A DNA stretch of 64,000 nt from Acidimicrobiaceae bacterium (GTDB lineage: Bacteria; Actinomycetota; Acidimicrobiia; Acidimicrobiales; RAAP-2): positions 1 to 64,000 of the forward strand of contig PMLV01000206.1 of assembly GCA_003160635.1 (NCBI GenBank), read 5' to 3'. Under the pieces are notes generated by a model, which ran no database searches, was not told the DNA's origin, and saw nothing but the letters and a program-made list of their open reading frames with translations. The translations under genes and the position numbers were made by a program. Shown one piece after another: positions 1-64,000 of the stretch (positions are counted from its first letter, which is position 1; every line of letters begins with the position of its first letter).

Positions 1-100
1 ATAGGGGTGTGACACATCGACCGGGTGACCAGGCAATGGCCTGAAGAAGAAAAAGACGAGGCGCGGCCAAGGCGTGGTGGGCGCAAAAATGCCCTTCCGG

Positions 101-931
101 CTAGCGCTGCATCGACTCCGGCACGAGTCCCGAAAGGTCGATGCTGCCGGTCATGGCGGCACCCATCGTGCCGCCGTCGGCGATCAGATTCTCACCGGTG
201 ATGTAACTGGCCAACTTGGAGTTCAAGAAAATGAGGGGCCAGGCCTGCTCGTCCGGGGTCGAGTGCCGCCCGAGGGGAACGGGGAAACTGTCCATGAATT
301 CCTTGCCGTAGGCGGTCTCGAAGTCGGGCATCATCGGCGTGTCGGTAGGCCCCGGACTAATGCAGTTGACCCGTATGCCTTTGTCGGCGAGGACGTATGA
401 CGCCCAGAGTGTCCACACGATGATGGCCTCCTTCGACGGGCCGTACCCCCCGTCGATGTCTTCGGGGTGGGCCTCGCACCACGCCTTCGCCGCCTCGAAG
501 CCCGGAGTGGTGACGAGCGGCATCCACTTGCCGATATTCCCTAGGTAACCGGCCCCCGAGGTCGACGAGATGCTGGCGATGGCCGCCCCGGGCTTCATGC
601 GTTCCGAAACCAGATCGGCCAGGTGGCGCATGCCGACCAGATTGACCAGCATGACATCGAGGTCCGGGTACGCGGAACCGGGGAGCCCCGCGCAGTTGAA
701 CAACCCGTCGAAGGCACCTCCGATCTTTTCGACCGCCCCCGCCGTGGCTTCCGGATCGCGCAGGTCAACGGATTGGTAGCTCGCGACGTCGACGGGAGGC
801 TCTTTCAGGTCGAGCACATGGACCTCAGCACCCAGGTCGACGAGATGGCGCACCACGGCAGCGCCCATACCGGCACCGCCACCGCCGCTCACGATGGCCC
901 GGCTTCCCTCGTATCCCCATACAGATGTCAT
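101..931 (-). CDS. SDR-family oxidoreductase, 3-alpha-HSD / coniferyl-alcohol-dehydrogenase type
   Basis: A 276-residue NAD(P)-dependent alcohol/ketone oxidoreductase of the short-chain dehydrogenase family. The glycine-rich cofactor loop is SGGGGAGMGAA (residues 15-25), followed by NCAG (79-82), the catalytic serine in SISST (about 120-124) and YGPSK (Tyr163, Lys167). The long insert of about 40 residues between the Ser and Tyr motifs is typical of the 3-alpha-hydroxysteroid dehydrogenase / coniferyl alcohol dehydrogenase subgroup. The frame stays open far upstream, but the ATG at 931 is preferred because the Rossmann fold begins there and AGGAG lies about 8 bases before it. It is the last gene of the LivHM-LivG-dehydrogenase run, 128 bp behind the dehydrogenase, so it probably oxidises a hydroxy intermediate of the imported compound. 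The exact substrate cannot be read from the sequence. Confidence 0.85.
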   Translation of the reverse strand: MTSVWGYEGSRAIVSGGGGAGMGAAVVRHLVDLGAEVHVLDLKEPPVDVASYQSVDLRDPEATAGAVEKIGGAFDGLFNCAGLPGSAYPDLDVMLVNLVGMRHLADLVSERMKPGAAIASISSTSGAGYLGNIGKWMPLVTTPGFEAAKAWCEAHPEDIDGGYGPSKEAIIVWTLWASYVLADKGIRVNCISPGPTDTPMMPDFETAYGKEFMDSFPVPLGRHSTPDEQAWPLIFLNSKLASYITGENLIADGGTMGAAMTGSIDLSGLVPESMQR

Positions 932-1059
932 CAACGTCTCCTGTTCTCGCCTACCTCGAGTTGGTCTCGATGTGGACCTACCGATGGCGCGCCAAGCGCC
1001 GCGCGCGCCTGTCGCCCGCAGGGAACCAGGGCCTCGTGCACACGTGGTCCTCGGCTCTC

Positions 1060-2210
1060 TCATCGCGGCAGGCCCAATCCGTGTTCCCCCACGATGTTGC
1101 GATTGATATCGCTTGTGCCGCCCGCGATCGACATGGAGGGAGACATGGCCAGGTTCTTGGCCCAGGGCCCGGTCAGGGCCTCGGGACCGAGGATGCTCAT
1201 GGCCAGTTCGGCCATCTCCTGCGCGGCACGGGCCCAGGACAGTTTGGCCAGGCCACCCATGGTGGCGGAAGGCTGTCCACCCTGCTCGATCTTGGCCAAC
1301 TCCCGACTCGTGGAATAGCGAATGCAGGCGATGGCGGCGTAGAGGCGAGCCAGACGGTCCCTGTGCAGAGGGTTCGTGATGGGGCCGCGGCTGCGGGCGG
1401 CTCCGAGCAATTCGTCGAAGGTGGTACTCAGACTCAGATAGAGCCGGGCCACACCGGCCCGCTCGTGGCTGAGTGTGGTGACCGCGACGCGCCATCCCTC
1501 GTTGAGCTCTCCCAGCAGGGCGGAACATGGAACCCGCACGTCGTCAAAGAACAACTCGGCGAAAAGGTAGCCACCGGCCATCGTGCGGAGCGGTCGAACG
1601 GTGATGCCCGGCGTCGTCATGTCGACCAATAGGCAGCTGATCCCCTTGTGCTTCGGCGCGGCGGGGTCGGTGCGGACGTAGAGCTGGCACCAGTCGGCGT
1701 GGCTGCCCATGCTGTTCCACGTCTTTTGCCCGTTGACGACAAAGGTGTCCCCGTCGGGCCGCGCCGAGGTGCGCAGGGATGCGAGGTCAGAACCGGCGTC
1801 GGGCTCGGACATGCCTTGGGACCAGACTTCGTCCCCGCACAACATGGGTCGGAGGAAGCGTTCCTTCTGCTCCTCGCTGCCCACTGCCATGATGGCCGGC
1901 GCAATGTTGGAAACGCCGATGGTATTGATCGGGCCCGGCGCGCCGGCGCGTGACATCTCCTCGAGATACGCGAGCTGTTGCTGGACATCGGCGTCGCGCC
2001 CTCCGTAGCGCTCGGGCCACGAGGGCGCGGCCCAACCCGCTTCGGCGAGCCGGGCGTTCCAGGCCTTGAGCACATCGAGATGGTCCTCCCCGGCCGAGAC
2101 CGCCCGCTCGGCCTCGAGGACCTCAGCGGTGAGGTTCGCCGCCAACCATTCGACGAGATCGTCGCGAAACTTGGTGACCGCTGGGTCCTCTCGCGCAAAC
2201 ACGGGCCCGG

Positions 2211-2214
<4 letters not shown>
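1060..2214 (-). CDS. Acyl-CoA dehydrogenase, single-gene type
   Basis: A 384-residue flavoprotein of the acyl-CoA dehydrogenase family, which makes a 2,3-double bond in an acyl-CoA and passes electrons to ETF. The FAD/substrate motif MSEPDAGSDLA lies near residue 136 and NGQKTWNS near 161. The C-terminal loop reads AGGTSDINRN where classical enzymes have the catalytic Glu in an EGT motif. This AGGT form is seen in one subunit of heteromeric FadE enzymes of actinobacteria, so the base must be elsewhere or on a partner. No partner gene is adjacent, in contrast to the three pairs in this window. The start overlaps the LivG stop by 4 bp, so translation is probably coupled to the transporter genes. 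Confidence 0.88.
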
Positions 2215-3127
<913 letters not shown>

Positions 3128-3131
<4 letters not shown>

Positions 3132-5155
3132 GAACGGTCCCCGGCCACGGCGGTCTTGGCCGCTTTCGCACCCACCAGAAGGTCCTGCTCACCGGCCGGG
3201 AAGCCGTCTACCGGCTGATCGATTTCCGGAGTCCACGTGGGTCTCGATCTATTCCGCAGCTTGTCCCAGACCCAGAGCACCTGCCGTGCGTTCTCGGTCA
3301 TCACCCCATTGGGGAACTTCGCCACCTGGATGGCGCCCAAGCCGAAGAGAATCGGTGTGACTTGCCCGAAGGCACTGGGAAGGTAGACCAATGCGATCCC
3401 CGCCAAGAGGGTGGCCGACAGGCCCGCCATCAGTGCCGCCATGTTCGAGCGGATCCCGAGCGACACCAAAATGGCCAGCCACACCAGCCCTCCCAGCGTC
3501 GAGTAATTCGTCGGGAGGGCGCTCCCCAACGAGAGCGCGAACATCGCCCCGCCCACTCCGGCCACGAACGCGGCGATTCCCGCGACCAAGACCTTCATCT
3601 GCAACACGCTGATTCCCATCGTCTTGGAGCCCGGCGTGCTCCACCGCGCCGCGTTGAGGGCGAGTCCTGTGGTCGACCGTCGCAAATTGACGATAAGGAG
3701 CGATATGACCGCGAAGACGCCGAGGGTCAGGTACGTGAAGGCCTTCGTGCTGGAGGCAAACGAAGGAAGGTTGACGTTCACGCCGATTCCGAAGTTGACG
3801 AAAATCTGTTGAGAAAACACCAGGTCGTCGAAGAGCAGACCTACCGTCAAGGTGACGAGGGCAACGTAGAGATTGCCGAGCCGGATAGTGAGGGCGCCGA
3901 TGAGCACCCCGAAGGGCACGGCCACGAGTCCTCCGACGAGCACGCCGGCCATGACCGGCCAGCCATGATTCACCGCGAGCTGGGCCGCCGTCAGGGCTCC
4001 GATTCCGGCAAAGGTGGATTGGCAAAGCCAGATCATCCCGCCTTCGCCGGTCACGAGCGTGAACGACAGGAAAATGATCCCGAGGCTGATCCCTTCCCCG
4101 ATGAGGCCGACCCAGAACGCCGTCAGGATGAGCGGAAGGATGCAGACCAGTGCAAACCCCAGCACTGATATCTGCCAGCCGAACACCGCGGGAGGGCGGT
4201 CAGAGGTGGCGTCGGCCGGGAGGTCCCCTTGCGGCATGATGGCCCGGTCGAGGGCACCGCCGACCCCTTCGGATTCGTCGACACCGGTACCGCGCACCAT
4301 GTAGTACAGCAGGAAGATCGCCGTCACGATGAACGGTATTGCCGGCACGACGTCGGCGGACAGCGAGGTGGAGTTGGTGAAGAAGTACTGCACCAGTGCG
4401 CCGGCGATTCCCATGGAGAGCCCCACCGCCACCGCCACGGCCAGGCTGCGCAGCCGGGCCGCGATCACCGCAGCGAAGGCGGCGACCATCAGCAGGGTAA
4501 AGGGACCCGGGTCCAGCCCGATGGTCGGAGCGGCCAGTATCCCGGCGAGTCCCGCGAGCGCGGTGCTGACCGCCCACACGCCCAGGGACACGGTCTCCGG
4601 ATTGGTCCCCGAGAGGGACGTCATCGCCGGTGAATCCACCATGGCCCGCACCCGGAGGCCGATCTCGGTGTAGTGCAAGACGAGAGCCCCGACCACCACG
4701 ATCAAGGCCACGCAGCTGTACACGATGATCTGGTCCATCGTGACGGGGACCCCCAGAAATCTGAATACCCGGACCGGTTGGGGAGCGAGGCCGGGTGCAG
4801 CAAGGATCGTCTTGTTCCCGAAGATGAGCGTCGTGAGAGGGGGGATCCCAACCGAAACGCCGATGGTTGCCACCACTTTGATGAGTGGGCGTGCCAGCCT
4901 GAGTCGCCGGAAGAGGGCGAAGTACAAACCGATGCCTATCGCCGGCCCGGCGACGAGAATCGAGACGACGGCGGCGGGCAAAATCGCCCAGTGCTCCTGG
5001 CTGTTGAGGTAGTAGTAAAAGCGAGCCAACGCGTAGGCAATCGCGCCGAAGGCGAAGTTCAAAATTCCGGTCGACCGAAATGTAACCACCAGCCCGGATG
5101 CCGCGATCGCGTAAATCCCCCCGAGTACCAGGCCAGCGATCACATACTGCAGCAC
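3128..5155 (-). CDS. Fused LivH-LivM permease of a branched-chain-amino-acid-type ABC importer
   Basis: A 675-residue integral membrane protein in which the two permease subunits of a HAAT importer are joined. The LivH half runs from residue 1 to about 290 (it begins with the LivH hallmark of repeated small/hydrophobic residues and the VTFRSTGILNFAFGA segment). A polar linker of about 35 residues follows, and the LivM half runs from about 325 to 640 with many hydrophobic spans. The C-terminal 40 residues are polar and cytosolic; no ATPase is fused to it. It is the first gene of the run and sits 80 bp from the palindromic operator at 5235. The matching secreted binding protein is probably the one at 39796, some 35 kb away, controlled by the same motif. 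Confidence 0.9.
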
Positions 5156-5234
5156 CGCATCCCCCGATCCTGTCTGCTCGCCCGTAAGATCAATCGCTCA
5201 GTGACCGTTCACTCTAGAGGCAATATCGTCGCGT

Positions 5235-5250
5235 TTGGGCAAATGCCCAG
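5235..5250. promoter_or_regulatory. Palindromic operator, site 1
   Basis: TTGGGCAAATGCCCAG, with perfect arms TGGGCA/TGCCCA around AA. It lies between the divergent transporter run (start at 5155) and the dehydrogenase pair (start at 5404) and is placed to control both. It is one of ten good matches to a shared 16-bp motif in this window. Confidence 0.75.
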
Positions 5251-5403
5251 GCTCGCCGTCGAAACGCTACCCCAGACGACGCCGGCAGGTCCACCGGTCC
5301 GAACTTCGACGAGTCGAAGCGCGGCGAACACGGCGATTATGTAGGGTCCATGCGCGCCGGACGGGCGGCGGAGGGCACCCCGAGGTGCTCCGGAGCGAGA
5401 ACG

Positions 5404-6525
5404 ATGGAACTTGAACTCACGAGCGACCAGGAGCTTCTCAGGCAGACGACCGAACGATTCATTGCGGCGGCCTGCCCCCTGTCCATGGTGCGACAACTCG
5501 CCGACGGCGCGGGCGCTCTGCCCACCGACCATCTCAGGAGAGCGGCTGAGCTCGGGTGGTTCGCCTTACTCGTTCCAGAACAGCACGGTGGCGGAAGTGT
5601 CTCTGGTGAAGGAGTGCGCGACGTGGCGATTGTCGCCGAAGAGCGCGGTCGGGTTCTGCAGCCTGGCCCGTTCGTCTCGATGAATGTCGTCGCCGCCGCA
5701 TTGGCCGAAGCGGGCTCCGCGGCCCAACAAGCGTCGGTACTTCCCGCCATCTGCCGCGGCGAGGTCGTGGCAACGTGGGCCTTCGACGGAACCTCCGGAG
5801 GCACTTCCGATGCCGCCATCGCCGTCACCGAACGCGCCGAATGCTTCGAACTGTCGGGACGTGCTGCCGTGGTCCAGGACGGTGCAGAAGCGGACTGGTT
5901 TCTCGTGACGACCGGCGGCTGGGAAGGTGGCAGCCAGTTTCTGGTGGCGGGCGATACGCCGGGAATCACGGCGCGCACATTGGGGGGGCATGACGTCACG
6001 CAGCGATTGTCGTCGGTTCTTTTCGAGCACGTGGTGGTTCCTCGCTCGTCTCTCGTCGGCGCGCACCGGGACAGCGGTGAAATGGTCGAGCGCCAACTCC
6101 GGCTGGCCTGTCTCCTGACCATCGTCGAGACCGTCGGCGCTCTCGATGCGCTCTTCGAAATGACCCGCCGGTATGCCATCGACAGGATCGCCTTCGGTCG
6201 GCCAATCGGATCTTTTCAGGCAGTGAAGCACCAGTTGGCCGATATGAGCCTCTCCCTGGAGAGCGGCAAGGCCATTGCCTCTGACGCCGTCCGTGCTGTG
6301 CAGGAAGGGGATGCCGAGGCCGGACAGATCGTGAGCATGGCCAAATGGTGGGTGGGCGACACCGGAATAGACATCGCACAAGGCTGCTTTCAGGTATTCG
6401 GCGGGATCGGCTTCACGTGGGAGCACGACCTGCATCTGTTCCTGCGGCGGATCACCACGAACAGCATCCTCTTCGGCCAGCCCGACTGGCACCGCGAGCG
6501 GATCTGCCGGCTCAACGGCCTGTGA
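5404..6525 (+). CDS. Acyl-CoA dehydrogenase, short subunit of pair 1
   Basis: A 373-residue acyl-CoA dehydrogenase family protein. The frame is open from 5350, but the ATG at 5404 begins the conserved ELTSDQELLRQTTERF helix and has CGGAG upstream. Recognisable parts are LVPEQHGGGSVSG near residue 60, the arginine/FG helix RIAFGRPIGSFQAVKHQLADM region at about 262-280, and the C-terminal QVFGGIGFTWEHDLH. It ends shortly after that motif and lacks the EGT glutamate loop. Its partner follows after 10 bp. This arrangement matches alpha2-beta2 FadE enzymes such as ChsE1-ChsE2 of cholesterol side-chain oxidation, where FAD sites form between two unlike subunits. Control from the operator at 5235 is likely. 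Confidence 0.87.
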   Translation: MELELTSDQELLRQTTERFIAAACPLSMVRQLADGAGALPTDHLRRAAELGWFALLVPEQHGGGSVSGEGVRDVAIVAEERGRVLQPGPFVSMNVVAAALAEAGSAAQQASVLPAICRGEVVATWAFDGTSGGTSDAAIAVTERAECFELSGRAAVVQDGAEADWFLVTTGGWEGGSQFLVAGDTPGITARTLGGHDVTQRLSSVLFEHVVVPRSSLVGAHRDSGEMVERQLRLACLLTIVETVGALDALFEMTRRYAIDRIAFGRPIGSFQAVKHQLADMSLSLESGKAIASDAVRAVQEGDAEAGQIVSMAKWWVGDTGIDIAQGCFQVFGGIGFTWEHDLHLFLRRITTNSILFGQPDWHRERICRLNGL

Positions 6526-6535
6526 GGGGAGGGCG

Positions 6536-7804
6536 GTGAACGGTTCGACAACGGGGGACACCGATGAGAGGGAGGCGTACCGGCTCAGGATCCGGGCCTG
6601 GCTGGCCGACAACCTCAGCCCGCGGGATGCTCCAGCTCGGGTTCATGCGATCGACTACTACACGCCCGACGTTTTGGCGGCCAACCGGGCGCTGCAGCGC
6701 ACGCTCTTCGACGGTGGCTACGCCGGGATTTCCTGGCCTGCCGCGTACGGCGGCCAGGGGCTCGCGCCGGAGTTCGAATCGGTTTTTCTGGAGGAGGCCC
6801 TCGCGTACGTCACGCCGGACTTTGGTGTGCTGACCGCGACCACCTTCCACATCTGCGTCCCGACGATGCTGGCCCATGCCTCACCCGAATTCCTGCGTCG
6901 CTTCGTACCGATGGTGCTGGCCGGCGAGGCGCTCGTGTGCCAGTTCTTCTCGGAGCCCTCTTCGGGCTCCGACCTGGCCGGCGTCCGTACCCGGGCCACC
7001 AAGGATGGCGAGCAGTGGATTCTCAACGGCCAAAAGGTGTGGAGCACCTTTGCCCATTTGGCGGACTTCGGCATGTGCCTGGCCCGAACCGATTGGGAGG
7101 CCCCGAAACACAGGGGCCTGACGTGGTTCGTCGTCCCTTGCGCCTCGACCGGCCTCACGATCCGGCCCATCAAGCAGATAGGCGAGACATCCGAATTCTG
7201 CGAGGAGTTCTTCGACGACGTCGTCATACCCGGCGCCGATGTGATCGGAGGCGTCAACGAGGGCTGGACGGTCACCCAGACAATGCTGGTGTTCGAGCGC
7301 GGTGCCGGCCGTCCGGACGGCGGCGCAGCGGCGTCGGGTCCCGGCCCACTGGCTCCCGACATGGTGCAACTGGCGCACGCGTCCGGCCGTATCGAGGACC
7401 CCGTTGTCCGACAGAAGCTCGCCCGGGCCCACACCATCGATTACATCGGCAAGGTGCTGGGCTCCCGCATCGCGGAAATGGGACGTCTCGGCGCACTGGC
7501 CCCCGGGATGGCCGCGTACGGGAAGCTTTTCCGGGGGACGTACCTACCGATTCGAGCACGCATCGGGATGGAGATCGGCGGGGAAAGAGCCGCCACCTGG
7601 GACCTCGCCGACCCTCATGGTGCGGAAACCTCAACGGCGTACCTCAATGGGCGCGCCGCGTCGATTGCGGGCGGCACGAACGAGATGCAGCGGAACGCCA
7701 TCGCCGAGCGGGTCTTGGGCCTGCCGCGCGAACCGAGCTTCGATGCGAAGAAACCATTCAGTCAGGTCCTCCGCGAGGCCAACGATTGGAAGGGCACAAT
7801 CTGA
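6536..7804 (+). CDS. Acyl-CoA dehydrogenase, long subunit of pair 1
   Basis: A 422-residue acyl-CoA dehydrogenase family protein starting at GTG 6536 behind a strong GAGGGGAGGG ribosome site. It shows SEPSSGSDLAGVRTRA near residue 138, NGQKVWSTFAHLADFGMCLARTD shortly after (the usual FAD/substrate segment) and a C-terminal AGGTNEMQRN loop in place of the catalytic EGT. It ends in LGLPREPSFDAKKPFSQVL, a tail shared with the long subunits at 14574 and 35797. It follows the short subunit with 10 bp between them and converges on the SDR at 7844. The substrate is probably a bulky or branched acyl-CoA (inference from the heteromeric subclass). Confidence 0.88.
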   Translation: MNGSTTGDTDEREAYRLRIRAWLADNLSPRDAPARVHAIDYYTPDVLAANRALQRTLFDGGYAGISWPAAYGGQGLAPEFESVFLEEALAYVTPDFGVLTATTFHICVPTMLAHASPEFLRRFVPMVLAGEALVCQFFSEPSSGSDLAGVRTRATKDGEQWILNGQKVWSTFAHLADFGMCLARTDWEAPKHRGLTWFVVPCASTGLTIRPIKQIGETSEFCEEFFDDVVIPGADVIGGVNEGWTVTQTMLVFERGAGRPDGGAAASGPGPLAPDMVQLAHASGRIEDPVVRQKLARAHTIDYIGKVLGSRIAEMGRLGALAPGMAAYGKLFRGTYLPIRARIGMEIGGERAATWDLADPHGAETSTAYLNGRAASIAGGTNEMQRNAIAERVLGLPREPSFDAKKPFSQVLREANDWKGTI

Positions 7805-7843
7805 CGCGCGCAGTTCCCTCACTGGGGCGGGCTCGGGGCGCGC

Positions 7844-8764
7844 TCACGCCGAGGGGATCGCTCCAAAGAGGTCCGCATTGGGAGCGGCCCTCTCCAGGAG
7901 ATCGTCAACGATCGGACCGAGTTCGGCCGGATCCCATCGTTCGTCCTTCTCGGCCAAAGGGCCGGCGTGCCAGCCCTCGGCCACGCTTATCTGCCCGCCG
8001 CGGACGGAGAAGACCCGCCCGGTCACGTGGGCTGCCTCGGGGCATGACAGCCACACGACGAGTGGCGCGACATTCTCGGGGTCGGAGAAGTCGAATTGAC
8101 CCGGTGGGACCGGTACGTACGATCCGGGCTTCGCCTGCTCGGTCATACGAGTTCGGGCACCCGGATTGATGGCGTTCACGGTCACGCCGTACCGTGCCAA
8201 TTCGGTGGCTGCGATGAGAGTGAACCCCGCGATGCCGGCCTTCGCCGCACCGTAGTTGGCCTGGCCCACGTTGCCGTACATGCCGGCGGCTGACGTCGTG
8301 TTGATGATCCGGGCGTCGTTGGCCACTCCCTGCTTTGCTCGCTCACGCCAATACTCCGCCGCCCATCGAACCGTCGCGAACGTCCCACGAAGGTGAACCC
8401 TGATCACCGCATCCCATTCATCGATCGACATGTTCACCAACATGCGATCGCGCAGGATCCCCGCGTTATTGACAAGGATGTCGAGGCCGCCGAATGTGTC
8501 GATGGCCGAATGCACCAGCCGGCCCGCACCCTCCCAATCGGACACGTCATCCCCGTTGGCCACCGCCTGGCCCCCCTCCGCACGGATGAGGTCGACGACC
8601 TCGCCCGCCGGACCTTCCGATCTCCCCTCCCCGTCGACTTCGGCCCCCAGATCGTTCACCACGACCCTGGCCCCTTGGCGAGCCAAACCCAAGGCGTGAC
8701 CCCGACCGATGCCCCGACCGGCCCCGGTCACAATGGCGATTCGTCCCTCATTGATCCCTCCCAC
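7844..8764 (-). CDS. SDR-family 3-hydroxyacyl-CoA dehydrogenase-like protein
   Basis: A 306-residue SDR with TGAGRGIGRGHALGL near residue 12, NNAG, the serine in NTTSAAG and YGAAK. The long spacer after the first beta-alpha-beta (VVNDLGAEVDGEGRSEGPAGEVV) is typical of the dehydrogenase domain of peroxisomal multifunctional enzyme type 2 and bacterial relatives, which oxidise 3-hydroxyacyl-CoA. The GTG at 8764 is chosen: AAGGGA stands about 9 bases before it and the Rossmann strand starts a few residues in; the longer open frame upstream is antisense-like sequence inside the CoA-transferase. Its start overlaps the preceding CoA-transferase by 17 bp. It is the last gene of the 12-gene run. Confidence 0.85.
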   Translation of the reverse strand: MGGINEGRIAIVTGAGRGIGRGHALGLARQGARVVVNDLGAEVDGEGRSEGPAGEVVDLIRAEGGQAVANGDDVSDWEGAGRLVHSAIDTFGGLDILVNNAGILRDRMLVNMSIDEWDAVIRVHLRGTFATVRWAAEYWRERAKQGVANDARIINTTSAAGMYGNVGQANYGAAKAGIAGFTLIAATELARYGVTVNAINPGARTRMTEQAKPGSYVPVPPGQFDFSDPENVAPLVVWLSCPEAAHVTGRVFSVRGGQISVAEGWHAGPLAEKDERWDPAELGPIVDDLLERAAPNADLFGAIPSA

Positions 8765-10037
8765 TACCCGTCCCTTCTTCGATGTCGCCAACGGGGCGCG
8801 ATTGCCAGATGGCCCCGCCCTTTTCGAGGTCCCGGATATCGGTGTCCCCCAGGTGCAGCCACTCCACGAGCACCTGGCGCGTGTGCTCACCCATCCTCGA
8901 GCCACGGCGCGCTACCCGTCCCGGAGTTTTGCTGAGCCGATCGGGAGCCTCCGGGTATTCGACGGATCCGATGTCGGGATGCCATACGTCGACGAAACAA
9001 TTACGACTCCGATGTTGTGCATCGCGCCAGAGATCCTCACTGTTCTGGACGGGCGCAACGGCCAGACCGGCCCTCTGCAGTTTGAGGGTGACCTGGAACG
9101 GGGTGAGGGGGCGGACCCAGGCTCCGATGGCGTCGCGGAGGGCTTCGACGAGTGCAGGCGGCACATCGTCGCCCTTCACACTGTCGCTCTGCACACTTTT
9201 GCCCAGCCGTAGGTCGTCCCGCCCGAGATATTCGCACATGGTTTCCCAATCGCGTGCGTCCTCGAGCTCGATCGCCACCCATGCGTCGGCACCTTCGCAT
9301 CTGAAGACACCCGAGAGGAGTGCGCCCGGAACTTCGTTGGGTGCTGCGTTCCATTCCCGTCCATTCGCGAGAAAATCCAGATACAGCGGAGCCATGATCG
9401 TCGCACCGGCTTCCGTCTGCGCCATATCGATCAGCACTCCGGGTGCGCCCTTCTCCACGCTGGCCAATGCCGCCACGATTGCACTGGCCCCCTGAATGCC
9501 AGCCACGAAGTCGAAGTACGTGCCGTCCAGTGCCCACGCAGAGGTCAGACCCAGGTAGTTGTTGATGTTCGAGGCATAGGCCCGGAAGCCCGACAGGGGA
9601 CCGGACCTCCCGTAGCCCGAGATCGAAAGCATGACCAGCGCCGGATTGTGAGCCCTGAGCTCCTCGAAAGAACAGCCCCATGCCTCCATCTTGCCCGGGC
9701 CGAGGTTCTCGATGACCACGTCGGCTCGTCCGACCAGTGCTCGAAATATGGTGCGACCTTCCGGAACCTTCATGTCGATGCTCATACTTCGCATACTGCG
9801 CGTCAGCCCGGCGAACAACGCGGTGGTCCGAACCCCGGATGGCTCGAAGATCTCCCGTTGGAAGGGCGAGTCGAACGCGCGCAGCGCCTCTGGACGATCA
9901 CGCCACTCGATCTTGACGACGTCGGCTCCGAGCTCAGCGAGCAGAAGGGGACACACGTTGCCTGCAACAACGGTGCCGAACGAAAGGATACGGACCCCAC
10001 TGAGCAACGAGGACGGGGGAGAACTAGATGAGACCAT
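8748..10037 (-). CDS. Class III CoA-transferase (CaiB/BaiF), Asp-bearing member of pair A
   Basis: A 429-residue family III CoA-transferase. The family pattern is clear: GVRILSFGTVVAGNVCPLLLAELGADVVKIE at the N-terminus, then DVVIENLGPGKMEAWG, then GYGRSGPLSG. Counting from the conserved A-A-L segment, Asp176 (in YFDFVAG) falls at the position of the catalytic Asp of formyl-CoA transferase. The ATG at 10037 is used; it overlaps the end of the preceding CoA-transferase by 14 bp. The preceding gene is a paralogue that lacks this Asp, so the two may form a heteromer like BbsEF of toluene degradation (inference). Role: moving CoA from a thioester donor to the incoming acid. Confidence 0.86.
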   Translation of the reverse strand: MVSSSSPPSSLLSGVRILSFGTVVAGNVCPLLLAELGADVVKIEWRDRPEALRAFDSPFQREIFEPSGVRTTALFAGLTRSMRSMSIDMKVPEGRTIFRALVGRADVVIENLGPGKMEAWGCSFEELRAHNPALVMLSISGYGRSGPLSGFRAYASNINNYLGLTSAWALDGTYFDFVAGIQGASAIVAALASVEKGAPGVLIDMAQTEAGATIMAPLYLDFLANGREWNAAPNEVPGALLSGVFRCEGADAWVAIELEDARDWETMCEYLGRDDLRLGKSVQSDSVKGDDVPPALVEALRDAIGAWVRPLTPFQVTLKLQRAGLAVAPVQNSEDLWRDAQHRSRNCFVDVWHPDIGSVEYPEAPDRLSKTPGRVARRGSRMGEHTRQVLVEWLHLGDTDIRDLEKGGAIWQSRPVGDIEEGTGSGRDQ

Positions 10038-11223
10038 CTGACCGCCAACGTTGCAGTTCCTGAATCGAGTGCCCCAACTCGTTGACGTACAGCTCGTCAT
10101 TGGCTTCGCCCTGGCGGGGAGCCGACCGGCGGTATGCGATCAGCGAAGGTGAAGCCACGTACGGCGGGCCCGGCATGTCAAAGGATCCGGTTCCCTCACG
10201 GGTCGACCGGACGAAGAAGCCCCGCGTTCTGGCCTGCTCTTCTTGGACGAATTGAGACGGCGTCTGCGAGAGGGCACACGGCAATCCGGATGCTTGGCCC
10301 GCCTCGACCAGTTCCCTCGCACTCCGTGTCGACATCAGGTCCGCGATGATCTCGGTGAGGAGGTCGAACAGCTGCACGCGCATGTTCCGATCGCGATAGA
10401 TGGGATCCGAGAGGACCTCGGGTCGTCCCATCAGGTCAACGAAGAGGTCCCAATGGTGGGCCGAATGCGCGCCGACGTCCAAGCGTCCGTCGCGGCATTG
10501 CCAGATGCCCCCCGGAGGTGGGCCGAAGTTCGTTTCCCTCGTCTTGATCCGGCCGTTCAGAACGTACTGCTCGGTACCCAACTTGTGGAAGAGCGCAACC
10601 TCGTGCACAGAGTGATCGATGACCTGCGACCGGATTTCGGGCGGACTCCGCAGCACCGTTTGCACGAGGAACGCAGCCCACAGTCCTGCCTCGTCGTAGA
10701 ATTGCTGGCCGGGAATGGCGAGAGGCGGGCCCTCGGTCGAGCCCACCGGATGCATCAATCCACTCATCGCAAATGAGGTGAAGGGTGTGGCGCGCCATTC
10801 GCGATAGGGACCCGTGACGCCGAAGGGCGTCAAGAAGCACGTCAGGACATGGCCTGCGACCCAGGACAACGACGGGGGGTCGTCGGCGAATCCCACGAGG
10901 TGTCGACCCTCACCTTTCGGCGAAGCGAGGACCACGTCCGCTGTTGCCGCCAGCTCCTCGAGCAGGGCCCGAGACTCCTCGCGCTCCCAATCAACCGTTA
11001 TCCCTCGTTTGTTGTGGTGGTAGTAGGCGAAGAGCAGGCTCGATTCTGGTCCGCGCACCCCGTCGCGGAACGGGGGTACATGGCGCAACCTGTCTCCGGT
11101 CGGCGGTTCGACGTTGATGACATCTGCTCCAAGGTCGGCCAGGATCTTTCCGCAGTACGCTCCGATGCGACCACTGAGGTCGAGCACACGCGTGCCGGCG
11201 AGTGGTTGCGTTTCCTCCGTCAC
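10024..11223 (-). CDS. Class III CoA-transferase family protein, Asp-less member of pair A
   Basis: A 399-residue CaiB/BaiF-family protein (N-terminal LAGTRVLDLSGRIGAYCGKILADLGADVINVE; later ADVVLASPKGEG and TPFGVTGPY). At the catalytic Asp position, counted back from the conserved Q-x-I-D-x-S segment, it has Phe175; an Asp occurs two residues later (Asp177), so a shifted role cannot be excluded. The pair partner encoded next (8748) keeps the Asp. It starts at 11223 with an ATGA overlap on the DUF35 gene. It carries the SLLFAYYHHNKRG segment also seen, in changed form, in the Asp-less protein of pair C at 45158. Confidence 0.84.
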   Translation of the reverse strand: MTEETQPLAGTRVLDLSGRIGAYCGKILADLGADVINVEPPTGDRLRHVPPFRDGVRGPESSLLFAYYHHNKRGITVDWEREESRALLEELAATADVVLASPKGEGRHLVGFADDPPSLSWVAGHVLTCFLTPFGVTGPYREWRATPFTSFAMSGLMHPVGSTEGPPLAIPGQQFYDEAGLWAAFLVQTVLRSPPEIRSQVIDHSVHEVALFHKLGTEQYVLNGRIKTRETNFGPPPGGIWQCRDGRLDVGAHSAHHWDLFVDLMGRPEVLSDPIYRDRNMRVQLFDLLTEIIADLMSTRSARELVEAGQASGLPCALSQTPSQFVQEEQARTRGFFVRSTREGTGSFDMPGPPYVASPSLIAYRRSAPRQGEANDELYVNELGHSIQELQRWRSDGLI

Positions 11224-11645
11224 TGCCCGTCCGCCGCCACCGGCTCGAAGCGGTATAACGCACTCCCATCCCCGGTGTCACAGAAGACCACGCGCACCGG
11301 TTGACCGATGTACACCTGCTCAGGATCGCAGCCGATGATATTGGTCAGCACCCGGGGCCCTTCGGTGAGCTCCACGTAGGCGACAACGTACGGCACCGCG
11401 CGTTGGTAGCTGCCCGCACTCCGGTAGACGACGCTGAAGCTGTACACGGTTCCGAGTCCGGATCCCTCGATCCAGACGACGGTGGTGCTTCCGCAGTCCG
11501 GGCACAATGGCCTTGGATACCAGATCACAACTCCGCACTCTTCACAGCGCAGCAGGACGAGGCGTCCTTCGGTTGTGGCTTTCCAGAACTCCTCGGTCTC
11601 GGGATTCTGCTCGGGCACAGGGTTCGGCAGCAGGGAAGCCGTCAC
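11220..11645 (-). CDS. DUF35 / OB-fold zinc-ribbon protein, partner of the adjacent thiolase-like protein
   Basis: A 141-residue protein with an N-terminal rubredoxin-like zinc ribbon (Cys pairs CEEC at about 34-37 and CPDC at about 48-51) and a C-terminal OB fold (TVYSFSVVYR to PVRVVF). Such DUF35 proteins bind acyl-CoA and dock onto thiolase-like enzymes; in cholesterol side-chain degradation the DUF35 domain of ChsH2 is needed for activity of the aldolase Ltp2. The GTG at 11645 forms a GTGA overlap with the stop of the thiolase-like gene, the classic gene order for these partners. No MaoC hydratase domain is fused to it here, unlike ChsH2. Confidence 0.87.
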   Translation of the reverse strand: MTASLLPNPVPEQNPETEEFWKATTEGRLVLLRCEECGVVIWYPRPLCPDCGSTTVVWIEGSGLGTVYSFSVVYRSAGSYQRAVPYVVAYVELTEGPRVLTNIIGCDPEQVYIGQPVRVVFCDTGDGSALYRFEPVAADGQ

Positions 11646-12802
11646 GTGTCCTCCCGCCCAAGAATGAGGGTCGCGCTGCCCATACGTGTTCCGATCGACC
11701 CACCAGTCCCATGGGCGAGCGCGATTTCGCAATCCGGTACCTGGACGGCGAGGTGCGACTCTCCACGCAGCTGCCGGACGGCTTCGATGATTTTTGTCAT
11801 TCCGCCCCGGTTCGACGGATGGTTGTTGCACAGGCCGCCGCCATCGGTGTTGAACGGGAGCCTGCCATCCGGCGCCACGAGGGCCCCGTCGAGCACGAAG
11901 CGTCCGCCTTCCCCTTTCTCGCAGAACCCGAGATCCTCGAGCGTTTCGAGCACCGTGATCGTGAACGAGTCGTAAATGGACACGTAGTCGATATCTGCCG
12001 GTCGCAGGCCCGCCTCAGCGAAAGCCAGGGGGCCGGTCGTAGCTGCTCCTGTGTAGGTGAGGTCGATGCGACCGTTGTTCGTGTGCTTGACCGCCTCAGC
12101 CCTTCCCAGAATGTTTACCGTCCGTCGCTCGAGATCACGGGCGACTTCGGGGCTTACCACGACAACTGCCCCGCCCCCGTCCGTGATCACGCAGCAATCG
12201 AGACGGTGGAGCGGCGAACTGATGAGGGGTGATTCGAGGACCTCCTCCACCGTGACCGGCTTGGGCAGGAGGGCCAGAGGATTGTGCTGGGCGTGCAGTG
12301 ATGCCGCGACCTTTATCTCGGCCAGCTGGGCGCTCGTCGTGCCGAATTCGAACATGTGCCGTTGTGCCGCGAGGGCGTATGCGGTGACGGGGAGCATGCC
12401 CCAGAGCGTCTCGAAGCTGGACTCCGGAGATCCTGTCGGTCTCGCTATTGGTGCCTCGCCGCGACTTCGCGCCAAGCCCGCCATCGTCACCAGTGCAATC
12501 TCGCATCGCCCGGCTTCGATGGCGGCGGCGGCGTGGCTGACGTGGACCAGGTACGAGGACCCACCGGTTTCGGTGGAGTCAATGTAACGGGGGTGGAGCC
12601 CGAGGTACTCCACCATTGAGACCGGGCCGAAACCGGCGGTCGAGTCGCAGAAGTATGCATCCACGTCCGACAGGCTCAGGCCGGCGTCGGCCATGGCTCC
12701 GAGTGCCACTTCGGCGTGAATTTGGGGAACACTGCGGTCCGGTATCAACCGCCTGGGATGCTCGTAGGCGCCCGCAATGCAGACGTGGCTCTTGATCGTC
12801 AC
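11642..12802 (-). CDS. Thiolase-superfamily protein, Ltp2/SCP-x-like probable aldolase or acyl-CoA lyase
   Basis: A 386-residue thiolase-fold protein of the lipid-transfer-protein group. The N-terminal region where degradative thiolases carry the nucleophilic Cys reads STETGGSSYLVHV, with no Cys; the C-terminal region has IYDSFTITVLETLEDLGF and GGGLCNNHPSNRGG, both typical of Ltp2-type proteins. Ltp2 enzymes catalyse a retro-aldol cleavage of a 3-hydroxy(3-alkyl)acyl-CoA rather than thiolysis, with active-site tyrosines implicated, and need a DUF35 partner, which is encoded immediately downstream with a 4-bp overlap. Best guess: side-chain or ring-derived 3-hydroxyacyl-CoA cleavage releasing a ketone plus acyl-CoA. 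A thiolase activity using another Cys is the alternative. Confidence 0.82.
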   Translation of the reverse strand: MTIKSHVCIAGAYEHPRRLIPDRSVPQIHAEVALGAMADAGLSLSDVDAYFCDSTAGFGPVSMVEYLGLHPRYIDSTETGGSSYLVHVSHAAAAIEAGRCEIALVTMAGLARSRGEAPIARPTGSPESSFETLWGMLPVTAYALAAQRHMFEFGTTSAQLAEIKVAASLHAQHNPLALLPKPVTVEEVLESPLISSPLHRLDCCVITDGGGAVVVVSPEVARDLERRTVNILGRAEAVKHTNNGRIDLTYTGAATTGPLAFAEAGLRPADIDYVSIYDSFTITVLETLEDLGFCEKGEGGRFVLDGALVAPDGRLPFNTDGGGLCNNHPSNRGGMTKIIEAVRQLRGESHLAVQVPDCEIALAHGTGGSIGTRMGSATLILGREDT

Positions 12803-14493
12803 GTCGGCTCCGTCACCACTATCTCGGATTGAGCCGCGGTGGCGACGAACTGATCCCAGTGCGCAATGACCAACTCCTTGAGCAGGTGCTTCTTGATCTT
12901 GGTGGTGTCGGTGCGGGGGATGTCCTCATGGCGCATCGCGAACATGAAGTGCGGCACCTTGTAGCTCGACACCTCTTCCCGGAGGCGGCCGAGGAGCTGG
13001 TCCCGTTGGAGGCTGGCGCCGGTACTGGGCACCACGACCGCCACGATCGCCTCCCCACGCGAGGGGTCCGGGATGCCGAAGACGATTGCTTCCCGGATGT
13101 CCGAGTGTCCCTCGAGCGCCGCTTCCACCTCCTTCGGGGAGACATTGGCCCCCTTCGTCTTGATCATCTCCCCGAATCGACCTTCGAAGTACAAGAACCC
13201 GTCGGAATCGATGCGGCACCGATCACCGGTGGGATAGAAGCCGTCGCGGTCGAAGGTCTCCTCGGCAAGGCGCTTGTAGAAGCCCCGCATCAGCGAGAAT
13301 CCCCGGACGTAGAGTTCGCCCGGCTCCCCGGCCGCGCACTCTCGGCCCGTGGCCGGATCGAGGATCTTGCGTTCCATGCCGGGAAGCGAGCGACCGTACG
13401 CGCCGGCTTTTTCGGATGGCAACCGGGTGCCCTCAGCTTCGAGCCCGTGAGGCCCGAACGTCTCGGTCATCCCGAAGGGGCTGGGGATCAACTCGGGTGG
13501 GATGAGAACCCCGGCCTGGTCGAACTGGCGAAGCCTCGAGCGCATATGAGGAAGGTCAATGCCACGGCTGGTGGCTCGTTCTGTTATGGCCAGGAGTTGG
13601 GGGGTCACCGCGTTGATGCTCGTGACCCGCTCCCGGGCACAGGCGTCGAGGACCTCGTCCACTTCGGGAGATCCGGTCATGATGACAGTGGCTCCGGTGA
13701 GCATGGCCGGCAGCACGGTCGAGTTGATCCCTCCGATCCAGAAGAAGGGCACGCTGCAATAGAGGCGATCATCCGGGCGGATATCCTGCCATCCGGTGGC
13801 GAGAAGGGCGTAACAGAGGCGGACGACGCTCCCGTGGGTGTGGAGGACGGACTTGGGCTGCGCCGTGCTCCCCGACGTGTGGATGATCGTCAGATCGTCG
13901 GCTGGCGTGACCTGTGCTTCCACAGATGCCAAGAACGGGCGGTCCACCTGTCGGTTCGATACTTCCAGCAGATCGTCGGGGCCCTTCATGGACCACTGCC
14001 GCTTCCGTGCCCCCCAGACCACCACATGACGCAAGTAGGGGAGCTGACCCACGAACAGATTCGGCCGGACCTGACCAACCAATTCGGGGATCGTCTCCAG
14101 CCGCGCCACGTAGTCGTGGTTGAGGTAGTGGTCCACTACGAGCAGCGTGTCGACGTCGGCGTGCTCGAGCACCCATGCCAGTTCCGGGGCCTGGTACAGG
14201 GTGCTGATCGGCACCGTCAACGCTCCTATGCGAGCGGCGGCGAGCCAACACAGGACCCAGTCGGGCGAGTTCGCCATCATGATGCCGACGCGGGTCCCCT
14301 TTCCCACCCCGAGCGCCAAGAGGCCCCGCGCCAGGTTCCCTGATTCCTCATCGGCCTGGCGGAAGGTGAGGCGTCGCTCCCCGCAGACGAGGAACTCTTT
14401 TTCCGCGAAGTGTTCGACGGCATGGGCCAGCACGCGCGGCAACGTGGGCGGGAACGGGGGCAGGAGCGCTTCTGCCGCCCCCGGGTCAGCCAT
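12799..14493 (-). CDS. AMP-forming acyl-CoA ligase (ligase 1)
   Basis: A 564-residue ANL-superfamily enzyme that adenylates a carboxylate with ATP and then forms its CoA thioester. The phosphate-binding loop is IIHTSGSTAQPKSV, the A5 motif is GMTETFGPHG, A7/A8 is YPTGDRCRIDSDGFLYFEGRFGEMIKTKGANVSP split across about residues 430-470, and the catalytic lysine is in TTKIKKHLL near the end. The N-terminal 60 residues (PPTLPRVLAHAVEHFAEKEFL) are the usual ligase opening. It overlaps the thiolase-like gene by 4 bp and stands 80 bp behind the dehydrogenase pair. The acyl substrate is unknown. Confidence 0.88.
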   Translation of the reverse strand: MADPGAAEALLPPFPPTLPRVLAHAVEHFAEKEFLVCGERRLTFRQADEESGNLARGLLALGVGKGTRVGIMMANSPDWVLCWLAAARIGALTVPISTLYQAPELAWVLEHADVDTLLVVDHYLNHDYVARLETIPELVGQVRPNLFVGQLPYLRHVVVWGARKRQWSMKGPDDLLEVSNRQVDRPFLASVEAQVTPADDLTIIHTSGSTAQPKSVLHTHGSVVRLCYALLATGWQDIRPDDRLYCSVPFFWIGGINSTVLPAMLTGATVIMTGSPEVDEVLDACARERVTSINAVTPQLLAITERATSRGIDLPHMRSRLRQFDQAGVLIPPELIPSPFGMTETFGPHGLEAEGTRLPSEKAGAYGRSLPGMERKILDPATGRECAAGEPGELYVRGFSLMRGFYKRLAEETFDRDGFYPTGDRCRIDSDGFLYFEGRFGEMIKTKGANVSPKEVEAALEGHSDIREAIVFGIPDPSRGEAIVAVVVPSTGASLQRDQLLGRLREEVSSYKVPHFMFAMRHEDIPRTDTTKIKKHLLKELVIAHWDQFVATAAQSEIVVTEPT

Positions 14494-14573
14494 TGCGTGC
14501 TCCGTAGGCAGCTGTCATTTCGGATCCAAGGTCATACAGCCGGGCCCTCATTCGTGATGTCGTGGCGGACAGA

Positions 14574-15800
14574 TCAGAAGTTCTTGCGTTTCCGCAAGAC
14601 CTCACTGAACGGGATGTCCAGATCGAAGGAGGGCTCACGGGGAAGGCCCATGAGTCGTTCGGCGACGATGTTCCGCTGTATCTCGTTGGTCCCACCCGCA
14701 ATGGAGAACCCCCGCGATCGGAGGAACATCTCTCCAGCCCTTCCGGTGGTCTTCTCGTCCCCGTCCCAAATGACGCCCTCGGCAGCCCATGTGGCCAGGG
14801 CGGCCTTCGCCGCCCGGTTGGAGTTGACGCCCAGGTGGAGTTTCAGCAGGGAGGCCCATTGTCCGGTGAGGGCTCCGGTGCGGAGGCCGGTCATCACCCG
14901 TTCCCCCGCGTGGTGGCTCACGGTCGCCTCGATGTACGCCTCGACCACCCGTTGACTGAGCGCAGGGTCAGCGGACAGCCCGCGCCGCCGGACGCCCTCG
15001 GCGATGTCGTCGACCGTGACACCGGGAGCCTCGCCCGTCACGCCGAAGAGCCCGATGCCATGTTCGAGCCCGTTGCCGGCGTTGCGCTCATGGAGCAGAA
15101 GCCTCTGGGCCACCGTCCACCCCTCGTTCTCTGCCCCGATCAGGTTCCCGGCTGGGAGCGTGACGTCGTCGAAGAACTCGACGCAGAAATCTCCCAGGAC
15201 GCCCGTCACCGACCGGATGGCGTCGATCGTGACGCCGTGCGTCCCTCGCAATGGCACGGCGACCATCGAAAGGCCACGATGCTTGGGCACATCCCAGTTG
15301 GTACGAGCCAGGCACATGCCGAAGTCGGAGTAGAGCGCTCCGGTGCTCCACATTTTGGAGCCGTTGAGCACGTAGGTGTCTCCGTCGCGGGTCAAGCGGG
15401 TCAGTGCCCCCGCCATGTCGGAGCCACCGGTCGGCTCTGAGAGAAGTTGGATCCACAGTTCGTCACCCCGCAGGATGCGAGGGAGGTGGGAAGCCTTGAG
15501 TGCCTCGGAACCGAAGTCGAGGAGGGTGGGACCGAGCATGCCGATCGACACACCAAAGCCCATGGGCACGCGGCGACCCTTCGCTTCGTCAAAGAAGCCC
15601 CTCTGGTGCTCGAACGTCAGCCCCGCCCCGCCGTATTGGACCGGATAGGCGATCCCCGCGAAGCCGGCGTCGAAGATGACGTTCTGCAGCTCCGTATCGT
15701 CGACTTCGGCCGGGTCGTCCGCCGCGGGCAGGTTCTTCTCGATCCAGACCCGGGCCCGGGACCGAAAGTGTTCGACGTCCTCTCCACCGCCCGAATTCAT
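14574..15800 (-). CDS. Acyl-CoA dehydrogenase, long subunit of pair 2
   Basis: A 408-residue acyl-CoA dehydrogenase. The ATG at 15800 is chosen: it makes an ATGA overlap with the stop of the short subunit and the family homology begins at DVEHFRSRARVWIEKNLP; a longer open frame upstream is out-of-frame sequence of the neighbouring gene. Motifs are SEPTGGSDMAGALTRL, NGSKMWSTGALYSDFGMC and the C-terminal AGGTNEIQRN (no EGT Glu), ending in LPREPSFDLDIPFSEVLRK. It closely mirrors the long subunits at 6536 and 35797. The pair lies in the same run as the Ltp2-like aldolase, as ChsE1-ChsE2 does relative to Ltp2 in steroid catabolism. Confidence 0.88.
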   Translation of the reverse strand: MNSGGGEDVEHFRSRARVWIEKNLPAADDPAEVDDTELQNVIFDAGFAGIAYPVQYGGAGLTFEHQRGFFDEAKGRRVPMGFGVSIGMLGPTLLDFGSEALKASHLPRILRGDELWIQLLSEPTGGSDMAGALTRLTRDGDTYVLNGSKMWSTGALYSDFGMCLARTNWDVPKHRGLSMVAVPLRGTHGVTIDAIRSVTGVLGDFCVEFFDDVTLPAGNLIGAENEGWTVAQRLLLHERNAGNGLEHGIGLFGVTGEAPGVTVDDIAEGVRRRGLSADPALSQRVVEAYIEATVSHHAGERVMTGLRTGALTGQWASLLKLHLGVNSNRAAKAALATWAAEGVIWDGDEKTTGRAGEMFLRSRGFSIAGGTNEIQRNIVAERLMGLPREPSFDLDIPFSEVLRKRKNF

Positions 15801-16942
15801 GGTCGGCCGTTCGAATCCAGGAGCGCAGCGAGCCGCACCTTGTGCTGCTCCGGGGTGCCGAACATCGCACGATTGACCACGATGCGACGAGAGTACAGGT
15901 GGACGTGGTGTTCCCAGGTGACGCCGATGCCGCCGCTGATCTGCACACACTCGTCCACGATGTCGAGACAGTGGTCGGCCACATAGACCTTGGCCACGCT
16001 GGCCAGCCGGGCGGCCCCGTCGCCACCGGCATCGATCTCGGCCGCCAGGGCTTCGGATATGGCCTTGGAGAATTCGAGCCACTGGAACATGTCGGCGACG
16101 CGGTGTTTCAACGCCTGGAAGGAGATCACCGGTCGGCCAAAGGCAAACCGGTCCCGGGCGTACTCGATGGTGGTCTCGAAGGCCCGCTCGGCCGCCCCCA
16201 CCGTTTCGGCGCACTGCAGGGCGATGGCTACCTGGAGTTGGTGCTCGAGTGATGCACCGGCATCCCCTGGAATCCCGAGCGCAGCAGTGGACGGGACCCG
16301 GGCGCCATCGAGATGCAGGCGACCGTAGCGCCGGCACATATCGATGCTGCGACCCGGGATCACCTCTAACCCAGATGTGTCCCGCGGCATCATCAATTGG
16401 GTGAGCCCGTTGGCGGAGCGTGCGGTGACAAGGAAGTGATCAGCCTGGGCTGCCGCCTCGACGTACGCCTTTGTTCCTGAGACCGTGAGGTCCGCGCCAT
16501 GTGTCTCGACCCGGGCGTCGATGACCGGAGCGGTGCCGGACCACACTGCGCCCTCTTCGGCCACACCCCAGGCCGCCACGAGGTCTCCCGACAACAGCCC
16601 GGGAAGGAGGGTGGATCGTAGCTCCGTGCCCGCCTCCCGGGCTATGGCGGTCGCCACGACGTTGACGGGGAGAAAAGGCCCGGGGGCCACCATCCGTCCC
16701 ATTTCTTCGGCCACGATGACGAGGTCCTGTACGGGGCGACCCGACACGCTGCCTCCCCCTTGAGCCTCGGGAACGAGGGCCGATGTCCACCCGAGACGGG
16801 CGGCCTGATTCCAGTAGTCGCGCTCGAACCCGTCAGAACCTTCCCATAGAGCGCGGACGGTCGACAGTGGGCTCTCCGCCTCCAGGAACCTCTTCGTCGA
16901 CTCGCGAAAGAGCGTCTGTTCTTCCGTCAGCGCGAGGTTCAT
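15797..16942 (-). CDS. Acyl-CoA dehydrogenase, short subunit of pair 2
   Basis: A 381-residue acyl-CoA dehydrogenase family protein starting at ATG 16942 (MNLALTEEQTLFREST, the same opening as the other short subunits). It has VPEAQGGGSVSG, the RFAFGRPVISFQALKHRVADM region and the end motif QISGGIGVTWEHHVHLYSRRI, stopping before any EGT loop. The gene order short-then-long with a 4-bp overlap is the same as at 34661/35797, which argues that the products form one heteromeric enzyme. It begins 10 bp after the VOC protein gene. Confidence 0.87.
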   Translation of the reverse strand: MNLALTEEQTLFRESTKRFLEAESPLSTVRALWEGSDGFERDYWNQAARLGWTSALVPEAQGGGSVSGRPVQDLVIVAEEMGRMVAPGPFLPVNVVATAIAREAGTELRSTLLPGLLSGDLVAAWGVAEEGAVWSGTAPVIDARVETHGADLTVSGTKAYVEAAAQADHFLVTARSANGLTQLMMPRDTSGLEVIPGRSIDMCRRYGRLHLDGARVPSTAALGIPGDAGASLEHQLQVAIALQCAETVGAAERAFETTIEYARDRFAFGRPVISFQALKHRVADMFQWLEFSKAISEALAAEIDAGGDGAARLASVAKVYVADHCLDIVDECVQISGGIGVTWEHHVHLYSRRIVVNRAMFGTPEQHKVRLAALLDSNGRP

Positions 16943-16952
16943 GGCCCGTCTC

Positions 16953-17909
16953 TCACGACCAGGGCGACCGCGTCGTGAACCCGAAGGGTCCTCCGCCGAT
17001 CGCCCCCGGGTCGACGACCACCAGGTCCTCACTCTCCGACGTGGTGGAGAATCGATTGACATCGAGGTGCATCTTGACCTTCTCGAGATCGGCGACCCGG
17101 AAGGTCACTGCGTGCAGGACGTCGCCCCCGCAGCGGTCGAGGTCCGTCGCCACCGGTCCCGCGCCGACGGGTTCGGCAAACTCGAGCATGGTGCCTTCTC
17201 CCTCCCCGATACGCACGTACGCAGACCGCGTGCCGACGTTGTCGTTGGCGCAGATCTTGATGAGCTCGCCGCCGAGCGTACCAACCCACAAGTCGACGGC
17301 CTGTTGGAGGCTTCGGACGGCCAGGGTCAGATGCGAGAGTCCGACAATCCCCAGAGGATCCGCCGATCGCCCGGTCGCCGGTCCGGGACGGGGTGGCAGA
17401 GGGTGATCGCTCATGGACTCGCAGAACTCGATCAACCCGTTCGTGTCCCTGGGGTGGGTGAACAGGACGGCTGACCACCAGCCCGGTGGATAGCCGAGCT
17501 CGTAGCCGTCGGGGAGAGGGATCGGGCCATGGAGCGGGATCGTGTCCAAGGTGTTCCCTTCTGCGTCGAAATACCGGACCCCTTGTTCCCGCAGCGTTGC
17601 GGCCAGCCCGTCGATATCGCTCACGTACCAGGCCACCGAGTGGAAATGGCTCCCCACGCGGTCAGAGAACTTGCGGATCCCCGAGCGTTGCGTCTCCGGC
17701 GTGACCGCCTCGAGCCACAGGTCGCCGGCCAGAGTGAACATGGTCCGCCGGTCGGCGACCGGGAACCCGCCATCGAGGATGGGTTGTCCGAACAGCCTGC
17801 GGTACCCGTCTTCCACCAAGGCCCGGTCCGGAGCCACCTGCGTCACGTGGAAGGCCGGGGTCTTCATCCTCGCCGAGACGGAGTGGGAATGGGAGTCGGA
17901 GACGGTCAC
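16953..17909 (-). CDS. VOC-superfamily protein with two glyoxalase-like modules
   Basis: A 318-residue vicinal-oxygen-chelate protein. Module 1 begins at HVTQVAPDRALVEDGYRRLFG (about residues 19-40) and ends near 150; module 2 begins at LSHLTLAVRSLQQAVDLWVGTLGG (about 190) and ends with residues MLEFAEP. The family includes extradiol dioxygenases, epimerases and glyoxalases that use a metal bound by two His and a Glu; the His of LSHLTLAV is present in module 2. I cannot decide the reaction. The start at 17909 gives a 4-bp overlap with the ligase gene, but an internal ATG at 17867 (MKTPAFHV) would place the first residue just before the fold. Methylmalonyl-CoA epimerase-type activity is one option. 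Confidence 0.72.
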   Translation of the reverse strand: MTVSDSHSHSVSARMKTPAFHVTQVAPDRALVEDGYRRLFGQPILDGGFPVADRRTMFTLAGDLWLEAVTPETQRSGIRKFSDRVGSHFHSVAWYVSDIDGLAATLREQGVRYFDAEGNTLDTIPLHGPIPLPDGYELGYPPGWWSAVLFTHPRDTNGLIEFCESMSDHPLPPRPGPATGRSADPLGIVGLSHLTLAVRSLQQAVDLWVGTLGGELIKICANDNVGTRSAYVRIGEGEGTMLEFAEPVGAGPVATDLDRCGGDVLHAVTFRVADLEKVKMHLDVNRFSTTSESEDLVVVDPGAIGGGPFGFTTRSPWS

Positions 17910-19408
17910 ACGCTCTCCGCGGTCATCCGCGCCGCGCGCATCTCGAACTTGCGCACCTTGCCGCTCGGCTCTCTCGGGAGCTCATGCACGAACTCGAACG
18001 AACGGGGCCACTTGTACTTCGCCAGCTTGCCCTCCACGGCGTGCAGGATCTGCGCAGGATCCGGTTGCTCGCCCTCTCGCACCTCGACGACCGCGTGGAC
18101 GATCTGTCCCATGCCTTCGTCGGGGATCCCGAAGACCGCGGCGTCCACCACCGCAGGAATCTCGATAAGGGCCGCTTCGATCTCGGCGGCGTAGATGTTC
18201 ACACCACCACTGATGATCAGGTCCGTCCGGCGATCGACGATGTAGAGGTACCCGTCTTCATCCATCCTTCCCAGGTCGCCGGCCGTGAAGAAACCGTCGT
18301 GCCATGACCCGGCAGTCTTTTCGGGATCCTTGAAATAGTCGAACGTCCATCCCGGCAGGCCGGTCGAGTAGATCGTCCCGACTTCGCCGGGCGCAACGGG
18401 GCTCCCCTGTTCGTCCAGGATCATCGTGCGTACGCCGGGGAGGGGCCGCCCGACGCTGCCCGGTCGGACCTGCCATTCGCCCGGCGAGATTATGGAGAAC
18501 GAACCTTCAACGGCCCCGTAGTACTCCCACAGCACTCCGGGACCGAACACGTCGAACATCTTCCACTTCACCGCCTCGGGGCATGACGCCGCGGCATGCA
18601 CGATGAGGCGCACGGACGAGAGATCGTGGTCCTGCCATCTCTCCTCCAGTATCCGGATGAAGTGTGCGGGCACCATGAACCCGGTGGTGACGCGTTCCTC
18701 CTCGATGAGCTGCAAGCAGGACAGGGCCTCGAACCGGGGCATGATGACGAGACGAGCGCCCACCATGAGGTGCAGCTGGGCGTAGGAACCGGGCCCACCG
18801 TGATATGCCGGACCGGTCAACAGGTGCACATCGCTCGGGCGAAAATCCCAGTACTTGAGAAAGAACTCACTCACCAGCAATTTGCTCGCCACCTCCGTCG
18901 CCCGCTTCACCACTCCCTTCGGGCGTCCCGTCGTACCCGAGGTGTACGCCATGGTGGCCACGGTTGACTCGACGAACGGGGTCACCAGCCACGGCTCGCC
19001 CGGGCGGCTCCACAGATCATCGTCGGAGACGTGCCAGGCGGCACGGAGGTGGGAAAGGGAGGGGAGGGCCGACTCGATCGCGTCACGGTCGTCATAGACG
19101 AGTGCACGGGCTTCGCAGTCGGTGATGATGTACGCCGCCTCGGGGGCGGTCAGCCGGTAGCTGATCGGTACCACGAGCCCCCCGATCCGGGCCACCGCGT
19201 TCCAGACGGCGAACATCTCCACGCTGTTGTGCATGAGGACCGCAACCGGATCGCCTTCGCCGAGTCCGGCATCGCGAAGACGCCGAGCCACCTGGCTGAT
19301 GCGTGTCTCGAGCTCCCCGAAGGAAACCCTTTCTCCTCCACAGACGATGGCTATGCGAGAAGGAGCATTCTTGGCCGCGATGTGTATGCCCGGTGCGCGT
19401 TCGCTCAT
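17906..19408 (-). CDS. AMP-forming acyl-CoA ligase (ligase 2)
   Basis: A 500-residue ANL enzyme. Motifs in order: MAYTSGTTGRPKGVVKRA (A3, about residue 150), WEYYGAVEG (A5), FFTAGDLGRMDEDGYLYIVDRRTDLIISGGVNIY split between A7 and A8 (about 375-410), and the C-terminal catalytic lysine in EPSGKVRK. The compact length and the short N-terminus (IHIAAKNAPSRIAIVCGGERVSFGELE) are typical of bacterial short/medium or aryl-acyl ligases. It overlaps the amidohydrolase upstream and the VOC gene downstream by 4 bp, so the amidohydrolase product could be its substrate (inference). Confidence 0.88.
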   Translation of the reverse strand: MSERAPGIHIAAKNAPSRIAIVCGGERVSFGELETRISQVARRLRDAGLGEGDPVAVLMHNSVEMFAVWNAVARIGGLVVPISYRLTAPEAAYIITDCEARALVYDDRDAIESALPSLSHLRAAWHVSDDDLWSRPGEPWLVTPFVESTVATMAYTSGTTGRPKGVVKRATEVASKLLVSEFFLKYWDFRPSDVHLLTGPAYHGGPGSYAQLHLMVGARLVIMPRFEALSCLQLIEEERVTTGFMVPAHFIRILEERWQDHDLSSVRLIVHAAASCPEAVKWKMFDVFGPGVLWEYYGAVEGSFSIISPGEWQVRPGSVGRPLPGVRTMILDEQGSPVAPGEVGTIYSTGLPGWTFDYFKDPEKTAGSWHDGFFTAGDLGRMDEDGYLYIVDRRTDLIISGGVNIYAAEIEAALIEIPAVVDAAVFGIPDEGMGQIVHAVVEVREGEQPDPAQILHAVEGKLAKYKWPRSFEFVHELPREPSGKVRKFEMRAARMTAESV

Positions 19409-20592
19409 CGCTCTCGGACGTTCGCCGATGGGCCCAGTCCGAAGAACTCGACCGCGTTGTCCCGGACAATCCGGTCACGGATCACCGGGTCGACGCCCTC
19501 GAAGGTCTGATCCACGAACGCTCGTGAGTTCGGCCACGATCCGACGCTGTGCGGGAAGTCCGAACCCCAGATCAAGCGACTGGGATCGAGAAGGTCGAGC
19601 ATCGGCACAACCAGGGGGTCCCGGACGATCCCGAAGTGGAAATGGGACCAGACGTACTCGCTGGGGAGCATCTTGAGGCTCTGACCGAAATAGTCCTGGA
19701 ACAGCCGGTACGAATCGTCCATCATGTAGAGCGCATACGGCAGCCAACTGGCATTGGTCTCCGCGATGTAGATCTGCAGTTCGGGCAGCCGCTCGAAGAC
19801 CCCCGAGTTGATGACGTGCGCCAGCGTGGTGGCGAGACCTTTCGATGCCCTCTGCGAGAGCGCCTCGTTGAAGTCGAACGAGGCGGTAGCCGACCGCATC
19901 AGGTTGAGGGCGCCGACCGAACCCAGACTGCCGTGCGGGGACACCCTCATCCCCAGCTCGAGCGCGGTCTCCCAGAAGACGTCGTCCCCTCGGACCGGCC
20001 CGTTCTCGCCGCTGGGGAACATGGCGGGAGAGACGCTGGGGAGCCCGAGGCCACTCGCATGCCGCAGTTCTGCGACGGCATCGTCGATCCCGGTTATCGG
20101 AATCGTCGCGTTCCCGATAAGGCGCCGGGGGGAGACGGCACAGAATTCGGCCAGGAATTCGTTGTAGGCCCGCACCAACGAGAGGTAGACCTGGCGATCC
20201 GAGATTCCTTCAATGCACCGGCGAATGAAGACGGGCGGGTACAGCACTTCCGCATCGACGCCGTCGATGTCCTGCTCGCTGATCCGCTGCTGCGGTGAGC
20301 CCGAACCCGGCGCCGGACTTCCATCGGGCTCCCAGTAGGACTCGCCCTTCAGTTTGACCGCCGTACGCCCGGCAGAAAGATTCATCCCGTTGTGGAACAT
20401 GGGCATACCCTCGACGACCCAACCTTCCCCCCCGTCCGGGAGATGTACGAGTCGGGGCGCCTGATCCCGGTACTTCTGCGGGACGAATTTCATCCATGGT
20501 TCGACCGTCACTTCGAGATGCCCGTCCCCCGAGATCAGAGTCGGGGCTACCGAAGCGTCACGCACTCCGCCATCGATCACCAATTCACTCAT
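19405..20592 (-). CDS. Amidohydrolase-2-type TIM-barrel metal-dependent hydrolase A
   Basis: A 395-residue member of the amidohydrolase_2 group (relatives of ACMSD, LigY, LigJ: decarboxylases and C-C or C-O hydrolases with one divalent metal). The N-terminal metal motif is the GDGHLEV form rather than HxH; the C-terminal barrel edge has WGSDFPHSVGSWP, with the conserved Asp and His, near residue 345. The start at ATG 20592 has GGGAG directly in front with almost no spacer, so the GTG four codons later is a possible real start. It overlaps ligase 2 by 4 bp and follows the deacylase gene by 75 bp. Confidence 0.84.
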   Translation of the reverse strand: MSELVIDGGVRDASVAPTLISGDGHLEVTVEPWMKFVPQKYRDQAPRLVHLPDGGEGWVVEGMPMFHNGMNLSAGRTAVKLKGESYWEPDGSPAPGSGSPQQRISEQDIDGVDAEVLYPPVFIRRCIEGISDRQVYLSLVRAYNEFLAEFCAVSPRRLIGNATIPITGIDDAVAELRHASGLGLPSVSPAMFPSGENGPVRGDDVFWETALELGMRVSPHGSLGSVGALNLMRSATASFDFNEALSQRASKGLATTLAHVINSGVFERLPELQIYIAETNASWLPYALYMMDDSYRLFQDYFGQSLKMLPSEYVWSHFHFGIVRDPLVVPMLDLLDPSRLIWGSDFPHSVGSWPNSRAFVDQTFEGVDPVIRDRIVRDNAVEFFGLGPSANVRER

Positions 20593-20667
20593 CTCCCGTC
20601 ATTTCTCTTTGCCCATTCGTCGAACGTGGTACGGCGGCCCTCGACCCCAGGTGTCGGTCTGCGGACT

Positions 20668-22428
20668 TCAGCGAGCGGGCTGTAGGGATCGGATCCACTC
20701 TCGGGGCGTGACAGTGCGGGAGTCCCGCCCGGAGCGGAGCAGCTTCCCCGGCATCTCGCCGGTGGCCACGTCGTTCACGTACACCTCCGTCCCCCCGACA
20801 ACGACCCTTTCGACGCCGGTGGCACTCGAGAGCAGACGGGGGGAATCTGCGGGCAGGTCCCGCGCCACCCGCATCGGGCTCACGCCGAGGTGTTCGGGAT
20901 TCAAGACGACGAGGTCGGCCGCACATCCGGCCTGGATCCGCCCTTTTCCCTCAAGGCCGTAGAGACGGGCCGGCACGTCCGTGAGGAGATGCACCATGGC
21001 CTCGAGCGAGAACTCCTGGCGTTGGTACACCCACTCGATCAGCGTCCGCAGCGCGGAACTACCCCCGACCAGCATGTCCATGTGGGCGCCACTGTCGGAG
21101 GCGCCCACGAGAACGCGCGGGTCCGACAGGAATTCCTTGCGGGTCTCGGTGACCCACCGGTCTTCTCCCGGATAGAACGCGATGGCGTACCCGATGTCGA
21201 ACTGGCTCTCCACCAGGAGATCCATCCACGTCGTGTAGGCATCTGTTCCCCGGGCCCGGGCGATGTCGCCGATCGTCTTGCCCTTCAGGTCCTGCATGGC
21301 TGGCGGGTCGACCGCGACCACCTCGTAGGACTCCCACCTCCTCAATCTGATGCAGGTGGAGCTGACGGACGGGCCCTCCAGGCCCTCGCGCAGCTTCTGT
21401 CGGACTCCCGGATCGCGCAACGCCTCGACCCGCGCCGCCAGATCCAACTCGAACAGCCAGCCCCAGCCCGGAAGAGTCCGGTGGACGTAGCCTCGGTGCA
21501 GGTCGTAGTAGAGCGGATTGTTCTGCGACATCATCATCGGGACGATGCAGACATTCGACGCCTCGTCCATGCGGCCTGCGGCCAGCTGACGCAGGTGGAG
21601 CGTCGGGTCCTCCTTGTTGATGACCGGCGTATTCCAGTTGAGGATGCGGTTGGCGGCCGACGACATGTTCGCCATGAGTTCTGTGTCGGCCTCGTCAAAG
21701 CCTTGCTGGCTGGTCCGGGCGATGAACTCCAAGGCCGTGCCCGGATACTTCCCGCAGACCTGTGACAGTGCGATGAACTCCTGCGCTGTGGCGAAGTTCG
21801 GAGGAGTCAGACATCCGTCGCCATCCCGGTGGGTCGGCGCTGTTGCTGTCGAGAACCCGAAGCCACCCACGGAGAGGGCCTCATCGAGAATCCGGCACAT
21901 GTCTTCGAGTTGCTCTCCGGTGGCATGGTCCGCGGACGCCGCCGGACCCATCACGTGGCGCCGGATGGCCGAATGGCCCACCATCAAGCCGAGGTTGATC
22001 CCCAACGGAATGGCGTCGAGGCGTGACATCAATTCGGGAAAGGTCTCCCACCCGAAGTCGACACCCGACGTGATCGCATCCACGGGAATGCCTTCGACGT
22101 TGGCCAGGAGCCGCACCGCGAAGTCCTGGTTCTCCGGCTTCATCGGGGCCAGGGTCAGCCCGCAATTGCCACTGATGACGGTGGTCACCCCATGGGAGGG
22201 GGAGGGCGACAGCAAAGGGTCCCAGAACACCTGTGCGTCATAGTGCGTGTGAAGGTCCACGAAGCCCGGGATGACGACCAGCCCGTCCAGGTCGATTTCA
22301 CGCCGGGCCCCCCCGTGAACCGCCCCGATTTCGACGACCTGACCGTCGGCCACACCGATGTCGGCGTGTCGGGCGGGAGCTCCGGTCCCGTCGACGAGGG
22401 AACCGTTACGGAGGATCAGATCAAGCAT
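20668..22428 (-). CDS. N-acyl-D-amino-acid deacylase-family amidohydrolase
   Basis: A 586-residue amidohydrolase_3-type enzyme resembling D-aminoacylase and D-hydantoinase-like proteins. The opening MLDLILRNGSLVDGTG and VIPGFVDLHTHYDAQ (metal-binding His-x-His near residue 60) are classic, as are SGNCGLTLAP (the Cys bridging site of D-aminoacylases) and VGASDSGAHMDML (the Asp/His late in the barrel, about residue 440). It would hydrolyse an amide, giving a free carboxylate. It is the first gene of the 12-gene run, 216 bp from the operator at 22645, and may release the acid that the following ligases activate (inference). Confidence 0.86.
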   Translation of the reverse strand: MLDLILRNGSLVDGTGAPARHADIGVADGQVVEIGAVHGGARREIDLDGLVVIPGFVDLHTHYDAQVFWDPLLSPSPSHGVTTVISGNCGLTLAPMKPENQDFAVRLLANVEGIPVDAITSGVDFGWETFPELMSRLDAIPLGINLGLMVGHSAIRRHVMGPAASADHATGEQLEDMCRILDEALSVGGFGFSTATAPTHRDGDGCLTPPNFATAQEFIALSQVCGKYPGTALEFIARTSQQGFDEADTELMANMSSAANRILNWNTPVINKEDPTLHLRQLAAGRMDEASNVCIVPMMMSQNNPLYYDLHRGYVHRTLPGWGWLFELDLAARVEALRDPGVRQKLREGLEGPSVSSTCIRLRRWESYEVVAVDPPAMQDLKGKTIGDIARARGTDAYTTWMDLLVESQFDIGYAIAFYPGEDRWVTETRKEFLSDPRVLVGASDSGAHMDMLVGGSSALRTLIEWVYQRQEFSLEAMVHLLTDVPARLYGLEGKGRIQAGCAADLVVLNPEHLGVSPMRVARDLPADSPRLLSSATGVERVVVGGTEVYVNDVATGEMPGKLLRSGRDSRTVTPREWIRSLQPAR

Positions 22429-22742
22429 TGAGGCGTTCCGTCTCGTGCGGGTGACTCAGGGACACGCGTTCACTCTCTCGGTAGCAGTCGACTCGCCCAT
22501 CGGGATGGGCTCGGAAGCTCGGGAACAACGCGCTTAGTCCAGCGCCCAAATCTTTGTCTGTCAAGTGTGTCGGTGCGCGTTTGCGGAGCACGCAACGGGG
22601 TGGCGGGGCCGGCCACCAGCGACGACACCCCCGATGGCCGGCATTTGGGCGTATGCTTAGATTGTCGGGGCGGATGCTCCGCCTGCAGAGGCGTCAGAGA
22701 ATGTGACACCCTGACAACGAGAACGACACACAGGGGGCAGCC
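22429..22742. promoter_or_regulatory. Divergent intergenic region between the 12-gene run and the aldehyde dehydrogenase
   Basis: A 314-bp non-coding stretch between two divergent starts (22428 minus, 22743 plus). I see no credible open frame in it. It contains the operator at 22645-22660 and an A/T-richer stretch around 22540-22570, so promoters in both directions are expected here. Confidence 0.6.
22645..22660. promoter_or_regulatory. Palindromic operator, site 2
   Basis: TTGGGCGTATGCTTAG, identical over all 16 bases to site 39695-39710 in front of the binding-protein gene 17 kb away. It stands 82 bp before the aldehyde dehydrogenase start and 216 bp from the deacylase start. Confidence 0.75.
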
Positions 22743-24269
22743 TTGGCCAAGAGCTGGAATTTCGAACTGTACATCGACGGAAAATGGACGTCCGGCGAGG
22801 CGGGCGGCTCCATCGAGGTCATTGACCCGGCAACGGAAGAGGTCATCGGAAGCGTTCCCGAGGCCACCACCAAGGACGCGGTGCATGCCATCGAAGCCGC
22901 CCGTAGGGCCTTCGACGACGGACCGTGGCCCTTCACCAAGCCCGCCGAGCGGGCCGCGGCCCTGATCCGCCTGGCCGAAGTCCTCGAGTCACGCTCGGCG
23001 GAGCTCCGTGAGCTCATCGTCGCCGAGACCGGTACGACAGGTTTCCTGACGGATTACGTCCAGGCCGGTGGGTCGATCGGGATGTTCCGCTCCAATGCCG
23101 CGCAGATAGAACATGTGGTCCAGTGGGTGGAGGCGGGGGCCCCCAGCGCCGGGCCGGGCGGCATGTCGGGAACCGCTCTGTTCCGGGAGCCCGTCGGGGT
23201 GGTCGGCGCCATCACGCCGTTCAACTTCCCGTTCATGCTCAACGTGGTGAAGGTGGCCCCGGCACTGGCCGCCGGCTGCACCGTAGTGCTCAAGCCCCAC
23301 CCGTGGACACCTCTCGACGCCTTCATGATCGCGCAGGCGGCCGAGGAAGCCGGCATCCCACCGGGGGTTCTCAACGTGATCACCGGTGGAGGTGACGTGG
23401 GGGAGGAGATGACCACGAACCCCATGGTGGACATGATCGCGTTCACCGGCTCGACCGCCACCGGGCGGCGCATCATGGCCAACGGGTCAGCCACCATGAA
23501 GCGCATGCAGCTCGAGCTCGGCGGGAAGAGCGCGCAGGTGATCCTCGACGACGTGTCGGAGGACCACGTCCGGACCATCGGGTTCGGTGGGGTGCTGACC
23601 CACTGTGGCCAGGGCTGCATTCTGGGGACCCGGCTCCTGTTGCCCGAGCACCTCCTCGACGCCTACAAGGAAGGCGTGGCCGCGGCTGCACCCGCCGTCA
23701 AGATCGGCGACCCCCGCGATCCCAGCACCGTGCTCGGACCCTTGATCAGAGAGCAGCAACGCCAACGGGTCGAGGGCTACGTGGCCTCGGCCCACGAGCA
23801 GGGGGGCGAGCTCCTTACGGGGGGCAAGAGGCCCGACGGCATCGACAAGGGCTTCTTCTACGAGCCCACCGTCTTCATCGGGAACAATGGAATGCGGATC
23901 GCCCAAGAGGAGATTTTCGGCCCGGTGTTCACCGTCGTGCCCTATTCGGGCAAGGACGATGACGCCGTGCGCCTGGCCAACGACTCGATCTACGGGCTCG
24001 GCGGTGGCGTCGAATCTGCGTCGACGGCACGGGCCTTCAATGTCGCCCGACGGATCCGGGCCGGCACCGTCATCGCCCAGGGGGTGGACCGGACGGAGAT
24101 GACTGCACCGAGCCCCGGCGACGGCCAGGGACCCGGGTGGGGGTACACCATGGCCGGCATCGGCCAGAACGGAGCCTTCGGCGGATTCAAGCAGAGCGGG
24201 ATCGGACGCGAATGGGGTCACCACGGCCTGGAGGAGTTCACGGAGATCAAGTCGATCACCTGGATGTAA
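22743..24269 (+). CDS. NAD(P)-dependent aldehyde dehydrogenase
   Basis: A 508-residue aldehyde dehydrogenase oxidising an aldehyde to its acid. It starts at TTG 22743 with AGGGGG upstream. The catalytic Glu is in LELGGKS (Glu258) and the nucleophile is Cys292 in HCGQGC. The cofactor-binding PFNFPFMLNVVKVAPALAAG segment and the FTGSTATG motif are present. The C-terminal substrate-loop region carries an insertion with ...GDGQGPGWGYTMAG before FGGFKQSGIGREWG. It is transcribed away from the 12-gene run and is followed after 181 bp by an amidohydrolase gene. It may oxidise an aldehyde released by the lyase chemistry encoded nearby (inference). Confidence 0.93.
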   Translation: MAKSWNFELYIDGKWTSGEAGGSIEVIDPATEEVIGSVPEATTKDAVHAIEAARRAFDDGPWPFTKPAERAAALIRLAEVLESRSAELRELIVAETGTTGFLTDYVQAGGSIGMFRSNAAQIEHVVQWVEAGAPSAGPGGMSGTALFREPVGVVGAITPFNFPFMLNVVKVAPALAAGCTVVLKPHPWTPLDAFMIAQAAEEAGIPPGVLNVITGGGDVGEEMTTNPMVDMIAFTGSTATGRRIMANGSATMKRMQLELGGKSAQVILDDVSEDHVRTIGFGGVLTHCGQGCILGTRLLLPEHLLDAYKEGVAAAAPAVKIGDPRDPSTVLGPLIREQQRQRVEGYVASAHEQGGELLTGGKRPDGIDKGFFYEPTVFIGNNGMRIAQEEIFGPVFTVVPYSGKDDDAVRLANDSIYGLGGGVESASTARAFNVARRIRAGTVIAQGVDRTEMTAPSPGDGQGPGWGYTMAGIGQNGAFGGFKQSGIGREWGHHGLEEFTEIKSITWM

Positions 24270-24290
24270 GGCGCACCTGGATGTAAGGCG
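24257..24290. repeat. 17-bp perfect tandem duplication across the aldehyde dehydrogenase stop codon
   Basis: CACCTGGATGTAAGGCG occurs at 24257-24273 and again directly at 24274-24290. The first copy contains the last codons and the TAA stop; the second lies in the 3' untranslated region. It looks like a recent slippage or repair duplication with no effect on the protein. Confidence 0.95.
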
Positions 24291-24387
24291 TTCCCTCGAA
24301 TCCCTCACAACTCCGTGCGGGGGGCAGCGAAGGAACGGGCTGGCGCCCCCGGCCGGGCCAACGCACGCGCGCCGGTCGCCGGAAAAG

Positions 24388-24403
24388 TTGACCGACTGCC
24401 CAA
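24388..24403. promoter_or_regulatory. Weak match to the palindromic operator
   Basis: TTGACCGACTGCCCAA; read on the other strand it is TTGGGCAGTCGGTCAA. One arm is perfect and the other differs at the second base of GCYYAA. It is 47 bp before the amidohydrolase start at 24451, a good position for control, but the match is weaker than the ten main sites. Confidence 0.4.
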
Positions 24404-24450
24404 TAGGTGGGTAGTTTCGGGCGGATTGGTATTGTGACCCAAGGGGGAAC

Positions 24451-25695
24451 GTGACCGACGACAGCGCTTTTTTCTACGTTCGGGACCGGCAGCTACCGTA
24501 CGAGACGTTCGATGCCGACAACCACATGTACGAGAACCGGGACGCTCTCACGAAGTTCCTCCCGCGTGCGTACGAAGGCATCATCAAGTACGTAGATGTC
24601 GCCGGCCGGACCAAGTTGGCCATCGGGGACATGATCAGCGACTTCATCCCGAATCCGACCTTCAACCGGGTGTTCGTGCCGGGTGGCTACGGTGAGGACA
24701 TCACCAAGGGCGGCGACGGGAAGCACCGTCCGGGGGACGAGGCCAAGCGAGTGCCGCTCATGCCGAGTCTCGATGCCTTCTTCGACCCCGAGCCCCGGCT
24801 CCAACTGATGAAGGGCATGGGGATCGACCGGACCCTCCTGTGGCCCACACTCGCACATGGCATCGAGGACCGGCTGGCCGACAACCCTGACGCGGCGTGC
24901 GTGGTGATCCACGCTCTCAATGAATGGATGCACGAGCACTGGTCGTTCGTGTACGAGGATTCCATCTATGCCACCCCGATGATCAGCCTGGCTGTGCTCG
25001 ACCGTGCCCTCGAGGAGCTCGAGTTCGTCCATGAGCGCGGCGCCCGGATCTTCCTGCTCCGGGTGGCCCCGGTCCCGACGTGGAAGGGCCTGCGCTCCTT
25101 TGCCCTGCCCGAGTTCGATCCGTTCTGGGAGCGGGTCCAGGAACTGGACATCGTCGTCGGCATGCACGTCGGGGACTCCGGGTACAGCCGCTACACCAAT
25201 GAATGGGAGGGCGTGGGCAGCCGCGAGTTCCGTCCTTTCGGCGGCAACGGCACGCCGGCCTTCCTGTCCCTGGCCTCCGAGAAAGCCGTCGTGGTCGATG
25301 CGATGGCCTCCATCATCGGCCATGGCCTGGCCGCCCGGTTCCCGAGACTGAAATTCATGCCGATCGAGATCCAGAGCGGTTGGATCCGGCCGTTCGTGAC
25401 CAAGCTCAAGCGGGCATACGCCGACTCACCCGGCCTGTTCGACGAGGATCCGTTCGAGGCCTTCACGCGCAATGTATGGGTGCACGCGTTCCACGAGCCG
25501 GATCCCAAGGGGCTGATCGAGGCTGGAATCCCGTCCGACCACATCATGTTCGGTTCCGACTTTCCCCACGCGGAGGGGATGGAGGACCCGGTGGCGTACT
25601 CGGAGGTCGTGGCGGACCTCCCGATCGAAGACCAGGAGTTGATCATGGGAGGATCGATCGCCAAGGCGATGAAGGTCGGGAAGTACGCGGCGTGA
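24451..25695 (+). CDS. Amidohydrolase-2-type metal-dependent hydrolase B1
   Basis: A 414-residue TIM-barrel hydrolase starting at GTG 24451 behind AAGGGGGAAC. The N-terminal metal motif is DADNHMYE (about residue 20), a mid-barrel His occurs in GMHVGDSGYSR, and the end motif is MFGSDFPHAEGMEDP (about residue 366). It is strongly similar along its whole length to the protein at 49427 (for example IIKYVDVAGRTKLAIGD versus IIKYVDIGNRTKVAIKD), so the two are recent paralogues with possibly distinct substrates. It lies between the aldehyde dehydrogenase and ligase 3, with 181 bp and about 140 bp gaps; a weak operator-like site sits just upstream. Confidence 0.85.
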   Translation: MTDDSAFFYVRDRQLPYETFDADNHMYENRDALTKFLPRAYEGIIKYVDVAGRTKLAIGDMISDFIPNPTFNRVFVPGGYGEDITKGGDGKHRPGDEAKRVPLMPSLDAFFDPEPRLQLMKGMGIDRTLLWPTLAHGIEDRLADNPDAACVVIHALNEWMHEHWSFVYEDSIYATPMISLAVLDRALEELEFVHERGARIFLLRVAPVPTWKGLRSFALPEFDPFWERVQELDIVVGMHVGDSGYSRYTNEWEGVGSREFRPFGGNGTPAFLSLASEKAVVVDAMASIIGHGLAARFPRLKFMPIEIQSGWIRPFVTKLKRAYADSPGLFDEDPFEAFTRNVWVHAFHEPDPKGLIEAGIPSDHIMFGSDFPHAEGMEDPVAYSEVVADLPIEDQELIMGGSIAKAMKVGKYAA

Positions 25696-25804
25696 CGGGC
25701 GTGATGGGTCTCGACGCACCAGACCGGGCAGGTTGACCGCAACGGGGTCCGGGCGCGGAAGCGGATGCGCATGTGCACCCGCTTCCCCCGGTGCGCAGGG
25801 TGCG

Positions 25805-25820
25805 TTTGGCGACTGCCTGA
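25805..25820. promoter_or_regulatory. Degenerate match to the palindromic operator
   Basis: TTTGGCGACTGCCTGA lies 18 bp before the ATG of ligase 3. It departs from TTGGGCNNNNGCYYAA at two positions. I list it only as a candidate because it falls in a short intergenic gap at the right place. Confidence 0.3.
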
Positions 25821-25838
25821 GTAGTGAGGCACCGGACT

Positions 25839-27395
25839 ATGGACATCGCCGACATCGCGCGTGACGCGCCTGACAAGGTAGCCGTCACCGTCACCTCGGG
25901 TCGCAGCATCTCCTACGGCGAGCTGTTGCGGCGCTCGAACCAGGTTGCCCACCTGCTGTACGACGCCGGACTGCGGCGGGGCGACGGAATCGTGCTCATG
26001 CTGCCCAATTGCATCGAGTTCTACGAGTTGGCCTGGGGTGCCCAGCGTTCCGGCCTGTACTACACACCGGTGAACACGCATCTGACCGCCGACGAGATCG
26101 CCTACATCATCGATGATTCCGGGGCGAAGGCCGTTTTCATCCATGCCTCGGCGAGCGCACTCGCCTCGGAACTCGCAGCGTCCACACGAGGCGCCGGGAC
26201 GGGGGCGGTGACGGGTGTGCGCTTCGTCGTCGGTGGCGACCTGGCGGGTTACGACAACTTCGACGAGGCGATGCGCGTGGCCCCCCACAGCGAACCCCCC
26301 GAGCCCTCACAGGGCACCGAGATGCTCTATTCCTCGGGGACGACAGGACGCCCCAAGGGGGTACGCCGGCCATTGCCGGGCCAGGAGGGATCGTTCGCGC
26401 AATCTGCCACGGAAGCGGGGCTCCGCGCCCTCTACCAGATGGACAGCAACAGCGTGTACCTGTCGCCCGCGCCGCTCTATCACAGCGCGCCGCTCGCCTA
26501 CACGATGGCCGTCCTCCGCATGGGAGCGACGGCGGTGGTCATGGAGCGCTTCGACCCGGAGGCAACGCTGCGCCTGATTGAGGAGTACCGCGTCACCCAC
26601 GCCCAGTTCGTGCCGACCATGTTCGTGCGTCTGCTCAAGTTGGCCCCGACACTTCGTTCTCGCTACGACATCTCCAGCCTGCAATGTGCGATCCACGCCG
26701 CCGCGCCGTGTCCGGTCGAGGTGAAGGCTCAGATGCTCGAGTGGTGGGGACCCATCATCTACGAGTACTACACGGGCACCGAAGCCATCGGCGGAACCAT
26801 CATCGGACCCGAGGAGTGGATGGCGCACCCGGGCTCGGTCGGCAAACCCTTGTCTCCCGTCCACATCCTCGATGAGGACGGCGCGGAGCTGCCCACCGGC
26901 CAACCGGGGAGGATCTTCTTCGACGGGGGAGCGCCCTTCGAATATCACAATGACCCGGCCAAGACGGCCTCGATCCAAAACGATCAGGGCTGGCGCACCC
27001 TCGGCGACGTGGGATACGTCGACACTGAGGGCTACCTCTACCTCACCGATCGGGCGACCTTCATGATCGTCTCCGGCGGTGTGAACATCTACCCCCAGGA
27101 GGCCGAGAACATCCTCGTCATGCATCCCAAGGTCGCCGATGTGGCGGTCTTCGGCGTGCCGAACGAGGAGTTCGGAGAGGAGGTCAAAGCCGTCGTCCAG
27201 CCCCTCGCCTGGGCCGATGCCGGTGACCACCTGGCCGATGAACTGATAGGCCTTTGCCGCTCACGCCTGGCCGGCTACAAGTGCCCGAGGACGATTGACT
27301 TCATCCGCGAGCTTCCCCGCGACCCGAACGGCAAGCTCTACAAGCGCCGCCTGCGCGACGACTACTGGGCCGGTCACAGCACGCGGCTGCTCTGA
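25839..27395 (+). CDS. AMP-forming acyl-CoA ligase (ligase 3)
   Basis: A 518-residue ANL enzyme. The ATG at 25839 is preferred to an in-frame GTG at 25824, because GAGG at 25826-25829 is correctly spaced for it. Motifs: LYSSGTTGRPKGVRRPL (A3, about residue 165), YEYYTGTEAIGG (A5), LGDVGYVDTEGYLYLTDR (A7), FMIVSGGVNIYPQE (A8) and DPNGKLYKRRL (catalytic Lys near the end). The sequence resembles bile-acid/fatty-acid-type ligases of actinobacteria, but the substrate cannot be fixed. Convergent with the kinase gene, 28 bp away. Confidence 0.88.
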   Translation: MDIADIARDAPDKVAVTVTSGRSISYGELLRRSNQVAHLLYDAGLRRGDGIVLMLPNCIEFYELAWGAQRSGLYYTPVNTHLTADEIAYIIDDSGAKAVFIHASASALASELAASTRGAGTGAVTGVRFVVGGDLAGYDNFDEAMRVAPHSEPPEPSQGTEMLYSSGTTGRPKGVRRPLPGQEGSFAQSATEAGLRALYQMDSNSVYLSPAPLYHSAPLAYTMAVLRMGATAVVMERFDPEATLRLIEEYRVTHAQFVPTMFVRLLKLAPTLRSRYDISSLQCAIHAAAPCPVEVKAQMLEWWGPIIYEYYTGTEAIGGTIIGPEEWMAHPGSVGKPLSPVHILDEDGAELPTGQPGRIFFDGGAPFEYHNDPAKTASIQNDQGWRTLGDVGYVDTEGYLYLTDRATFMIVSGGVNIYPQEAENILVMHPKVADVAVFGVPNEEFGEEVKAVVQPLAWADAGDHLADELIGLCRSRLAGYKCPRTIDFIRELPRDPNGKLYKRRLRDDYWAGHSTRLL

Positions 27396-27423
27396 ACGGT
27401 CGCAACCCGGACCGCCTTCACGG

Positions 27424-28416
27424 TCAGGCCAGGCCGAGCACGCGGCGGGCCGACACGAGCAGCGGGTTGCGCGCGTTGTCCACCGGCGCGACCTCGCGGC
27501 CGCGTCGACGGGAGTTGCGGATGATCAACGCGCTCGCGGCGGCCTGCTTGTACCGCACGAGGGCGGCGAACCACTCGAGGTCGGAAACCTTTCCCCCGCT
27601 GGTTTCCTCGTAGGCGCCGAGCAACGCAGCGTCGCTGGGCATCCCGTCAGCCGTCGGCCTGCCGAGCGCGGGATCGGGGTTGGCCATCATCAAGAACCAC
27701 GCCAGGTCCACCCGCGGGTCACCGCGCGACCAGATCTCCCAGTCGATCACCGAGACGACCCGGTGTCCCAGGGACAACGTGTTCCCCAGTCGGTAATCAC
27801 CGTGCAGGAGTACCGGGGACCCGCTGGGCGGGGTCGTGGTCCGCAGCCTCTCACCGACGTCCTCAGATCCAAGTCGCAGATCGTCCTCGCACGCGGCGAA
27901 TGAATTCGTCCACCGCTCGACTTCGGCGTCGAGCGTCGTCGGCGGCTCCGCGCCGAACCCGACCGCCTCCGGGTCGACCGCGTGAAGATGGCCGAGCACG
28001 CGGGCGGCGTGCAACTCGCGATCGTGCACTTCTTCGGGAGGCGGCCGGTTCTCGGGCGGGAGAAAACTCGGTTCGATGCATTCCCCCGCTTCGAACGACA
28101 TGACGAAGAACGGCGGCGCTTCGGGCGGAGCCCCCGGATCCTCGGCGAGCACACGCGGCACCGGCACGGGCGTCACACCCAAGGCCGCCAGGAGGCGCGC
28201 TTGGCGCAGGACGTCGCGGTTCTTCGTAGGCTCCAGACCGGGCGGCGCCACCTTGACCACGACCTGCTCGGGCCGGCCCTCGACCGTGACGGTGGCCGAA
28301 TACGTGAGGCTCGAGACGCCGCCCTGGAGCGCCATCAGCTCACCGACGGCGTGCCCGGGCATGACCCGGCCCACGCGGGCGCAGAGCTCGTTCTCGTCCA
28401 AGGTGGTGACAGGCAC
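27424..28416 (-). CDS. APH-type phosphotransferase, probable 4-hydroxyacyl-CoA kinase (LvaA / ACAD10-11 kinase-like)
   Basis: A 330-residue protein kinase-like fold of the aminoglycoside phosphotransferase family. The ATP-binding lysine is likely in VVVKV (Lys55), the catalytic loop is HGDYRLGN (His205, Asp207, Asn212) and the metal-binding Asp is Asp225 in IDWE. The same domain is fused to an acyl-CoA dehydrogenase in human ACAD10/ACAD11, and it is the separate protein LvaA in the levulinate operon of Pseudomonas putida, where 4-hydroxyacyl-CoA is phosphorylated before phosphate elimination. The gene starts 6 bp after the dehydrogenase at 28423, which has the matching C-terminal signature, so this role is well supported by context though not proven. 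Confidence 0.82.
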   Translation of the reverse strand: MPVTTLDENELCARVGRVMPGHAVGELMALQGGVSSLTYSATVTVEGRPEQVVVKVAPPGLEPTKNRDVLRQARLLAALGVTPVPVPRVLAEDPGAPPEAPPFFVMSFEAGECIEPSFLPPENRPPPEEVHDRELHAARVLGHLHAVDPEAVGFGAEPPTTLDAEVERWTNSFAACEDDLRLGSEDVGERLRTTTPPSGSPVLLHGDYRLGNTLSLGHRVVSVIDWEIWSRGDPRVDLAWFLMMANPDPALGRPTADGMPSDAALLGAYEETSGGKVSDLEWFAALVRYKQAAASALIIRNSRRRGREVAPVDNARNPLLVSARRVLGLA

Positions 28417-28422
28417 GGATCT

Positions 28423-29715
28423 CTATGCCCGCCTGGCCGCATGGCGGTCCACCCGCTCGGTGTACTCCCTCAGTTCTTCGTCGGAGTCGATGAGGGCTTG
28501 GAACTTCTGGCGGGCCAGGGCCCGCTTGGCCGGCAGGTACTCGCGCGGGAACAGGCCTTCGTGGGGCTGGTAATTCTTCACCAGGTTCCGGGCGATCGTC
28601 ACCTTGTGGACCTCGTCCGGGCCGTCCACCATCGACATGGACGGCGAACTGGACCATATGTCCTTCAGCGGCAACAGGTCCGTCGTACCGAGCGCCCCGT
28701 GCATATGGTGGGCCCGGTAGATGACATCCCTGAGGACCCTGGCCGCTGTGACCTTGCATGCGGCGATGTCGGTACGGACCTCCCGGCCGCTGCTGTTGTC
28801 GATCTTCCAGGCCGTCTGGAGCACCAGGAGCCTGAGCATCTCGACCTGCATGTAGGAGTCGGCGATGTCGTTCTGGACACTCTGGTAGTCGAAGATCAGG
28901 TGGCCTCTCGATTCTCGGGAGATCGCCCGCTCGCACATCATGTCGAGCGCCATCTTCACTTGGGCGACGGTGCGCATGGCATGGTGGATGCGGCCACCAC
29001 CCAGCCGAAACTGGGCCACCTGCTGGGCGCCACCCTCGGGGCCGAGGAGATTGCCCGCCGGGACCCGCACGTCGTTGTAGCGGATGTGGGCGTGGATACC
29101 GGATCCGAGCAGGAACTCGAGGCCTGGTGTGCCCTGCTCGACGATGAACATCCCGTTGTTGCACATGACGATGATGATGTCGGCGGTCTTGCCGAAGCTC
29201 GAGAACCATTTCTCGCCGTTGATGACCCACTCGTCACCGTCTCTGACGGCGTGGGTCCTGAAGCCGTGGGTGTCGGCACCCCCCTGGGGCTCCGTCATGG
29301 AAAAGCAGGAGTGGATCTCCTGGTTGAAGAGCGGCTCCAGGTACTTCGCTTTTTGTTCGGGTGTCCCGTAACGCGCCAGGATGTCCATGTTGCCCGTGTC
29401 GGGCGCCTGACAGCCGAAAATAGACGGCGCGGCCATATTTCGTCCGAGGATTTCGTTCACCAGGGCCAATTTCAATTGGCCGAAACCGGGACCGCCGATC
29501 TCTTTGTCCAAGAAAATCCCCCAGAGCCCGCGCTCCTTCACCTGCTGCTTGAGGCCGTCGACGATCTCCTCGAGCTTTTTCGGCAAGCGAGCACCGCTCC
29601 AGAAGTCAACGGGGAAGGCGAGGGTCAGTGGCTCAATCTGCTCCCGGCAGAAGTGCTCGATCCAGTCGAGTCGCTCCTGCCATTGCGGATCAGTTGAAAA
29701 ATCCCAGGCCATCAA
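28423..29715 (-). CDS. ACAD10/11- or LvaC-like acyl-CoA dehydrogenase
   Basis: A 430-residue acyl-CoA dehydrogenase. It has MTEPQGGADTHGFRTHA near residue 130 (the family motif with A for S), NGEKWFSSFGKTADI, and RESRGHLIFDYQSVQNDIADSYMQ. The C-terminal loop is VDGPDEVHKVTIARN in place of the EGT Glu loop; the GPDEVH sequence is the mark of the ACAD10/ACAD11 group, which converts 4-phosphohydroxyacyl-CoA to an enoyl-CoA. With the kinase at 27424 it would open a route for 4-hydroxy acids (inference from family). Its start has a second in-frame ATG at the next codon. It lies 112 bp downstream of the broken P450. Confidence 0.87.
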   Translation of the reverse strand: MMAWDFSTDPQWQERLDWIEHFCREQIEPLTLAFPVDFWSGARLPKKLEEIVDGLKQQVKERGLWGIFLDKEIGGPGFGQLKLALVNEILGRNMAAPSIFGCQAPDTGNMDILARYGTPEQKAKYLEPLFNQEIHSCFSMTEPQGGADTHGFRTHAVRDGDEWVINGEKWFSSFGKTADIIIVMCNNGMFIVEQGTPGLEFLLGSGIHAHIRYNDVRVPAGNLLGPEGGAQQVAQFRLGGGRIHHAMRTVAQVKMALDMMCERAISRESRGHLIFDYQSVQNDIADSYMQVEMLRLLVLQTAWKIDNSSGREVRTDIAACKVTAARVLRDVIYRAHHMHGALGTTDLLPLKDIWSSSPSMSMVDGPDEVHKVTIARNLVKNYQPHEGLFPREYLPAKRALARQKFQALIDSDEELREYTERVDRHAARRA

Positions 29716-29827
29716 GGAACCCGAATCTTCCCGGACCCGGTCCGGATGATGTCATGCCTGGAGGGTAACTCCTTGGAGCAACTCTGGCGAGCCCAATGGT
29801 GGCCCGGCGCGTGCTCACCGGTGCCGC

Positions 29828-30610
29828 TCACGGCGTCCAGACGAGCGGAACGCTCTCCACGTGCCGGAGTCCGGGCAGGTAGTTGAGCTCGGTCCCGGGT
29901 GCCAGTTCGTAGTCCGGGATACGGCGGTGCCATTCACGCAGCGTGACCCGCAGCTCACGCCGGGCCAGGTGCGACCCGGTCGAAATACTCGTAGAATCTC
30001 CTGGCCGGTTTGCTCTTGAAGGCGTCGTCGTTCATCGCCCGATGGCCCGGCGACATCTCTCATGTCGAGCATGGACGCGCCACCCGGCCGGAGGATGCCG
30101 TCTTTTGAGGCGGAGGAACGGGTGGAGTTCCTCCAGCGGCAGGCCCATCAGTCCCAGGAACACCGAAGAGGGGAACGGTACGGCGAATTCCTCTGTGAAG
30201 TCGCAGTCTCCCCGCTCCACGAATGCGTCCATGAAGTGGTCGACGCGCTCGGCGATGTCCGCCTCGGCGGCGTCCATCTTCTTCGGGGCAAAGAGCGGGT
30301 CGAGGATCTTGCGGTACTTGAGGTGCGCAGGGGGATCGACACTCAACGGCAGGAGTGGGCGTACATCGCCCAGCTGCACCAGGCCTTCGGAGGTGAAACG
30401 ACCGGGGTCGCGCAGCACCTCGTTGACCGCGGAGCGGCTGGAGGCGATGACGAACCCGTCGACGGGTTTGCAGGCGCCTCCCTCCTCGAGCATCCGCGCG
30501 TAACGGGGTCGGGGGTCGGAAAGGTCGAACATTTCCTCGAGGGGTTCCATCCCCTGAGTCATGTCGAGGCCGGTCGCCGCCTTTCCCGCGCCTGCCTCGG
30601 CCTCGGTCAT
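29828..30610 (-). pseudogene. Cytochrome P450 remnant with frameshifts and a large internal deletion
   Basis: The first about 168 codons from 30610 read as a normal P450 N-terminus (ITSSRSAV-type B-helix region VIASSRSAVNEVLRDPGRF, then LPLSVDPPAHLKYRKILDPLF, then GLMGLPLEELHPFLRL). At about 30110 one extra base in an AAAA run shifts the frame; the correct continuation LKDGILRPGG is read in the next frame. A further shift is needed to read AFKSKPARRFYEYFDRV. The sequence then jumps to GSHLARRELRVTLREWHRRIPDYE, the end of a P450 just after the haem cysteine, and stops at 29828. The I-helix, ExxR and haem-binding loop, some 180-200 residues, are missing, so no function can remain. It lies between amidohydrolase C1 and the LvaC-like gene. 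Confidence 0.88.
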
Positions 30611-30708
30611 GTCGTGCCCCCTCCATCACATCCTCCGGCGCCCCCCGGCCTCCCCGGGAGATCGAAGCTGGTGGCCGAGAAGTTCGACGTGCTGCGAGCC
30701 CTCAGGCC

Positions 30709-31974
30709 TCAGCTCGGTAAGGCGGCCACCTGTGGTCCGTGGTTCTTCATGCCATAGCTCTTGAGCGTGATGTCGACGTCCGTCGCTTCGGCGCGTAGTG
30801 CACCCACCGTGCACTGTGCACGGTCCCGGTGGGCGAACGGCTCGAAGTTGTAGAACCGGCAGGCGTTCTCCCACGTGATCTTGTGGATCTCGTCGTCGGG
30901 CACCCCGGCCGCCTGGAACGACTTCCAGGCTGACTCGGGTGCGGTCGGCCAGGTGCAGTCGGAGTGCGGGTAGTCGCACTCCCAGGCGATGTTCTCGATC
31001 CCGATGTCGTAACGCAGGCGCAAGCCGGTGTAGTCGTCGATGAAGCAGGTCAGCACCCGATCCTTGAACACCTGGCTGGGCAGCTGGTCGCCGAAGTCCT
31101 GACCCGTCCAGCGATGGTGCCGCTCATAGGTGTAGTCGGCCCGCTCGAGCCAGTACGGGACCCAGCCGATGCCCCCCTCGGCCAGTGCGAACTTGGCCCG
31201 GGGAAACTTGCGCAGCACGGGCGACCAGAGCAGTTCTGCCGCGAACACGCCAGTGTTGAACGGCATCGTGTGGATCATGGTGTCGAACGGCGAGCGGGGC
31301 ATGTACTCAGGCGAACTGCCGAAATGGAAGACCATGACGGTGTCGGTGTCCTCGCAGGCCTGCCAGGCCGGGTCCCACTCGTCCCCGTGGTGGTCCGGCA
31401 ACCCGAACCGGTGTGTGTCGGAGTGGAAGGAGACAGCGTGGCACCCCTTGGCCGCCATCCGGTAGATCTCTTCGGCCATCCATTCCGGTCCGAGACTGAA
31501 ACCGGAGAGGGCGAGCGGTATGAAGCGCCCCGGGTAGATCCCGCACCACTCGTCCATGTGCCAATCGTTGTAGGCCCGGATCATGCAGCCCGCCAACTCC
31601 CGGTCCCCGCTCTGGAGGAAGTACTGACCTCCGAGACCTGGCCACGAGGAGAAGCACATGGAACCCAGAACGCCGTTCACGTTCATGTCGCGGATTCGCT
31701 CGTGGACGTCCCAGGTTCCCTTCCTGACTTCGTCGAACGAGCCCGGATCGTTCCCCCACTCCTCGGGGATGCGCCCCGCCACCGCATTGAGACCGAAGCT
31801 CGAAACCTCGTTGCCTTCTATCGACCAGGCGTCGGTCCCGTTCTCCCGGTGGATGACCCGGGGCACGCGATCGCGGTACTTGGCCGGGAAGTGGTCCACG
31901 AAGTAGTCGCTCATCGAAGGCGGCTCGACCAGATGATCATCGACGCTGACCAGGATCATGTCCTCAAGCTGCAT
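30709..31974 (-). CDS. Amidohydrolase-2-type metal-dependent hydrolase C1
   Basis: A 421-residue TIM-barrel hydrolase. The ATG at 31974 is chosen out of three nearby, because GAGGAGG stands 6 bases before it and the protein then begins MQLEDMILVSVDDHLVEPP. The N-terminal metal motif is VDDHLVEP; the C-terminal edge reads AWECDYPHSDCTWP near residue 335, where most relatives have SDFPH; the barrel strand LAEGGIGWVPYWLER is shared with the protein at 41612 and marks the same subgroup. Its promoter contains the operator at 32014, 39 bp from the start. The P450 remnant and the LvaC/LvaA-like pair follow it. Confidence 0.86.
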   Translation of the reverse strand: MQLEDMILVSVDDHLVEPPSMSDYFVDHFPAKYRDRVPRVIHRENGTDAWSIEGNEVSSFGLNAVAGRIPEEWGNDPGSFDEVRKGTWDVHERIRDMNVNGVLGSMCFSSWPGLGGQYFLQSGDRELAGCMIRAYNDWHMDEWCGIYPGRFIPLALSGFSLGPEWMAEEIYRMAAKGCHAVSFHSDTHRFGLPDHHGDEWDPAWQACEDTDTVMVFHFGSSPEYMPRSPFDTMIHTMPFNTGVFAAELLWSPVLRKFPRAKFALAEGGIGWVPYWLERADYTYERHHRWTGQDFGDQLPSQVFKDRVLTCFIDDYTGLRLRYDIGIENIAWECDYPHSDCTWPTAPESAWKSFQAAGVPDDEIHKITWENACRFYNFEPFAHRDRAQCTVGALRAEATDVDITLKSYGMKNHGPQVAALPS

Positions 31975-32013
31975 CCCCATCCTCCTCATCCGCGGTTCCG
32001 CTTCGACCAATTG

Positions 32014-32029
32014 TTTAGCACTCGCCCAA
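32014..32029. promoter_or_regulatory. Palindromic operator, site 3
   Basis: TTTAGCACTCGCCCAA; on the other strand TTGGGCGAGTGCTAAA. It lies 39 bp upstream of the start of amidohydrolase C1, in the 72-bp gap between that gene and ligase 4. Confidence 0.7.
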
Positions 32030-32046
32030 CTCTTGCGACAAGTGGA

Positions 32047-33750
32047 TCAGGTGCGTTCGAACGGGAGCGGGTGGCCGGGACCGGCCTGCAAAGAGGCCCG
32101 TAACACGTGTTTTTGAATCTTCCCGGATGCGGTGCGGGGGAATTCGTCAACGAAGTGCAACTCTTCGGGCCACTTCTGACGAGCCAACCCACCCGTTTCC
32201 AAGTGCGATCGGACCGACTCGAGAACGAAGGTCGGGGCATCAGGCAGCAGCCGGATGACGGCAGCTCCATGTTCGCCGTAGCGGGCGTCGGGAGCGGCCA
32301 CCACGGCGACCTCGGCCACCCCGGTGATGGTGGCCATCAGTTCCTCGACCTCGGCGGCGGAGATGTTCTCGCCCCCGCGGATGATGATGTCCTTCTTGCG
32401 GTCGGTGATGGTCAGGTAGCCCTCCGGGTCGAGATATCCCGTGTCCCCCGTGTCGTACCAGCCGTCGGCGTCTATTGCCTCGGCCGTGAGGGCCGGGTCG
32501 ACATAGCCCACGAAGAGTTCGGGTCCCCGGGAGTGGATCTCACCCGGTTGACCGACCGGAACCGGGTGGCCATCAGGGTCGAGTAATCGGATCTCTGATC
32601 CGGGCATGATCCGCCCGTCGGTGAAGTTCTTCTTCTCCATTGGGTCCGTGTGCACCGACCCGGTGGTGGACGGGTGCTCGGTGGACCCGTAGGCCCGAAC
32701 GATGGAGATGCCGAGTTCCGTGGCCCGCCGGGCCACCTCCGCCGGGACGGGCGCGCCGCCCATGGTCAGACGGGCGACGTAGGGAAGATGCACCTGTGGG
32801 TCAAAATCCGGGTGATCGAGCAGGCTGAGGAGGAAGAAAGGTGGCCCCCCCTGTAGTGCGACAGCGTCTTGCGCCATGGCGGCGAGCACGGTGGCCGGGT
32901 CCCACGCGTCGATGAGGTCAAGGGGGGTCTTTCCGAAGAGCGGGCTCATCACCGACGAGAGCCCGGTGATGTGCCCGACCGGTGACCGCGTGATGTTGGC
33001 CGTTGGCCGCACGGGTGCCGCCGAGGTGTCCTGAGCCAGGAACGACGCCCAGGTGCGCCGGTCTGCGAGGAACGAACGGTGCGTGTGAATGACCCCCTTG
33101 GGGTCCGCGGTCGTGCCCGAGGTGTACCCGACGATCGCCGGAGTGTCGGGATCCACCCGGATGGGTCGATCCGGTGGATCACCCAGTTCGAGCGCCTGCG
33201 ACCATGAAAGGACAGTCGTGGCCAATTGTGGAATCGGTCCGGCTTCAGCCGGGACCACCACCACCAACTCGAGATCGGGCAGATCGGGGAGGCCGGCCTC
33301 GAGGTTCGCCACGTAGTCCTGACGGGCAAAGTGATCAGCCGTGATGAGTACCCGGGCCCCGCTCTGTCGAAGGATGTGTCCCACCTCCTTCGACCCGTAG
33401 ATATGGACGATAGGAATCAGCACCACGCCCAGCGGAAGCAATCCGTAGAAGCAAGCAACTGCCTCAGCCCAATTCGGAAGTTGGAAGGCAACCACGTCCC
33501 CGGGAACGATCCCGTGACGAACGAGGGCACCGGCGAGGCGGCGACCCATGTCGCCCACGTCCCCGATGGTGCCGACGAAGGGATGGACCCGGGAGCGGAC
33601 ACGGCACCGGACCGCCGAGGCATCCTTGACACCCCTATAGGCAATCTCGGTCAACGTATCGTCGTTCCACCAATCGGAGTTCTTATAGTGACGAGCCAGA
33701 TCAAGCGACGGATACCGCAGCTGCCAGCGCGAGCGCGAGTCCATGCTCAT
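32047..33750 (-). CDS. AMP-forming acyl-CoA ligase (ligase 4), cyclohexanecarboxylate-CoA-ligase-like
   Basis: A 567-residue ANL enzyme. Motifs: IVGYTSGTTADPKGVIHTH (A3, about residue 210), VRAYGSTEHPSTTG (A5), YDTGDTGYLDPEGYLTITDR (A7), DIIIRGGENISAAE (A8), and TASGKIQKHVLR with the catalytic lysine. The sequence around the A5 motif (YGSTEHPS) and the N-terminal W/Y-rich start resemble AliA-type ligases of cyclic carboxylates, but this is only a resemblance. ATGs at 33750 and 33744 are both possible. It follows the enoyl-CoA hydratase by 22 bp and the two probably form one unit from the operator at 34586. Confidence 0.87.
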   Translation of the reverse strand: MSMDSRSRWQLRYPSLDLARHYKNSDWWNDDTLTEIAYRGVKDASAVRCRVRSRVHPFVGTIGDVGDMGRRLAGALVRHGIVPGDVVAFQLPNWAEAVACFYGLLPLGVVLIPIVHIYGSKEVGHILRQSGARVLITADHFARQDYVANLEAGLPDLPDLELVVVVPAEAGPIPQLATTVLSWSQALELGDPPDRPIRVDPDTPAIVGYTSGTTADPKGVIHTHRSFLADRRTWASFLAQDTSAAPVRPTANITRSPVGHITGLSSVMSPLFGKTPLDLIDAWDPATVLAAMAQDAVALQGGPPFFLLSLLDHPDFDPQVHLPYVARLTMGGAPVPAEVARRATELGISIVRAYGSTEHPSTTGSVHTDPMEKKNFTDGRIMPGSEIRLLDPDGHPVPVGQPGEIHSRGPELFVGYVDPALTAEAIDADGWYDTGDTGYLDPEGYLTITDRKKDIIIRGGENISAAEVEELMATITGVAEVAVVAAPDARYGEHGAAVIRLLPDAPTFVLESVRSHLETGGLARQKWPEELHFVDEFPRTASGKIQKHVLRASLQAGPGHPLPFERT

Positions 33751-33772
33751 ACCCTGGCAGGGCCTTGTCGGT

Positions 33773-34552
33773 TCATCGAGCCTCGAACCGTGGCGGCCGA
33801 CCCTCCCCGGCGGCGCGGACGCCTTCTGTCCAGTCCGACGTCGATTGCAGCCATTCCTGCTCTATCGCCTCGTGCTCCGAGGCCACCCGGAACCGCTCGA
33901 CCATGTCGGCTCGCATGGTCTGGCGGATCGACCGTATGGCGAGTGGTGCGGACGAGGCGATCTCCGCTGCGAGCGCGTGGGCCCCGGCGCGTACCTCGTC
34001 GCGGGAGACCAACCCATCGCACAGCCCGATCGCCAGCGCCTCTTCTCCCTTGACCCTTCGCCCGGTGAAGAGCAGATTGAGGGCATGTTGCTGGCCGATG
34101 ATGGCGGGGAGGGTGACGGTAAGCCCGAGGATGTGGTGGAATCCGAACCGGGCGAAGTTGGCTGAGAACCTCGCCTCCGGACAAGCAATGCGAAAGTCCG
34201 CCAGACACGCCAGACCGAAGCCGGCACCGATCGCGGCACCTTGTACGGCAGCCACGACGGGCGTCTTGACGGAGAAGAGCCGGGCCGCCTCCCGGTACAG
34301 CAGATCCGGACCGACGGATCGTCCATCGGTCGCACTTCCCGAAAGATTGGCCCCGGCACAGAAATGCTTGCCTTCTGAGCAGAGCAGGATCGCTCGGCAA
34401 TCGACCAATGCATCGAGTGCGGCATAGGCGTCGCCCAGCGCTTCGATCACGTCGGTCTCGAAGAAATTCTCGGGTGGTCGGTGGATCTCGACGGTGGCGA
34501 CGAAGGAATCGTCGACGGTCGCCGTCACATCTCCAAAACGCTCGTCGAACAT
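33773..34552 (-). CDS. Enoyl-CoA hydratase/isomerase (crotonase) family protein
   Basis: A 259-residue crotonase-fold protein. The oxyanion-hole segments are present: EGKHFCAGANL (about residues 64-74) and GAAIGAGFGLACLADFRIA (about 112-130). The segment that carries the first catalytic Glu in true hydratases (FPE-like, near residue 144) reads HHILGLTVTLPAIIG here, without Glu, so this could be an isomerase, hydrolase or atypical lyase instead of a classical hydratase. It is the only crotonase in the window and no MaoC-type hydratase was seen, so it is the main candidate for the hydration step. Divergent from dehydrogenase pair 3 with the operator at 34586 between. Confidence 0.85.
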   Translation of the reverse strand: MFDERFGDVTATVDDSFVATVEIHRPPENFFETDVIEALGDAYAALDALVDCRAILLCSEGKHFCAGANLSGSATDGRSVGPDLLYREAARLFSVKTPVVAAVQGAAIGAGFGLACLADFRIACPEARFSANFARFGFHHILGLTVTLPAIIGQQHALNLLFTGRRVKGEEALAIGLCDGLVSRDEVRAGAHALAAEIASSAPLAIRSIRQTMRADMVERFRVASEHEAIEQEWLQSTSDWTEGVRAAGEGRPPRFEAR

Positions 34553-34585
34553 GTTCGCCCCCTGGACAGCCCAACCAGTATGGTT

Positions 34586-34601
34586 TTGGGCGAGTGCCCA
34601 T
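34586..34601. promoter_or_regulatory. Palindromic operator, site 4
   Basis: TTGGGCGAGTGCCCAT, arms TGGGC/GCCCA. It stands 33 bp from the hydratase start (minus) and 59 bp from the dehydrogenase pair 3 start (plus), within the 108-bp divergent gap. Confidence 0.75.
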
Positions 34602-34660
34602 GTACGCTAATTCGCTATCGGCACCCAATTCAAATGGGCCGGATCACCTAACATCGCCAC

Positions 34661-35800
34661 ATGTTCCAGCGTAATTCCGACCAGCAGCTCTTCGAGGAGA
34701 CGACAAAGAAATTCCTCGACGCTGCATGTCCCACGGCCAAGCTGAGGGAACTGGCCGCTGACACGTCAGGTTACGAGCCGGCTTTCTGGCAACAGGGGGC
34801 CGAATTGGGATGGACTTCGTTGGTCGTGCCCGAGGACGCGGGTGGTGGGAGCGTCAGCGGGCAAGGCGTCAAGGACTTGGCGTTGGTGGCATATCAGTTC
34901 GGCCTGCATGCCGCTCCCGGTCCGCTGTTGGGAAGCAATGTCGTGGCCGCTGCCCTCGGGCGTTGGGGGAGCAAGGAGCAACGGGCCGGACCGCTCGTCG
35001 AGCTGCTGAGTGGTGAAGCCGTCGGCGCCTGGGCCCTGGCCGAACTTCCGCCGAACGAACGACTCGGAGACTTTGGGCTCCTCGCGACCGAAACGAACGG
35101 CGGGTTCCGGATTGATGGGACCAAGACACCGGTGGAGGCTGGCTCGGACGCCGCCCACATCCTCGTGACGGCTCGCAGTGCTTCGGGGCTGAGCCAGTTC
35201 CTGGTGCCCGGCGACTCTCCCGGGCTGACCGCTCGGCCTCTCTGTGGCCTCGACACGACCAGGAGGTTCGCCCAACTCGAGTTCGACGGTGTGCACCTTC
35301 CCGTCTCGGCGCTGGTCGGAGCGGCCGACCCGGAGGACGATGCGGTCGAGTGGCTCACTGACCTGGCCGTCACCATCCAACTGGCGGAGATGTGCGGAGT
35401 CATGCGTTGGGCCTTCGACACCACGGTGGAGTGGGCCTTCAACCGGTACTCGTTCGGCCGCCCGCTGGCTTCATACCAGGAGATCAAGCACCGCTTCGCT
35501 GACATGAAATTGTGGCTTGAAGCCAGTTTTGCCATCACTGCGCAGGCGGCTGACGCGGTGGATCGCGATACGCCCGACCGCTCGGAATTGGTGAGCGCAG
35601 GCAAGTTCTATATTGGGCGCAACGGGCCAGAGTTGCTGCAGGACTGTGTGCAGATGCACGGGGGCATCGGCCTCACGTTCGACCACGACCTCCACCTGTT
35701 CCTGCGTCGAGTCACCACCGACGCCGCCCTTTTCGGGACGCCAAGTGAGCACGCGTGCCGCCTGACCGACATCCTGGCTGCCGGAGGAGCTGCACCATGA
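34661..35800 (+). CDS. Acyl-CoA dehydrogenase, short subunit of pair 3
   Basis: A 379-residue acyl-CoA dehydrogenase family protein. It shows VPEDAGGGSVSGQGVKDL near residue 52, the RYSFGRPLASYQEIKHRFADM region (about 264-284) and the end motif QMHGGIGLTFDHDLHLFLRR, then stops without an EGT loop. The order and size match the short subunits at 5404 and 15797. No clear ribosome site precedes the ATG, so translation may depend on a short leader. The stop overlaps the start of the long subunit as ATGA. Confidence 0.87.
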   Translation: MFQRNSDQQLFEETTKKFLDAACPTAKLRELAADTSGYEPAFWQQGAELGWTSLVVPEDAGGGSVSGQGVKDLALVAYQFGLHAAPGPLLGSNVVAAALGRWGSKEQRAGPLVELLSGEAVGAWALAELPPNERLGDFGLLATETNGGFRIDGTKTPVEAGSDAAHILVTARSASGLSQFLVPGDSPGLTARPLCGLDTTRRFAQLEFDGVHLPVSALVGAADPEDDAVEWLTDLAVTIQLAEMCGVMRWAFDTTVEWAFNRYSFGRPLASYQEIKHRFADMKLWLEASFAITAQAADAVDRDTPDRSELVSAGKFYIGRNGPELLQDCVQMHGGIGLTFDHDLHLFLRRVTTDAALFGTPSEHACRLTDILAAGGAAP

Positions 35801-37077
35801 CGGAGTCACAGACGATGGAGAGCGTCGAGAGCTTCGCCGGGCGCGCCCGGGCGTGGCTGGCCGGGAACATGCCCCGCACCGAGGACCGCGGCGGCCGGCA
35901 CCAGGCGGCCACGCGCTCTGACGAACAGGAGCTGGCCCATATCGCCCATTGTCGTGCGCTGCAGCGCATGCTCTTCGACGGCGGCTTCGCCGGAATTTGC
36001 GTGCCGACCGACTACGGGGGCCAGGGGCTGACGGTGGCGCACCAAGAAGCATTCAACCGGGAGGTCCGGGGCTACGAGTACCCGGCCGACACCCAGGTAC
36101 CCACCTTCACTCCCTGCATGTCGGTGATCTTGGAGTTCGGGACACACGAGCAGAAAAAGCGCCACGTGCCTCCGATTCTCAAGGGCGAGGCGCTCTGGAT
36201 GCAGTTCCTGTCTGAGCCCAGCGGGGGGTCGGATGTGGCTGGCGCCCAGACGACAGCCGTGCGGGACGGCGAGGAGTGGGTCCTCAACGGTTCCAAAATC
36301 TGGACCACGGGGGCCTGGTGGGCGGACTGGGGTCTCTGCCTGGTCCGGACCAACTGGGACGTCCCCAAGCACCGGGGACTGACGGTGTTCATGTTGGAGA
36401 TACATCAACCCGGCATAGAGATCCACCGCATCGAGATGATCAACGGCTCCCGGGAGTTCTGCCAGGAGTTCATCACCGACGTCCACGTGCCCGACTCCCA
36501 GCGCATCGGTCAGATCGACGAAGGGTGGGCCGTCGGGACGCGGTGGATGTACCACGAGCGCACCATCTCGGGAGGCTCACCCTACGTGACCTCGCCGGCG
36601 GGGCGACCGGCCGTGGCCCTCGACCCCAGTGGGGGAGCGGTGGCACTGATCCCCCTGGCCCGCAGTCGGGGGTGGCTGGGTGATACCCGCGTCAAGGAGC
36701 TCATCGGCGAAGCACATGCACTCGCGCTCATCGGCAACGCGCTCGTCCACCACATCGGCGACGAGATCAGCACCGGCGCCACGACCAGCCAGGCTGCCGC
36801 CATCACGCGGCTGTGGTTCGGCACGTCCGGCGTGCGCAACTCCACCATTTGCTACGAGCTCCTCGGTGCGAACGCGGTGACGTGGTCGGACGAAGACCGA
36901 GACCTCGGTCAACGGGGCATCCGCTTTTTGATGCGACAGTCCTCGTGCATCGCCGGCGGAACCACCGAGATGGCCCGCAATGCGATCAGCGAGCGCGTGC
37001 TCGGCATGCCCCGGGAACGCACCGTCGACAAGGACACGCCGTTCCGGGACGTTCCCCGCAGCGCGCCCACCCGTTAG
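35797..37077 (+). CDS. Acyl-CoA dehydrogenase, long subunit of pair 3
   Basis: A 426-residue acyl-CoA dehydrogenase. The ATG at 35797 has CCGGAGGAG upstream and overlaps the stop of the short subunit. Motifs: LSEPSGGSDVAGAQTT, NGSKIWTTGAWWADWGLCLVRTN, and the C-terminal AGGTTEMARNAISERVLGMPRE, again with no EGT glutamate. It ends in DKDTPFRDVPR, the shortened form of the tail seen in the other two long subunits. It is convergent with the CoA-transferase pair B, 33 bp away. Confidence 0.88.
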   Translation: MTESQTMESVESFAGRARAWLAGNMPRTEDRGGRHQAATRSDEQELAHIAHCRALQRMLFDGGFAGICVPTDYGGQGLTVAHQEAFNREVRGYEYPADTQVPTFTPCMSVILEFGTHEQKKRHVPPILKGEALWMQFLSEPSGGSDVAGAQTTAVRDGEEWVLNGSKIWTTGAWWADWGLCLVRTNWDVPKHRGLTVFMLEIHQPGIEIHRIEMINGSREFCQEFITDVHVPDSQRIGQIDEGWAVGTRWMYHERTISGGSPYVTSPAGRPAVALDPSGGAVALIPLARSRGWLGDTRVKELIGEAHALALIGNALVHHIGDEISTGATTSQAAAITRLWFGTSGVRNSTICYELLGANAVTWSDEDRDLGQRGIRFLMRQSSCIAGGTTEMARNAISERVLGMPRERTVDKDTPFRDVPRSAPTR

Positions 37078-37110
37078 CGACCACCCCCACGTCGGCCTCG
37101 GTCGCCCCAT

Positions 37111-38310
37111 TCACTGCGTGAAGCGGTAGTCCTCCGTGGTCTCGTAAATGATGCCCCGCGCCAAGAGGTCGTCGATCTCCTCCGTTGGATAGCCCAGCCG
37201 CACCATGAGAGGACGGGTGTGCTGCCCGAGCATGGGCGCCGGCCCGTAGGGCCCGGTGGGGGTTTCCGAGAAGTCGATCAGCGTGCCGAACTGGCGCATA
37301 CGCCCCAGCCTCGGGTGGGGGTACTCGGCCACGAGACCGAGACGTTCGTTGTCGGAGTCGTACAGCGCGACTTCCCCGTCGTTGGTGTCGATCGACACTT
37401 CGGCCGCCACTCCCGCGTCGACGAGCATGGCCAGCCACGCGCTGGCGGTCCGGGTTTGGAAGGCGCGTTCCAAGGCCGGTTCGATGTCACCCCGGGCCGC
37501 GAGGCGCGCCGCCACCGTGTCGTGGCGGTCCAGATCGGGCCGGCCGACGACACGGCACAACGCCGACCATTGGCTGGGACCGAACGCGGCGACTTGGATC
37601 CAGCCTTGCTGCGTCTCATAGAGGCGGTGGCAGGGGGACACCCCCGTCTGGTTGCGGTCGAGGCCCGGTCGCACGGGGCCGGGCTGCCCGTCGACCAGGA
37701 ACACGTCGGAGCCGAACACGGCCGCGCCGTTGAGCAGGGACGTCCAGAGATCCTGGCCCTCGCCGGTACGACGTTGGTGGTAGAGCGCGGCCAGCACACC
37801 GACGACCGACACCATGGCGTTCGCCGTATCGGTCATCCCGAAGCGCACATAGAGCGGGGAATTGCCTTCGCTCACCGGGCCGGCCTCGTACTCGATCCCG
37901 CAGGCGGCCTGGTAGAGCGGATCGAGCCCTCCGAAATCTGACAGCGGTCCCTCCGCTCCATAGGCGTAGGTATTGCAGTGCACGAGGTCAGGGTGACGGG
38001 CCCGCAATGACTCGTAGTCGATCCCCAATCGTGCGGCCGTACCTTTCGTCATGTTGTGATGGACCACATCGGCTATTTCGGCCAGCCGCATCACCACTTC
38101 GAGGCCCTCGGGATCCTTGACGTCGACGGCGATGTCCTGCTTGCCACGCTGACAGCCGAGGAAGGCCATGCCGGCCATGCGCATGCTGTCACCGCGTACC
38201 GGCTCGACCTTTATGACTTCGGCTCCGAGGTCGCTGAGAAGCATTGCGCCGTACGGGCCGGCCAGGTATTGACCGAGGTCCAGCACGACCACACCACTGA
38301 GCGGCCCCAT
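37111..38310 (-). CDS. Class III CoA-transferase (CaiB/BaiF), Asp-bearing member of pair B
   Basis: A 399-residue CaiB/BaiF protein with the opening LSGVVVLDLGQYLAGPYGAMLLSDLGAEVIKVEP and VVHHNMTKGTAARLG. Asp161 (FGMTDTANAM) lies 17 residues before the conserved His of ALYHQRRTG, exactly the spacing of the catalytic Asp in formyl-CoA transferase. The ATG at 38310 overlaps the TGA of the preceding gene by one base (TGATG). A longer frame continues upstream but is out-of-frame sequence of the paralogue. The partner (38310-39491) lacks the Asp. Confidence 0.87.
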   Translation of the reverse strand: MGPLSGVVVLDLGQYLAGPYGAMLLSDLGAEVIKVEPVRGDSMRMAGMAFLGCQRGKQDIAVDVKDPEGLEVVMRLAEIADVVHHNMTKGTAARLGIDYESLRARHPDLVHCNTYAYGAEGPLSDFGGLDPLYQAACGIEYEAGPVSEGNSPLYVRFGMTDTANAMVSVVGVLAALYHQRRTGEGQDLWTSLLNGAAVFGSDVFLVDGQPGPVRPGLDRNQTGVSPCHRLYETQQGWIQVAAFGPSQWSALCRVVGRPDLDRHDTVAARLAARGDIEPALERAFQTRTASAWLAMLVDAGVAAEVSIDTNDGEVALYDSDNERLGLVAEYPHPRLGRMRQFGTLIDFSETPTGPYGPAPMLGQHTRPLMVRLGYPTEEIDDLLARGIIYETTEDYRFTQ

Positions 38311-39491
38311 CAGGAATCCGCTCCGACAGCGCCGGTCGCGATCAGGCCCTCTATCTCGTCGCCGGAATAACCGGCCTCGGCCAGAACTTCGCGACTGTGC
38401 TCGCCCACACGCGGCTGCCCTCCTTGGATCGCACCGGGGGTCCGCGCCAGCACGGCCGGGATCCCCACCTGCGTCGTGTCGCCCAGCTCGGGGTCCGTCA
38501 CGGTGGCGGCTAGACCGTTGGCCACGAACTGGGGATGGGAGAAGGCGTCCGCCATGGGAACCACCGCCTCCGCGCCCAATCCGGCTTCGTGGAACGCGGT
38601 GATCAATTTCTCCCGGGGCCATCGGATGTAGGCCTGGCGGAGGCGAGCCTCGTGCTGCGCCCTCAGCTCCGGATCGGTGTAGAGCGCCATCGGATCCGCC
38701 GGCTGCTCCACGCCGAGAATCTCCTCGACCGAACGCGTCGGCGTCCGTCCGTTCATGGTGGCGGCGTGGATCCACTCCCCGTCGGCACATTCGTAGAGAG
38801 AGATCTGGTGCACGCCGGGTGGGTAGGTCTTCGCCATCATCGCCCGGAACGCGGCATCGGCCCGTTCGTGCTCTTGCCAGATCATGGTGGTGTAGGCGAA
38901 GACGCCTTGATACAGGGAGGTTTGGACGTGCTGGCCCCGCCCACTCCCCTCGCGGTGGATGAGGGCGGAGAGCACACCGGCGGCCAAGAGGAAGCAGGCC
39001 GCCATGCTCGGAGCGGGGAAGTGGAGGAACACAGGCCCGGGTCGCCAGCCGGGTTGCTCGTTCTGCATGCCCGAGCGGGCCTGGACCAGCGAGTCCCAGC
39101 CCGGACGGTGCGCAAACCGGTGCCCGGACGGATAGGCCGGCACCGAGCAGTAGACCAGGCGTGGGAAGCTCTCGGCGAGTTCCGGGTACGAAAGGCCCAG
39201 GCGACCCATGGTGCCCGGGCTGAAGGTTTCCACCACGACATCAGCGCCGGCACACAGCCGAAGAAATACTTCGCGGCCATCGTGTGCCTTGAGATCGATC
39301 ACCGCTGATCGACGACTGCGATTCCATACGTGGTAAGCCGGTTGCTGACGGAAGGGGTCACCTCCGGGCGGTTCGATCTTCACGACATCTGCTCCCAAAT
39401 CGGCCAGGAGCATGACGCCTATGGGGCCCGCAATGCCCCAACTGAGATCGAGCACCCTCACTCCGGTCAAGGGTCCGGCGGCCGTGCTCAC
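38310..39491 (-). CDS. Class III CoA-transferase family protein, Asp-less member of pair B
   Basis: A 393-residue CaiB/BaiF protein (LTGVRVLDLSWGIAGPIGVMLLADLGADVVKIEP at the start; ADVVVETFSPGTMGRLG; HREGSGRGQHVQTS). Seventeen residues before the His of ALIHRE, where the catalytic Asp belongs, it has Ser162 in FPAPSMAA. The rest of the CoA-binding pattern is intact, so it may bind CoA but be unable to form the aspartyl-CoA anhydride on its own. It is first in its unit, 66 bp from the operator at 39558. Confidence 0.86.
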   Translation of the reverse strand: MSTAAGPLTGVRVLDLSWGIAGPIGVMLLADLGADVVKIEPPGGDPFRQQPAYHVWNRSRRSAVIDLKAHDGREVFLRLCAGADVVVETFSPGTMGRLGLSYPELAESFPRLVYCSVPAYPSGHRFAHRPGWDSLVQARSGMQNEQPGWRPGPVFLHFPAPSMAACFLLAAGVLSALIHREGSGRGQHVQTSLYQGVFAYTTMIWQEHERADAAFRAMMAKTYPPGVHQISLYECADGEWIHAATMNGRTPTRSVEEILGVEQPADPMALYTDPELRAQHEARLRQAYIRWPREKLITAFHEAGLGAEAVVPMADAFSHPQFVANGLAATVTDPELGDTTQVGIPAVLARTPGAIQGGQPRVGEHSREVLAEAGYSGDEIEGLIATGAVGADS

Positions 39492-39557
39492 GTAGGAGTA
39501 ACCAGACGGTCCGAAGCGGTCACGATTGTTTCCTCCATGAATGTGGGAGTGCTACAT

Positions 39558-39573
39558 TTGGGCGTAAGCCTAA
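39558..39573. promoter_or_regulatory. Palindromic operator, site 5
   Basis: TTGGGCGTAAGCCTAA, 66 bp upstream of the CoA-transferase pair B start. It and site 6 flank the GGGA array. Confidence 0.75.
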
Positions 39574-39598
39574 TCGCAGCACTGAGATGCTTTCCCAG

Positions 39599-39655
39599 AA
39601 AGAGAGAGGGAGGGAGGGAGGGAGGGAGGGAGGGAGGTGACCTCCCTCTCTCTTT
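39599..39655. repeat. GGGA tandem array with a perfect 15-bp inverted repeat
   Basis: Seven GGGA units run from 39608 to 39635. The 15-bp arm AAAGAGAGAGGGAGG (39599-39613) is perfectly complementary to CCTCCCTCTCTCTTT (39641-39655). The G-runs on the plus strand could form a G-quadruplex, competing with the hairpin. The array is a slippage-prone spacer between two operators. Confidence 0.9.
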
Positions 39656-39694
39656 GACATTTGGGGTGAGGTCACGTTACCGTTTGGTTGCGAT

Positions 39695-39710
39695 TTGGGC
39701 GTATGCTTAG
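39695..39710. promoter_or_regulatory. Palindromic operator, site 6
   Basis: TTGGGCGTATGCTTAG, identical to site 2. It is 85 bp before the start of the exported binding protein gene. Confidence 0.75.
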
Positions 39711-39795
39711 TATCTAGGGTCATAGTGCTCTCAGATGGAGGGGGCGGCACGTTGTGGCTGCATGAAGTGCGGCTGCGTCAAGCAAAGGGGGGAAC

Positions 39796-41064
39796 GTGCG
39801 CAAGCGGTTCATGCGAATGAGGGTCGCTGTTGGCGTATCGGTGATCGCGGCGTCAGCCATGGTCGGGGGCTTCGCCACGGGCTCGGCCGGGGCGAGCACA
39901 CCAAAGCTCACGGCCAGTGCACCTGGTATCACAAAGACGACGATCAAGATCGGGATCCTTAGCGACGAGACCGGTCCGGCTTCCTCAAGCTTCGGTGGAG
40001 CGGCTCAGGCTATGGAGGCGCGCTTCAAACAACTGAACGCGGAGGGCGGGATTGACGGGCGAAAAATCATCTGGGTCGCCGCCGACGCCACATCGAGCCC
40101 GACGGGAGCCGAGACAGCCGCCCAGAATCTGGTGGAAATCCAGGGCGTTTTCGCAATCGCGGAACTGAGCAGTGCGTTCTTCGGTGCTGCTCCCTTCTTG
40201 TCCAAGCAGGGCGTTCCCGTCACCGGCACGGGATTGGACGGATCAGAGTGGGACGAGCAGCCCAATACCAATCTGTTTTCCATCACGGGAGATGGCAGCG
40301 TGAACGGGGACGCCTACGACGATGGAGGGTTCTATAAATCCATCGGGGTCCACAAGTTCACCTATGTCGAGTCGAACGTTCCGTCGGCGATCTCCTTCGG
40401 AAACGGTGTCTACAAGACCGTGGAGAAGGACGGTCTGAAGGCATGTGACAAGACCATCGTGCCGCTCGGTTCAGTGGACTTCACTGCGTTCGCGTTGAGC
40501 TTCAAGGCCGACGGCTGCGACACCGCTGAATGTGCATGTGTGCTGTCCTCGAGTCTCGCCATGGCGACGGCGCTCCACCAGGCGGGTCTCAGCAAGGCAA
40601 AGATCCTTTTTGCCGCCGGGCCCACACAGGACATCTTTCAGAGCAAGGCAGACGAGGCCGCCGCGAAGGGGGCGTACTTTCCGGGCATCTCGTCGTCGCC
40701 GACCTATACCAACGCCGCCAGTCTGGCCTTCCTGGCCGACCTCAAGAAGTACGATCCGGCCTACCAGGGGGGACTGCCCGGCAACAGCGAATCAGACGGT
40801 TGGCCGGCTGCCAATCTGATGGTCAAGGGTCTCGAGGTGGCAGGAACGAATCCGACCCGTCAATCATTCATCGCCGGACTGCGCAAGGTGACGAACTGGA
40901 CCGACAGCGGTCTGGCGACGGGGCCCATCAGCTTTGCGCACTTCGGGCAGAACCCGCCCACGCAGTGTTTCAGCTATGTGCAGTTCAACGGGACGAAGTA
41001 CGTTCCCTACCCGAAGAGCGGCAAGGCATTCTGCGGGAAACAGATTCCCGGCACGCAGTCCTGA
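39796..41064 (+). CDS. Exported Liv-type substrate-binding protein of an ABC importer
   Basis: A 422-residue type I periplasmic-binding-fold protein (Peripla_BP_6). It starts at GTG 39796 with GGGGGGAAC upstream and has a Sec signal peptide: RKRFMRMR basic head, VAVGVSVIAASAMVGG core, and an AxA-type site near GSAGAS. I see no lipobox Cys, so anchoring is uncertain. The mature protein begins with IKIGILSDETGPASSSFGG, the usual first strand, and binds ligand between two lobes. Four Cys residues late in the chain (for example TAECAC) might form disulfides. It probably feeds the LivHM/LivG system at 2211-5155, which has no binding protein of its own and shares the same operator. Confidence 0.88.
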   Translation: MRKRFMRMRVAVGVSVIAASAMVGGFATGSAGASTPKLTASAPGITKTTIKIGILSDETGPASSSFGGAAQAMEARFKQLNAEGGIDGRKIIWVAADATSSPTGAETAAQNLVEIQGVFAIAELSSAFFGAAPFLSKQGVPVTGTGLDGSEWDEQPNTNLFSITGDGSVNGDAYDDGGFYKSIGVHKFTYVESNVPSAISFGNGVYKTVEKDGLKACDKTIVPLGSVDFTAFALSFKADGCDTAECACVLSSSLAMATALHQAGLSKAKILFAAGPTQDIFQSKADEAAAKGAYFPGISSSPTYTNAASLAFLADLKKYDPAYQGGLPGNSESDGWPAANLMVKGLEVAGTNPTRQSFIAGLRKVTNWTDSGLATGPISFAHFGQNPPTQCFSYVQFNGTKYVPYPKSGKAFCGKQIPGTQS

Positions 41065-41088
41065 CGCAGGCTGCGCCGGCGCGTACCT

Positions 41089-41427
41089 TCAGGAGGTCAC
41101 ACCGAAATACGGATCGAGCCCGTATGCGCCGATGGCGTTCCCACGGACGAGTTGGCGGATCTCCCCCTCGTCGAGCCCGGCTGCGGTGACAAGTTCCGTG
41201 GTCACCTCTTCGGAGTGCGGGAAGGTCGAGTCGTTGTGAGGAAAGTCAGTTTCGATCATGATCTGACCGAGGCCTAGCCCGAGTTGCCTGGCGGCCAGCA
41301 AGGCATTCTGGTTCAGGGTCATCCCTTCGCTCAAGCGGGATGTCAATGAACTGTTGGGCGGTCGCCTGACTGGGCCGGGTATGCGTTGTCGGGAAGAGAC
41401 ATGGGGCTGGTGTCTGCTTGACACCAT
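41089..41427 (-). pseudogene. C-terminal remnant of an amidohydrolase-2-type protein
   Basis: An open frame of 112 codons whose last 75 or so match only the C-terminal end of the amidohydrolases in this window: IMIETDFPHNDSTFPHSEE corresponds to VMIETDYPHSDSTWPNCLE in the protein at 41612. The 35 codons before GMTLNQNALLAAR show no family similarity, and the whole barrel N-terminal to this point, including the first metal motif, is absent. It has no ribosome site of its own and points away from the intact gene at 41612. I read it as the tail of a deleted paralogue. Confidence 0.8.
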
Positions 41428-41439
41428 ATATGCTCCATG

Positions 41440-41455
41440 TTAGGCATATGCCCTA
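41440..41455. promoter_or_regulatory. Palindromic operator, site 7
   Basis: TTAGGCATATGCCCTA, with a perfect core GGCATATGCC. It is 156 bp upstream of the amidohydrolase C2 start and just behind the remnant gene; it may have served the lost gene as well. Confidence 0.7.
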
Positions 41456-41611
41456 AAAGTTACAGGTCGGCCCGGTTCGATGGATGTGATTGAAGGGGAA
41501 CGACGAAGGCGAAATCATCGCAGCGCGATCGAAGAACTCAAGGTGTCGGGCTTGCAATGATCGGGCGCACCAGGTCGCTCGGGCGAGTGGAATCATTGAA
41601 AGAGGTCGCAG

Positions 41612-42826
41612 ATGAACGTGGACAGGACAGAATGGCTGATTTCTGTCGATGACCACGTGCTCGAGCCAGCCCATGTCTGGCAGGACCGTGTACCGGCCAG
41701 GTTCAAGGACGCCGCGCCCCGTTTGGTCCGCGACAAAGCCGGTGAAGCCTGGGTCTACGAGGGCAAGCGAATGGTCACTCCGGGACTCGGAGCCGTCGCG
41801 GGCAAAACGCGGGAGGAATTCAGTTTTGAGCCGATCACCTACGCCGAGATGCGACCCGGGTGCTACGACTCGGTGGCCCGACTGGAGGACATGGACAGGG
41901 CAGGCGTGCTCGCGTCGATGTGCTTCCCCTCCTTCCCCCGCTTTTGCGGGCAGGTCTTCAACGAAGCCGAGGACCGTGAGTTGGCGCTGCTGTGCGTGCA
42001 GGCCTACAACGATTGGATGATCGAAGAGTGGTGCGGCAACGCACCCGGGCGTTACATCCCGTTGACGCTCATCCCGCTCTGGGACCCGGTTCTGGCCGCG
42101 GCTGAAGTCAGGCGCAATGCCGAAAGAGGTTCGACCGCCGTCGCGTTCTCCGAGAACCCGGCCATGCTCCGTCTTCCCACCATCCAGGATCCGGGCGGGC
42201 ACTGGGATCCGTTGATGGCGGCGTGCGAGGAGACCGACACCGTGTTGTGCATGCATATCGGGTCATCGAGCAAGCGGCTGACCATGTCGGACGAGTCGCC
42301 CATGCTCGTGACGATGTCATGGGGACCTCCCCTCCTGATCGCCGGTGCGATGATCGAGTGGATCTTCAGCCCCGTGGTGCGCAAGTTTCCGGGGATCAAG
42401 GTGGCGCTGGCCGAGGGAGGCATCGGATGGATGCCCTTCTTCCTCGAAAAGGCCGCCCAGGTTGTGGAGAAGCACCAGTTCTGGATCGCCAACGGCGACG
42501 TCCGGCACGATTCGCTGAGCGGCAGGGTCGAAGTGGACGAGCGGGCGGCCATCGACCTCGAAGGCTTCTCCGTCATGGAGAAGTTCCGGCAGCATATTTA
42601 CGGCTGTTTCATCGATGACGTCCACGGGGTGCGGAACCTCGATGCCATCGGGTACGACAACGTCATGATCGAAACGGATTATCCGCACAGCGACTCGACC
42701 TGGCCCAACTGCCTGGAGCACGCGCAGAAACAACTGGCGGGGATCTCAGCCGAAAACCGCCACAAGATCATGCGCGGCAACGCCGAGCGCCTCTTCCGTT
42801 TCACGCCGGCCGCGGATCCTACGTAA
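41612..42826 (+). CDS. Amidohydrolase-2-type metal-dependent hydrolase C2
   Basis: A 404-residue TIM-barrel hydrolase with GAAAGAGGT before the ATG. The N-terminal metal motif is VDDHVLEPAHVW (about residues 13-24), a barrel His is in CMHIGSSSKRL, LAEGGIGWMPFFLEKA marks the same subgroup as the protein at 30709, and the end motif is MIETDYPHSDSTWP near residue 353. Relatives in this subgroup include decarboxylases and C-C hydrolases, so amide hydrolysis is not assured. A CoA-transferase gene follows after 91 bp in the same direction. Confidence 0.86.
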   Translation: MNVDRTEWLISVDDHVLEPAHVWQDRVPARFKDAAPRLVRDKAGEAWVYEGKRMVTPGLGAVAGKTREEFSFEPITYAEMRPGCYDSVARLEDMDRAGVLASMCFPSFPRFCGQVFNEAEDRELALLCVQAYNDWMIEEWCGNAPGRYIPLTLIPLWDPVLAAAEVRRNAERGSTAVAFSENPAMLRLPTIQDPGGHWDPLMAACEETDTVLCMHIGSSSKRLTMSDESPMLVTMSWGPPLLIAGAMIEWIFSPVVRKFPGIKVALAEGGIGWMPFFLEKAAQVVEKHQFWIANGDVRHDSLSGRVEVDERAAIDLEGFSVMEKFRQHIYGCFIDDVHGVRNLDAIGYDNVMIETDYPHSDSTWPNCLEHAQKQLAGISAENRHKIMRGNAERLFRFTPAADPT

Positions 42827-42917
42827 TTGGGGATGCTCCACCCGAGGTCGACCGCGACAAGCCGGCGAGCGATGGTTCGGTTGGGGCGATGCGCGCGCTG
42901 ACAGAGAGGAGCACGCC

Positions 42918-44108
42918 GTGACGCCAGGCGCACTGGAAGGTGTGCGGGTCCTCGAATTCTCCGAGGCCATTGCCGCGCCGCTGTCGGGGATGCTGCTCGG
43001 TGATATGGGTGCCGATGTCATAAAGGTCGAACCGCCTGCAGGTGAGTCGGGTCGCCACGTCGTCCAATCCGCGGCCGATAGCCGGGGGTTCCTGGCGCTC
43101 AACCGCAACAAGCGTGCCATCGCCATCGATCTCAAATCCCCTGTGGGCCAAGCCGTCATCCACCGCCTCGTCTCGACCGTCGATGTGGTCATCATCAACT
43201 ACCGGCCGGAGACAGCCAGCGCCCTCAAGATTGACTACGCCACGTTGGCCGCGATCAACAGCCGGCTCATCTATGCCGATATCACGGCGGTCGGCCGACG
43301 AGGTCCGGACTCGCACCGTGCCGGCTACGACGTGATCGTGCAGGCGATATCGGGCCTCATGGCCGCAGGCGAGCGCTCCGAGGGGGGCATCCCGCTCCCC
43401 ATCAATCCCCCCGTCTCAGACCTCTCCTCCGGCATTGTCCTCGCCTGGGCCGTGTGCGCCGCCCTGTTCGCCCGTGAGCGGACGGGCGTCGGCCAGAAAG
43501 TGGGGACCAGCCTCCTCGCGTCAGCCCTCCTGCTCCAGGGCGCCCAGTTCTTGCGGGCCACGGGCCCCCCTCCGGACCCCGACTGGAGCGCTCTGAGCTA
43601 TCCGTACTATCGCAGCTATCGCACGTCTGACGGCATGGTGTCGATTGCCGCCGTGACCCCGGTCATGCGCCGCCGCCTCGAGAGCGCCACGGGAGTGGTG
43701 CATCCACTGCACGGCCAACGCCAGATACGCCGCGACAGCCCGGAGGCGGCCGCCATGACGAGCCAGTTCCTCGTCGAATTGACGGAAGCCATGAGCCGCC
43801 GGACCACGGGCGAGTGGCTCAAGGTCTTCGACGAAGCGGGCGTTCCCGCCGGCCGGTACCGGGTGGTCGGCGAACTCGTCGACGATCCCCAGGTGCGCGC
43901 CAATGATCTGGCGGTCGAAGTGGACCACCCGCTGCTCGGGGCCGTCACCATGGTCGGACCTGTCGTCGACATGTCGGGCACACCGACTGCGGCCCGGCTG
44001 GCCTCGCCGACGATCGGCCAGCACAATGCCGACGTCCTCACCGAGATCGGGTACTCAGAGGCTGATGTGGCCCAGCTGGTCCAGGCCGGCGTTCTCTCCG
44101 GCAGCTGA
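42918..44108 (+). CDS. Class III CoA-transferase (CaiB/BaiF), unpaired, Asp-bearing
   Basis: A 396-residue CaiB/BaiF protein starting at GTG 42918 behind GAGAGGAGC. The opening LEGVRVLEFSEAIAAPLSGMLLGDMGADVIKVEPP and DVVIINYRPETASALK are typical. Asp168 in PPVSDLSSG is at the catalytic spacing. Unlike the six other CoA-transferases in the window it has no tandem partner. It follows amidohydrolase C2, whose product may be the acceptor acid, and converges on the SMP-30 gene 25 bp away. Confidence 0.87.
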   Translation: MTPGALEGVRVLEFSEAIAAPLSGMLLGDMGADVIKVEPPAGESGRHVVQSAADSRGFLALNRNKRAIAIDLKSPVGQAVIHRLVSTVDVVIINYRPETASALKIDYATLAAINSRLIYADITAVGRRGPDSHRAGYDVIVQAISGLMAAGERSEGGIPLPINPPVSDLSSGIVLAWAVCAALFARERTGVGQKVGTSLLASALLLQGAQFLRATGPPPDPDWSALSYPYYRSYRTSDGMVSIAAVTPVMRRRLESATGVVHPLHGQRQIRRDSPEAAAMTSQFLVELTEAMSRRTTGEWLKVFDEAGVPAGRYRVVGELVDDPQVRANDLAVEVDHPLLGAVTMVGPVVDMSGTPTAARLASPTIGQHNADVLTEIGYSEADVAQLVQAGVLSGS

Positions 44109-44110
44109 CG

Positions 44111-44130
44111 ACCGACCACGACCGACCACG
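44111..44130. repeat. Two direct copies of a 10-mer between convergent genes
   Basis: ACCGACCACG occurs at 44111-44120 and 44121-44130, in the 25-bp gap between the convergent CoA-transferase and SMP-30 genes. It does not fold into a terminator hairpin. Confidence 0.85.
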
Positions 44131-44133
44131 CTG

Positions 44134-45045
44134 TCATTGCTGAAACGAGAGCCGAAGTCCTGGTCGAGGCCAGCGACACGAGATCAGGCGCCCGGACAGC
44201 GACAAGGTGACATACGCCGTCATGAGGTCGGGACCGCCAAAACAGAGGTTGGTGACCGCCCCTTCGACGATGTGTGCCGGCAGGGTGTATTTCTCCACCG
44301 GCCCTCCGTCGCAGGGGACGACGGTGATCCCGCTGTCGACCAGCGTGCCCACGCAGACTGCGCCGCTGCTGTCGACGGCCAGAGAATCCAACTCCTGGAC
44401 ACCGGGAAGGCCGACGAGAATGGCGTCCCGATCGACCGAACCGGTGCCGGCCAGCGCACGGATGCTGCAGCCCGGTGAAGGGACCAGCACGCCCGGCGAC
44501 TCGATCCTCCGGCGGGCCACCTGCCGGGTATGGGTCTGAGCCCAGTAGAGCACCGACTGATCCGGTGACAGGCCGATGCCATTGGGGTTCGGCACATCCG
44601 TCACGTGGCGGCTGATGTGACGTCCGTCCAGTGACGCATAGAGGATCGCATCGCCGAGAAAATCGGTGAACCAGAAGTTCCCGGTGTCGTCAAAGACGAG
44701 ATCATTCGGACCGACGAGCGGGATCCCATCTGCCTCGGTGTAGAGCACCCGCACGGTCCCGGTATCGGGTTCGACCCTCTGGATGCACGGCCCGGGCTGG
44801 CCGGGCTGGCCGGGAGTTGCCCGCCCGCCGTTGTTGTAGATGTACATGGCTCCGTCGGGCCCTCGCGCCGCCCCGTTGGGTCCACCTCCGACCTCCGCCA
44901 CGACCGACACGTTTCCATCTGCGTCGCATCGCGACACGCGCCCTGCGTAAATCTCGACGAAGACGACCGAGCCGTCAGCCATGGCGACCGGCCCCTCGGG
45001 AAATGCGAGCCCTTCAGCCAGGACGTGGACATCTTGCAGTTCCAT
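44134..45045 (-). CDS. SMP-30/gluconolactonase-family (LRE-like) beta-propeller lactonase
   Basis: A 303-residue six-bladed beta-propeller protein of the SMP-30/gluconolaconase/LRE group, which hydrolyses lactones with one divalent metal. The metal ligands are visible: Glu in LAFPEGPVA (about residue 17), Asn in GPNGAA, Asn/Asp in GPNDLVFD and in NPNGIGLSPDQSVLYW. The start codon ATG 45045 has GGAG in front. It is last in the TetR-headed unit, 112 bp behind CoA-transferase pair C. A lactone intermediate (for example from a Baeyer-Villiger or 4-hydroxy-acid step) would fit the pathway, by inference. Confidence 0.85.
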   Translation of the reverse strand: MELQDVHVLAEGLAFPEGPVAMADGSVVFVEIYAGRVSRCDADGNVSVVAEVGGGPNGAARGPDGAMYIYNNGGRATPGQPGQPGPCIQRVEPDTGTVRVLYTEADGIPLVGPNDLVFDDTGNFWFTDFLGDAILYASLDGRHISRHVTDVPNPNGIGLSPDQSVLYWAQTHTRQVARRRIESPGVLVPSPGCSIRALAGTGSVDRDAILVGLPGVQELDSLAVDSSGAVCVGTLVDSGITVVPCDGGPVEKYTLPAHIVEGAVTNLCFGGPDLMTAYVTLSLSGRLISCRWPRPGLRLSFQQ

Positions 45046-45157
45046 GATCTACTCCGTTCTCCTCGTGATTCCCGCGCCTACGCTGACTCGTCCCGCGGGG
45101 GCCCTACTCCGGCGGAGAGGCCTCCGCGGACTCCGCGGACTCCGCGTCGAGCACCCG

Positions 45158-46378
45158 TCACACCAACCCGTTGTGCTCGCCCACATGGGGGGCACGGCGC
45201 CGGACCCGCCACGGGGAGGCCGGCGCATGGAACGGAGCGCCGGGATACGTGAACGATCGGTCGAGATCTTCATGGTGCACCTCGACCGGGAAGCCGCGGG
45301 CGATGAAGTGCTCGTCCTCAATGACGTCTTCGGGCGCGAAGAGTATGCCGACGGGAAGGTCACGGCGTTGCGCGTCGAGGAAGAATTGCCGGGCCGGCAT
45401 GTGCTCGACGAGATACCGCAGTGCGTCACTCCCGGCCTGGTAGATCGCCGCAACCAGGGCGTCGGTCTCGACCTCCGACACGACGACACCGCCGCGCTGG
45501 ACCCCCATCTCGAGAAGGAAGAAGTCGTCGATCTGGTCGGCCAGGCCCAACTCGACGATCCAATCGACCAGCGCGCGGAACTCTCCGCCATAGCGGGGCA
45601 AGGCCAAGATCACCTGCCCACCGTCGGAAGCCGTGAGGAGGCGTTGCGGAGTCTGCCGCACGGCGGCGTGACGGAAGGTCTGGCGTTGCACAGTGGCCCG
45701 GGCGACCAGCCATTCGTAGGTCCCGGCTTCGGTCGTGACGTTGGTGGCGGCATGCATGCTCGTGTCGACGTGCTGCCCGATGCCGAGCGTCCGGCTGGCG
45801 TACAGCGCGGCGAGGGTGCCTTCGACCGCCCAGAGGCATGCAGTGTGGTACCCCTGGTTCCCACCGGGGCGTACCGGCGGCAACCGGTGGTCGTCGTAGC
45901 CGCAACTCCATGCCGCCCCGGCGCCGGCCAGGATCGTGAGATCGGTGGCTGGTTCCAATGACCGGGAACCGGTGCGCCCGAATGGCGTGATCGAGGTCCA
46001 GACCAAGGTGGGATGGCCGGGGGAGAGGTCCTCGTAGTCGAGCCCGAGGGCGCCGAGCCGGCCGGGCATCTCACCCTCGAGGACGGCGTCGCTCGAAGCG
46101 ACGAGCTCCCGGAAGCGCCCGCGGTCGGCTTCCTCGTCGAGGTCGAGCGTGACACCCAGCTTGCCCGTGTTGTAGTGCCACCACCACAGGCTGCGCTCCG
46201 GACCGGGGACGTCGTCGAGGAAGGGTTCGAAGTGACGCGTGGCGTGCCCGCCATACGGCTCGACGAGGACCACCTCCGCTCCCAGGTCGGCCAGCATCTT
46301 TCCGGCGAACGCACCTTGCTCACTCGCCAGCTCGACGACGCGCACACCGGCCAGCGCCCCGTCCGCCCCCCCGTTCAT
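45158..46378 (-). CDS. Class III CoA-transferase family protein, Asp-less member of pair C
   Basis: A 406-residue CaiB/BaiF protein. The ATG at 46378 forms an ATGA overlap with its partner. The opening LAGVRVVELASEQGAFAGKMLADLGAEVVLVEP is typical. Where the catalytic Asp should be (17 residues before the position after A-A-L-Y), it has Tyr177 in GNQGYHTA; Asp162 and Asp163 lie in a different segment. It carries RSLWWWHYNTGKLG, the counterpart of SLLFAYYHHNKRG in the Asp-less protein of pair A. It is probably the non-catalytic half of a heteromer. Confidence 0.85.
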   Translation of the reverse strand: MNGGADGALAGVRVVELASEQGAFAGKMLADLGAEVVLVEPYGGHATRHFEPFLDDVPGPERSLWWWHYNTGKLGVTLDLDEEADRGRFRELVASSDAVLEGEMPGRLGALGLDYEDLSPGHPTLVWTSITPFGRTGSRSLEPATDLTILAGAGAAWSCGYDDHRLPPVRPGGNQGYHTACLWAVEGTLAALYASRTLGIGQHVDTSMHAATNVTTEAGTYEWLVARATVQRQTFRHAAVRQTPQRLLTASDGGQVILALPRYGGEFRALVDWIVELGLADQIDDFFLLEMGVQRGGVVVSEVETDALVAAIYQAGSDALRYLVEHMPARQFFLDAQRRDLPVGILFAPEDVIEDEHFIARGFPVEVHHEDLDRSFTYPGAPFHAPASPWRVRRRAPHVGEHNGLV

Positions 46379-47682
46379 ATGACGCCATCCGCACCGAACG
46401 CGGCGAGCTCGTCGCTGCTGTGGCCCAGCAGCTGGCCGAACACGAGGTCGTTGTGCTCGCCGAGGCACGGCGCACCACGCGCCATGACCCAGTCGGTCTT
46501 CGAGAAGTGCACCGGAAGGCCGTCGACGCGGACCTGGCCCATCTCCCGGTGTGTCACCGTCGGCCAGAGGCCCCACTCCGAGGTGCCGGGGTCGGCCTCG
46601 ATCCGTTCTTCGGGCCGCTGCACGGCCGTGGCGGGCACCCCGGCCTCCCGCAACGCCGCGGCGAGCTCGAACCGGTCCTGCGAGCTCGTCCAGTCGACCA
46701 GCAATCGATCGAGCTCGTCCTCCGCCCCGAGGCGGCCGGCCGCCGTGTACCAGCGCGGTGCGGCGGCCCAGTCCTCCGCCGTGGCCACGGCGAGGGAGGC
46801 CCAGTCGTGGTCGTCACGACAGGCGATGGCGATCCAGTTGTCCTCGCCGCGTGACGGGTAGATGCCGTGCGGCACCATCAGTGGGAACCGGCTCCGGTTG
46901 CTGTCGGGGGAACCCGGTCGCCGCAAGGGCCGGCCGTTCACCGTGTAGTCGAGGAGTGCCGGTCCGTTGAGCAGGGCGCCGGCATCGGTGCACGACATGT
47001 CGATCCACTGTCCCTCGCCCGTGCGGTCGCGGTGCAGCAGCCCGGCGAGGATGGCGATGGCCATGAAGTTCCCGCCGTGATGGTCCATGTACGAGTAGCC
47101 GATGCCGGCCGGCACCTGACCCGCCAGGCCGGTCGAGAAGGCGAGCCCACAGCACGCTTGGGCGAGTGGTCCCCATGTCTTGAAGGCACGATACGGGCCG
47201 GCGTGGCCGAATCCGGAGTTGGACACGTAGACGATGTCGGGCTTTATCTCCCGCAACTCCCCGTACGCGAACCCGAGGCGGGCCAGGACGCCGGTGGCGA
47301 AGTTCTCGGTGACGACATCGGAGACCGCAACGAGCTCGCGCAAGAGCTCCTTGCCCGCCTCCGTGCGAAGGTTCAGCGTGACGCCGAGCTTCTCCACATT
47401 GTGGTTGTTGAACGCGCCGCCGAATTCCCGACCTCGGCGCTCGTCGACAAAGGGCGGAACGCCGCGCAGGACGTCCCAGTAGCCCTGCGTCACGGGATCC
47501 TCCACGCGGATGACCTCGGCTCCCATCGCGGCCAGGAAGCGAGTCGCTCCGGCCCCGGCCAACTGGCCGGAGAAGTCGCAGATGCGGATGCCACCCAGGG
47601 CGCGTGGCGGGTTCGTCACCGGGTCAGTATGAGTGCGGAAATCCACGGCGACGGGGAGCGCCGCCGGCCGCCCTCCATTCAC
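46375..47682 (-). CDS. Class III CoA-transferase (CaiB/BaiF), Asp-bearing member of pair C
   Basis: A 435-residue CaiB/BaiF protein starting at GTG 47682, which overlaps the stop of the amidohydrolase gene as GTGA. A second GTG at 47619 (before TNPPRALGGIRICDFSG) would remove a non-homologous 21-residue extension and is possible. Asp200 in GYSYMDHHGG is 17 residues before the His of LLHRDRTG, the catalytic spacing. DVVTENFATGVLARLG and SGFGHAGPYR are the usual family landmarks. Its partner 45158 lacks the Asp. Confidence 0.86.
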   Translation of the reverse strand: MNGGRPAALPVAVDFRTHTDPVTNPPRALGGIRICDFSGQLAGAGATRFLAAMGAEVIRVEDPVTQGYWDVLRGVPPFVDERRGREFGGAFNNHNVEKLGVTLNLRTEAGKELLRELVAVSDVVTENFATGVLARLGFAYGELREIKPDIVYVSNSGFGHAGPYRAFKTWGPLAQACCGLAFSTGLAGQVPAGIGYSYMDHHGGNFMAIAILAGLLHRDRTGEGQWIDMSCTDAGALLNGPALLDYTVNGRPLRRPGSPDSNRSRFPLMVPHGIYPSRGEDNWIAIACRDDHDWASLAVATAEDWAAAPRWYTAAGRLGAEDELDRLLVDWTSSQDRFELAAALREAGVPATAVQRPEERIEADPGTSEWGLWPTVTHREMGQVRVDGLPVHFSKTDWVMARGAPCLGEHNDLVFGQLLGHSSDELAAFGADGVI

Positions 47683-48551
47683 GGCTCAGGGCCTTCGTCA
47701 CTCTCCTCGCCCCAGAAGACCCTCGCCGCGTTCCTCCCGACGAACCACGGCATTGCGTCGTCATTGATCCCGCAATCGGGTAGCTCGCGCCGCCGTTCGA
47801 AGGAGAGGAGCGGGTAATCAGAGGCATACAGGATCTTCTTGCGCCCGCGTCCGGTGTTGGCAAAGGCGACCAGCTCGGGTGGGTACCTGCTCGGTGGATA
47901 CGCCGAGATCATGTGCGAGAGGTTCGGCCAGGTACGTAGGAGCTGGACGAGGAGGCTCGTCCAGGGCGCACCACCGTGCGCGCTCACGATGACCAGCTCC
48001 GGGAAGAACGCACAGACCGTGTCGAGATGCTTGGGGTTCTGTACCACTCCGGGCCGCTGTACGAGTGGCATGCCCACGGTGATGGTCACCGGAAGCCCCA
48101 GCTCGATGCACTTGGCGTACAAGGGGTAGTACGAGCGGTGACTCGCACGCTTCCCGTCGCGATAGGGAACGATCCGCAGCGCCCGCGCACCGTCATTGCG
48201 CACCATCCTCTCGAGGTGGCGCACGGCGCGGATGCCCTCGTCTGCATTGACCCGGACACTCAGGCCGAAGCGGTCGGGAAACTGCTGCACGGCCTCGAGC
48301 GTCCACCGGTAGCCCGCGACCTGATCACCCATCGCGGACTCCGGCGGCGGCGCCAACAGAGCCCGGGCGATGTGGTTGCGATCCATGTCGGACACCAGAT
48401 CGGTGAGGCCCTGGGGTTGCATCTTGGCCGGCCCGTAGGTCTCGTCGGTGAGGCTCCAATTCAAACCGAGGTGAGGGGGATTGGCGTTCACGTAACAATC
48501 CACGATCCACGGCAGGTCGTCGTCGACCACATCACCCCCCTTTTCGCTCAC
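47679..48551 (-). CDS. Amidohydrolase-2-type metal-dependent hydrolase D
   Basis: A 290-residue TIM-barrel hydrolase, clearly shorter than the 395-421-residue paralogues in this window. It starts at GTG 48551. The N-terminal metal motif reads DCYVNANPP, where His residues would be expected, so the first metal site may be degenerate. A barrel-end segment ILYASDYPLLSFERRRE matches the Asp of the family. The ASDYP/SAHGGAPW pattern resembles 2-pyrone-4,6-dicarboxylate-lactonase-like proteins more than the larger paralogues. It is the second gene of the TetR-headed unit, 45 bp after the regulator, and overlaps pair C. Confidence 0.78.
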   Translation of the reverse strand: MSEKGGDVVDDDLPWIVDCYVNANPPHLGLNWSLTDETYGPAKMQPQGLTDLVSDMDRNHIARALLAPPPESAMGDQVAGYRWTLEAVQQFPDRFGLSVRVNADEGIRAVRHLERMVRNDGARALRIVPYRDGKRASHRSYYPLYAKCIELGLPVTITVGMPLVQRPGVVQNPKHLDTVCAFFPELVIVSAHGGAPWTSLLVQLLRTWPNLSHMISAYPPSRYPPELVAFANTGRGRKKILYASDYPLLSFERRRELPDCGINDDAMPWFVGRNAARVFWGEESDEGPEP

Positions 48552-48596
48552 CTCTGCCCGTCGCTCAATTCCCGGGGCCCGGGTCGGGGAGCCCCG

Positions 48597-49193
48597 TCAC
48601 GGCGCCATCCCTTCCTCCATCTGGGCCCAGACGCGGTGGAGCATGGCCAGGAGCTCCTTGTGCCCTGCCTTGATGCCGACCAGTCGGTCGAGGATGAGTT
48701 TCGACGTGATGGCGTCCAGAAGCGTCACGATTCCCGAGGCGGGAAATTCCTTCCTGTCGATGCCGAGCTCGTCGAGCATCTCGTTGACGTGTTGTTCATG
48801 CAGCTTCCGCGTCATGGTGGCGGCTCTCGCATACTGCTTGCCGATCTTCGGTCGATTGGCGGCAAGCGTCAGGTTCTCCAACCACACCTTCCCCCAGCCA
48901 CGGTCGAAGTCCTCGGTGATCTTGACTTCCATCTCTTCGAACCAACCGTCTATGAACGACTGGTCACGTCCATAGATTTCCTGGGAGCGCTCCTTCACAT
49001 GCATCCCGACGCGCTCCAGTGCGGCCAGGAGGAGTTCCTCGATGGTGCCGAAGTGGTAGTGGACGAGCGCCTGGTTCACCCCGGCGCGGTCCGCAACCTT
49101 GCGGGTCGTAATTCCTGCCACGCCCTTTGTCACCAACAGCTCCTCGGCCGCGTCGAGCAATGCCAGTCGCGTTGCGTCTCCAGCCTCGGACAT
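48597..49193 (-). CDS. TetR-family transcriptional regulator, likely regulator of the cluster
   Basis: A 198-residue TetR repressor. The ATG at 49193 is preferred over a GTG at 49208 because GAGGAG is 7 bases before it. The N-terminal helix-turn-helix is LLVTKGVAGITTRKVADRAG-VNQALVHYHFGTIEELLLAAL (about residues 22-62), the canonical TetR DNA-binding domain; the remaining 130 helical residues form the ligand pocket and dimer face. It is the only dedicated regulator seen in the window. It heads a unit with an amidohydrolase, CoA-transferase pair C and a lactonase, and the operator at 49341 lies between it and the divergent gene at 49427, as expected for self-regulation. An acyl-CoA intermediate is a likely inducer (inference). 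Confidence 0.9.
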   Translation of the reverse strand: MSEAGDATRLALLDAAEELLVTKGVAGITTRKVADRAGVNQALVHYHFGTIEELLLAALERVGMHVKERSQEIYGRDQSFIDGWFEEMEVKITEDFDRGWGKVWLENLTLAANRPKIGKQYARAATMTRKLHEQHVNEMLDELGIDRKEFPASGIVTLLDAITSKLILDRLVGIKAGHKELLAMLHRVWAQMEEGMAP

Positions 49194-49340
49194 CGACAGA
49201 CTCCTCACTCCCGTGGACGTGCGGCTGTGAGCCTATCGCCGGACGCAGGGCACCAAGGTCCTTTGCGAGAGGATGACCGTGGCCCGTCGAGGGGGCCAAT
49301 GGACACCGGCACCTCTCCCATCCCACGCCATTCTGCTATA

Positions 49341-49356
49341 TTGGGCATCTGCCCAG
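49341..49356. promoter_or_regulatory. Palindromic operator, site 8 (between TetR gene and amidohydrolase B2)
   Basis: TTGGGCATCTGCCCAG, arms TGGGCA/TGCCCA. It lies 147 bp from the TetR start and 70 bp from the start at 49427, in a shared divergent region. Its place next to the regulator gene ties the motif to this TetR protein. Confidence 0.78.
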
Positions 49357-49426
49357 CCGGGGTGATTTCTCAGCGGTACGATCTTGGCCAGAAGGGCTGG
49401 AGACCGATCCCATGCAAGGGAGGACC

Positions 49427-50638
49427 ATGACCGACGAGTACGTGTCAGATGCATTTGTGTACATGCGTGAGCGGCGATTGCCCTACCCCGTGTTCGACGC
49501 CGACAACCACATGTACGAGAACCGCGATGCCCTGACGATGTTCCTGCCGCCCGAGTACGACGGGATCATCAAGTACGTCGACATCGGCAATCGCACCAAG
49601 GTCGCCATCAAGGACAAGATAAGCGACTTCATCCCCAACCCCACGTTCGCCCGGGTCGCTCCCCCCGGGGGTCAGGCGGCCGATCCCCAGCATCGGCGCG
49701 CCATCCCTGCCGTCGAGGCCTTCTTCGACCCCGAGCCCCGGCTGGCCCTCATGAAGGACATGGGCATCGACAAGTCGATGATCTGGCCCACGCTCGCCAC
49801 CGGCGTCGAGGAACGACTCTCCGAAGATCCCGACGCCATTCAGGTCGTTCTTCATGCCTTCAACCGTTGGATGCTCGAGCACTGGACCTTCAACTACGCC
49901 GACGCCATGTATCCCACCCCCATGATCAGCCTCTCGGTGCTCGACGGGGCCCTCAAGGAGCTCAGCTTCGTGGTCGAGAACGGGGCCAAGGCGTTCCTCC
50001 TCCACACCGCTCCGGTGCCGACATGGAAGGGCCGCCGCTCGTTCGCCCTCCCCGAGTTCGATCCCTTCTGGGAGGCCGTCCAGAAAGCAGACATTCTCGT
50101 CGGGATGCACCAGACCGACTCCGGCTACCAGCGCTACAGCAACGAATGGGAAGGGCTCGGGAACGACGAGTTCAGGCCGTTCGGCAGCGGGATTCCGGGG
50201 CTGAACGGCTCGCCGGCCTTCCTGACATTGGCCTCGGAGAAGTCCGCCATCATCGACGGGGTGGCTTCGATCATCGGGCATGGCGTGGCCAACCGGTTCC
50301 CGCGTCTGCGTTTCGCTCCGACCGAATTCGGCACCGAGTGGGTGCGCCCGATGATCCATCGTATGCAAGAGGCGTACGAGCGCAGCCCGCAGATGTTCGA
50401 GGAGGATCCGGTGAAGGTCTTCAGGCGCAACATCTTCGTCCACGCGTTCGGCGAGCCAGACCCGGCAGGCCTGGCCGAGTTGATCGGCGTGGACAATGTC
50501 ATGTTCGGCTCCGACTTCCCGCACCAGGAGGGCCTGGCCGACCCGCTGGGTTATTCGGAGCTGGTCGAGCGCACCATGTCCCCGGAGGACACGGCCAAGG
50601 TCATGGGTGGCAACATGGCGCGCATCATGAAGGTCTGA
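49427..50638 (+). CDS. Amidohydrolase-2-type metal-dependent hydrolase B2
   Basis: A 403-residue TIM-barrel hydrolase. The ATG at 49427 has GGGAGGACC directly before it and is preferred to the ATG at 49412. It contains DADNHMYEN (about residue 26), GMHQTDSGYQRYSNEWEG, and MFGSDFPHQEGLADP (about residue 360). It is a close paralogue of the protein at 24451, differing mainly in a loop near residue 85 (PPGGQAADPQHRRAIP against GGYGEDITKGGDGKHRPGD). In place of the MHVGDSG histidine-containing segment it has MHQTDSG. Divergent from the TetR gene. Confidence 0.86.
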   Translation: MTDEYVSDAFVYMRERRLPYPVFDADNHMYENRDALTMFLPPEYDGIIKYVDIGNRTKVAIKDKISDFIPNPTFARVAPPGGQAADPQHRRAIPAVEAFFDPEPRLALMKDMGIDKSMIWPTLATGVEERLSEDPDAIQVVLHAFNRWMLEHWTFNYADAMYPTPMISLSVLDGALKELSFVVENGAKAFLLHTAPVPTWKGRRSFALPEFDPFWEAVQKADILVGMHQTDSGYQRYSNEWEGLGNDEFRPFGSGIPGLNGSPAFLTLASEKSAIIDGVASIIGHGVANRFPRLRFAPTEFGTEWVRPMIHRMQEAYERSPQMFEEDPVKVFRRNIFVHAFGEPDPAGLAELIGVDNVMFGSDFPHQEGLADPLGYSELVERTMSPEDTAKVMGGNMARIMKV

Positions 50639-50645
50639 CGCGGCG

Positions 50646-51695
50646 TCAGGACACGGGAACCGAGCGGCCGCCCACCCACTGCCGCAGGAGGATGAAGCCA
50701 CCCTTCAACGCGGCGCGGTCCCAGTGGCCGAAGCCCAGCGTGGTCCCCGGCTCGCCGAGGGTGGCCGGCAGGCACTTGATGCGCTCGAATGCCTCCTTGA
50801 CGGCGGCCCGGGTGAGGATCTCCGCGCCCGCCAGCGCCTCGACCAACAGGCGGCCCATGTCGTCGCCGGCCGCGACGGTCATCGGGAAGACGGTGGCACC
50901 GTCGGGACGGGCAGCCAGAAGCTCCTGCAGTCGTGTGTTCTTCTCGGACCAGGCGTCGACGTACGTCCAGCCCTCCCAGTTCTTCACCCATTCGGGGAAG
51001 GCGTAGCCGAACATCAGTGCCGAATTGGTGAAGACGGGAGGGTGCCAGTCGGCCTCCGCCATGGCGCGGCCGAGGGTGCCTGCAGAGAGCCCGAGACCGA
51101 GATACACCAAGGCGTCGATCTCCCCATGGCGCACGTCGCGCACCGTCTGCGACAGGTCGCTCGAGACCGGTGAGATCAGTGTCTTGGACGTGATCTGCAG
51201 CCCCACCCGCTCGGTTGCGTTCTCGAAGAAGGACCCATAACGGTTCCCGATGGGGGAGCGGTCCTGTACCAGTGCCACGCGCCTGTGGCCCAGGGACGCC
51301 AGATGCCCGGCAATGAGGTGTGGCTCTTCCTCCAGTGAGCCGATCTGATAGTGGAACATCCACTCGCTCCGGGTGCGGTCGCTGCCGGTCCAGTTGCAGC
51401 AAGGGATGCGAAATTCATCGGCCAGCTCGGTCGCGACCAAGCCGTTGTCGGTCACGGTCGGTCCCATGATCACGAGGGCGTCCTGCGCCACCAGGCGATG
51501 GAAGCCGGCGGTGACGCTCGCGGCCGTGCCTTCGGGGAGCCCGTCGGTGATGTCCACCACGAATTGGACGGGACGATCGATTCTTCCCGAGGCCACCGCC
51601 GCGTCGACGACATCGCGCATCACGCCGACCAGTGCACTCTGATCGCCCGGGCGGTCGCCGAGGACTCCGACGACGATTGGCTTTGCTGCACTCAT
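50646..51695 (-). CDS. Signal-less type I periplasmic-binding-fold protein (possible cytosolic ligand sensor)
   Basis: A 349-residue protein of the leucine-binding/AmiC-like fold. It begins IVVGVLGDRPGDQSALVGVMRD, with no basic-hydrophobic signal peptide and no lipobox; the ATG follows AGAGGGGTGGGGA closely, and codons further upstream (SEQEGWG) are not hydrophobic either. A cytosolic location is therefore likely. A known precedent is AmiC of Pseudomonas, a cytosolic amide-binding member of this fold that controls an amidase operon. Recognisable parts are LVIMGPTVTDNGLVATELAD (first lobe) and HRRVALVQDRSPIGNRYGSFF (second lobe). It is the last gene of the SDR-Gfo/Idh unit, 52 bp after the oxidoreductase. 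Confidence 0.8.
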   Translation of the reverse strand: MSAAKPIVVGVLGDRPGDQSALVGVMRDVVDAAVASGRIDRPVQFVVDITDGLPEGTAASVTAGFHRLVAQDALVIMGPTVTDNGLVATELADEFRIPCCNWTGSDRTRSEWMFHYQIGSLEEEPHLIAGHLASLGHRRVALVQDRSPIGNRYGSFFENATERVGLQITSKTLISPVSSDLSQTVRDVRHGEIDALVYLGLGLSAGTLGRAMAEADWHPPVFTNSALMFGYAFPEWVKNWEGWTYVDAWSEKNTRLQELLAARPDGATVFPMTVAAGDDMGRLLVEALAGAEILTRAAVKEAFERIKCLPATLGEPGTTLGFGHWDRAALKGGFILLRQWVGGRSVPVS

Positions 51696-51747
51696 TCCCC
51701 ACCCCTCTTGTTCGCTGATTGCTCGTGTGGTGACTGCTGGTTACTGC

Positions 51748-52803
51748 TCAGATGGTGATCCAACGTCCTCTGTCTGCGGCGGATTGGCGTACTGCTGCGA
51801 GCACGCGCATGGTGGCGAGGCCGTCGGCAAACGTGGCCGGGTGCGGGCCCGGCCCCGGCGGTGCTCCCTCGATGGCACGCCTGAACGCTTCGGTCAAGCG
51901 GATGTAGGGCGGGAGTTCCATCAAGGTCATGTCTGCATGCTGCCCCGCCGCCAGTGCATCGACGTCAGGGAGCGCAAGAAAACCCGGGGGGGCGAGGACC
52001 CGTCCTTCCGGCTCGCCGTCGGTGGCGATATGCACCGTGTCGCCTTCGGCCCAGAGCGTCCCCTTGGTTCCCACCACGCGCGTCATGCCCGCACCCGGCC
52101 CGGCTGCCGCCCCGCTCTGCACCAACGCCACGTCGACGCCACTGCGGGTAGAGGCACGAATGTTGAACGTGTCGTCGACGCCGAGCTCGGGATCACTGGT
52201 CGACGTAAGGCCGGCGCTGACCGCCTCGATCTCACCGAACCACTGCCGCACGGCATCGATCCGGTGGGAGCCCGACGCGTTGAGCCAACCTCCTCCGCGC
52301 GCCGGGTCGAACCACCATTGCGGCATCGCAAAGGTACGGAGCATCGAGATGAACGAAGCGCTGACGAACAACTTCGGCGTGCCGATCACCCCCTCGGCGA
52401 GCGCCCATTCGATCGACGACTGGGCGACCGACCAGCGGAATTCATGGCCGAGGACGGTGACCACGCCGGCGGCGTCGCCGGCGTGCACCAGCTGCTCGGC
52501 CTCGGTGACGTCGAGGGTGAAGGGCTTCTCGCACAGCACGTGGCAGCCAGCGGCGATGGCCTCGGTGGCCAAGGGGGCATGGGTGGCCGGAGGGCCGGCG
52601 ATGGACACGGCGTCCAGCCCGAGGGCAAGGGCCTCGCCCAAGGACGTGCAGGCGTTTTCGACCCCGAACCGCTCAGCCCGGCGGGCCGTCTTGGCCGGGT
52701 CGACCCCGACGAGGGCGACGACGTCGAAACCCGCCTGGCGGAGCGCCGGGATATGGATGCGGGCACCGAAGGAAGTGCCGACGACGCAGGTGCGCAGGCT
52801 CAA
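51748..52803 (-). CDS. Gfo/Idh/MocA-family oxidoreductase
   Basis: A 351-residue NAD(P)-dependent oxidoreductase of the glucose-fructose oxidoreductase/inositol dehydrogenase family. It starts at TTG 52803, which overlaps the SDR stop as TTGA, a coupling arrangement; the Rossmann strand CVVGTSFGARIHIPALR begins at residue 5. The family motif EKPF occurs in HVLCEKPFTLDV (about residue 95), and WWFDPARGGGWLNASGSHRID near residue 170 contains the usual substrate-domain GG..D/H segment. Family members oxidise sugars or related polyols, but some act on other cyclic alcohols. Confidence 0.85.
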   Translation of the reverse strand: MSLRTCVVGTSFGARIHIPALRQAGFDVVALVGVDPAKTARRAERFGVENACTSLGEALALGLDAVSIAGPPATHAPLATEAIAAGCHVLCEKPFTLDVTEAEQLVHAGDAAGVVTVLGHEFRWSVAQSSIEWALAEGVIGTPKLFVSASFISMLRTFAMPQWWFDPARGGGWLNASGSHRIDAVRQWFGEIEAVSAGLTSTSDPELGVDDTFNIRASTRSGVDVALVQSGAAAGPGAGMTRVVGTKGTLWAEGDTVHIATDGEPEGRVLAPPGFLALPDVDALAAGQHADMTLMELPPYIRLTEAFRRAIEGAPPGPGPHPATFADGLATMRVLAAVRQSAADRGRWITI

Positions 52804-53687
52804 CTGTCCGCCGCCACTTTGCCGGCCCTCCCGCCCCCGGCGGCGTAACGACCCGCAGGAGTCCAACTGGGAACAAGGTTGCGCTCGGCGCAGAACTGCT
52901 GGCTCTCGATATTCGTGCCGTTACGTGGCGGGTTGTCGGTCGGGTCATTGGCGAGCCAGGCTGCGACCGCGCCGCAGACCTCGGGCGGGGCAGCGTACGA
53001 CAGGTCGAGGCCTTCCAATTCGGCCGTGTGCAGGGCCATGCGCTCAGTGGCGATGAAGCCGGGGTGGACGTTGTAGGCGGTAATGCCCTTGTCGCCCAAC
53101 TCGACGGCCAGAATCCCGGCGGCCTTGAAGAGGCCGGCTTTGCCAACCGCGTAGCCGATGCCATAACTGCCCATGTCGAGCGGATCCGTGTAGGCCACAC
53201 CGGAGGTGACGTTCAGAACGGTCCCCTTGCCCCTTTTGACCATGCCAGGAACGAGCAGCTTGATAAGGGTCAGCGGCGCCACGATGTCGATGTCGATCTC
53301 TTCCTGCAGATCGGCCAGATCGAGTTCCAGCACCGAGGCTTGCGCCCCTTTACCGGTGTAGATGGCGTTGTTGACAAGAACGTCAACATGGCCCCACTTG
53401 GCGAGCACTTCTCCCACGGCGAGGCCGATGGAGAGCGGGTCGGACAGGTCCATCCGGACCGGTAGCGCCTCTTGGCCCTGCTCGCGGACGACGTCAGCCG
53501 TGTTCTCGACGCTGCCGGGCAGGCTGCGCACGGCGCCGTCATGGCCAACGTCGAACCCGCTGCCTTCTTGGATCGTGCGTGCGGTGACGGCGACGTCGAA
53601 ACCGACCTTCGCCAGTTCGATGGCGATCGCCCGGCCCACGCCGCGGCTGGCGCCGGTCACCAGCGCCACTCTTCGTTCTTCTGCCAT
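52800..53687 (-). CDS. SDR-family oxidoreductase
   Basis: A 295-residue SDR with TGASRGVGRAIAIELAK (residues 11-27), LVNNAIYTG, the serine in LNVTSGVAY and YAVGK (Tyr about 181). The N-terminal segment is classical, with 20 extra residues at the C-terminus after the ESQQFC segment. It is first in a three-gene minus-strand unit and reads away from the SnoaL-like gene at 53962. The 274-bp gap upstream lacks the shared operator, so this unit is probably controlled separately. Confidence 0.85.
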   Translation of the reverse strand: MAEERRVALVTGASRGVGRAIAIELAKVGFDVAVTARTIQEGSGFDVGHDGAVRSLPGSVENTADVVREQGQEALPVRMDLSDPLSIGLAVGEVLAKWGHVDVLVNNAIYTGKGAQASVLELDLADLQEEIDIDIVAPLTLIKLLVPGMVKRGKGTVLNVTSGVAYTDPLDMGSYGIGYAVGKAGLFKAAGILAVELGDKGITAYNVHPGFIATERMALHTAELEGLDLSYAAPPEVCGAVAAWLANDPTDNPPRNGTNIESQQFCAERNLVPSWTPAGRYAAGGGRAGKVAADS

Positions 53688-53761
53688 GCGTCTCCCCCAG
53701 ATCTTGTGATCGGGGCCCGCGATGGGGGCCCCCGGATGATGTTGCCGTCGGGCACGCTAAC

Positions 53762-53778
53762 GCGCATGGGCGATGCGC
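53762..53778. promoter_or_regulatory. Inverted repeat GCGCAT-N5-ATGCGC upstream of the SDR unit
   Basis: Perfect 6-bp arms (53762-53767 and 53773-53778) around a 5-base spacer. It differs from the shared TTGGGC motif and might be an operator for a different regulator. Position is 75 bp from the SDR start. Confidence 0.35.
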
Positions 53779-53834
53779 ACACCTCTTCATCTGTGCAACG
53801 GTGACAGGAGGGTGTCGTCGAGGCTCGCTCGCCC

Positions 53835-53855
53835 GGCCCGGTGACCGACCGGGCC
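53835..53855. repeat. Perfect inverted repeat GGCCCGGT-N5-ACCGGGCC
   Basis: Eight-base arms at 53835-53842 and 53848-53855 with a 5-base loop, in the divergent gap before the SnoaL-like gene. No T-run follows, so a terminator is unlikely; it could be a protein-binding site or RNA hairpin in the leader. Confidence 0.4.
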
Positions 53856-53924
53856 AACTGGTGTGGGCCACGGGACGGCCCCGCTGCGAGAGCAGAGCCG
53901 GAGAGAGAATCCAGAGAGCAGAGC

Positions 53925-53957
53925 AGGAGAAAGAGAAAAAGAAAGAGAAGGAGGAAG
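53925..53957 (+). repeat. 33-base purine-only tract in the leader of the SnoaL-like gene
   Basis: Only A and G occur from 53925 to 53957, mostly GA-rich steps, ending in the AGGAGGAAG ribosome site of the gene at 53962. An unusually long polypurine run for this GC-rich genome. Confidence 0.85.
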
Positions 53958-53961
53958 CGGT

Positions 53962-54444
53962 ATGGCAAATGTTGAACAGGAGCTGTTGCGAATTTCAGAG
54001 ACACTCCGCGTGCTCGAGGACGAGCGCGAGATCATCCGGTTGATCAGCGCCTACGGGCCCGCCGTCGACAGCGGGCAGAGCGAGGCCGCCGCCGCCCTAT
54101 GGACCGAGGATGGCGTCTACGACACGGATTCGGCGGTCTGGACCGGCCGGGCCGAGATCGCCGGCATGGTGGAAGGCGACTTCCATCAGAAGCTCATTGC
54201 CGGAGGCGCGGCCCATGTGGTGGGTGTACCGCACACCCTCATAGAGGGGCACCGAGCAGTCGCCACGTGCTACTCCCGAGTGTTCCGGCACGGGGAGGGC
54301 GGCTTCGAACTCTGGCGGGTGGCGGTGAACCGCTGGGAGTTGGTGCGCACACCGCAAGGGTGGCGCGCCAGCTATCGCACCAACCGCCTGCTCAATGGAT
54401 CAGAGGCCGCCCGCGAACTGCTCGGGCGGGCCGGAGAATTCTGA
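53962..54444 (+). CDS. SnoaL/NTF2-like protein
   Basis: A 160-residue NTF2-fold protein. The ATG at 53962 is preceded by AGGAGG and the fold starts at residue 6; the open frame upstream is not protein-like. Pattern: an N-terminal helix IRLISAYGPAVDSGQSEAAAALWTEDGVYDTD, a second strand/helix segment with the DFHQKLIAGGAAHVVGVPHTLIEG turn, and a C-terminal beta-sheet FELWRVAVNRWELVRTPQGWRASYR. Members of the family act as isomerases, dehydratases or epoxide hydrolases, or are binding proteins; a specific role is not visible. It is convergent with the hydrolase at 54488. Confidence 0.78.
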   Translation: MANVEQELLRISETLRVLEDEREIIRLISAYGPAVDSGQSEAAAALWTEDGVYDTDSAVWTGRAEIAGMVEGDFHQKLIAGGAAHVVGVPHTLIEGHRAVATCYSRVFRHGEGGFELWRVAVNRWELVRTPQGWRASYRTNRLLNGSEAARELLGRAGEF

Positions 54445-54487
54445 GTCGCCGGGTAGTACCCAGTCGCCTGCGAGTACCCTCGAACGA

Positions 54488-55294
54488 TCAGGCCGGGAGG
54501 TGGCCCTCCAGGAACGAGTTGATGGCTCCCAGGGTCGGGTTGGGGTACTCGAGGAGCATGCCGTGACCTCCTCGCGGCAGCACCTCGAGGGTGGCATGGC
54601 GTATGTGTTGCGCGATCTCGATCGATTGGCGGGGCGGGGTCAAGATGTCCTCGGCCCCTACGAGCACGAGCGTCGGCGTGGTCACTGTCGCGAGTTCGGC
54701 TCGGCGATCGAACGACCGGATGGCTGCGGCCTGGGCCTCGAAGGCCTCATCGCTGGTTGCCTCCGGATCATCAGCCCGCACTCTCAATATCCGCATTGCC
54801 CGGTCGTGATTGGTGAGAGTGGACGGGGTGAATATCCAGGGCGCCCCCGCTGTGGCGGCCAGCAACGGGTCGATGCCCATTCGACGCAACGCCAGGACGC
54901 TGTCGAGCCAGCAATGTTGCAGCTCGCTGTAGCAGGGGAGCGTGCTCAGAAGTACGGCCGCCGTGAGCAACTCGCGGTGGTCGATCAGGAGCGATTGCAC
55001 GATGGTGCCGCCCAGGGACCATCCGATGACGGCGACCGGGCCCACACCGAGGTGCTCGATGAGCGCCGCCGTGTCAGCGGCCATCTGATCGATGCTGTAG
55101 GGACCCGGTGGGACGCCGCTGCGACCGGTACCCCGGTTGTCACACGTGATGACCCGGTAGCGCCGTGCGAGGGCGGGCACGACCGGGGCGAAGCCGAGCC
55201 GACTGGCCCCGAGACCCGAGAGGAGCAGAAGCGGCGGGCCCTCGCCGACGACCTCGTAGAAGAGCTCGAATGCGTCGAGCTTGATGTGCGGCAC
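54488..55294 (-). CDS. Alpha/beta-hydrolase (PcaD/MhpC-like)
   Basis: A 268-residue alpha/beta-hydrolase starting at GTG 55294. The oxyanion segment LLLSGLGASRLG is near residue 28, the nucleophile elbow is GWSLGG (about residue 95), the acid is likely in LVGAEDILTP and the catalytic His in PRGGHGMLLE near the end. Resemblance is to 3-oxoadipate enol-lactonase and C-C hydrolases; the substrate is unknown. It follows the LLM flavoprotein gene by 31 bp and probably shares its transcript. Confidence 0.84.
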   Translation of the reverse strand: MPHIKLDAFELFYEVVGEGPPLLLLSGLGASRLGFAPVVPALARRYRVITCDNRGTGRSGVPPGPYSIDQMAADTAALIEHLGVGPVAVIGWSLGGTIVQSLLIDHRELLTAAVLLSTLPCYSELQHCWLDSVLALRRMGIDPLLAATAGAPWIFTPSTLTNHDRAMRILRVRADDPEATSDEAFEAQAAAIRSFDRRAELATVTTPTLVLVGAEDILTPPRQSIEIAQHIRHATLEVLPRGGHGMLLEYPNPTLGAINSFLEGHLPA

Positions 55295-55325
55295 TCGTTA
55301 CCCAGGACCCGAGACGCCGGCAGGT

Positions 55326-56567
55326 TCAGGCCGAGACCGGCGTCGGGAATCGTTCAGCAATTCGCTCTTGGCTCACACGCGGTGTCCAGCGATCCTCGTA
55401 CTCGGACCACATGTTGCGAAGTTTGGGAATCACACGAGTAGCGAAGAGCTCATTGTTCTGCGCTGCCACCTCCTCTGGCAGATTTCCTATGTGCATGCAG
55501 GTGATCAGTTGGCCAATACGCATATCCGAAACAAGCGCTCGGACGCGCTGCTCTACGCGCTCGGGCGTTCCGGCAATGATGTAGCCGAGCTCGTCGTACT
55601 CCCAAAAATCGAGTTCTCCACGATCGGCTTTCTGCCGTTCCTCCGACGAGATCACCTGCTGGCGTAGGAGTTGTTGGCGCAAGGACGCCGACGACAGATA
55701 GCCCGGTGGCGTTGCGAACTCGAGGGCGACCCGGTTCTGACGATAGAAGTAGCGCACGGCATCGGCATACTGTGCCTTGGCTTCTTTGTCGGACTCTGCG
55801 CAGCAGATGATCTGCGTGAAGGCCATCCGGTTGGGGTTCATATTGGCCCCGTTGCGCTCCGTGTGCTCCCAGAATGCGTCAACGATCGGCTTGGCATTCT
55901 GCGTGCCGTGGAACGAGAGATATCCGTAGCAGTAGTCGAGCGCGTTCACCACATCCCACGTCTCCACGCTGCCGGATCCGGGAATCCAGATCGGGATGTC
56001 CTTCTGTATGGGCCGGGGCCACGGGTTGACATAGCGGAGCTTGGTGAAGCGTCCGTTGAAGGCGAATGGCGCCTCCGCCGTCCACGCCCGATGGATCAGT
56101 TCACGCGCCTCGTGAAAGCGGTCGCGGAGCTCAATCGGGGGTACGCCGTACACGAACGCACTGTCCATGGGTGTGCCGAACACGATCCCGGCAATGATCC
56201 GACCGCCCGACAAGCAGTCGAGCATGGCGATCTCCTCCGCCACCCGCAGCGGAGGGTTGTAGAGAGCCAGCGAGTTGCCGCAGAGGGCGATCGCCGAATT
56301 TTCGGTGGTGACGGCGAGGATCGCAGCAATCAGGTTCGGTGAAGGCGTCATGGCCAGCGACGTCTGGTGGTGTTCATTCAGGAGGAGCGAATCCCATCCC
56401 AGTCGATCGGCGTGTTGCATCAGGCGGAGGTACATGCGGTAATCCTCGCCAACCTGCGTCGAATCCGTCACGGCTGTCGGCGCGGTGACCCACGAACTGT
56501 GGATGGACTTCGAGTAGTGCTCGGGCAGCCCCGTGTAGTACTGCTGCGCAAACCAGTGGAACCTCAC
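55326..56567 (-). CDS. LLM-class (luciferase-like) flavin-dependent monooxygenase
   Basis: A 413-residue TIM-barrel flavin monooxygenase of the bacterial luciferase group. The start is GTG 56567 with AGGAGGG upstream; the longer frame upstream of it is not homologous. The N-terminus (RFHWFAQQYYTGLPEHYS), EHHQTSLAMTPSPN (about residue 64) and the LSGGRIIAGIVFGTP segment (about 127) are typical of alkanal/alkane monooxygenase relatives using reduced FMN from a partner reductase. No reductase gene is adjacent. The operator at 56689 lies between it and the divergent hydrolase at 56739. Confidence 0.86.
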   Translation of the reverse strand: MRFHWFAQQYYTGLPEHYSKSIHSSWVTAPTAVTDSTQVGEDYRMYLRLMQHADRLGWDSLLLNEHHQTSLAMTPSPNLIAAILAVTTENSAIALCGNSLALYNPPLRVAEEIAMLDCLSGGRIIAGIVFGTPMDSAFVYGVPPIELRDRFHEARELIHRAWTAEAPFAFNGRFTKLRYVNPWPRPIQKDIPIWIPGSGSVETWDVVNALDYCYGYLSFHGTQNAKPIVDAFWEHTERNGANMNPNRMAFTQIICCAESDKEAKAQYADAVRYFYRQNRVALEFATPPGYLSSASLRQQLLRQQVISSEERQKADRGELDFWEYDELGYIIAGTPERVEQRVRALVSDMRIGQLITCMHIGNLPEEVAAQNNELFATRVIPKLRNMWSEYEDRWTPRVSQERIAERFPTPVSA

Positions 56568-56688
56568 GGGCCCTCCTGTCGGTGTTGTCCCTGTCGGTGC
56601 CTCCCGCGGGCGCGCCTGCCCGTTCCCCACGTCGTCGTGGAGGCCTCGCTCGTCGCAATGCGTTCTGTATAGCATCAATACCCGGTTA

Positions 56689-56704
56689 TTGGGTGAGTGC
56701 TCAA
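56689..56704. promoter_or_regulatory. Palindromic operator, site 9
   Basis: TTGGGTGAGTGCTCAA, 34 bp before the hydrolase start at 56739 and 121 bp from the LLM gene start. It is the only good site of the family in the right-hand 13 kb. Confidence 0.65.
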
Positions 56705-56738
56705 ATTCGCCGCGACAACCATCGGCAAGAGGAGGGGT

Positions 56739-57524
56739 ATGAGCCTGGGGAAGATCCATCGCCACGCGGCAGGTCCGTTCGAGGTCGACGTGTGGGAAGG
56801 AGGTGCAGGCTCGCCCTTGATGTTCCTGCACGGGTACGAGCGGCATCCGGGAGACGCGGCCTTCCTCGGCCGACTCGCACAACGTCACCGCGTCTGGGCA
56901 CCCGAGCAACCCGGTTATGGGACCTCGATCGGTTCCGACGAGATTCACGATCTGCTCGACCTGGTGTTGTTCTACCGGGAACTCATTCAGGATCTCGGCG
57001 CCGGCCCGGTGGATCTTGTGGGCCATTCGATTGGCGGAATGATCGCCGCCGAAATCGCCGCGATCACACCCAACGTCGTGCGACGGCTGGTGCTCGTGGA
57101 TTCTTTCGGCCTCTGGCTCGACGAAGAACCCGCCACGGATCCGTTCGGCGCGCGCGACCTCGCGTTGAAGGCGAAATGGCACGATCTCGCGAACCGACCA
57201 CACCCCGAGCCGAGCAATTTCGTGCCCGATCCGGACGACCCTCAGGCCGCCTCTCTTTTCCAAGCTCGTAACTATGGAGCCGCCACCCGGTTCATGTGGC
57301 CGATCGCCGAGCGGGGGCTGCGTCGCCGGCTCCGTTATCTCACTGCGCCGACCCTGGTAGTGCAGGGTGGAGACGATGGTCTGCTGCCGGTGAGCTACGC
57401 GCAAGAGTTGGTCCGACTCATTGATGGGGCGTCTCTCGTCGTGATCGATCGGGCGGGGCATTACCCCATGTTCGAGCAGGAGGACGCCTTCATCGAAGCG
57501 GTGGAGGTCTTCTTGTCGGAGTAA
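56739..57524 (+). CDS. Alpha/beta-hydrolase
   Basis: A 261-residue alpha/beta-hydrolase. ATG 56739 is preferred over the upstream GTG at 56697, because AAGAGGAGGGG sits just in front and the fold begins GKIHRHAAGPFEVDVWEGG. The nucleophile elbow is VGHSIGGMIAA (about residue 100), the acid is probably in VVQGGDDGLLP and the His in DRAGHYPMFEQ near residue 250. The class cannot be refined by sight; esterase, C-C hydrolase or epoxide hydrolase are options. Divergent from the LLM monooxygenase, so both may act on the same compound. Confidence 0.83.
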   Translation: MSLGKIHRHAAGPFEVDVWEGGAGSPLMFLHGYERHPGDAAFLGRLAQRHRVWAPEQPGYGTSIGSDEIHDLLDLVLFYRELIQDLGAGPVDLVGHSIGGMIAAEIAAITPNVVRRLVLVDSFGLWLDEEPATDPFGARDLALKAKWHDLANRPHPEPSNFVPDPDDPQAASLFQARNYGAATRFMWPIAERGLRRRLRYLTAPTLVVQGGDDGLLPVSYAQELVRLIDGASLVVIDRAGHYPMFEQEDAFIEAVEVFLSE

Positions 57525-57530
57525 GCCCCC

Positions 57531-58028
57531 TCAGGGCAGCGTGTCCGGCGCGCGCCAGTCGACTGACACGAATCGGTGGGCGATCAGCCATTGCTCGCCG
57601 ACGGGGACCATCCGGTCACGGTAGCGCCCCACGTGGTCGAGGCCCTTCCGAGTGACGACGAGGAAGTAGCTCGCGACGGTGGCCTCCGTGGGCGACACGG
57701 ATTCGAACCGGATGTTGGTGACGTTGTGGCGGAGGATGTACTGCGCACCGGCATGCGCACCGGCATCGGGTGAAGGAGGCGGCGCAGCCGACTCCTCCGG
57801 CTCAACGATCGCAGCCTCCATCTGCGCCTGCAGGCCGCTCGTGTCACCACTGAATGTGGCCACGATGGCCGCCCGGCCCACGATCGGTTCGACGCCCCTG
57901 ATCTCCAGCACGCCGTCTTCGCAGAATGTCGACCCGAGCTCCTCAATGTGGTACCTGTCACCCGCATGCGTATAGAGGGCCAGCGTGTCGCGGCAACACT
58001 CTCTGGCCACGAGCTCCCACGACTCCAT
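57531..58028 (-). CDS. SnoaL/NTF2-like protein
   Basis: A 165-residue NTF2-fold protein; ATG 58028. The helix CRDTLALYTHAGDRYHIEELGSTF, the strand DGVLEIRGVEPIVGRAAI and a long C-terminal sheet NIRFESVSPTEATVASYFLVVTRKGLDHVGRYRDRMV are visible. This pattern is common in hydratase/isomerase-like SnoaL proteins linked to P450 and steroid-type genes, but no catalytic residue set is certain. It is last of a minus-strand unit that begins at 62289, 59 bp after the P450. Confidence 0.76.
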   Translation of the reverse strand: MESWELVARECCRDTLALYTHAGDRYHIEELGSTFCEDGVLEIRGVEPIVGRAAIVATFSGDTSGLQAQMEAAIVEPEESAAPPPSPDAGAHAGAQYILRHNVTNIRFESVSPTEATVASYFLVVTRKGLDHVGRYRDRMVPVGEQWLIAHRFVSVDWRAPDTLP

Positions 58029-58087
58029 GGATCGTCACCCTAGACCTTTCCCACGGGAGTCGAGGTGACGAAGGTGCGCAGTGATGA

Positions 58088-59347
58088 CTAGAAGGGCCGC
58101 TCGACTCCCACCGGCTCTCCCGGCGTGAATGTCACCGGCATGGCGACCACTCCGGCGAGCTCGGGGTTGCCGGAGTAGAAGTCGGTGGCCTCGCGGTCCA
58201 CGACGTAGTCGGGGATGCGCGCCAGCACCTCGCGCATCATCACCTCGAAGAGCGACCGTGCGATGTGCATGCCGATGCAGCGGTGGGGGCCGACACCGAA
58301 GGCCATGTGGGGGTTGGGGGAGCGATCCAGGATCACCTCGTCGGGCCGTTCGAAGACCTTCTCGTCGAAGTTGGCCGACAGCCAGCTCAAGACCAGGTAG
58401 TCGCCCCGGCGTAGCTTCTGGCCGCCCAGCTCCACGTCCTTGGTCACCGTACGGCTGAGGAATTCGTTGACCGAGGTGAACCGGAGGAACTCCTCGGTGG
58501 CGCGAGCCAAGAGGTCGGGCTCGTCGATGAGCCGCTGACGGAGATCGTGGTGCGCGTCGAGGTGGAGGAGGGACAGCGAGGTCAGCGAGGTCGTGGTGTC
58601 GAGGCCACCGGCGATCAGGTTGCGAAACGCGCCGAGAAGCTCTTTGTCGGTCAGCTTGCGGCCGTCCTCGATCTCCATGGCCGCCAGCTTCGAGATGATG
58701 TCCTCCTTCGGATCGTGGCGGCGCACGTCGGCCAGCTTGAGAAGCTCGCTGTTCATGTCGTCCATCAGCATCATCGAACGGGCGAATTCCTCCGTGTCGG
58801 CCGAGTACGCATTGACGGCGTGGAACACCTCGGCGTAGTACGGCCAGCTCTCGCACGGGAGGCCCATCATCTTCATGGTGAGGATGGCCGGCAGCGGATT
58901 GGTGAAGTCCGCGACCATGTCCATGTGGCCGTCCGCGATCCTCCGATCCAGGAGCCAGGTGGCGCACTGCTCGGCGAAGGGCCGGTACGCGGCCACCGCG
59001 GGCGGCAGCATGAACGGGTTCAACAGACGGCGGAGCGCGATGTGTGTCGGCCCCTCTTTCTCGGAAATTTGCGCGGATGGCACACCCGACACGCGGGGGA
59101 CCCCCATGATGCCGATGTAGTCGATCCCATCGGGTGCGTTCTCCTCGTACTTCGAAGAGAACGTCGCGTGGTCACGGGACACCGCCACCACCTCGTCGTA
59201 GCCGCTCACAGACCAGAACCCGCCGTACCGGGTGTTGAAGGCCACCGGGCACCGGGCCCGCATCCTCGCCCATTCGTCGTGCCTGTTGTGGGCGAACTCC
59301 TCGGAGAACAGATCGAAATCGACCTCGGGCCTGTCGGTGACGCTCAT
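58088..59347 (-). CDS. Cytochrome P450 monooxygenase
   Basis: A 419-residue soluble bacterial P450. The I-helix oxygen-binding motif is AGGLDT (residues 246-251), ExxR is EFLR (286-289) and the haem loop is FGVGPHRCIG with Cys357 as the iron ligand; all are complete. The N-terminus is non-membrane, as in actinobacterial CYPs. It uses ferredoxin and reductase, which are not encoded nearby. The start overlaps the end of the M24-like gene by 4 bp. It is the only intact P450 in the window and may hydroxylate the primary substrate. The remnant at 29828 is a different, deleted P450. Confidence 0.93.
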   Translation of the reverse strand: MSVTDRPEVDFDLFSEEFAHNRHDEWARMRARCPVAFNTRYGGFWSVSGYDEVVAVSRDHATFSSKYEENAPDGIDYIGIMGVPRVSGVPSAQISEKEGPTHIALRRLLNPFMLPPAVAAYRPFAEQCATWLLDRRIADGHMDMVADFTNPLPAILTMKMMGLPCESWPYYAEVFHAVNAYSADTEEFARSMMLMDDMNSELLKLADVRRHDPKEDIISKLAAMEIEDGRKLTDKELLGAFRNLIAGGLDTTTSLTSLSLLHLDAHHDLRQRLIDEPDLLARATEEFLRFTSVNEFLSRTVTKDVELGGQKLRRGDYLVLSWLSANFDEKVFERPDEVILDRSPNPHMAFGVGPHRCIGMHIARSLFEVMMREVLARIPDYVVDREATDFYSGNPELAGVVAMPVTFTPGEPVGVERPF

Positions 59348-60477
59348 GACCGCTCACTCCGGGTCAGGACCTCGGGGCCGCCCTCCCCGATGCGCAGCAT
59401 TTCCCGCTCGAAGCACCCGCCGACGCCCTCCTGGCTCACCCATGCCTGGACGCTCAGGACCGCACCTTCGTGGAGGGTGAGGCCGGCGCTCCGCCCGAAG
59501 CCGATCATCGGCGTCTCCGTGCCGATCCCCATCCCGAAGGCCAACGCGATCTCCGCCGGCCGTTCGCCGGTCGACTCCCAGGCCCGGTAGAGGTCGGCAC
59601 CCGTGTTGCCGGCCCGGCATGCCGCGACGAGCGCGTCGGTGGCCCGGCGGCACCGGTCGGCCAAAGCGATGGCCCCCGGCGAAGGTGCGGCCCCGGCCGT
59701 CCTGGTGCGGGCCACACCGCCCTCGTACGCCGCGTAGAGGGCGCCGGGGGAGAGGACGACGAGCTCGCCCCGGGTGATGATGCGGTCGCCGGCCAGGTAG
59801 CGGAAGTGGACCGGGCCGACGCGTGGGGTGGCGAAGACGACGCTCTCGCTCGGGGGCGTGGGCGCGCCGAGCGCGGCCACGGTCTCCACGTAGACGCCGA
59901 GGAGGTCGCGCTCGGAGATCCCAGGCGCAAGTGCGGCCTCGAGGGCGGCCAGCCCCGCTTCGGCCAGGGTCAGGGCCATCTGCAGGCACGCCAGCTCATC
60001 GTCCGTCTTGTCGGCACGCAACCCGGCCAGGATCCCCGTGGCGTCGACCAGCTCGAAGTTGGGCACGAGGTCGGCCAGTACCTGCCCGAAGAAGGGGGTG
60101 AGCGAGTCGGTGCCGACCCGATGGGCCTCGGACAGGCCGGGGATGCTCGCCAGCGCCGCGACCAGGTGGGCCGGGTCCCAGAACATGCCGTAGAGATCGT
60201 CGTGGCCGATCTCGGGCGGGATGCCGTCGTCCCAGGTCGAGAGGAGGTGGATCCTGCCCGTCTTGGGTATGACGACGCACAACGGGGCGAAGGGGTTGGC
60301 CCCCGAACGCCACAGCTGACGGGCCCCGGTGGCGTAGCGGACATTGCCGGGACGGCCGAGAACCAGCGCATCGAGCCCGGCACTCCCCGCCGCGTCGAGC
60401 ACCCGACGGCGGCGCTCCTGCCGGAGCCGGGTGAAATCGACGCGTGCGCCGTCCTCGAGGGCCATGGTCCCGGTCAT
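59344..60477 (-). CDS. M24-fold protein lacking metal ligands (probable inactive or creatinase-like partner)
   Basis: A 377-residue protein with the pita-bread M24 fold: a creatinase-type N-terminal domain (residues 1-150) and a C-terminal catalytic-type domain. Aligned to the neighbour at 60474, the five metal-ligand positions are Ser243 (for Asp), Gly254 (Asp), Met316 (His), Gln344 (Glu) and Arg358 (Glu), so no metal site can form. Creatinase is a known M24-fold enzyme that works without metal, so activity is not excluded. The ATG at 60477 overlaps the stop of the neighbour as ATGA, suggesting the two proteins are made together and may pair. Confidence 0.82.
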   Translation of the reverse strand: MTGTMALEDGARVDFTRLRQERRRRVLDAAGSAGLDALVLGRPGNVRYATGARQLWRSGANPFAPLCVVIPKTGRIHLLSTWDDGIPPEIGHDDLYGMFWDPAHLVAALASIPGLSEAHRVGTDSLTPFFGQVLADLVPNFELVDATGILAGLRADKTDDELACLQMALTLAEAGLAALEAALAPGISERDLLGVYVETVAALGAPTPPSESVVFATPRVGPVHFRYLAGDRIITRGELVVLSPGALYAAYEGGVARTRTAGAAPSPGAIALADRCRRATDALVAACRAGNTGADLYRAWESTGERPAEIALAFGMGIGTETPMIGFGRSAGLTLHEGAVLSVQAWVSQEGVGGCFEREMLRIGEGGPEVLTRSERS

Positions 60478-61709
60478 CCGGACACCTCGAAGGGGTCGTA
60501 ACGCAGCCCGCTGAGCTGCACCCAACCGGTGTCAGTGACGGCGACGATGTCCTCGGACCGGTAGCCGGCGTATCCCTCATCCCAGATGACCGGTTCGAAG
60601 ACGAGGACCATGCCCGGGGCCATGATCAGCGATCCGTCGAAGCCCTCGCCGAGATCGGTTCCGATGAGGGGCATCTCGGCGCTGTCGGTCCCGATGCCGT
60701 GGGCCAGGTAGAAGTGCTCCATCCAGGGCTTCACGCCATCGTTGGCCGCAATGGCGGCTCGTCCGAGCTCGAGGGCGGACACCCCCGGCTTGAGGATGTC
60801 GCGTGCGGCGGCCACCACCGAGCGCCAGCGCTCGAAGTGCGACGTCTGCCGCGCGGTGAGGTGCAGGTGCGAGCTCGTGACCCACGTACGTCCGAAGTCA
60901 GAGGCGTAGCCCCGGTGGCAGATCCCGGCGTCGACCCATATGACGTCGCCTTCACGCAGGATCTGATCGGTCGTCGAGATGGGGTAGGCCAGGTCGCCAT
61001 GGGTGGTCCACGGCCCCTCGGCCTTCGTCGCGGTCATGACCTGCCAGATGGGGTCGATCGCGTTGGCCGTCGCGCCCAACTCGAAGATGCGCCGGAGGAA
61101 GATGCCGCTCAGCTCCGTTTGGCGCATGCCCGGGCGCAGCGCCTCGCGTGCGGTCTCCATCGCCTGCTCGGTGATCCGCTGGGCCTCGCGGATCGCGGAT
61201 ACCTCGTCGGGTGTCTTGATGATCTTGGCCGCACCGAGCACCGCGCTCGAGTCGCTCCATGCGAACCGATCGAGCGCGCGCAGCATCGGGTGGGTCTGCT
61301 CGTCGACTCCGAGGCGGGCCCCCGCGGGGAAGTACCCGCTCAGCGCGTCGGCGAGCTCTCCGATCCCGTCGTCGAGGTCGGGGAAGAGCGGGCCATGCAC
61401 GTGATCGGCCGGGAACTCGGGCGGCACCCCGTCCAAGAAGGGCGTGTAGAGGTGTGGGGAGCTCTCGCCCCGCAGCACGACGGCAACGGCCCGGAACAGG
61501 CCGGCCTTGCCGGCATCCTCACCCGGAGCGTCGGCCCCCGTCGAATGCGCCACGCCCGCCGAACCCAGGAGCACCAACCCATCGATCCCTTGGGCCTCGA
61601 GCTGGTCTTGGACGTTGGCGAACCGTTCCGCCCGCAGGCGTGCCATGTCCGGCAGGGCCGGAATGGGTCTCCCCCCGATCGTCGCTCCTGCTGACCAATC
61701 TTCGACCAT
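60474..61709 (-). CDS. M24-family metallopeptidase (Xaa-Pro aminopeptidase/creatinase group) with full metal site
   Basis: A 411-residue M24 protein. The ATG at 61709 is chosen over 61769 because GGAGG lies about 10 bases before it. All five metal ligands are present: Asp260 (VDAG), Asp271 (ASDFGRT), His337 (AHGIG), Glu372 (FEP) and Glu386 (SED). The reaction is likely hydrolysis next to proline or of a small C-N or related bond; the group also contains lyases and creatinase-like enzymes. It is followed by its ligand-less paralogue with a 4-bp overlap, then the P450, which suggests one pathway. Confidence 0.88.
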   Translation of the reverse strand: MVEDWSAGATIGGRPIPALPDMARLRAERFANVQDQLEAQGIDGLVLLGSAGVAHSTGADAPGEDAGKAGLFRAVAVVLRGESSPHLYTPFLDGVPPEFPADHVHGPLFPDLDDGIGELADALSGYFPAGARLGVDEQTHPMLRALDRFAWSDSSAVLGAAKIIKTPDEVSAIREAQRITEQAMETAREALRPGMRQTELSGIFLRRIFELGATANAIDPIWQVMTATKAEGPWTTHGDLAYPISTTDQILREGDVIWVDAGICHRGYASDFGRTWVTSSHLHLTARQTSHFERWRSVVAAARDILKPGVSALELGRAAIAANDGVKPWMEHFYLAHGIGTDSAEMPLIGTDLGEGFDGSLIMAPGMVLVFEPVIWDEGYAGYRSEDIVAVTDTGWVQLSGLRYDPFEVSG

Positions 61710-61836
61710 CGGGTCTTCCCCTCCTGCGCGAACCACCGCCCGGTGCACGAACGGGTCACCCCGTCGCACCCCAACCGTACTGCGGGAACCATGGGGTGTC
61801 CCTGCGTGCGCGGTGCCCTCGACGGGGCCGGGTGGG

Positions 61837-62289
61837 CTACCCCTCCGTGAAGCGCCAGCGTCTCGCGGGCTCGGCCCCCGGCGGGTACTCGAGCGCGCAG
61901 ACGTCGAACCAGATGGGGAGGAGGTACCTCACGTAGAAGGCGCGCTGGGTGACGGTGGGCGTGACGATGTCGTCGAACAGCTTGAGCCGCAGGCGATCGT
62001 CCTTCTCCTGGTAGCGCTGGCAGGCCTCGAGCACGTCGTCGACCTCTTCCCTGGTGTCCATCAGGAGGCCGAGGTGGTCGTAGCTCGGGGAATGGATCGG
62101 CTCGTCCACCTCCATGAGAAGGATGAACTGTCCCTCGTCGGGAACCAACAGATGGCCGGGTTGTCCGAACAGCTCGTAGGGGCTGCACCGCCAATTGAGG
62201 ACGTCGCCGTAGAAGCGGTCGATGTCGGCTCGGGTCTCCTCGTCCAAGGCACCCCGGGCGAAGGTCAGCTCCATGTGATTGAACCGCAT
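61837..62289 (-). CDS. VOC-superfamily protein (single-module, glyoxalase-like)
   Basis: A 150-residue protein beginning MRFNHMELTFARG, the usual VOC strand with a likely metal His (HMELTF). Later DHLGLLMDTREEVDDVLEACQRYQEKDD gives the second His and helix of a glyoxalase module. The ATG at 62289 is used because the module starts at once; the longer frame upstream is low in similarity to any fold. It is first in the unit with the M24 pair, P450 and SnoaL protein, and has no shared operator upstream. The enzyme class is not decidable. Confidence 0.76.
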   Translation of the reverse strand: MRFNHMELTFARGALDEETRADIDRFYGDVLNWRCSPYELFGQPGHLLVPDEGQFILLMEVDEPIHSPSYDHLGLLMDTREEVDDVLEACQRYQEKDDRLRLKLFDDIVTPTVTQRAFYVRYLLPIWFDVCALEYPPGAEPARRWRFTEG

Positions 62290-62486
62290 CGTGCGTCCCC
62301 CTGTGGTCAGTGCGTCTCCGGCCAATAGTAGGGCATTCGGCCCGGCGAGCCATATGGTTGCGCCTGCTCGGCGTCGTCTAGTGTGACCGCCGACCAGGGA
62401 GTCGACGAGGCCCCTCTTTCGGGCATCGGGCAATCTCGCCCGACCGAGCCCGGTTCACCGTTCACGCAAAGAGACAGGGGAGTCGC

Positions 62487-63266
62487 ATGGAGATACGTGG
62501 TGCATCAGCGATCGTGACCGGCGGTGCCGGGGGCCTGGGTGGGGCGACCGTACGCCGGCTTGTCGCCGCCGGGGCGAAGGTGGTCATCGCTGACCTCGCC
62601 ACCGAGAAGGCCGAGGAGATGGTGAAGGAACTGGGGTCCTCGGTTGCGTTCGTCAAGACGGACAGCACGAGTGAGTCCAGCGTGCAGGAAGCACTCGACC
62701 AGGCAGCCAGCATGGGGCCGGTGCGGATCTCGGTCGCCGTCCACGGTGGGTTCGGCGGGGGAGGCCGGACGTTGAAGGCCGACGGGACGCCGCACTCGCT
62801 CGAGGACTTCCGCAACGTGATCGACCCGTACCTGGTGGGGACGTTCAACGTCCTGCGCCTGGCGTCCGCCGCGATCTCCAAGTCCGAGCCCCTGGAGGAC
62901 GGTGAGCGCGGCGTCATCATCAACACGGCCTCGATCGCCGGCTACGAGGGGACCATCGGCCAGGTGGCCTATGCGACCGCCAAGGCAGGCGTCATCGGGT
63001 TGACGATCGCCGCCGCGCGCGATCTGGCCGTGGTCGGCATCCGGGTGATGACCATCGCCCCGGGGACGTTCATCACGCCTGCCTACGGGAACGACCTCGA
63101 GGCGGTGGAGGCCTACTGGGCTCCCGCCATCCCGTTCCCCAAGCGGATGGGGCAACCGGACGAGTACGCCAAGCTGGTGCAGTCCATCGTCGAGAACTCC
63201 TACCTCAACGGCGAAGTGATCCGGATCGACGGCGCCATCCGCTTCGGGCCCAAGAGCCCGAAGTAA
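62487..63266 (+). CDS. HSD10-like SDR, probable 3-hydroxyacyl-CoA dehydrogenase
   Basis: A 259-residue SDR. The cofactor loop TGGAGGLGGATVRRL is at residues 11-25, the serine is in NTASIAGYEG, and the catalytic Tyr/Lys are YATAK (in QVAYATAKAG). From NTASIAGYEGTIGQ through IRVMTIAPGTFITP it follows the pattern of mitochondrial HSD10, which oxidises 3-hydroxy-2-methylbutyryl-CoA and steroids. The usual NNAG is replaced by VAVHGGFGG, an odd change. It has AGGGGAG before the ATG and is followed after 48 bp by a thioesterase gene. Divergent from the VOC protein unit. Confidence 0.85.
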   Translation: MEIRGASAIVTGGAGGLGGATVRRLVAAGAKVVIADLATEKAEEMVKELGSSVAFVKTDSTSESSVQEALDQAASMGPVRISVAVHGGFGGGGRTLKADGTPHSLEDFRNVIDPYLVGTFNVLRLASAAISKSEPLEDGERGVIINTASIAGYEGTIGQVAYATAKAGVIGLTIAAARDLAVVGIRVMTIAPGTFITPAYGNDLEAVEAYWAPAIPFPKRMGQPDEYAKLVQSIVENSYLNGEVIRIDGAIRFGPKSPK

Positions 63267-63314
63267 GGGTCACCCCGTGAGGCTGCAGGGCTCGGCTGCC
63301 GGGGTCCGACCCCG

Positions 63315-63761
63315 GTGAGCCCGGACGAAAAGCCGCCGACACAGACGACGGCACGCGTCGAGCTGGCCGCCGGGCACGCCTTCGAAGCGTTCAGCTGGAG
63401 GGACGTCGTGGTCGACGGCGCCGACTGGGCCATGGAGATGGAGGTCACGTCGCGGGTCGTGAACAGTTCGGGCGTCCTCCAGGGCGGCCTCCTGGCCACG
63501 CTGATCGACATGGTCGCCGGCGTGTCGCTCCAGCGCGGGGAGAAGGCCTACCTGCGCAATGCCACGAGCGAGATGCAGGTCAGCTTCCTCGCGGGAGCCC
63601 GGGTCGGGCCGGTGCGTGCGGTGGCCCACATCCTGCGCCGTGGCAGGAGGAGCGCCGTGGTGCGGGTGGACGTGCACGACCTGGGTGCGGACAACCTCTA
63701 TGTGGCCACGTCGACGTTGACGTTCTCCGTCACGCCCCGGGAGTCCGGGCCGGCGGCGTAG
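63315..63761 (+). CDS. Hotdog-fold acyl-CoA thioesterase (PaaI-like)
   Basis: A 148-residue hotdog thioesterase starting at GTG 63315. The active-site region reads SSGVLQGGLLATLIDMVAG (about residues 52-70), where most PaaI-type enzymes have HGG; the catalytic Asp in LIDM is kept, while the His is Gln. The C-terminal strand NATSEMQVSFLAGARVGPVRAVA is normal. It would release free acids or CoA from dead-end thioesters. It follows the SDR by 48 bp in the same direction. Confidence 0.82.
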   Translation: MSPDEKPPTQTTARVELAAGHAFEAFSWRDVVVDGADWAMEMEVTSRVVNSSGVLQGGLLATLIDMVAGVSLQRGEKAYLRNATSEMQVSFLAGARVGPVRAVAHILRRGRRSAVVRVDVHDLGADNLYVATSTLTFSVTPRESGPAA

Positions 63762-63764
63762 GCC

Positions 63765-64000
63765 TCAGCCCTGGGCCGGGCCGAATCGCTCCCAGTTCCA
63801 TAGCATCATCGACTCGAACGGGGCCGCGAGCACCGGTCGCACCGGTGCGTCCTTCCAGATCTCCCCGAGGACCGGGGCCAACCGCTCGCCGACCGTGGCC
63901 GGGTCGTCGTCGAGGTAGCAGGTCGTGATCCGGTACGAACCGGGGCTGAAGGTGTCGCGCCGTATGGCCGGAGTTGTCCCGAAGGCGAGGGCGCCGGCGA
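63765..64000 (-). CDS. Partial hypothetical protein cut by the window edge (C-terminal 77 codons)
   Basis: The visible reading frame ends at a TGA at 63765 and is open to the window edge. It reads with recognisable amphipathic pattern (YRITTCYLDDDPATVGERL and PFESMMLWNWERFGP near the end), coding-like in composition, but I do not recognise the family. A small dimeric alpha/beta-barrel type protein is a guess. It is convergent with the thioesterase gene, only 3 bp away. The start lies outside the window. Confidence 0.6.
   Translation of the reverse strand, partial: AGALAFGTTPAIRRDTFSPGSYRITTCYLDDDPATVGERLAPVLGEIWKDAPVRPVLAAPFESMMLWNWERFGPAQG

Follow-up and report, generated by a model that had tools for sequence, protein, structure and literature searches.

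The adjacent kinase and acyl-CoA dehydrogenase (ACAD) genes analyzed here probably form a co-transcribed dehydration module, in which the kinase would phosphorylate a hydroxyl group of an acyl-CoA and an ACAD11-type flavoenzyme would eliminate the phosphate to give a 2-enoyl-CoA. Hydroxyl groups at C4 or at branched carbons block β-oxidation. A phosphorylate-then-eliminate module is already known from levulinate metabolism and from mammalian ACAD10/11: in ACAD10/11, LvaA/LvaC, and the Burkholderia orthologues, a 4-hydroxyacyl-CoA is phosphorylated and the phosphate is eliminated, and a transient flavin redox step was proposed for ACAD11 (PMC12440821, PMC11342911, PMC6692424). Added here are the phosphate pockets of many actinobacterial ACAD11-like proteins, a kinase clade with an altered acceptor site encoded beside such enzymes, and a dehydrogenase subclade with a shortened middle domain. 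They provide concrete candidates for the catabolism of hydroxylated compounds of unassigned nature.

The phosphorylation-then-elimination chemistry is a well-supported prediction for the pair, because the phosphate pocket is intact and relatives of the kinase are recurrently found beside ACAD11-like genes. Since the proteins are homologous, the pair in the window (the whole 64-kb stretch of DNA that was analyzed) most likely acts like ACAD10/11 and LvaA/LvaC, and by analogy a 4-hydroxyacyl-CoA is our best guess at its substrate. The kinase would move a phosphate from ATP onto the hydroxyl group of the acyl-CoA, most likely at C4 (γ). In the flavoenzyme, an Asp base would take the α proton, a hydride would pass through FAD, and the phosphate, held in an Arg/His/Arg pocket, would be expelled to leave the 2-enoyl-CoA. 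This product would enter β-oxidation, and enoyl-CoA hydratase, thiolase, and ACAD genes are present within the same 64 kb. In this scheme, we infer the CoA-bound acceptor, the position of its hydroxyl group, and its carbon skeleton, as well as co-transcription.

Gene pair and genomic surroundings

The window has a GC content of 65% and belongs to the draft genome of a soil actinobacterium, 6.9 Mb in 342 contigs. The kinase gene lies downstream of the dehydrogenase gene on the minus strand, and the gap between them is AGATCC. Both ORFs and the 6-bp distance given in the original prediction were re-found (Table 1), as were the HGD-N-DWE motifs of the kinase, predicted to be complete, and GPDEVH in the dehydrogenase. 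Both reading frames have a high GC3 (0.86 and 0.85). The ATG at 29712 is probably the start codon of the dehydrogenase, because relatives begin with MAWDFSTEP; the TTG at 29715, one codon upstream, would add one residue.

Table 1. Positions of the gene pair, its active-site elements, and two neighboring genes in the window
Feature	Position	Strand	Details
Acyl-CoA dehydrogenase ORF	28423-29715	-	430 codons, TTG start; ACAD N/M/C domains (Pfam)
Dehydrogenase, probable coding span	28423..29712	-	429 aa from ATG 29712
Phosphate-pocket helix RLGGGRIHHAMR	28972..29007	-	Equivalents of ACAD11 R626, R631, H634, R637 (residue-by-residue alignment)
Catalytic Asp (= ACAD11 D753) in VDGPDEVH	28624..28626	-	Alignment to ACAD11
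APH-fold small-molecule kinase	27424..28416	-	330 aa, GTG start; Pfam APH E=6e-33
Catalytic loop HGDYRLGN	27781..27804	-	Asp 207 = ACAD11 D220, Asn 212 = N225
Ala at ACAD11 R176 position (modelled CoA contact)	27925..27927	-	Alignment
FadD4-like acyl-CoA ligase	25824..27395	+	Convergent with kinase, 28 bp between; Pfam AMP-binding
Enoyl-CoA hydratase/isomerase	33773..34552	-	Pfam ECH_1 2.4e-42

Judged by the annotated genes, the pair sits in a catabolic region. Around it are CoA ligases, Amidohydro_2 proteins, CaiB-type CoA transferases, three other ACADs, an aldehyde dehydrogenase, an enoyl-CoA hydratase, and a thiolase. The convergent ligase, whose best NCBIfam model is FadD4 (647 bits, under the cut-off of 850), could make the acyl-CoA ester, and the hydratase could act on the product in the next step. 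An unusually dense set of catabolic genes extends over about 42 kb (8748-50638); it includes at least six Amidohydro_2 proteins and at least six CaiB/BaiF CoA-transferases, along with three conventional ACADs and four ligases of the AMP-forming type.

Among the annotated neighbors of the pair, no LvaD-type SDR was found; a single SDR was found in the window, 23 kb off at 52800-53687. Of 80 related loci, 21 have an LvaD-like SDR no more than 3 kb away. We count the lack of one beside the window pair against the preferred explanation, and the hydroxyl group may therefore come from elsewhere. Directly upstream of the dehydrogenase gene is a cytochrome P450 remnant (29829-30630, minus strand). ORF 30032-30610 contains its N-terminal half, followed by a frame change and then by the C-terminal tail alone; nothing remains of the part with the ExxR and heme-cysteine motifs, due to pseudogenization or assembly loss. 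It is possible that this broken P450 was the ancestral source of the hydroxyl group. In Streptomyces locus L173, which has the same kinase type, the P450 is intact.

Phosphate pocket and clade of the dehydrogenase

The best solved relatives of the dehydrogenase in sequence searches were ACAD11 (2wbi/8v3u) and M. abscessus 4hr3, with E ~1e-61 versus 1e-38 for the next enzyme. In a comparison of the predicted fold (pLDDT 82), these three structures were again at the top, and other ACADs trailed them by about four orders of magnitude. The ACAD11 residues demonstrated or modelled to hold and eliminate the 4-phosphate are R626, H634, and R637, along with R631 and the catalytic D753, and mutation of R626, H634, or R637 abolished phosphate elimination (PMC12440821). 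The window helix RLGGGRIHHAMR differs from RLGPGRIHHCMR of ACAD11 in a single position, C635, which is changed to the Ala common in the clade. At the D753 position, the window dehydrogenase has the catalytic Asp in place of Glu, as in the ACAD10/11/LvaC type.

These residues were surveyed in 98 aligned proteins (69 ACAD11-like proteins and 29 conventional ACADs). R626, R631, M636, and D753 are kept in all 69 ACAD11-like proteins, H634 in 67, and R637 in 68. In contrast, none of the 29 conventional ACADs is listed with Arg at the R626 position, and the residue set is not present in them. The R626, H634, R637, and D753 set can serve as a marker that picks out such enzymes from the many genes labelled no more precisely than acyl-CoA dehydrogenase and phosphotransferase. 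The source genome encodes five ACAD11-like dehydrogenases (L009-L013) and has a second kinase-dehydrogenase pair on contig C248; the dehydrogenase on C308 (L013) has Asn for the phosphate-binding R637, and its function may have changed.

In a quick tree, all 69 ACAD11-like proteins were joined with a support of 100, apart from other ACADs. Its sequence places the window dehydrogenase firmly inside the ACAD10/11/LvaC clade. There it branches off first in a subclade of 27 members (support 100) that includes proteins of Acidimicrobiia, Streptosporangiaceae, Mycobacterium, and Myxococcota. The sister group of this subclade is a large clade of actinobacterial and proteobacterial proteins, and the branch with ACAD11, 4hr3, and the Burkholderia proteins is separate. 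Since the window dehydrogenase is in this sister subclade, LvaC/ACAD11 orthology in the narrow sense was rejected.

About 20 residues of the middle domain are missing in the subclade. Wherever both landmarks were found, the distance from the FAD strand to RVP was 43 residues in the trimmed proteins versus 61-69 in other ACAD11-like proteins. In conventional ACADs, these middle-domain loops help bind the CoA nucleotide; therefore, carrier binding may differ in the trimmed subclade. Neighbors of the trimmed dehydrogenases in Mycobacterium (amidase, PhoD-like phosphatase, SDR, and ABC transporter) revealed no shared pathway.

Core, acceptor site, and relatives of the kinase

The kinase has an intact core, with HGD (205-207), N212, and DWE (225-227), all of which are kept among relatives. 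The acceptor site is altered. At the R176 position, 13 of 13 members of the window kinase clade have A, E, D, or G, whereas all LvaA/ACAD11-type kinases compared have Arg. Likewise, the alpha-C Glu is replaced by Gln in 13/13 clade members and is kept in every LvaA/ACAD11-type kinase compared. The clade itself is supported by 100/100 in the trees and falls outside the kinase group to which ACAD11, 3dxp, and the partners of mycobacterial dehydrogenases belong (branch support 93/97). These traits (the lost Arg176, the Gln, and the outside position) count against the best explanation. We conclude that the kinase probably works like the LvaA/ACAD11 kinase and should not be filed as one, because it belongs to a separate clade, has Gln for the alpha-C Glu, and has R176 replaced. 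No description of this clade was found in literature searches.

The original prediction had placed the pair in the ACAD10/11 (LvaA/LvaC) route. For the dehydrogenase this is borne out by all the phosphate-pocket residues and the catalytic Asp, but the kinase departs from it, having its own clade and no Arg at R176. ACAD11, 3dxp, and Burkholderia/Methylobacterium homologues were the stand-ins for LvaA/LvaC in these comparisons, which put the dehydrogenase in the same clade, though not as an LvaC orthologue, and the kinase outside the LvaA/ACAD11 type. LvaA orthology of the kinase was rejected on these grounds.

The best solved relatives of the kinase by sequence were 3dxp, 9o56, the 25-hydroxy steroid kinase, and Rv3168, followed by ACAD11. 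The predicted fold has a pLDDT of 92; its closest counterparts among the matches listed were 3dxp (Z 29.1) and the 25-hydroxy steroid kinase (Z 27.3). The ACAD11 kinase domain was absent among the 50 fold matches listed, from which we draw no inference.

An APH fold shared with resistance enzymes and a weak NCBIfam APH(3') match could be taken to mean that the kinase is an antibiotic-modifying phosphotransferase. We consider this extremely improbable and rejected it: the match reached 34.7 bits against a cut-off of 205, and enzymes other than resistance kinases lead the ranking of solved structures by both sequence and fold, the best relatives in the sequence search being 3dxp (an ACAD-partner kinase), the steroid kinase, and ACAD11. 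Macrolide kinases ranked no better than E 0.0026 and aminoglycoside kinases no better than E ~2, and the genomic setting is catabolic. A closer relationship to antibiotic phosphotransferases, which would have spoken against the original prediction, was thus seen neither in sequence nor in fold nor in the NCBIfam score.

In the main rival reading, the kinase would instead phosphorylate a free, non-CoA alcohol or hydroxy acid, such as a tertiary alcohol, with CoA being added by a neighboring ligase before the ACAD11-type enzyme eliminates the phosphate. A tertiary-alcohol kinase is established (PMC8449060), and several observations are in line with such an acceptor: the CoA-contact Arg is lost across the whole clade; the predicted fold is nearly as close to the steroid kinase as to 3dxp; the tree puts the clade on the steroid-kinase/Rv3168 side at the branch mentioned above; and a CoA ligase gene ends 28 bp from the window kinase gene, while in Streptomyces L173 one precedes the kinase gene by 4 bp. 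Grouping with 9fsg (the steroid kinase) and Rv3168 alone was neither favored nor rejected (p-AU 0.152). However, the sequence scores higher with the ACAD-partner kinase 3dxp (67.6 bits) than with the steroid kinase (49.9 bits), and R176 of ACAD11 is a modelled contact only. Overall, we judge a free acceptor unlikely. Also rather unlikely is the broader idea that a second kinase lineage, distinct from LvaA/ACAD11, was recruited to ACAD11-type phosphate elimination, with a free, tertiary, or ring hydroxyl as the acceptor and CoA coming later. If so, the role of ACAD11-type enzymes as dehydratases that work by phosphate elimination would be a general one, reaching far past 4-hydroxy fatty acids.

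Linkage of kinase and dehydrogenase genes

In 19 genomes, an APH kinase gene was found within 3 kb of 11 of 62 ACAD11-like genes, while 1.15 were expected (Poisson p 4e-8); this sample is slightly biased, since two of the genomes were chosen through kinase matches. In the source genome, none of 15 other ACAD loci has an APH gene in its flanks of ~1.5 kb. Ten kinases of the window type were also collected by kinase sequence alone, without reference to a dehydrogenase. Six of them (G016:C19, G084, H41, H42, H44, and H45) are encoded within ~2.5 kb of an ACAD11-like gene; one more is within 9 kb of such a gene, and three are not.

The dehydrogenase partners of the window kinase clade span three ACAD11-like branches of the tree: the trimmed branch (the window), clade 2 (L173, L174, L117, and L133), and the ACAD11/4hr3 branch (L176 and L177). 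The occurrence of one kinase lineage beside three kinds of ACAD11-like enzymes is our strongest argument that it makes their phospho-intermediate despite the altered acceptor site. The L176 and L177 partners have Tyr in place of H634.

Most trimmed-subclade dehydrogenases have no kinase gene within 8 kb, which also counts against the preferred reading. Those with a kinase nearby are the window enzyme and G023, G035, and L075 (a MAG), the last three with LvaA-type kinases. Such mostly missing kinases, and missing middle-domain loops suggestive of altered binding, would fit a pocket that serves another acidic substituent, or an ordinary acyl-CoA dehydrogenase, the adjacent kinase being metabolically separate. 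We find this quite improbable: trimmed proteins conserve the pocket and the Asp base no less strictly than other ACAD11-like proteins do, ACAD10/11 showed no activity with plain acyl-CoAs (PMC12440821), and G023, G035, and L075 also pair a trimmed dehydrogenase with a kinase. The trimmed dehydrogenases of loci L058-L075 have an intact phosphate pocket, mostly with no kinase within 8 kb.

Comparison with known systems

Like mammalian ACAD10/ACAD11, the window pair combines a kinase with an ACAD that has the R626/R631/H634/R637/D753 equivalents and belongs to the same dehydrogenase clade (PMC12440821, PMC11342911). It differs in being encoded by separate genes, in its sister-subclade dehydrogenase with a middle domain shorter by ~20 aa (32-35% identical in the fold alignment), and in its kinase, which is from another lineage and is devoid of R176.

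Separate kinase and dehydrogenase genes, with a CoA ligase and β-oxidation genes nearby, are shared with Pseudomonas LvaA/LvaC. LvaC has the ACAD10/11 active-site signature (PMC12440821) and shares 56-62% identity with ACAD11/10 (PMC11342911); the window dehydrogenase is far more distant from them. Unlike the lva operon, the window has neither an adjoining SDR (LvaD) nor a gene between the two, and its kinase is not orthologous to the ACAD11 type. The P. citronellolis cluster is without lvaB (PMC6692424), and a Burkholderia LvaA orthologue was active in vitro without LvaB (PMC11342911), so that an LvaB-like protein, proposed as a check in the original prediction, would say little about the pair.

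The 25-hydroxy steroid kinase of Sterolibacterium denitrificans (9fsg) likewise has an APH fold and activates an alcohol so that phosphate can be eliminated, and its fold is the second closest to the window kinase among the matches listed. It differs in that its acceptor is a steroid tertiary alcohol and no CoA is involved; no lyase candidate is encoded beside its gene (PMC8449060). Together with this enzyme, 3dxp (Ralstonia eutropha Reut_A1007) and Rv3168 (3ats) are the closest solved structures. The CoA-contact Arg is retained in 3dxp, which clusters with the ACAD11 kinase; the window kinase differs in both respects. Rv3168 clusters with the steroid kinase and carries WGD where the window kinase has HGD.

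Clues to the substrate from other loci

The original prediction had cited the SMP-30 lactonase at 44134 in support of a γ-hydroxy intermediate. This link is weak, as the lactonase gene is 14 kb away from the pair. No SMP-30 homologue was found within 3 kb in the 80 loci, and in one other locus alone, on a Methylobacterium plasmid (L178, 9917-10957), does one lie near a pair of kinase and ACAD11-like genes, at a distance of ~1 kb. This homologue scores 181 bits with the window protein (44134-45045) and is missing from the PLSDB table annotation. Synteny did not name the substrate either: in no locus outside the window were more than four window gene types found at ≥40% identity. A Deinococcus plasmid (L142, 4992-9243) encodes an ACAD11-like dehydrogenase, an SDR, an APH kinase, and a histidine phosphatase, which is the combination reported for the levulinate cluster of P. 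citronellolis (PMC6692424).
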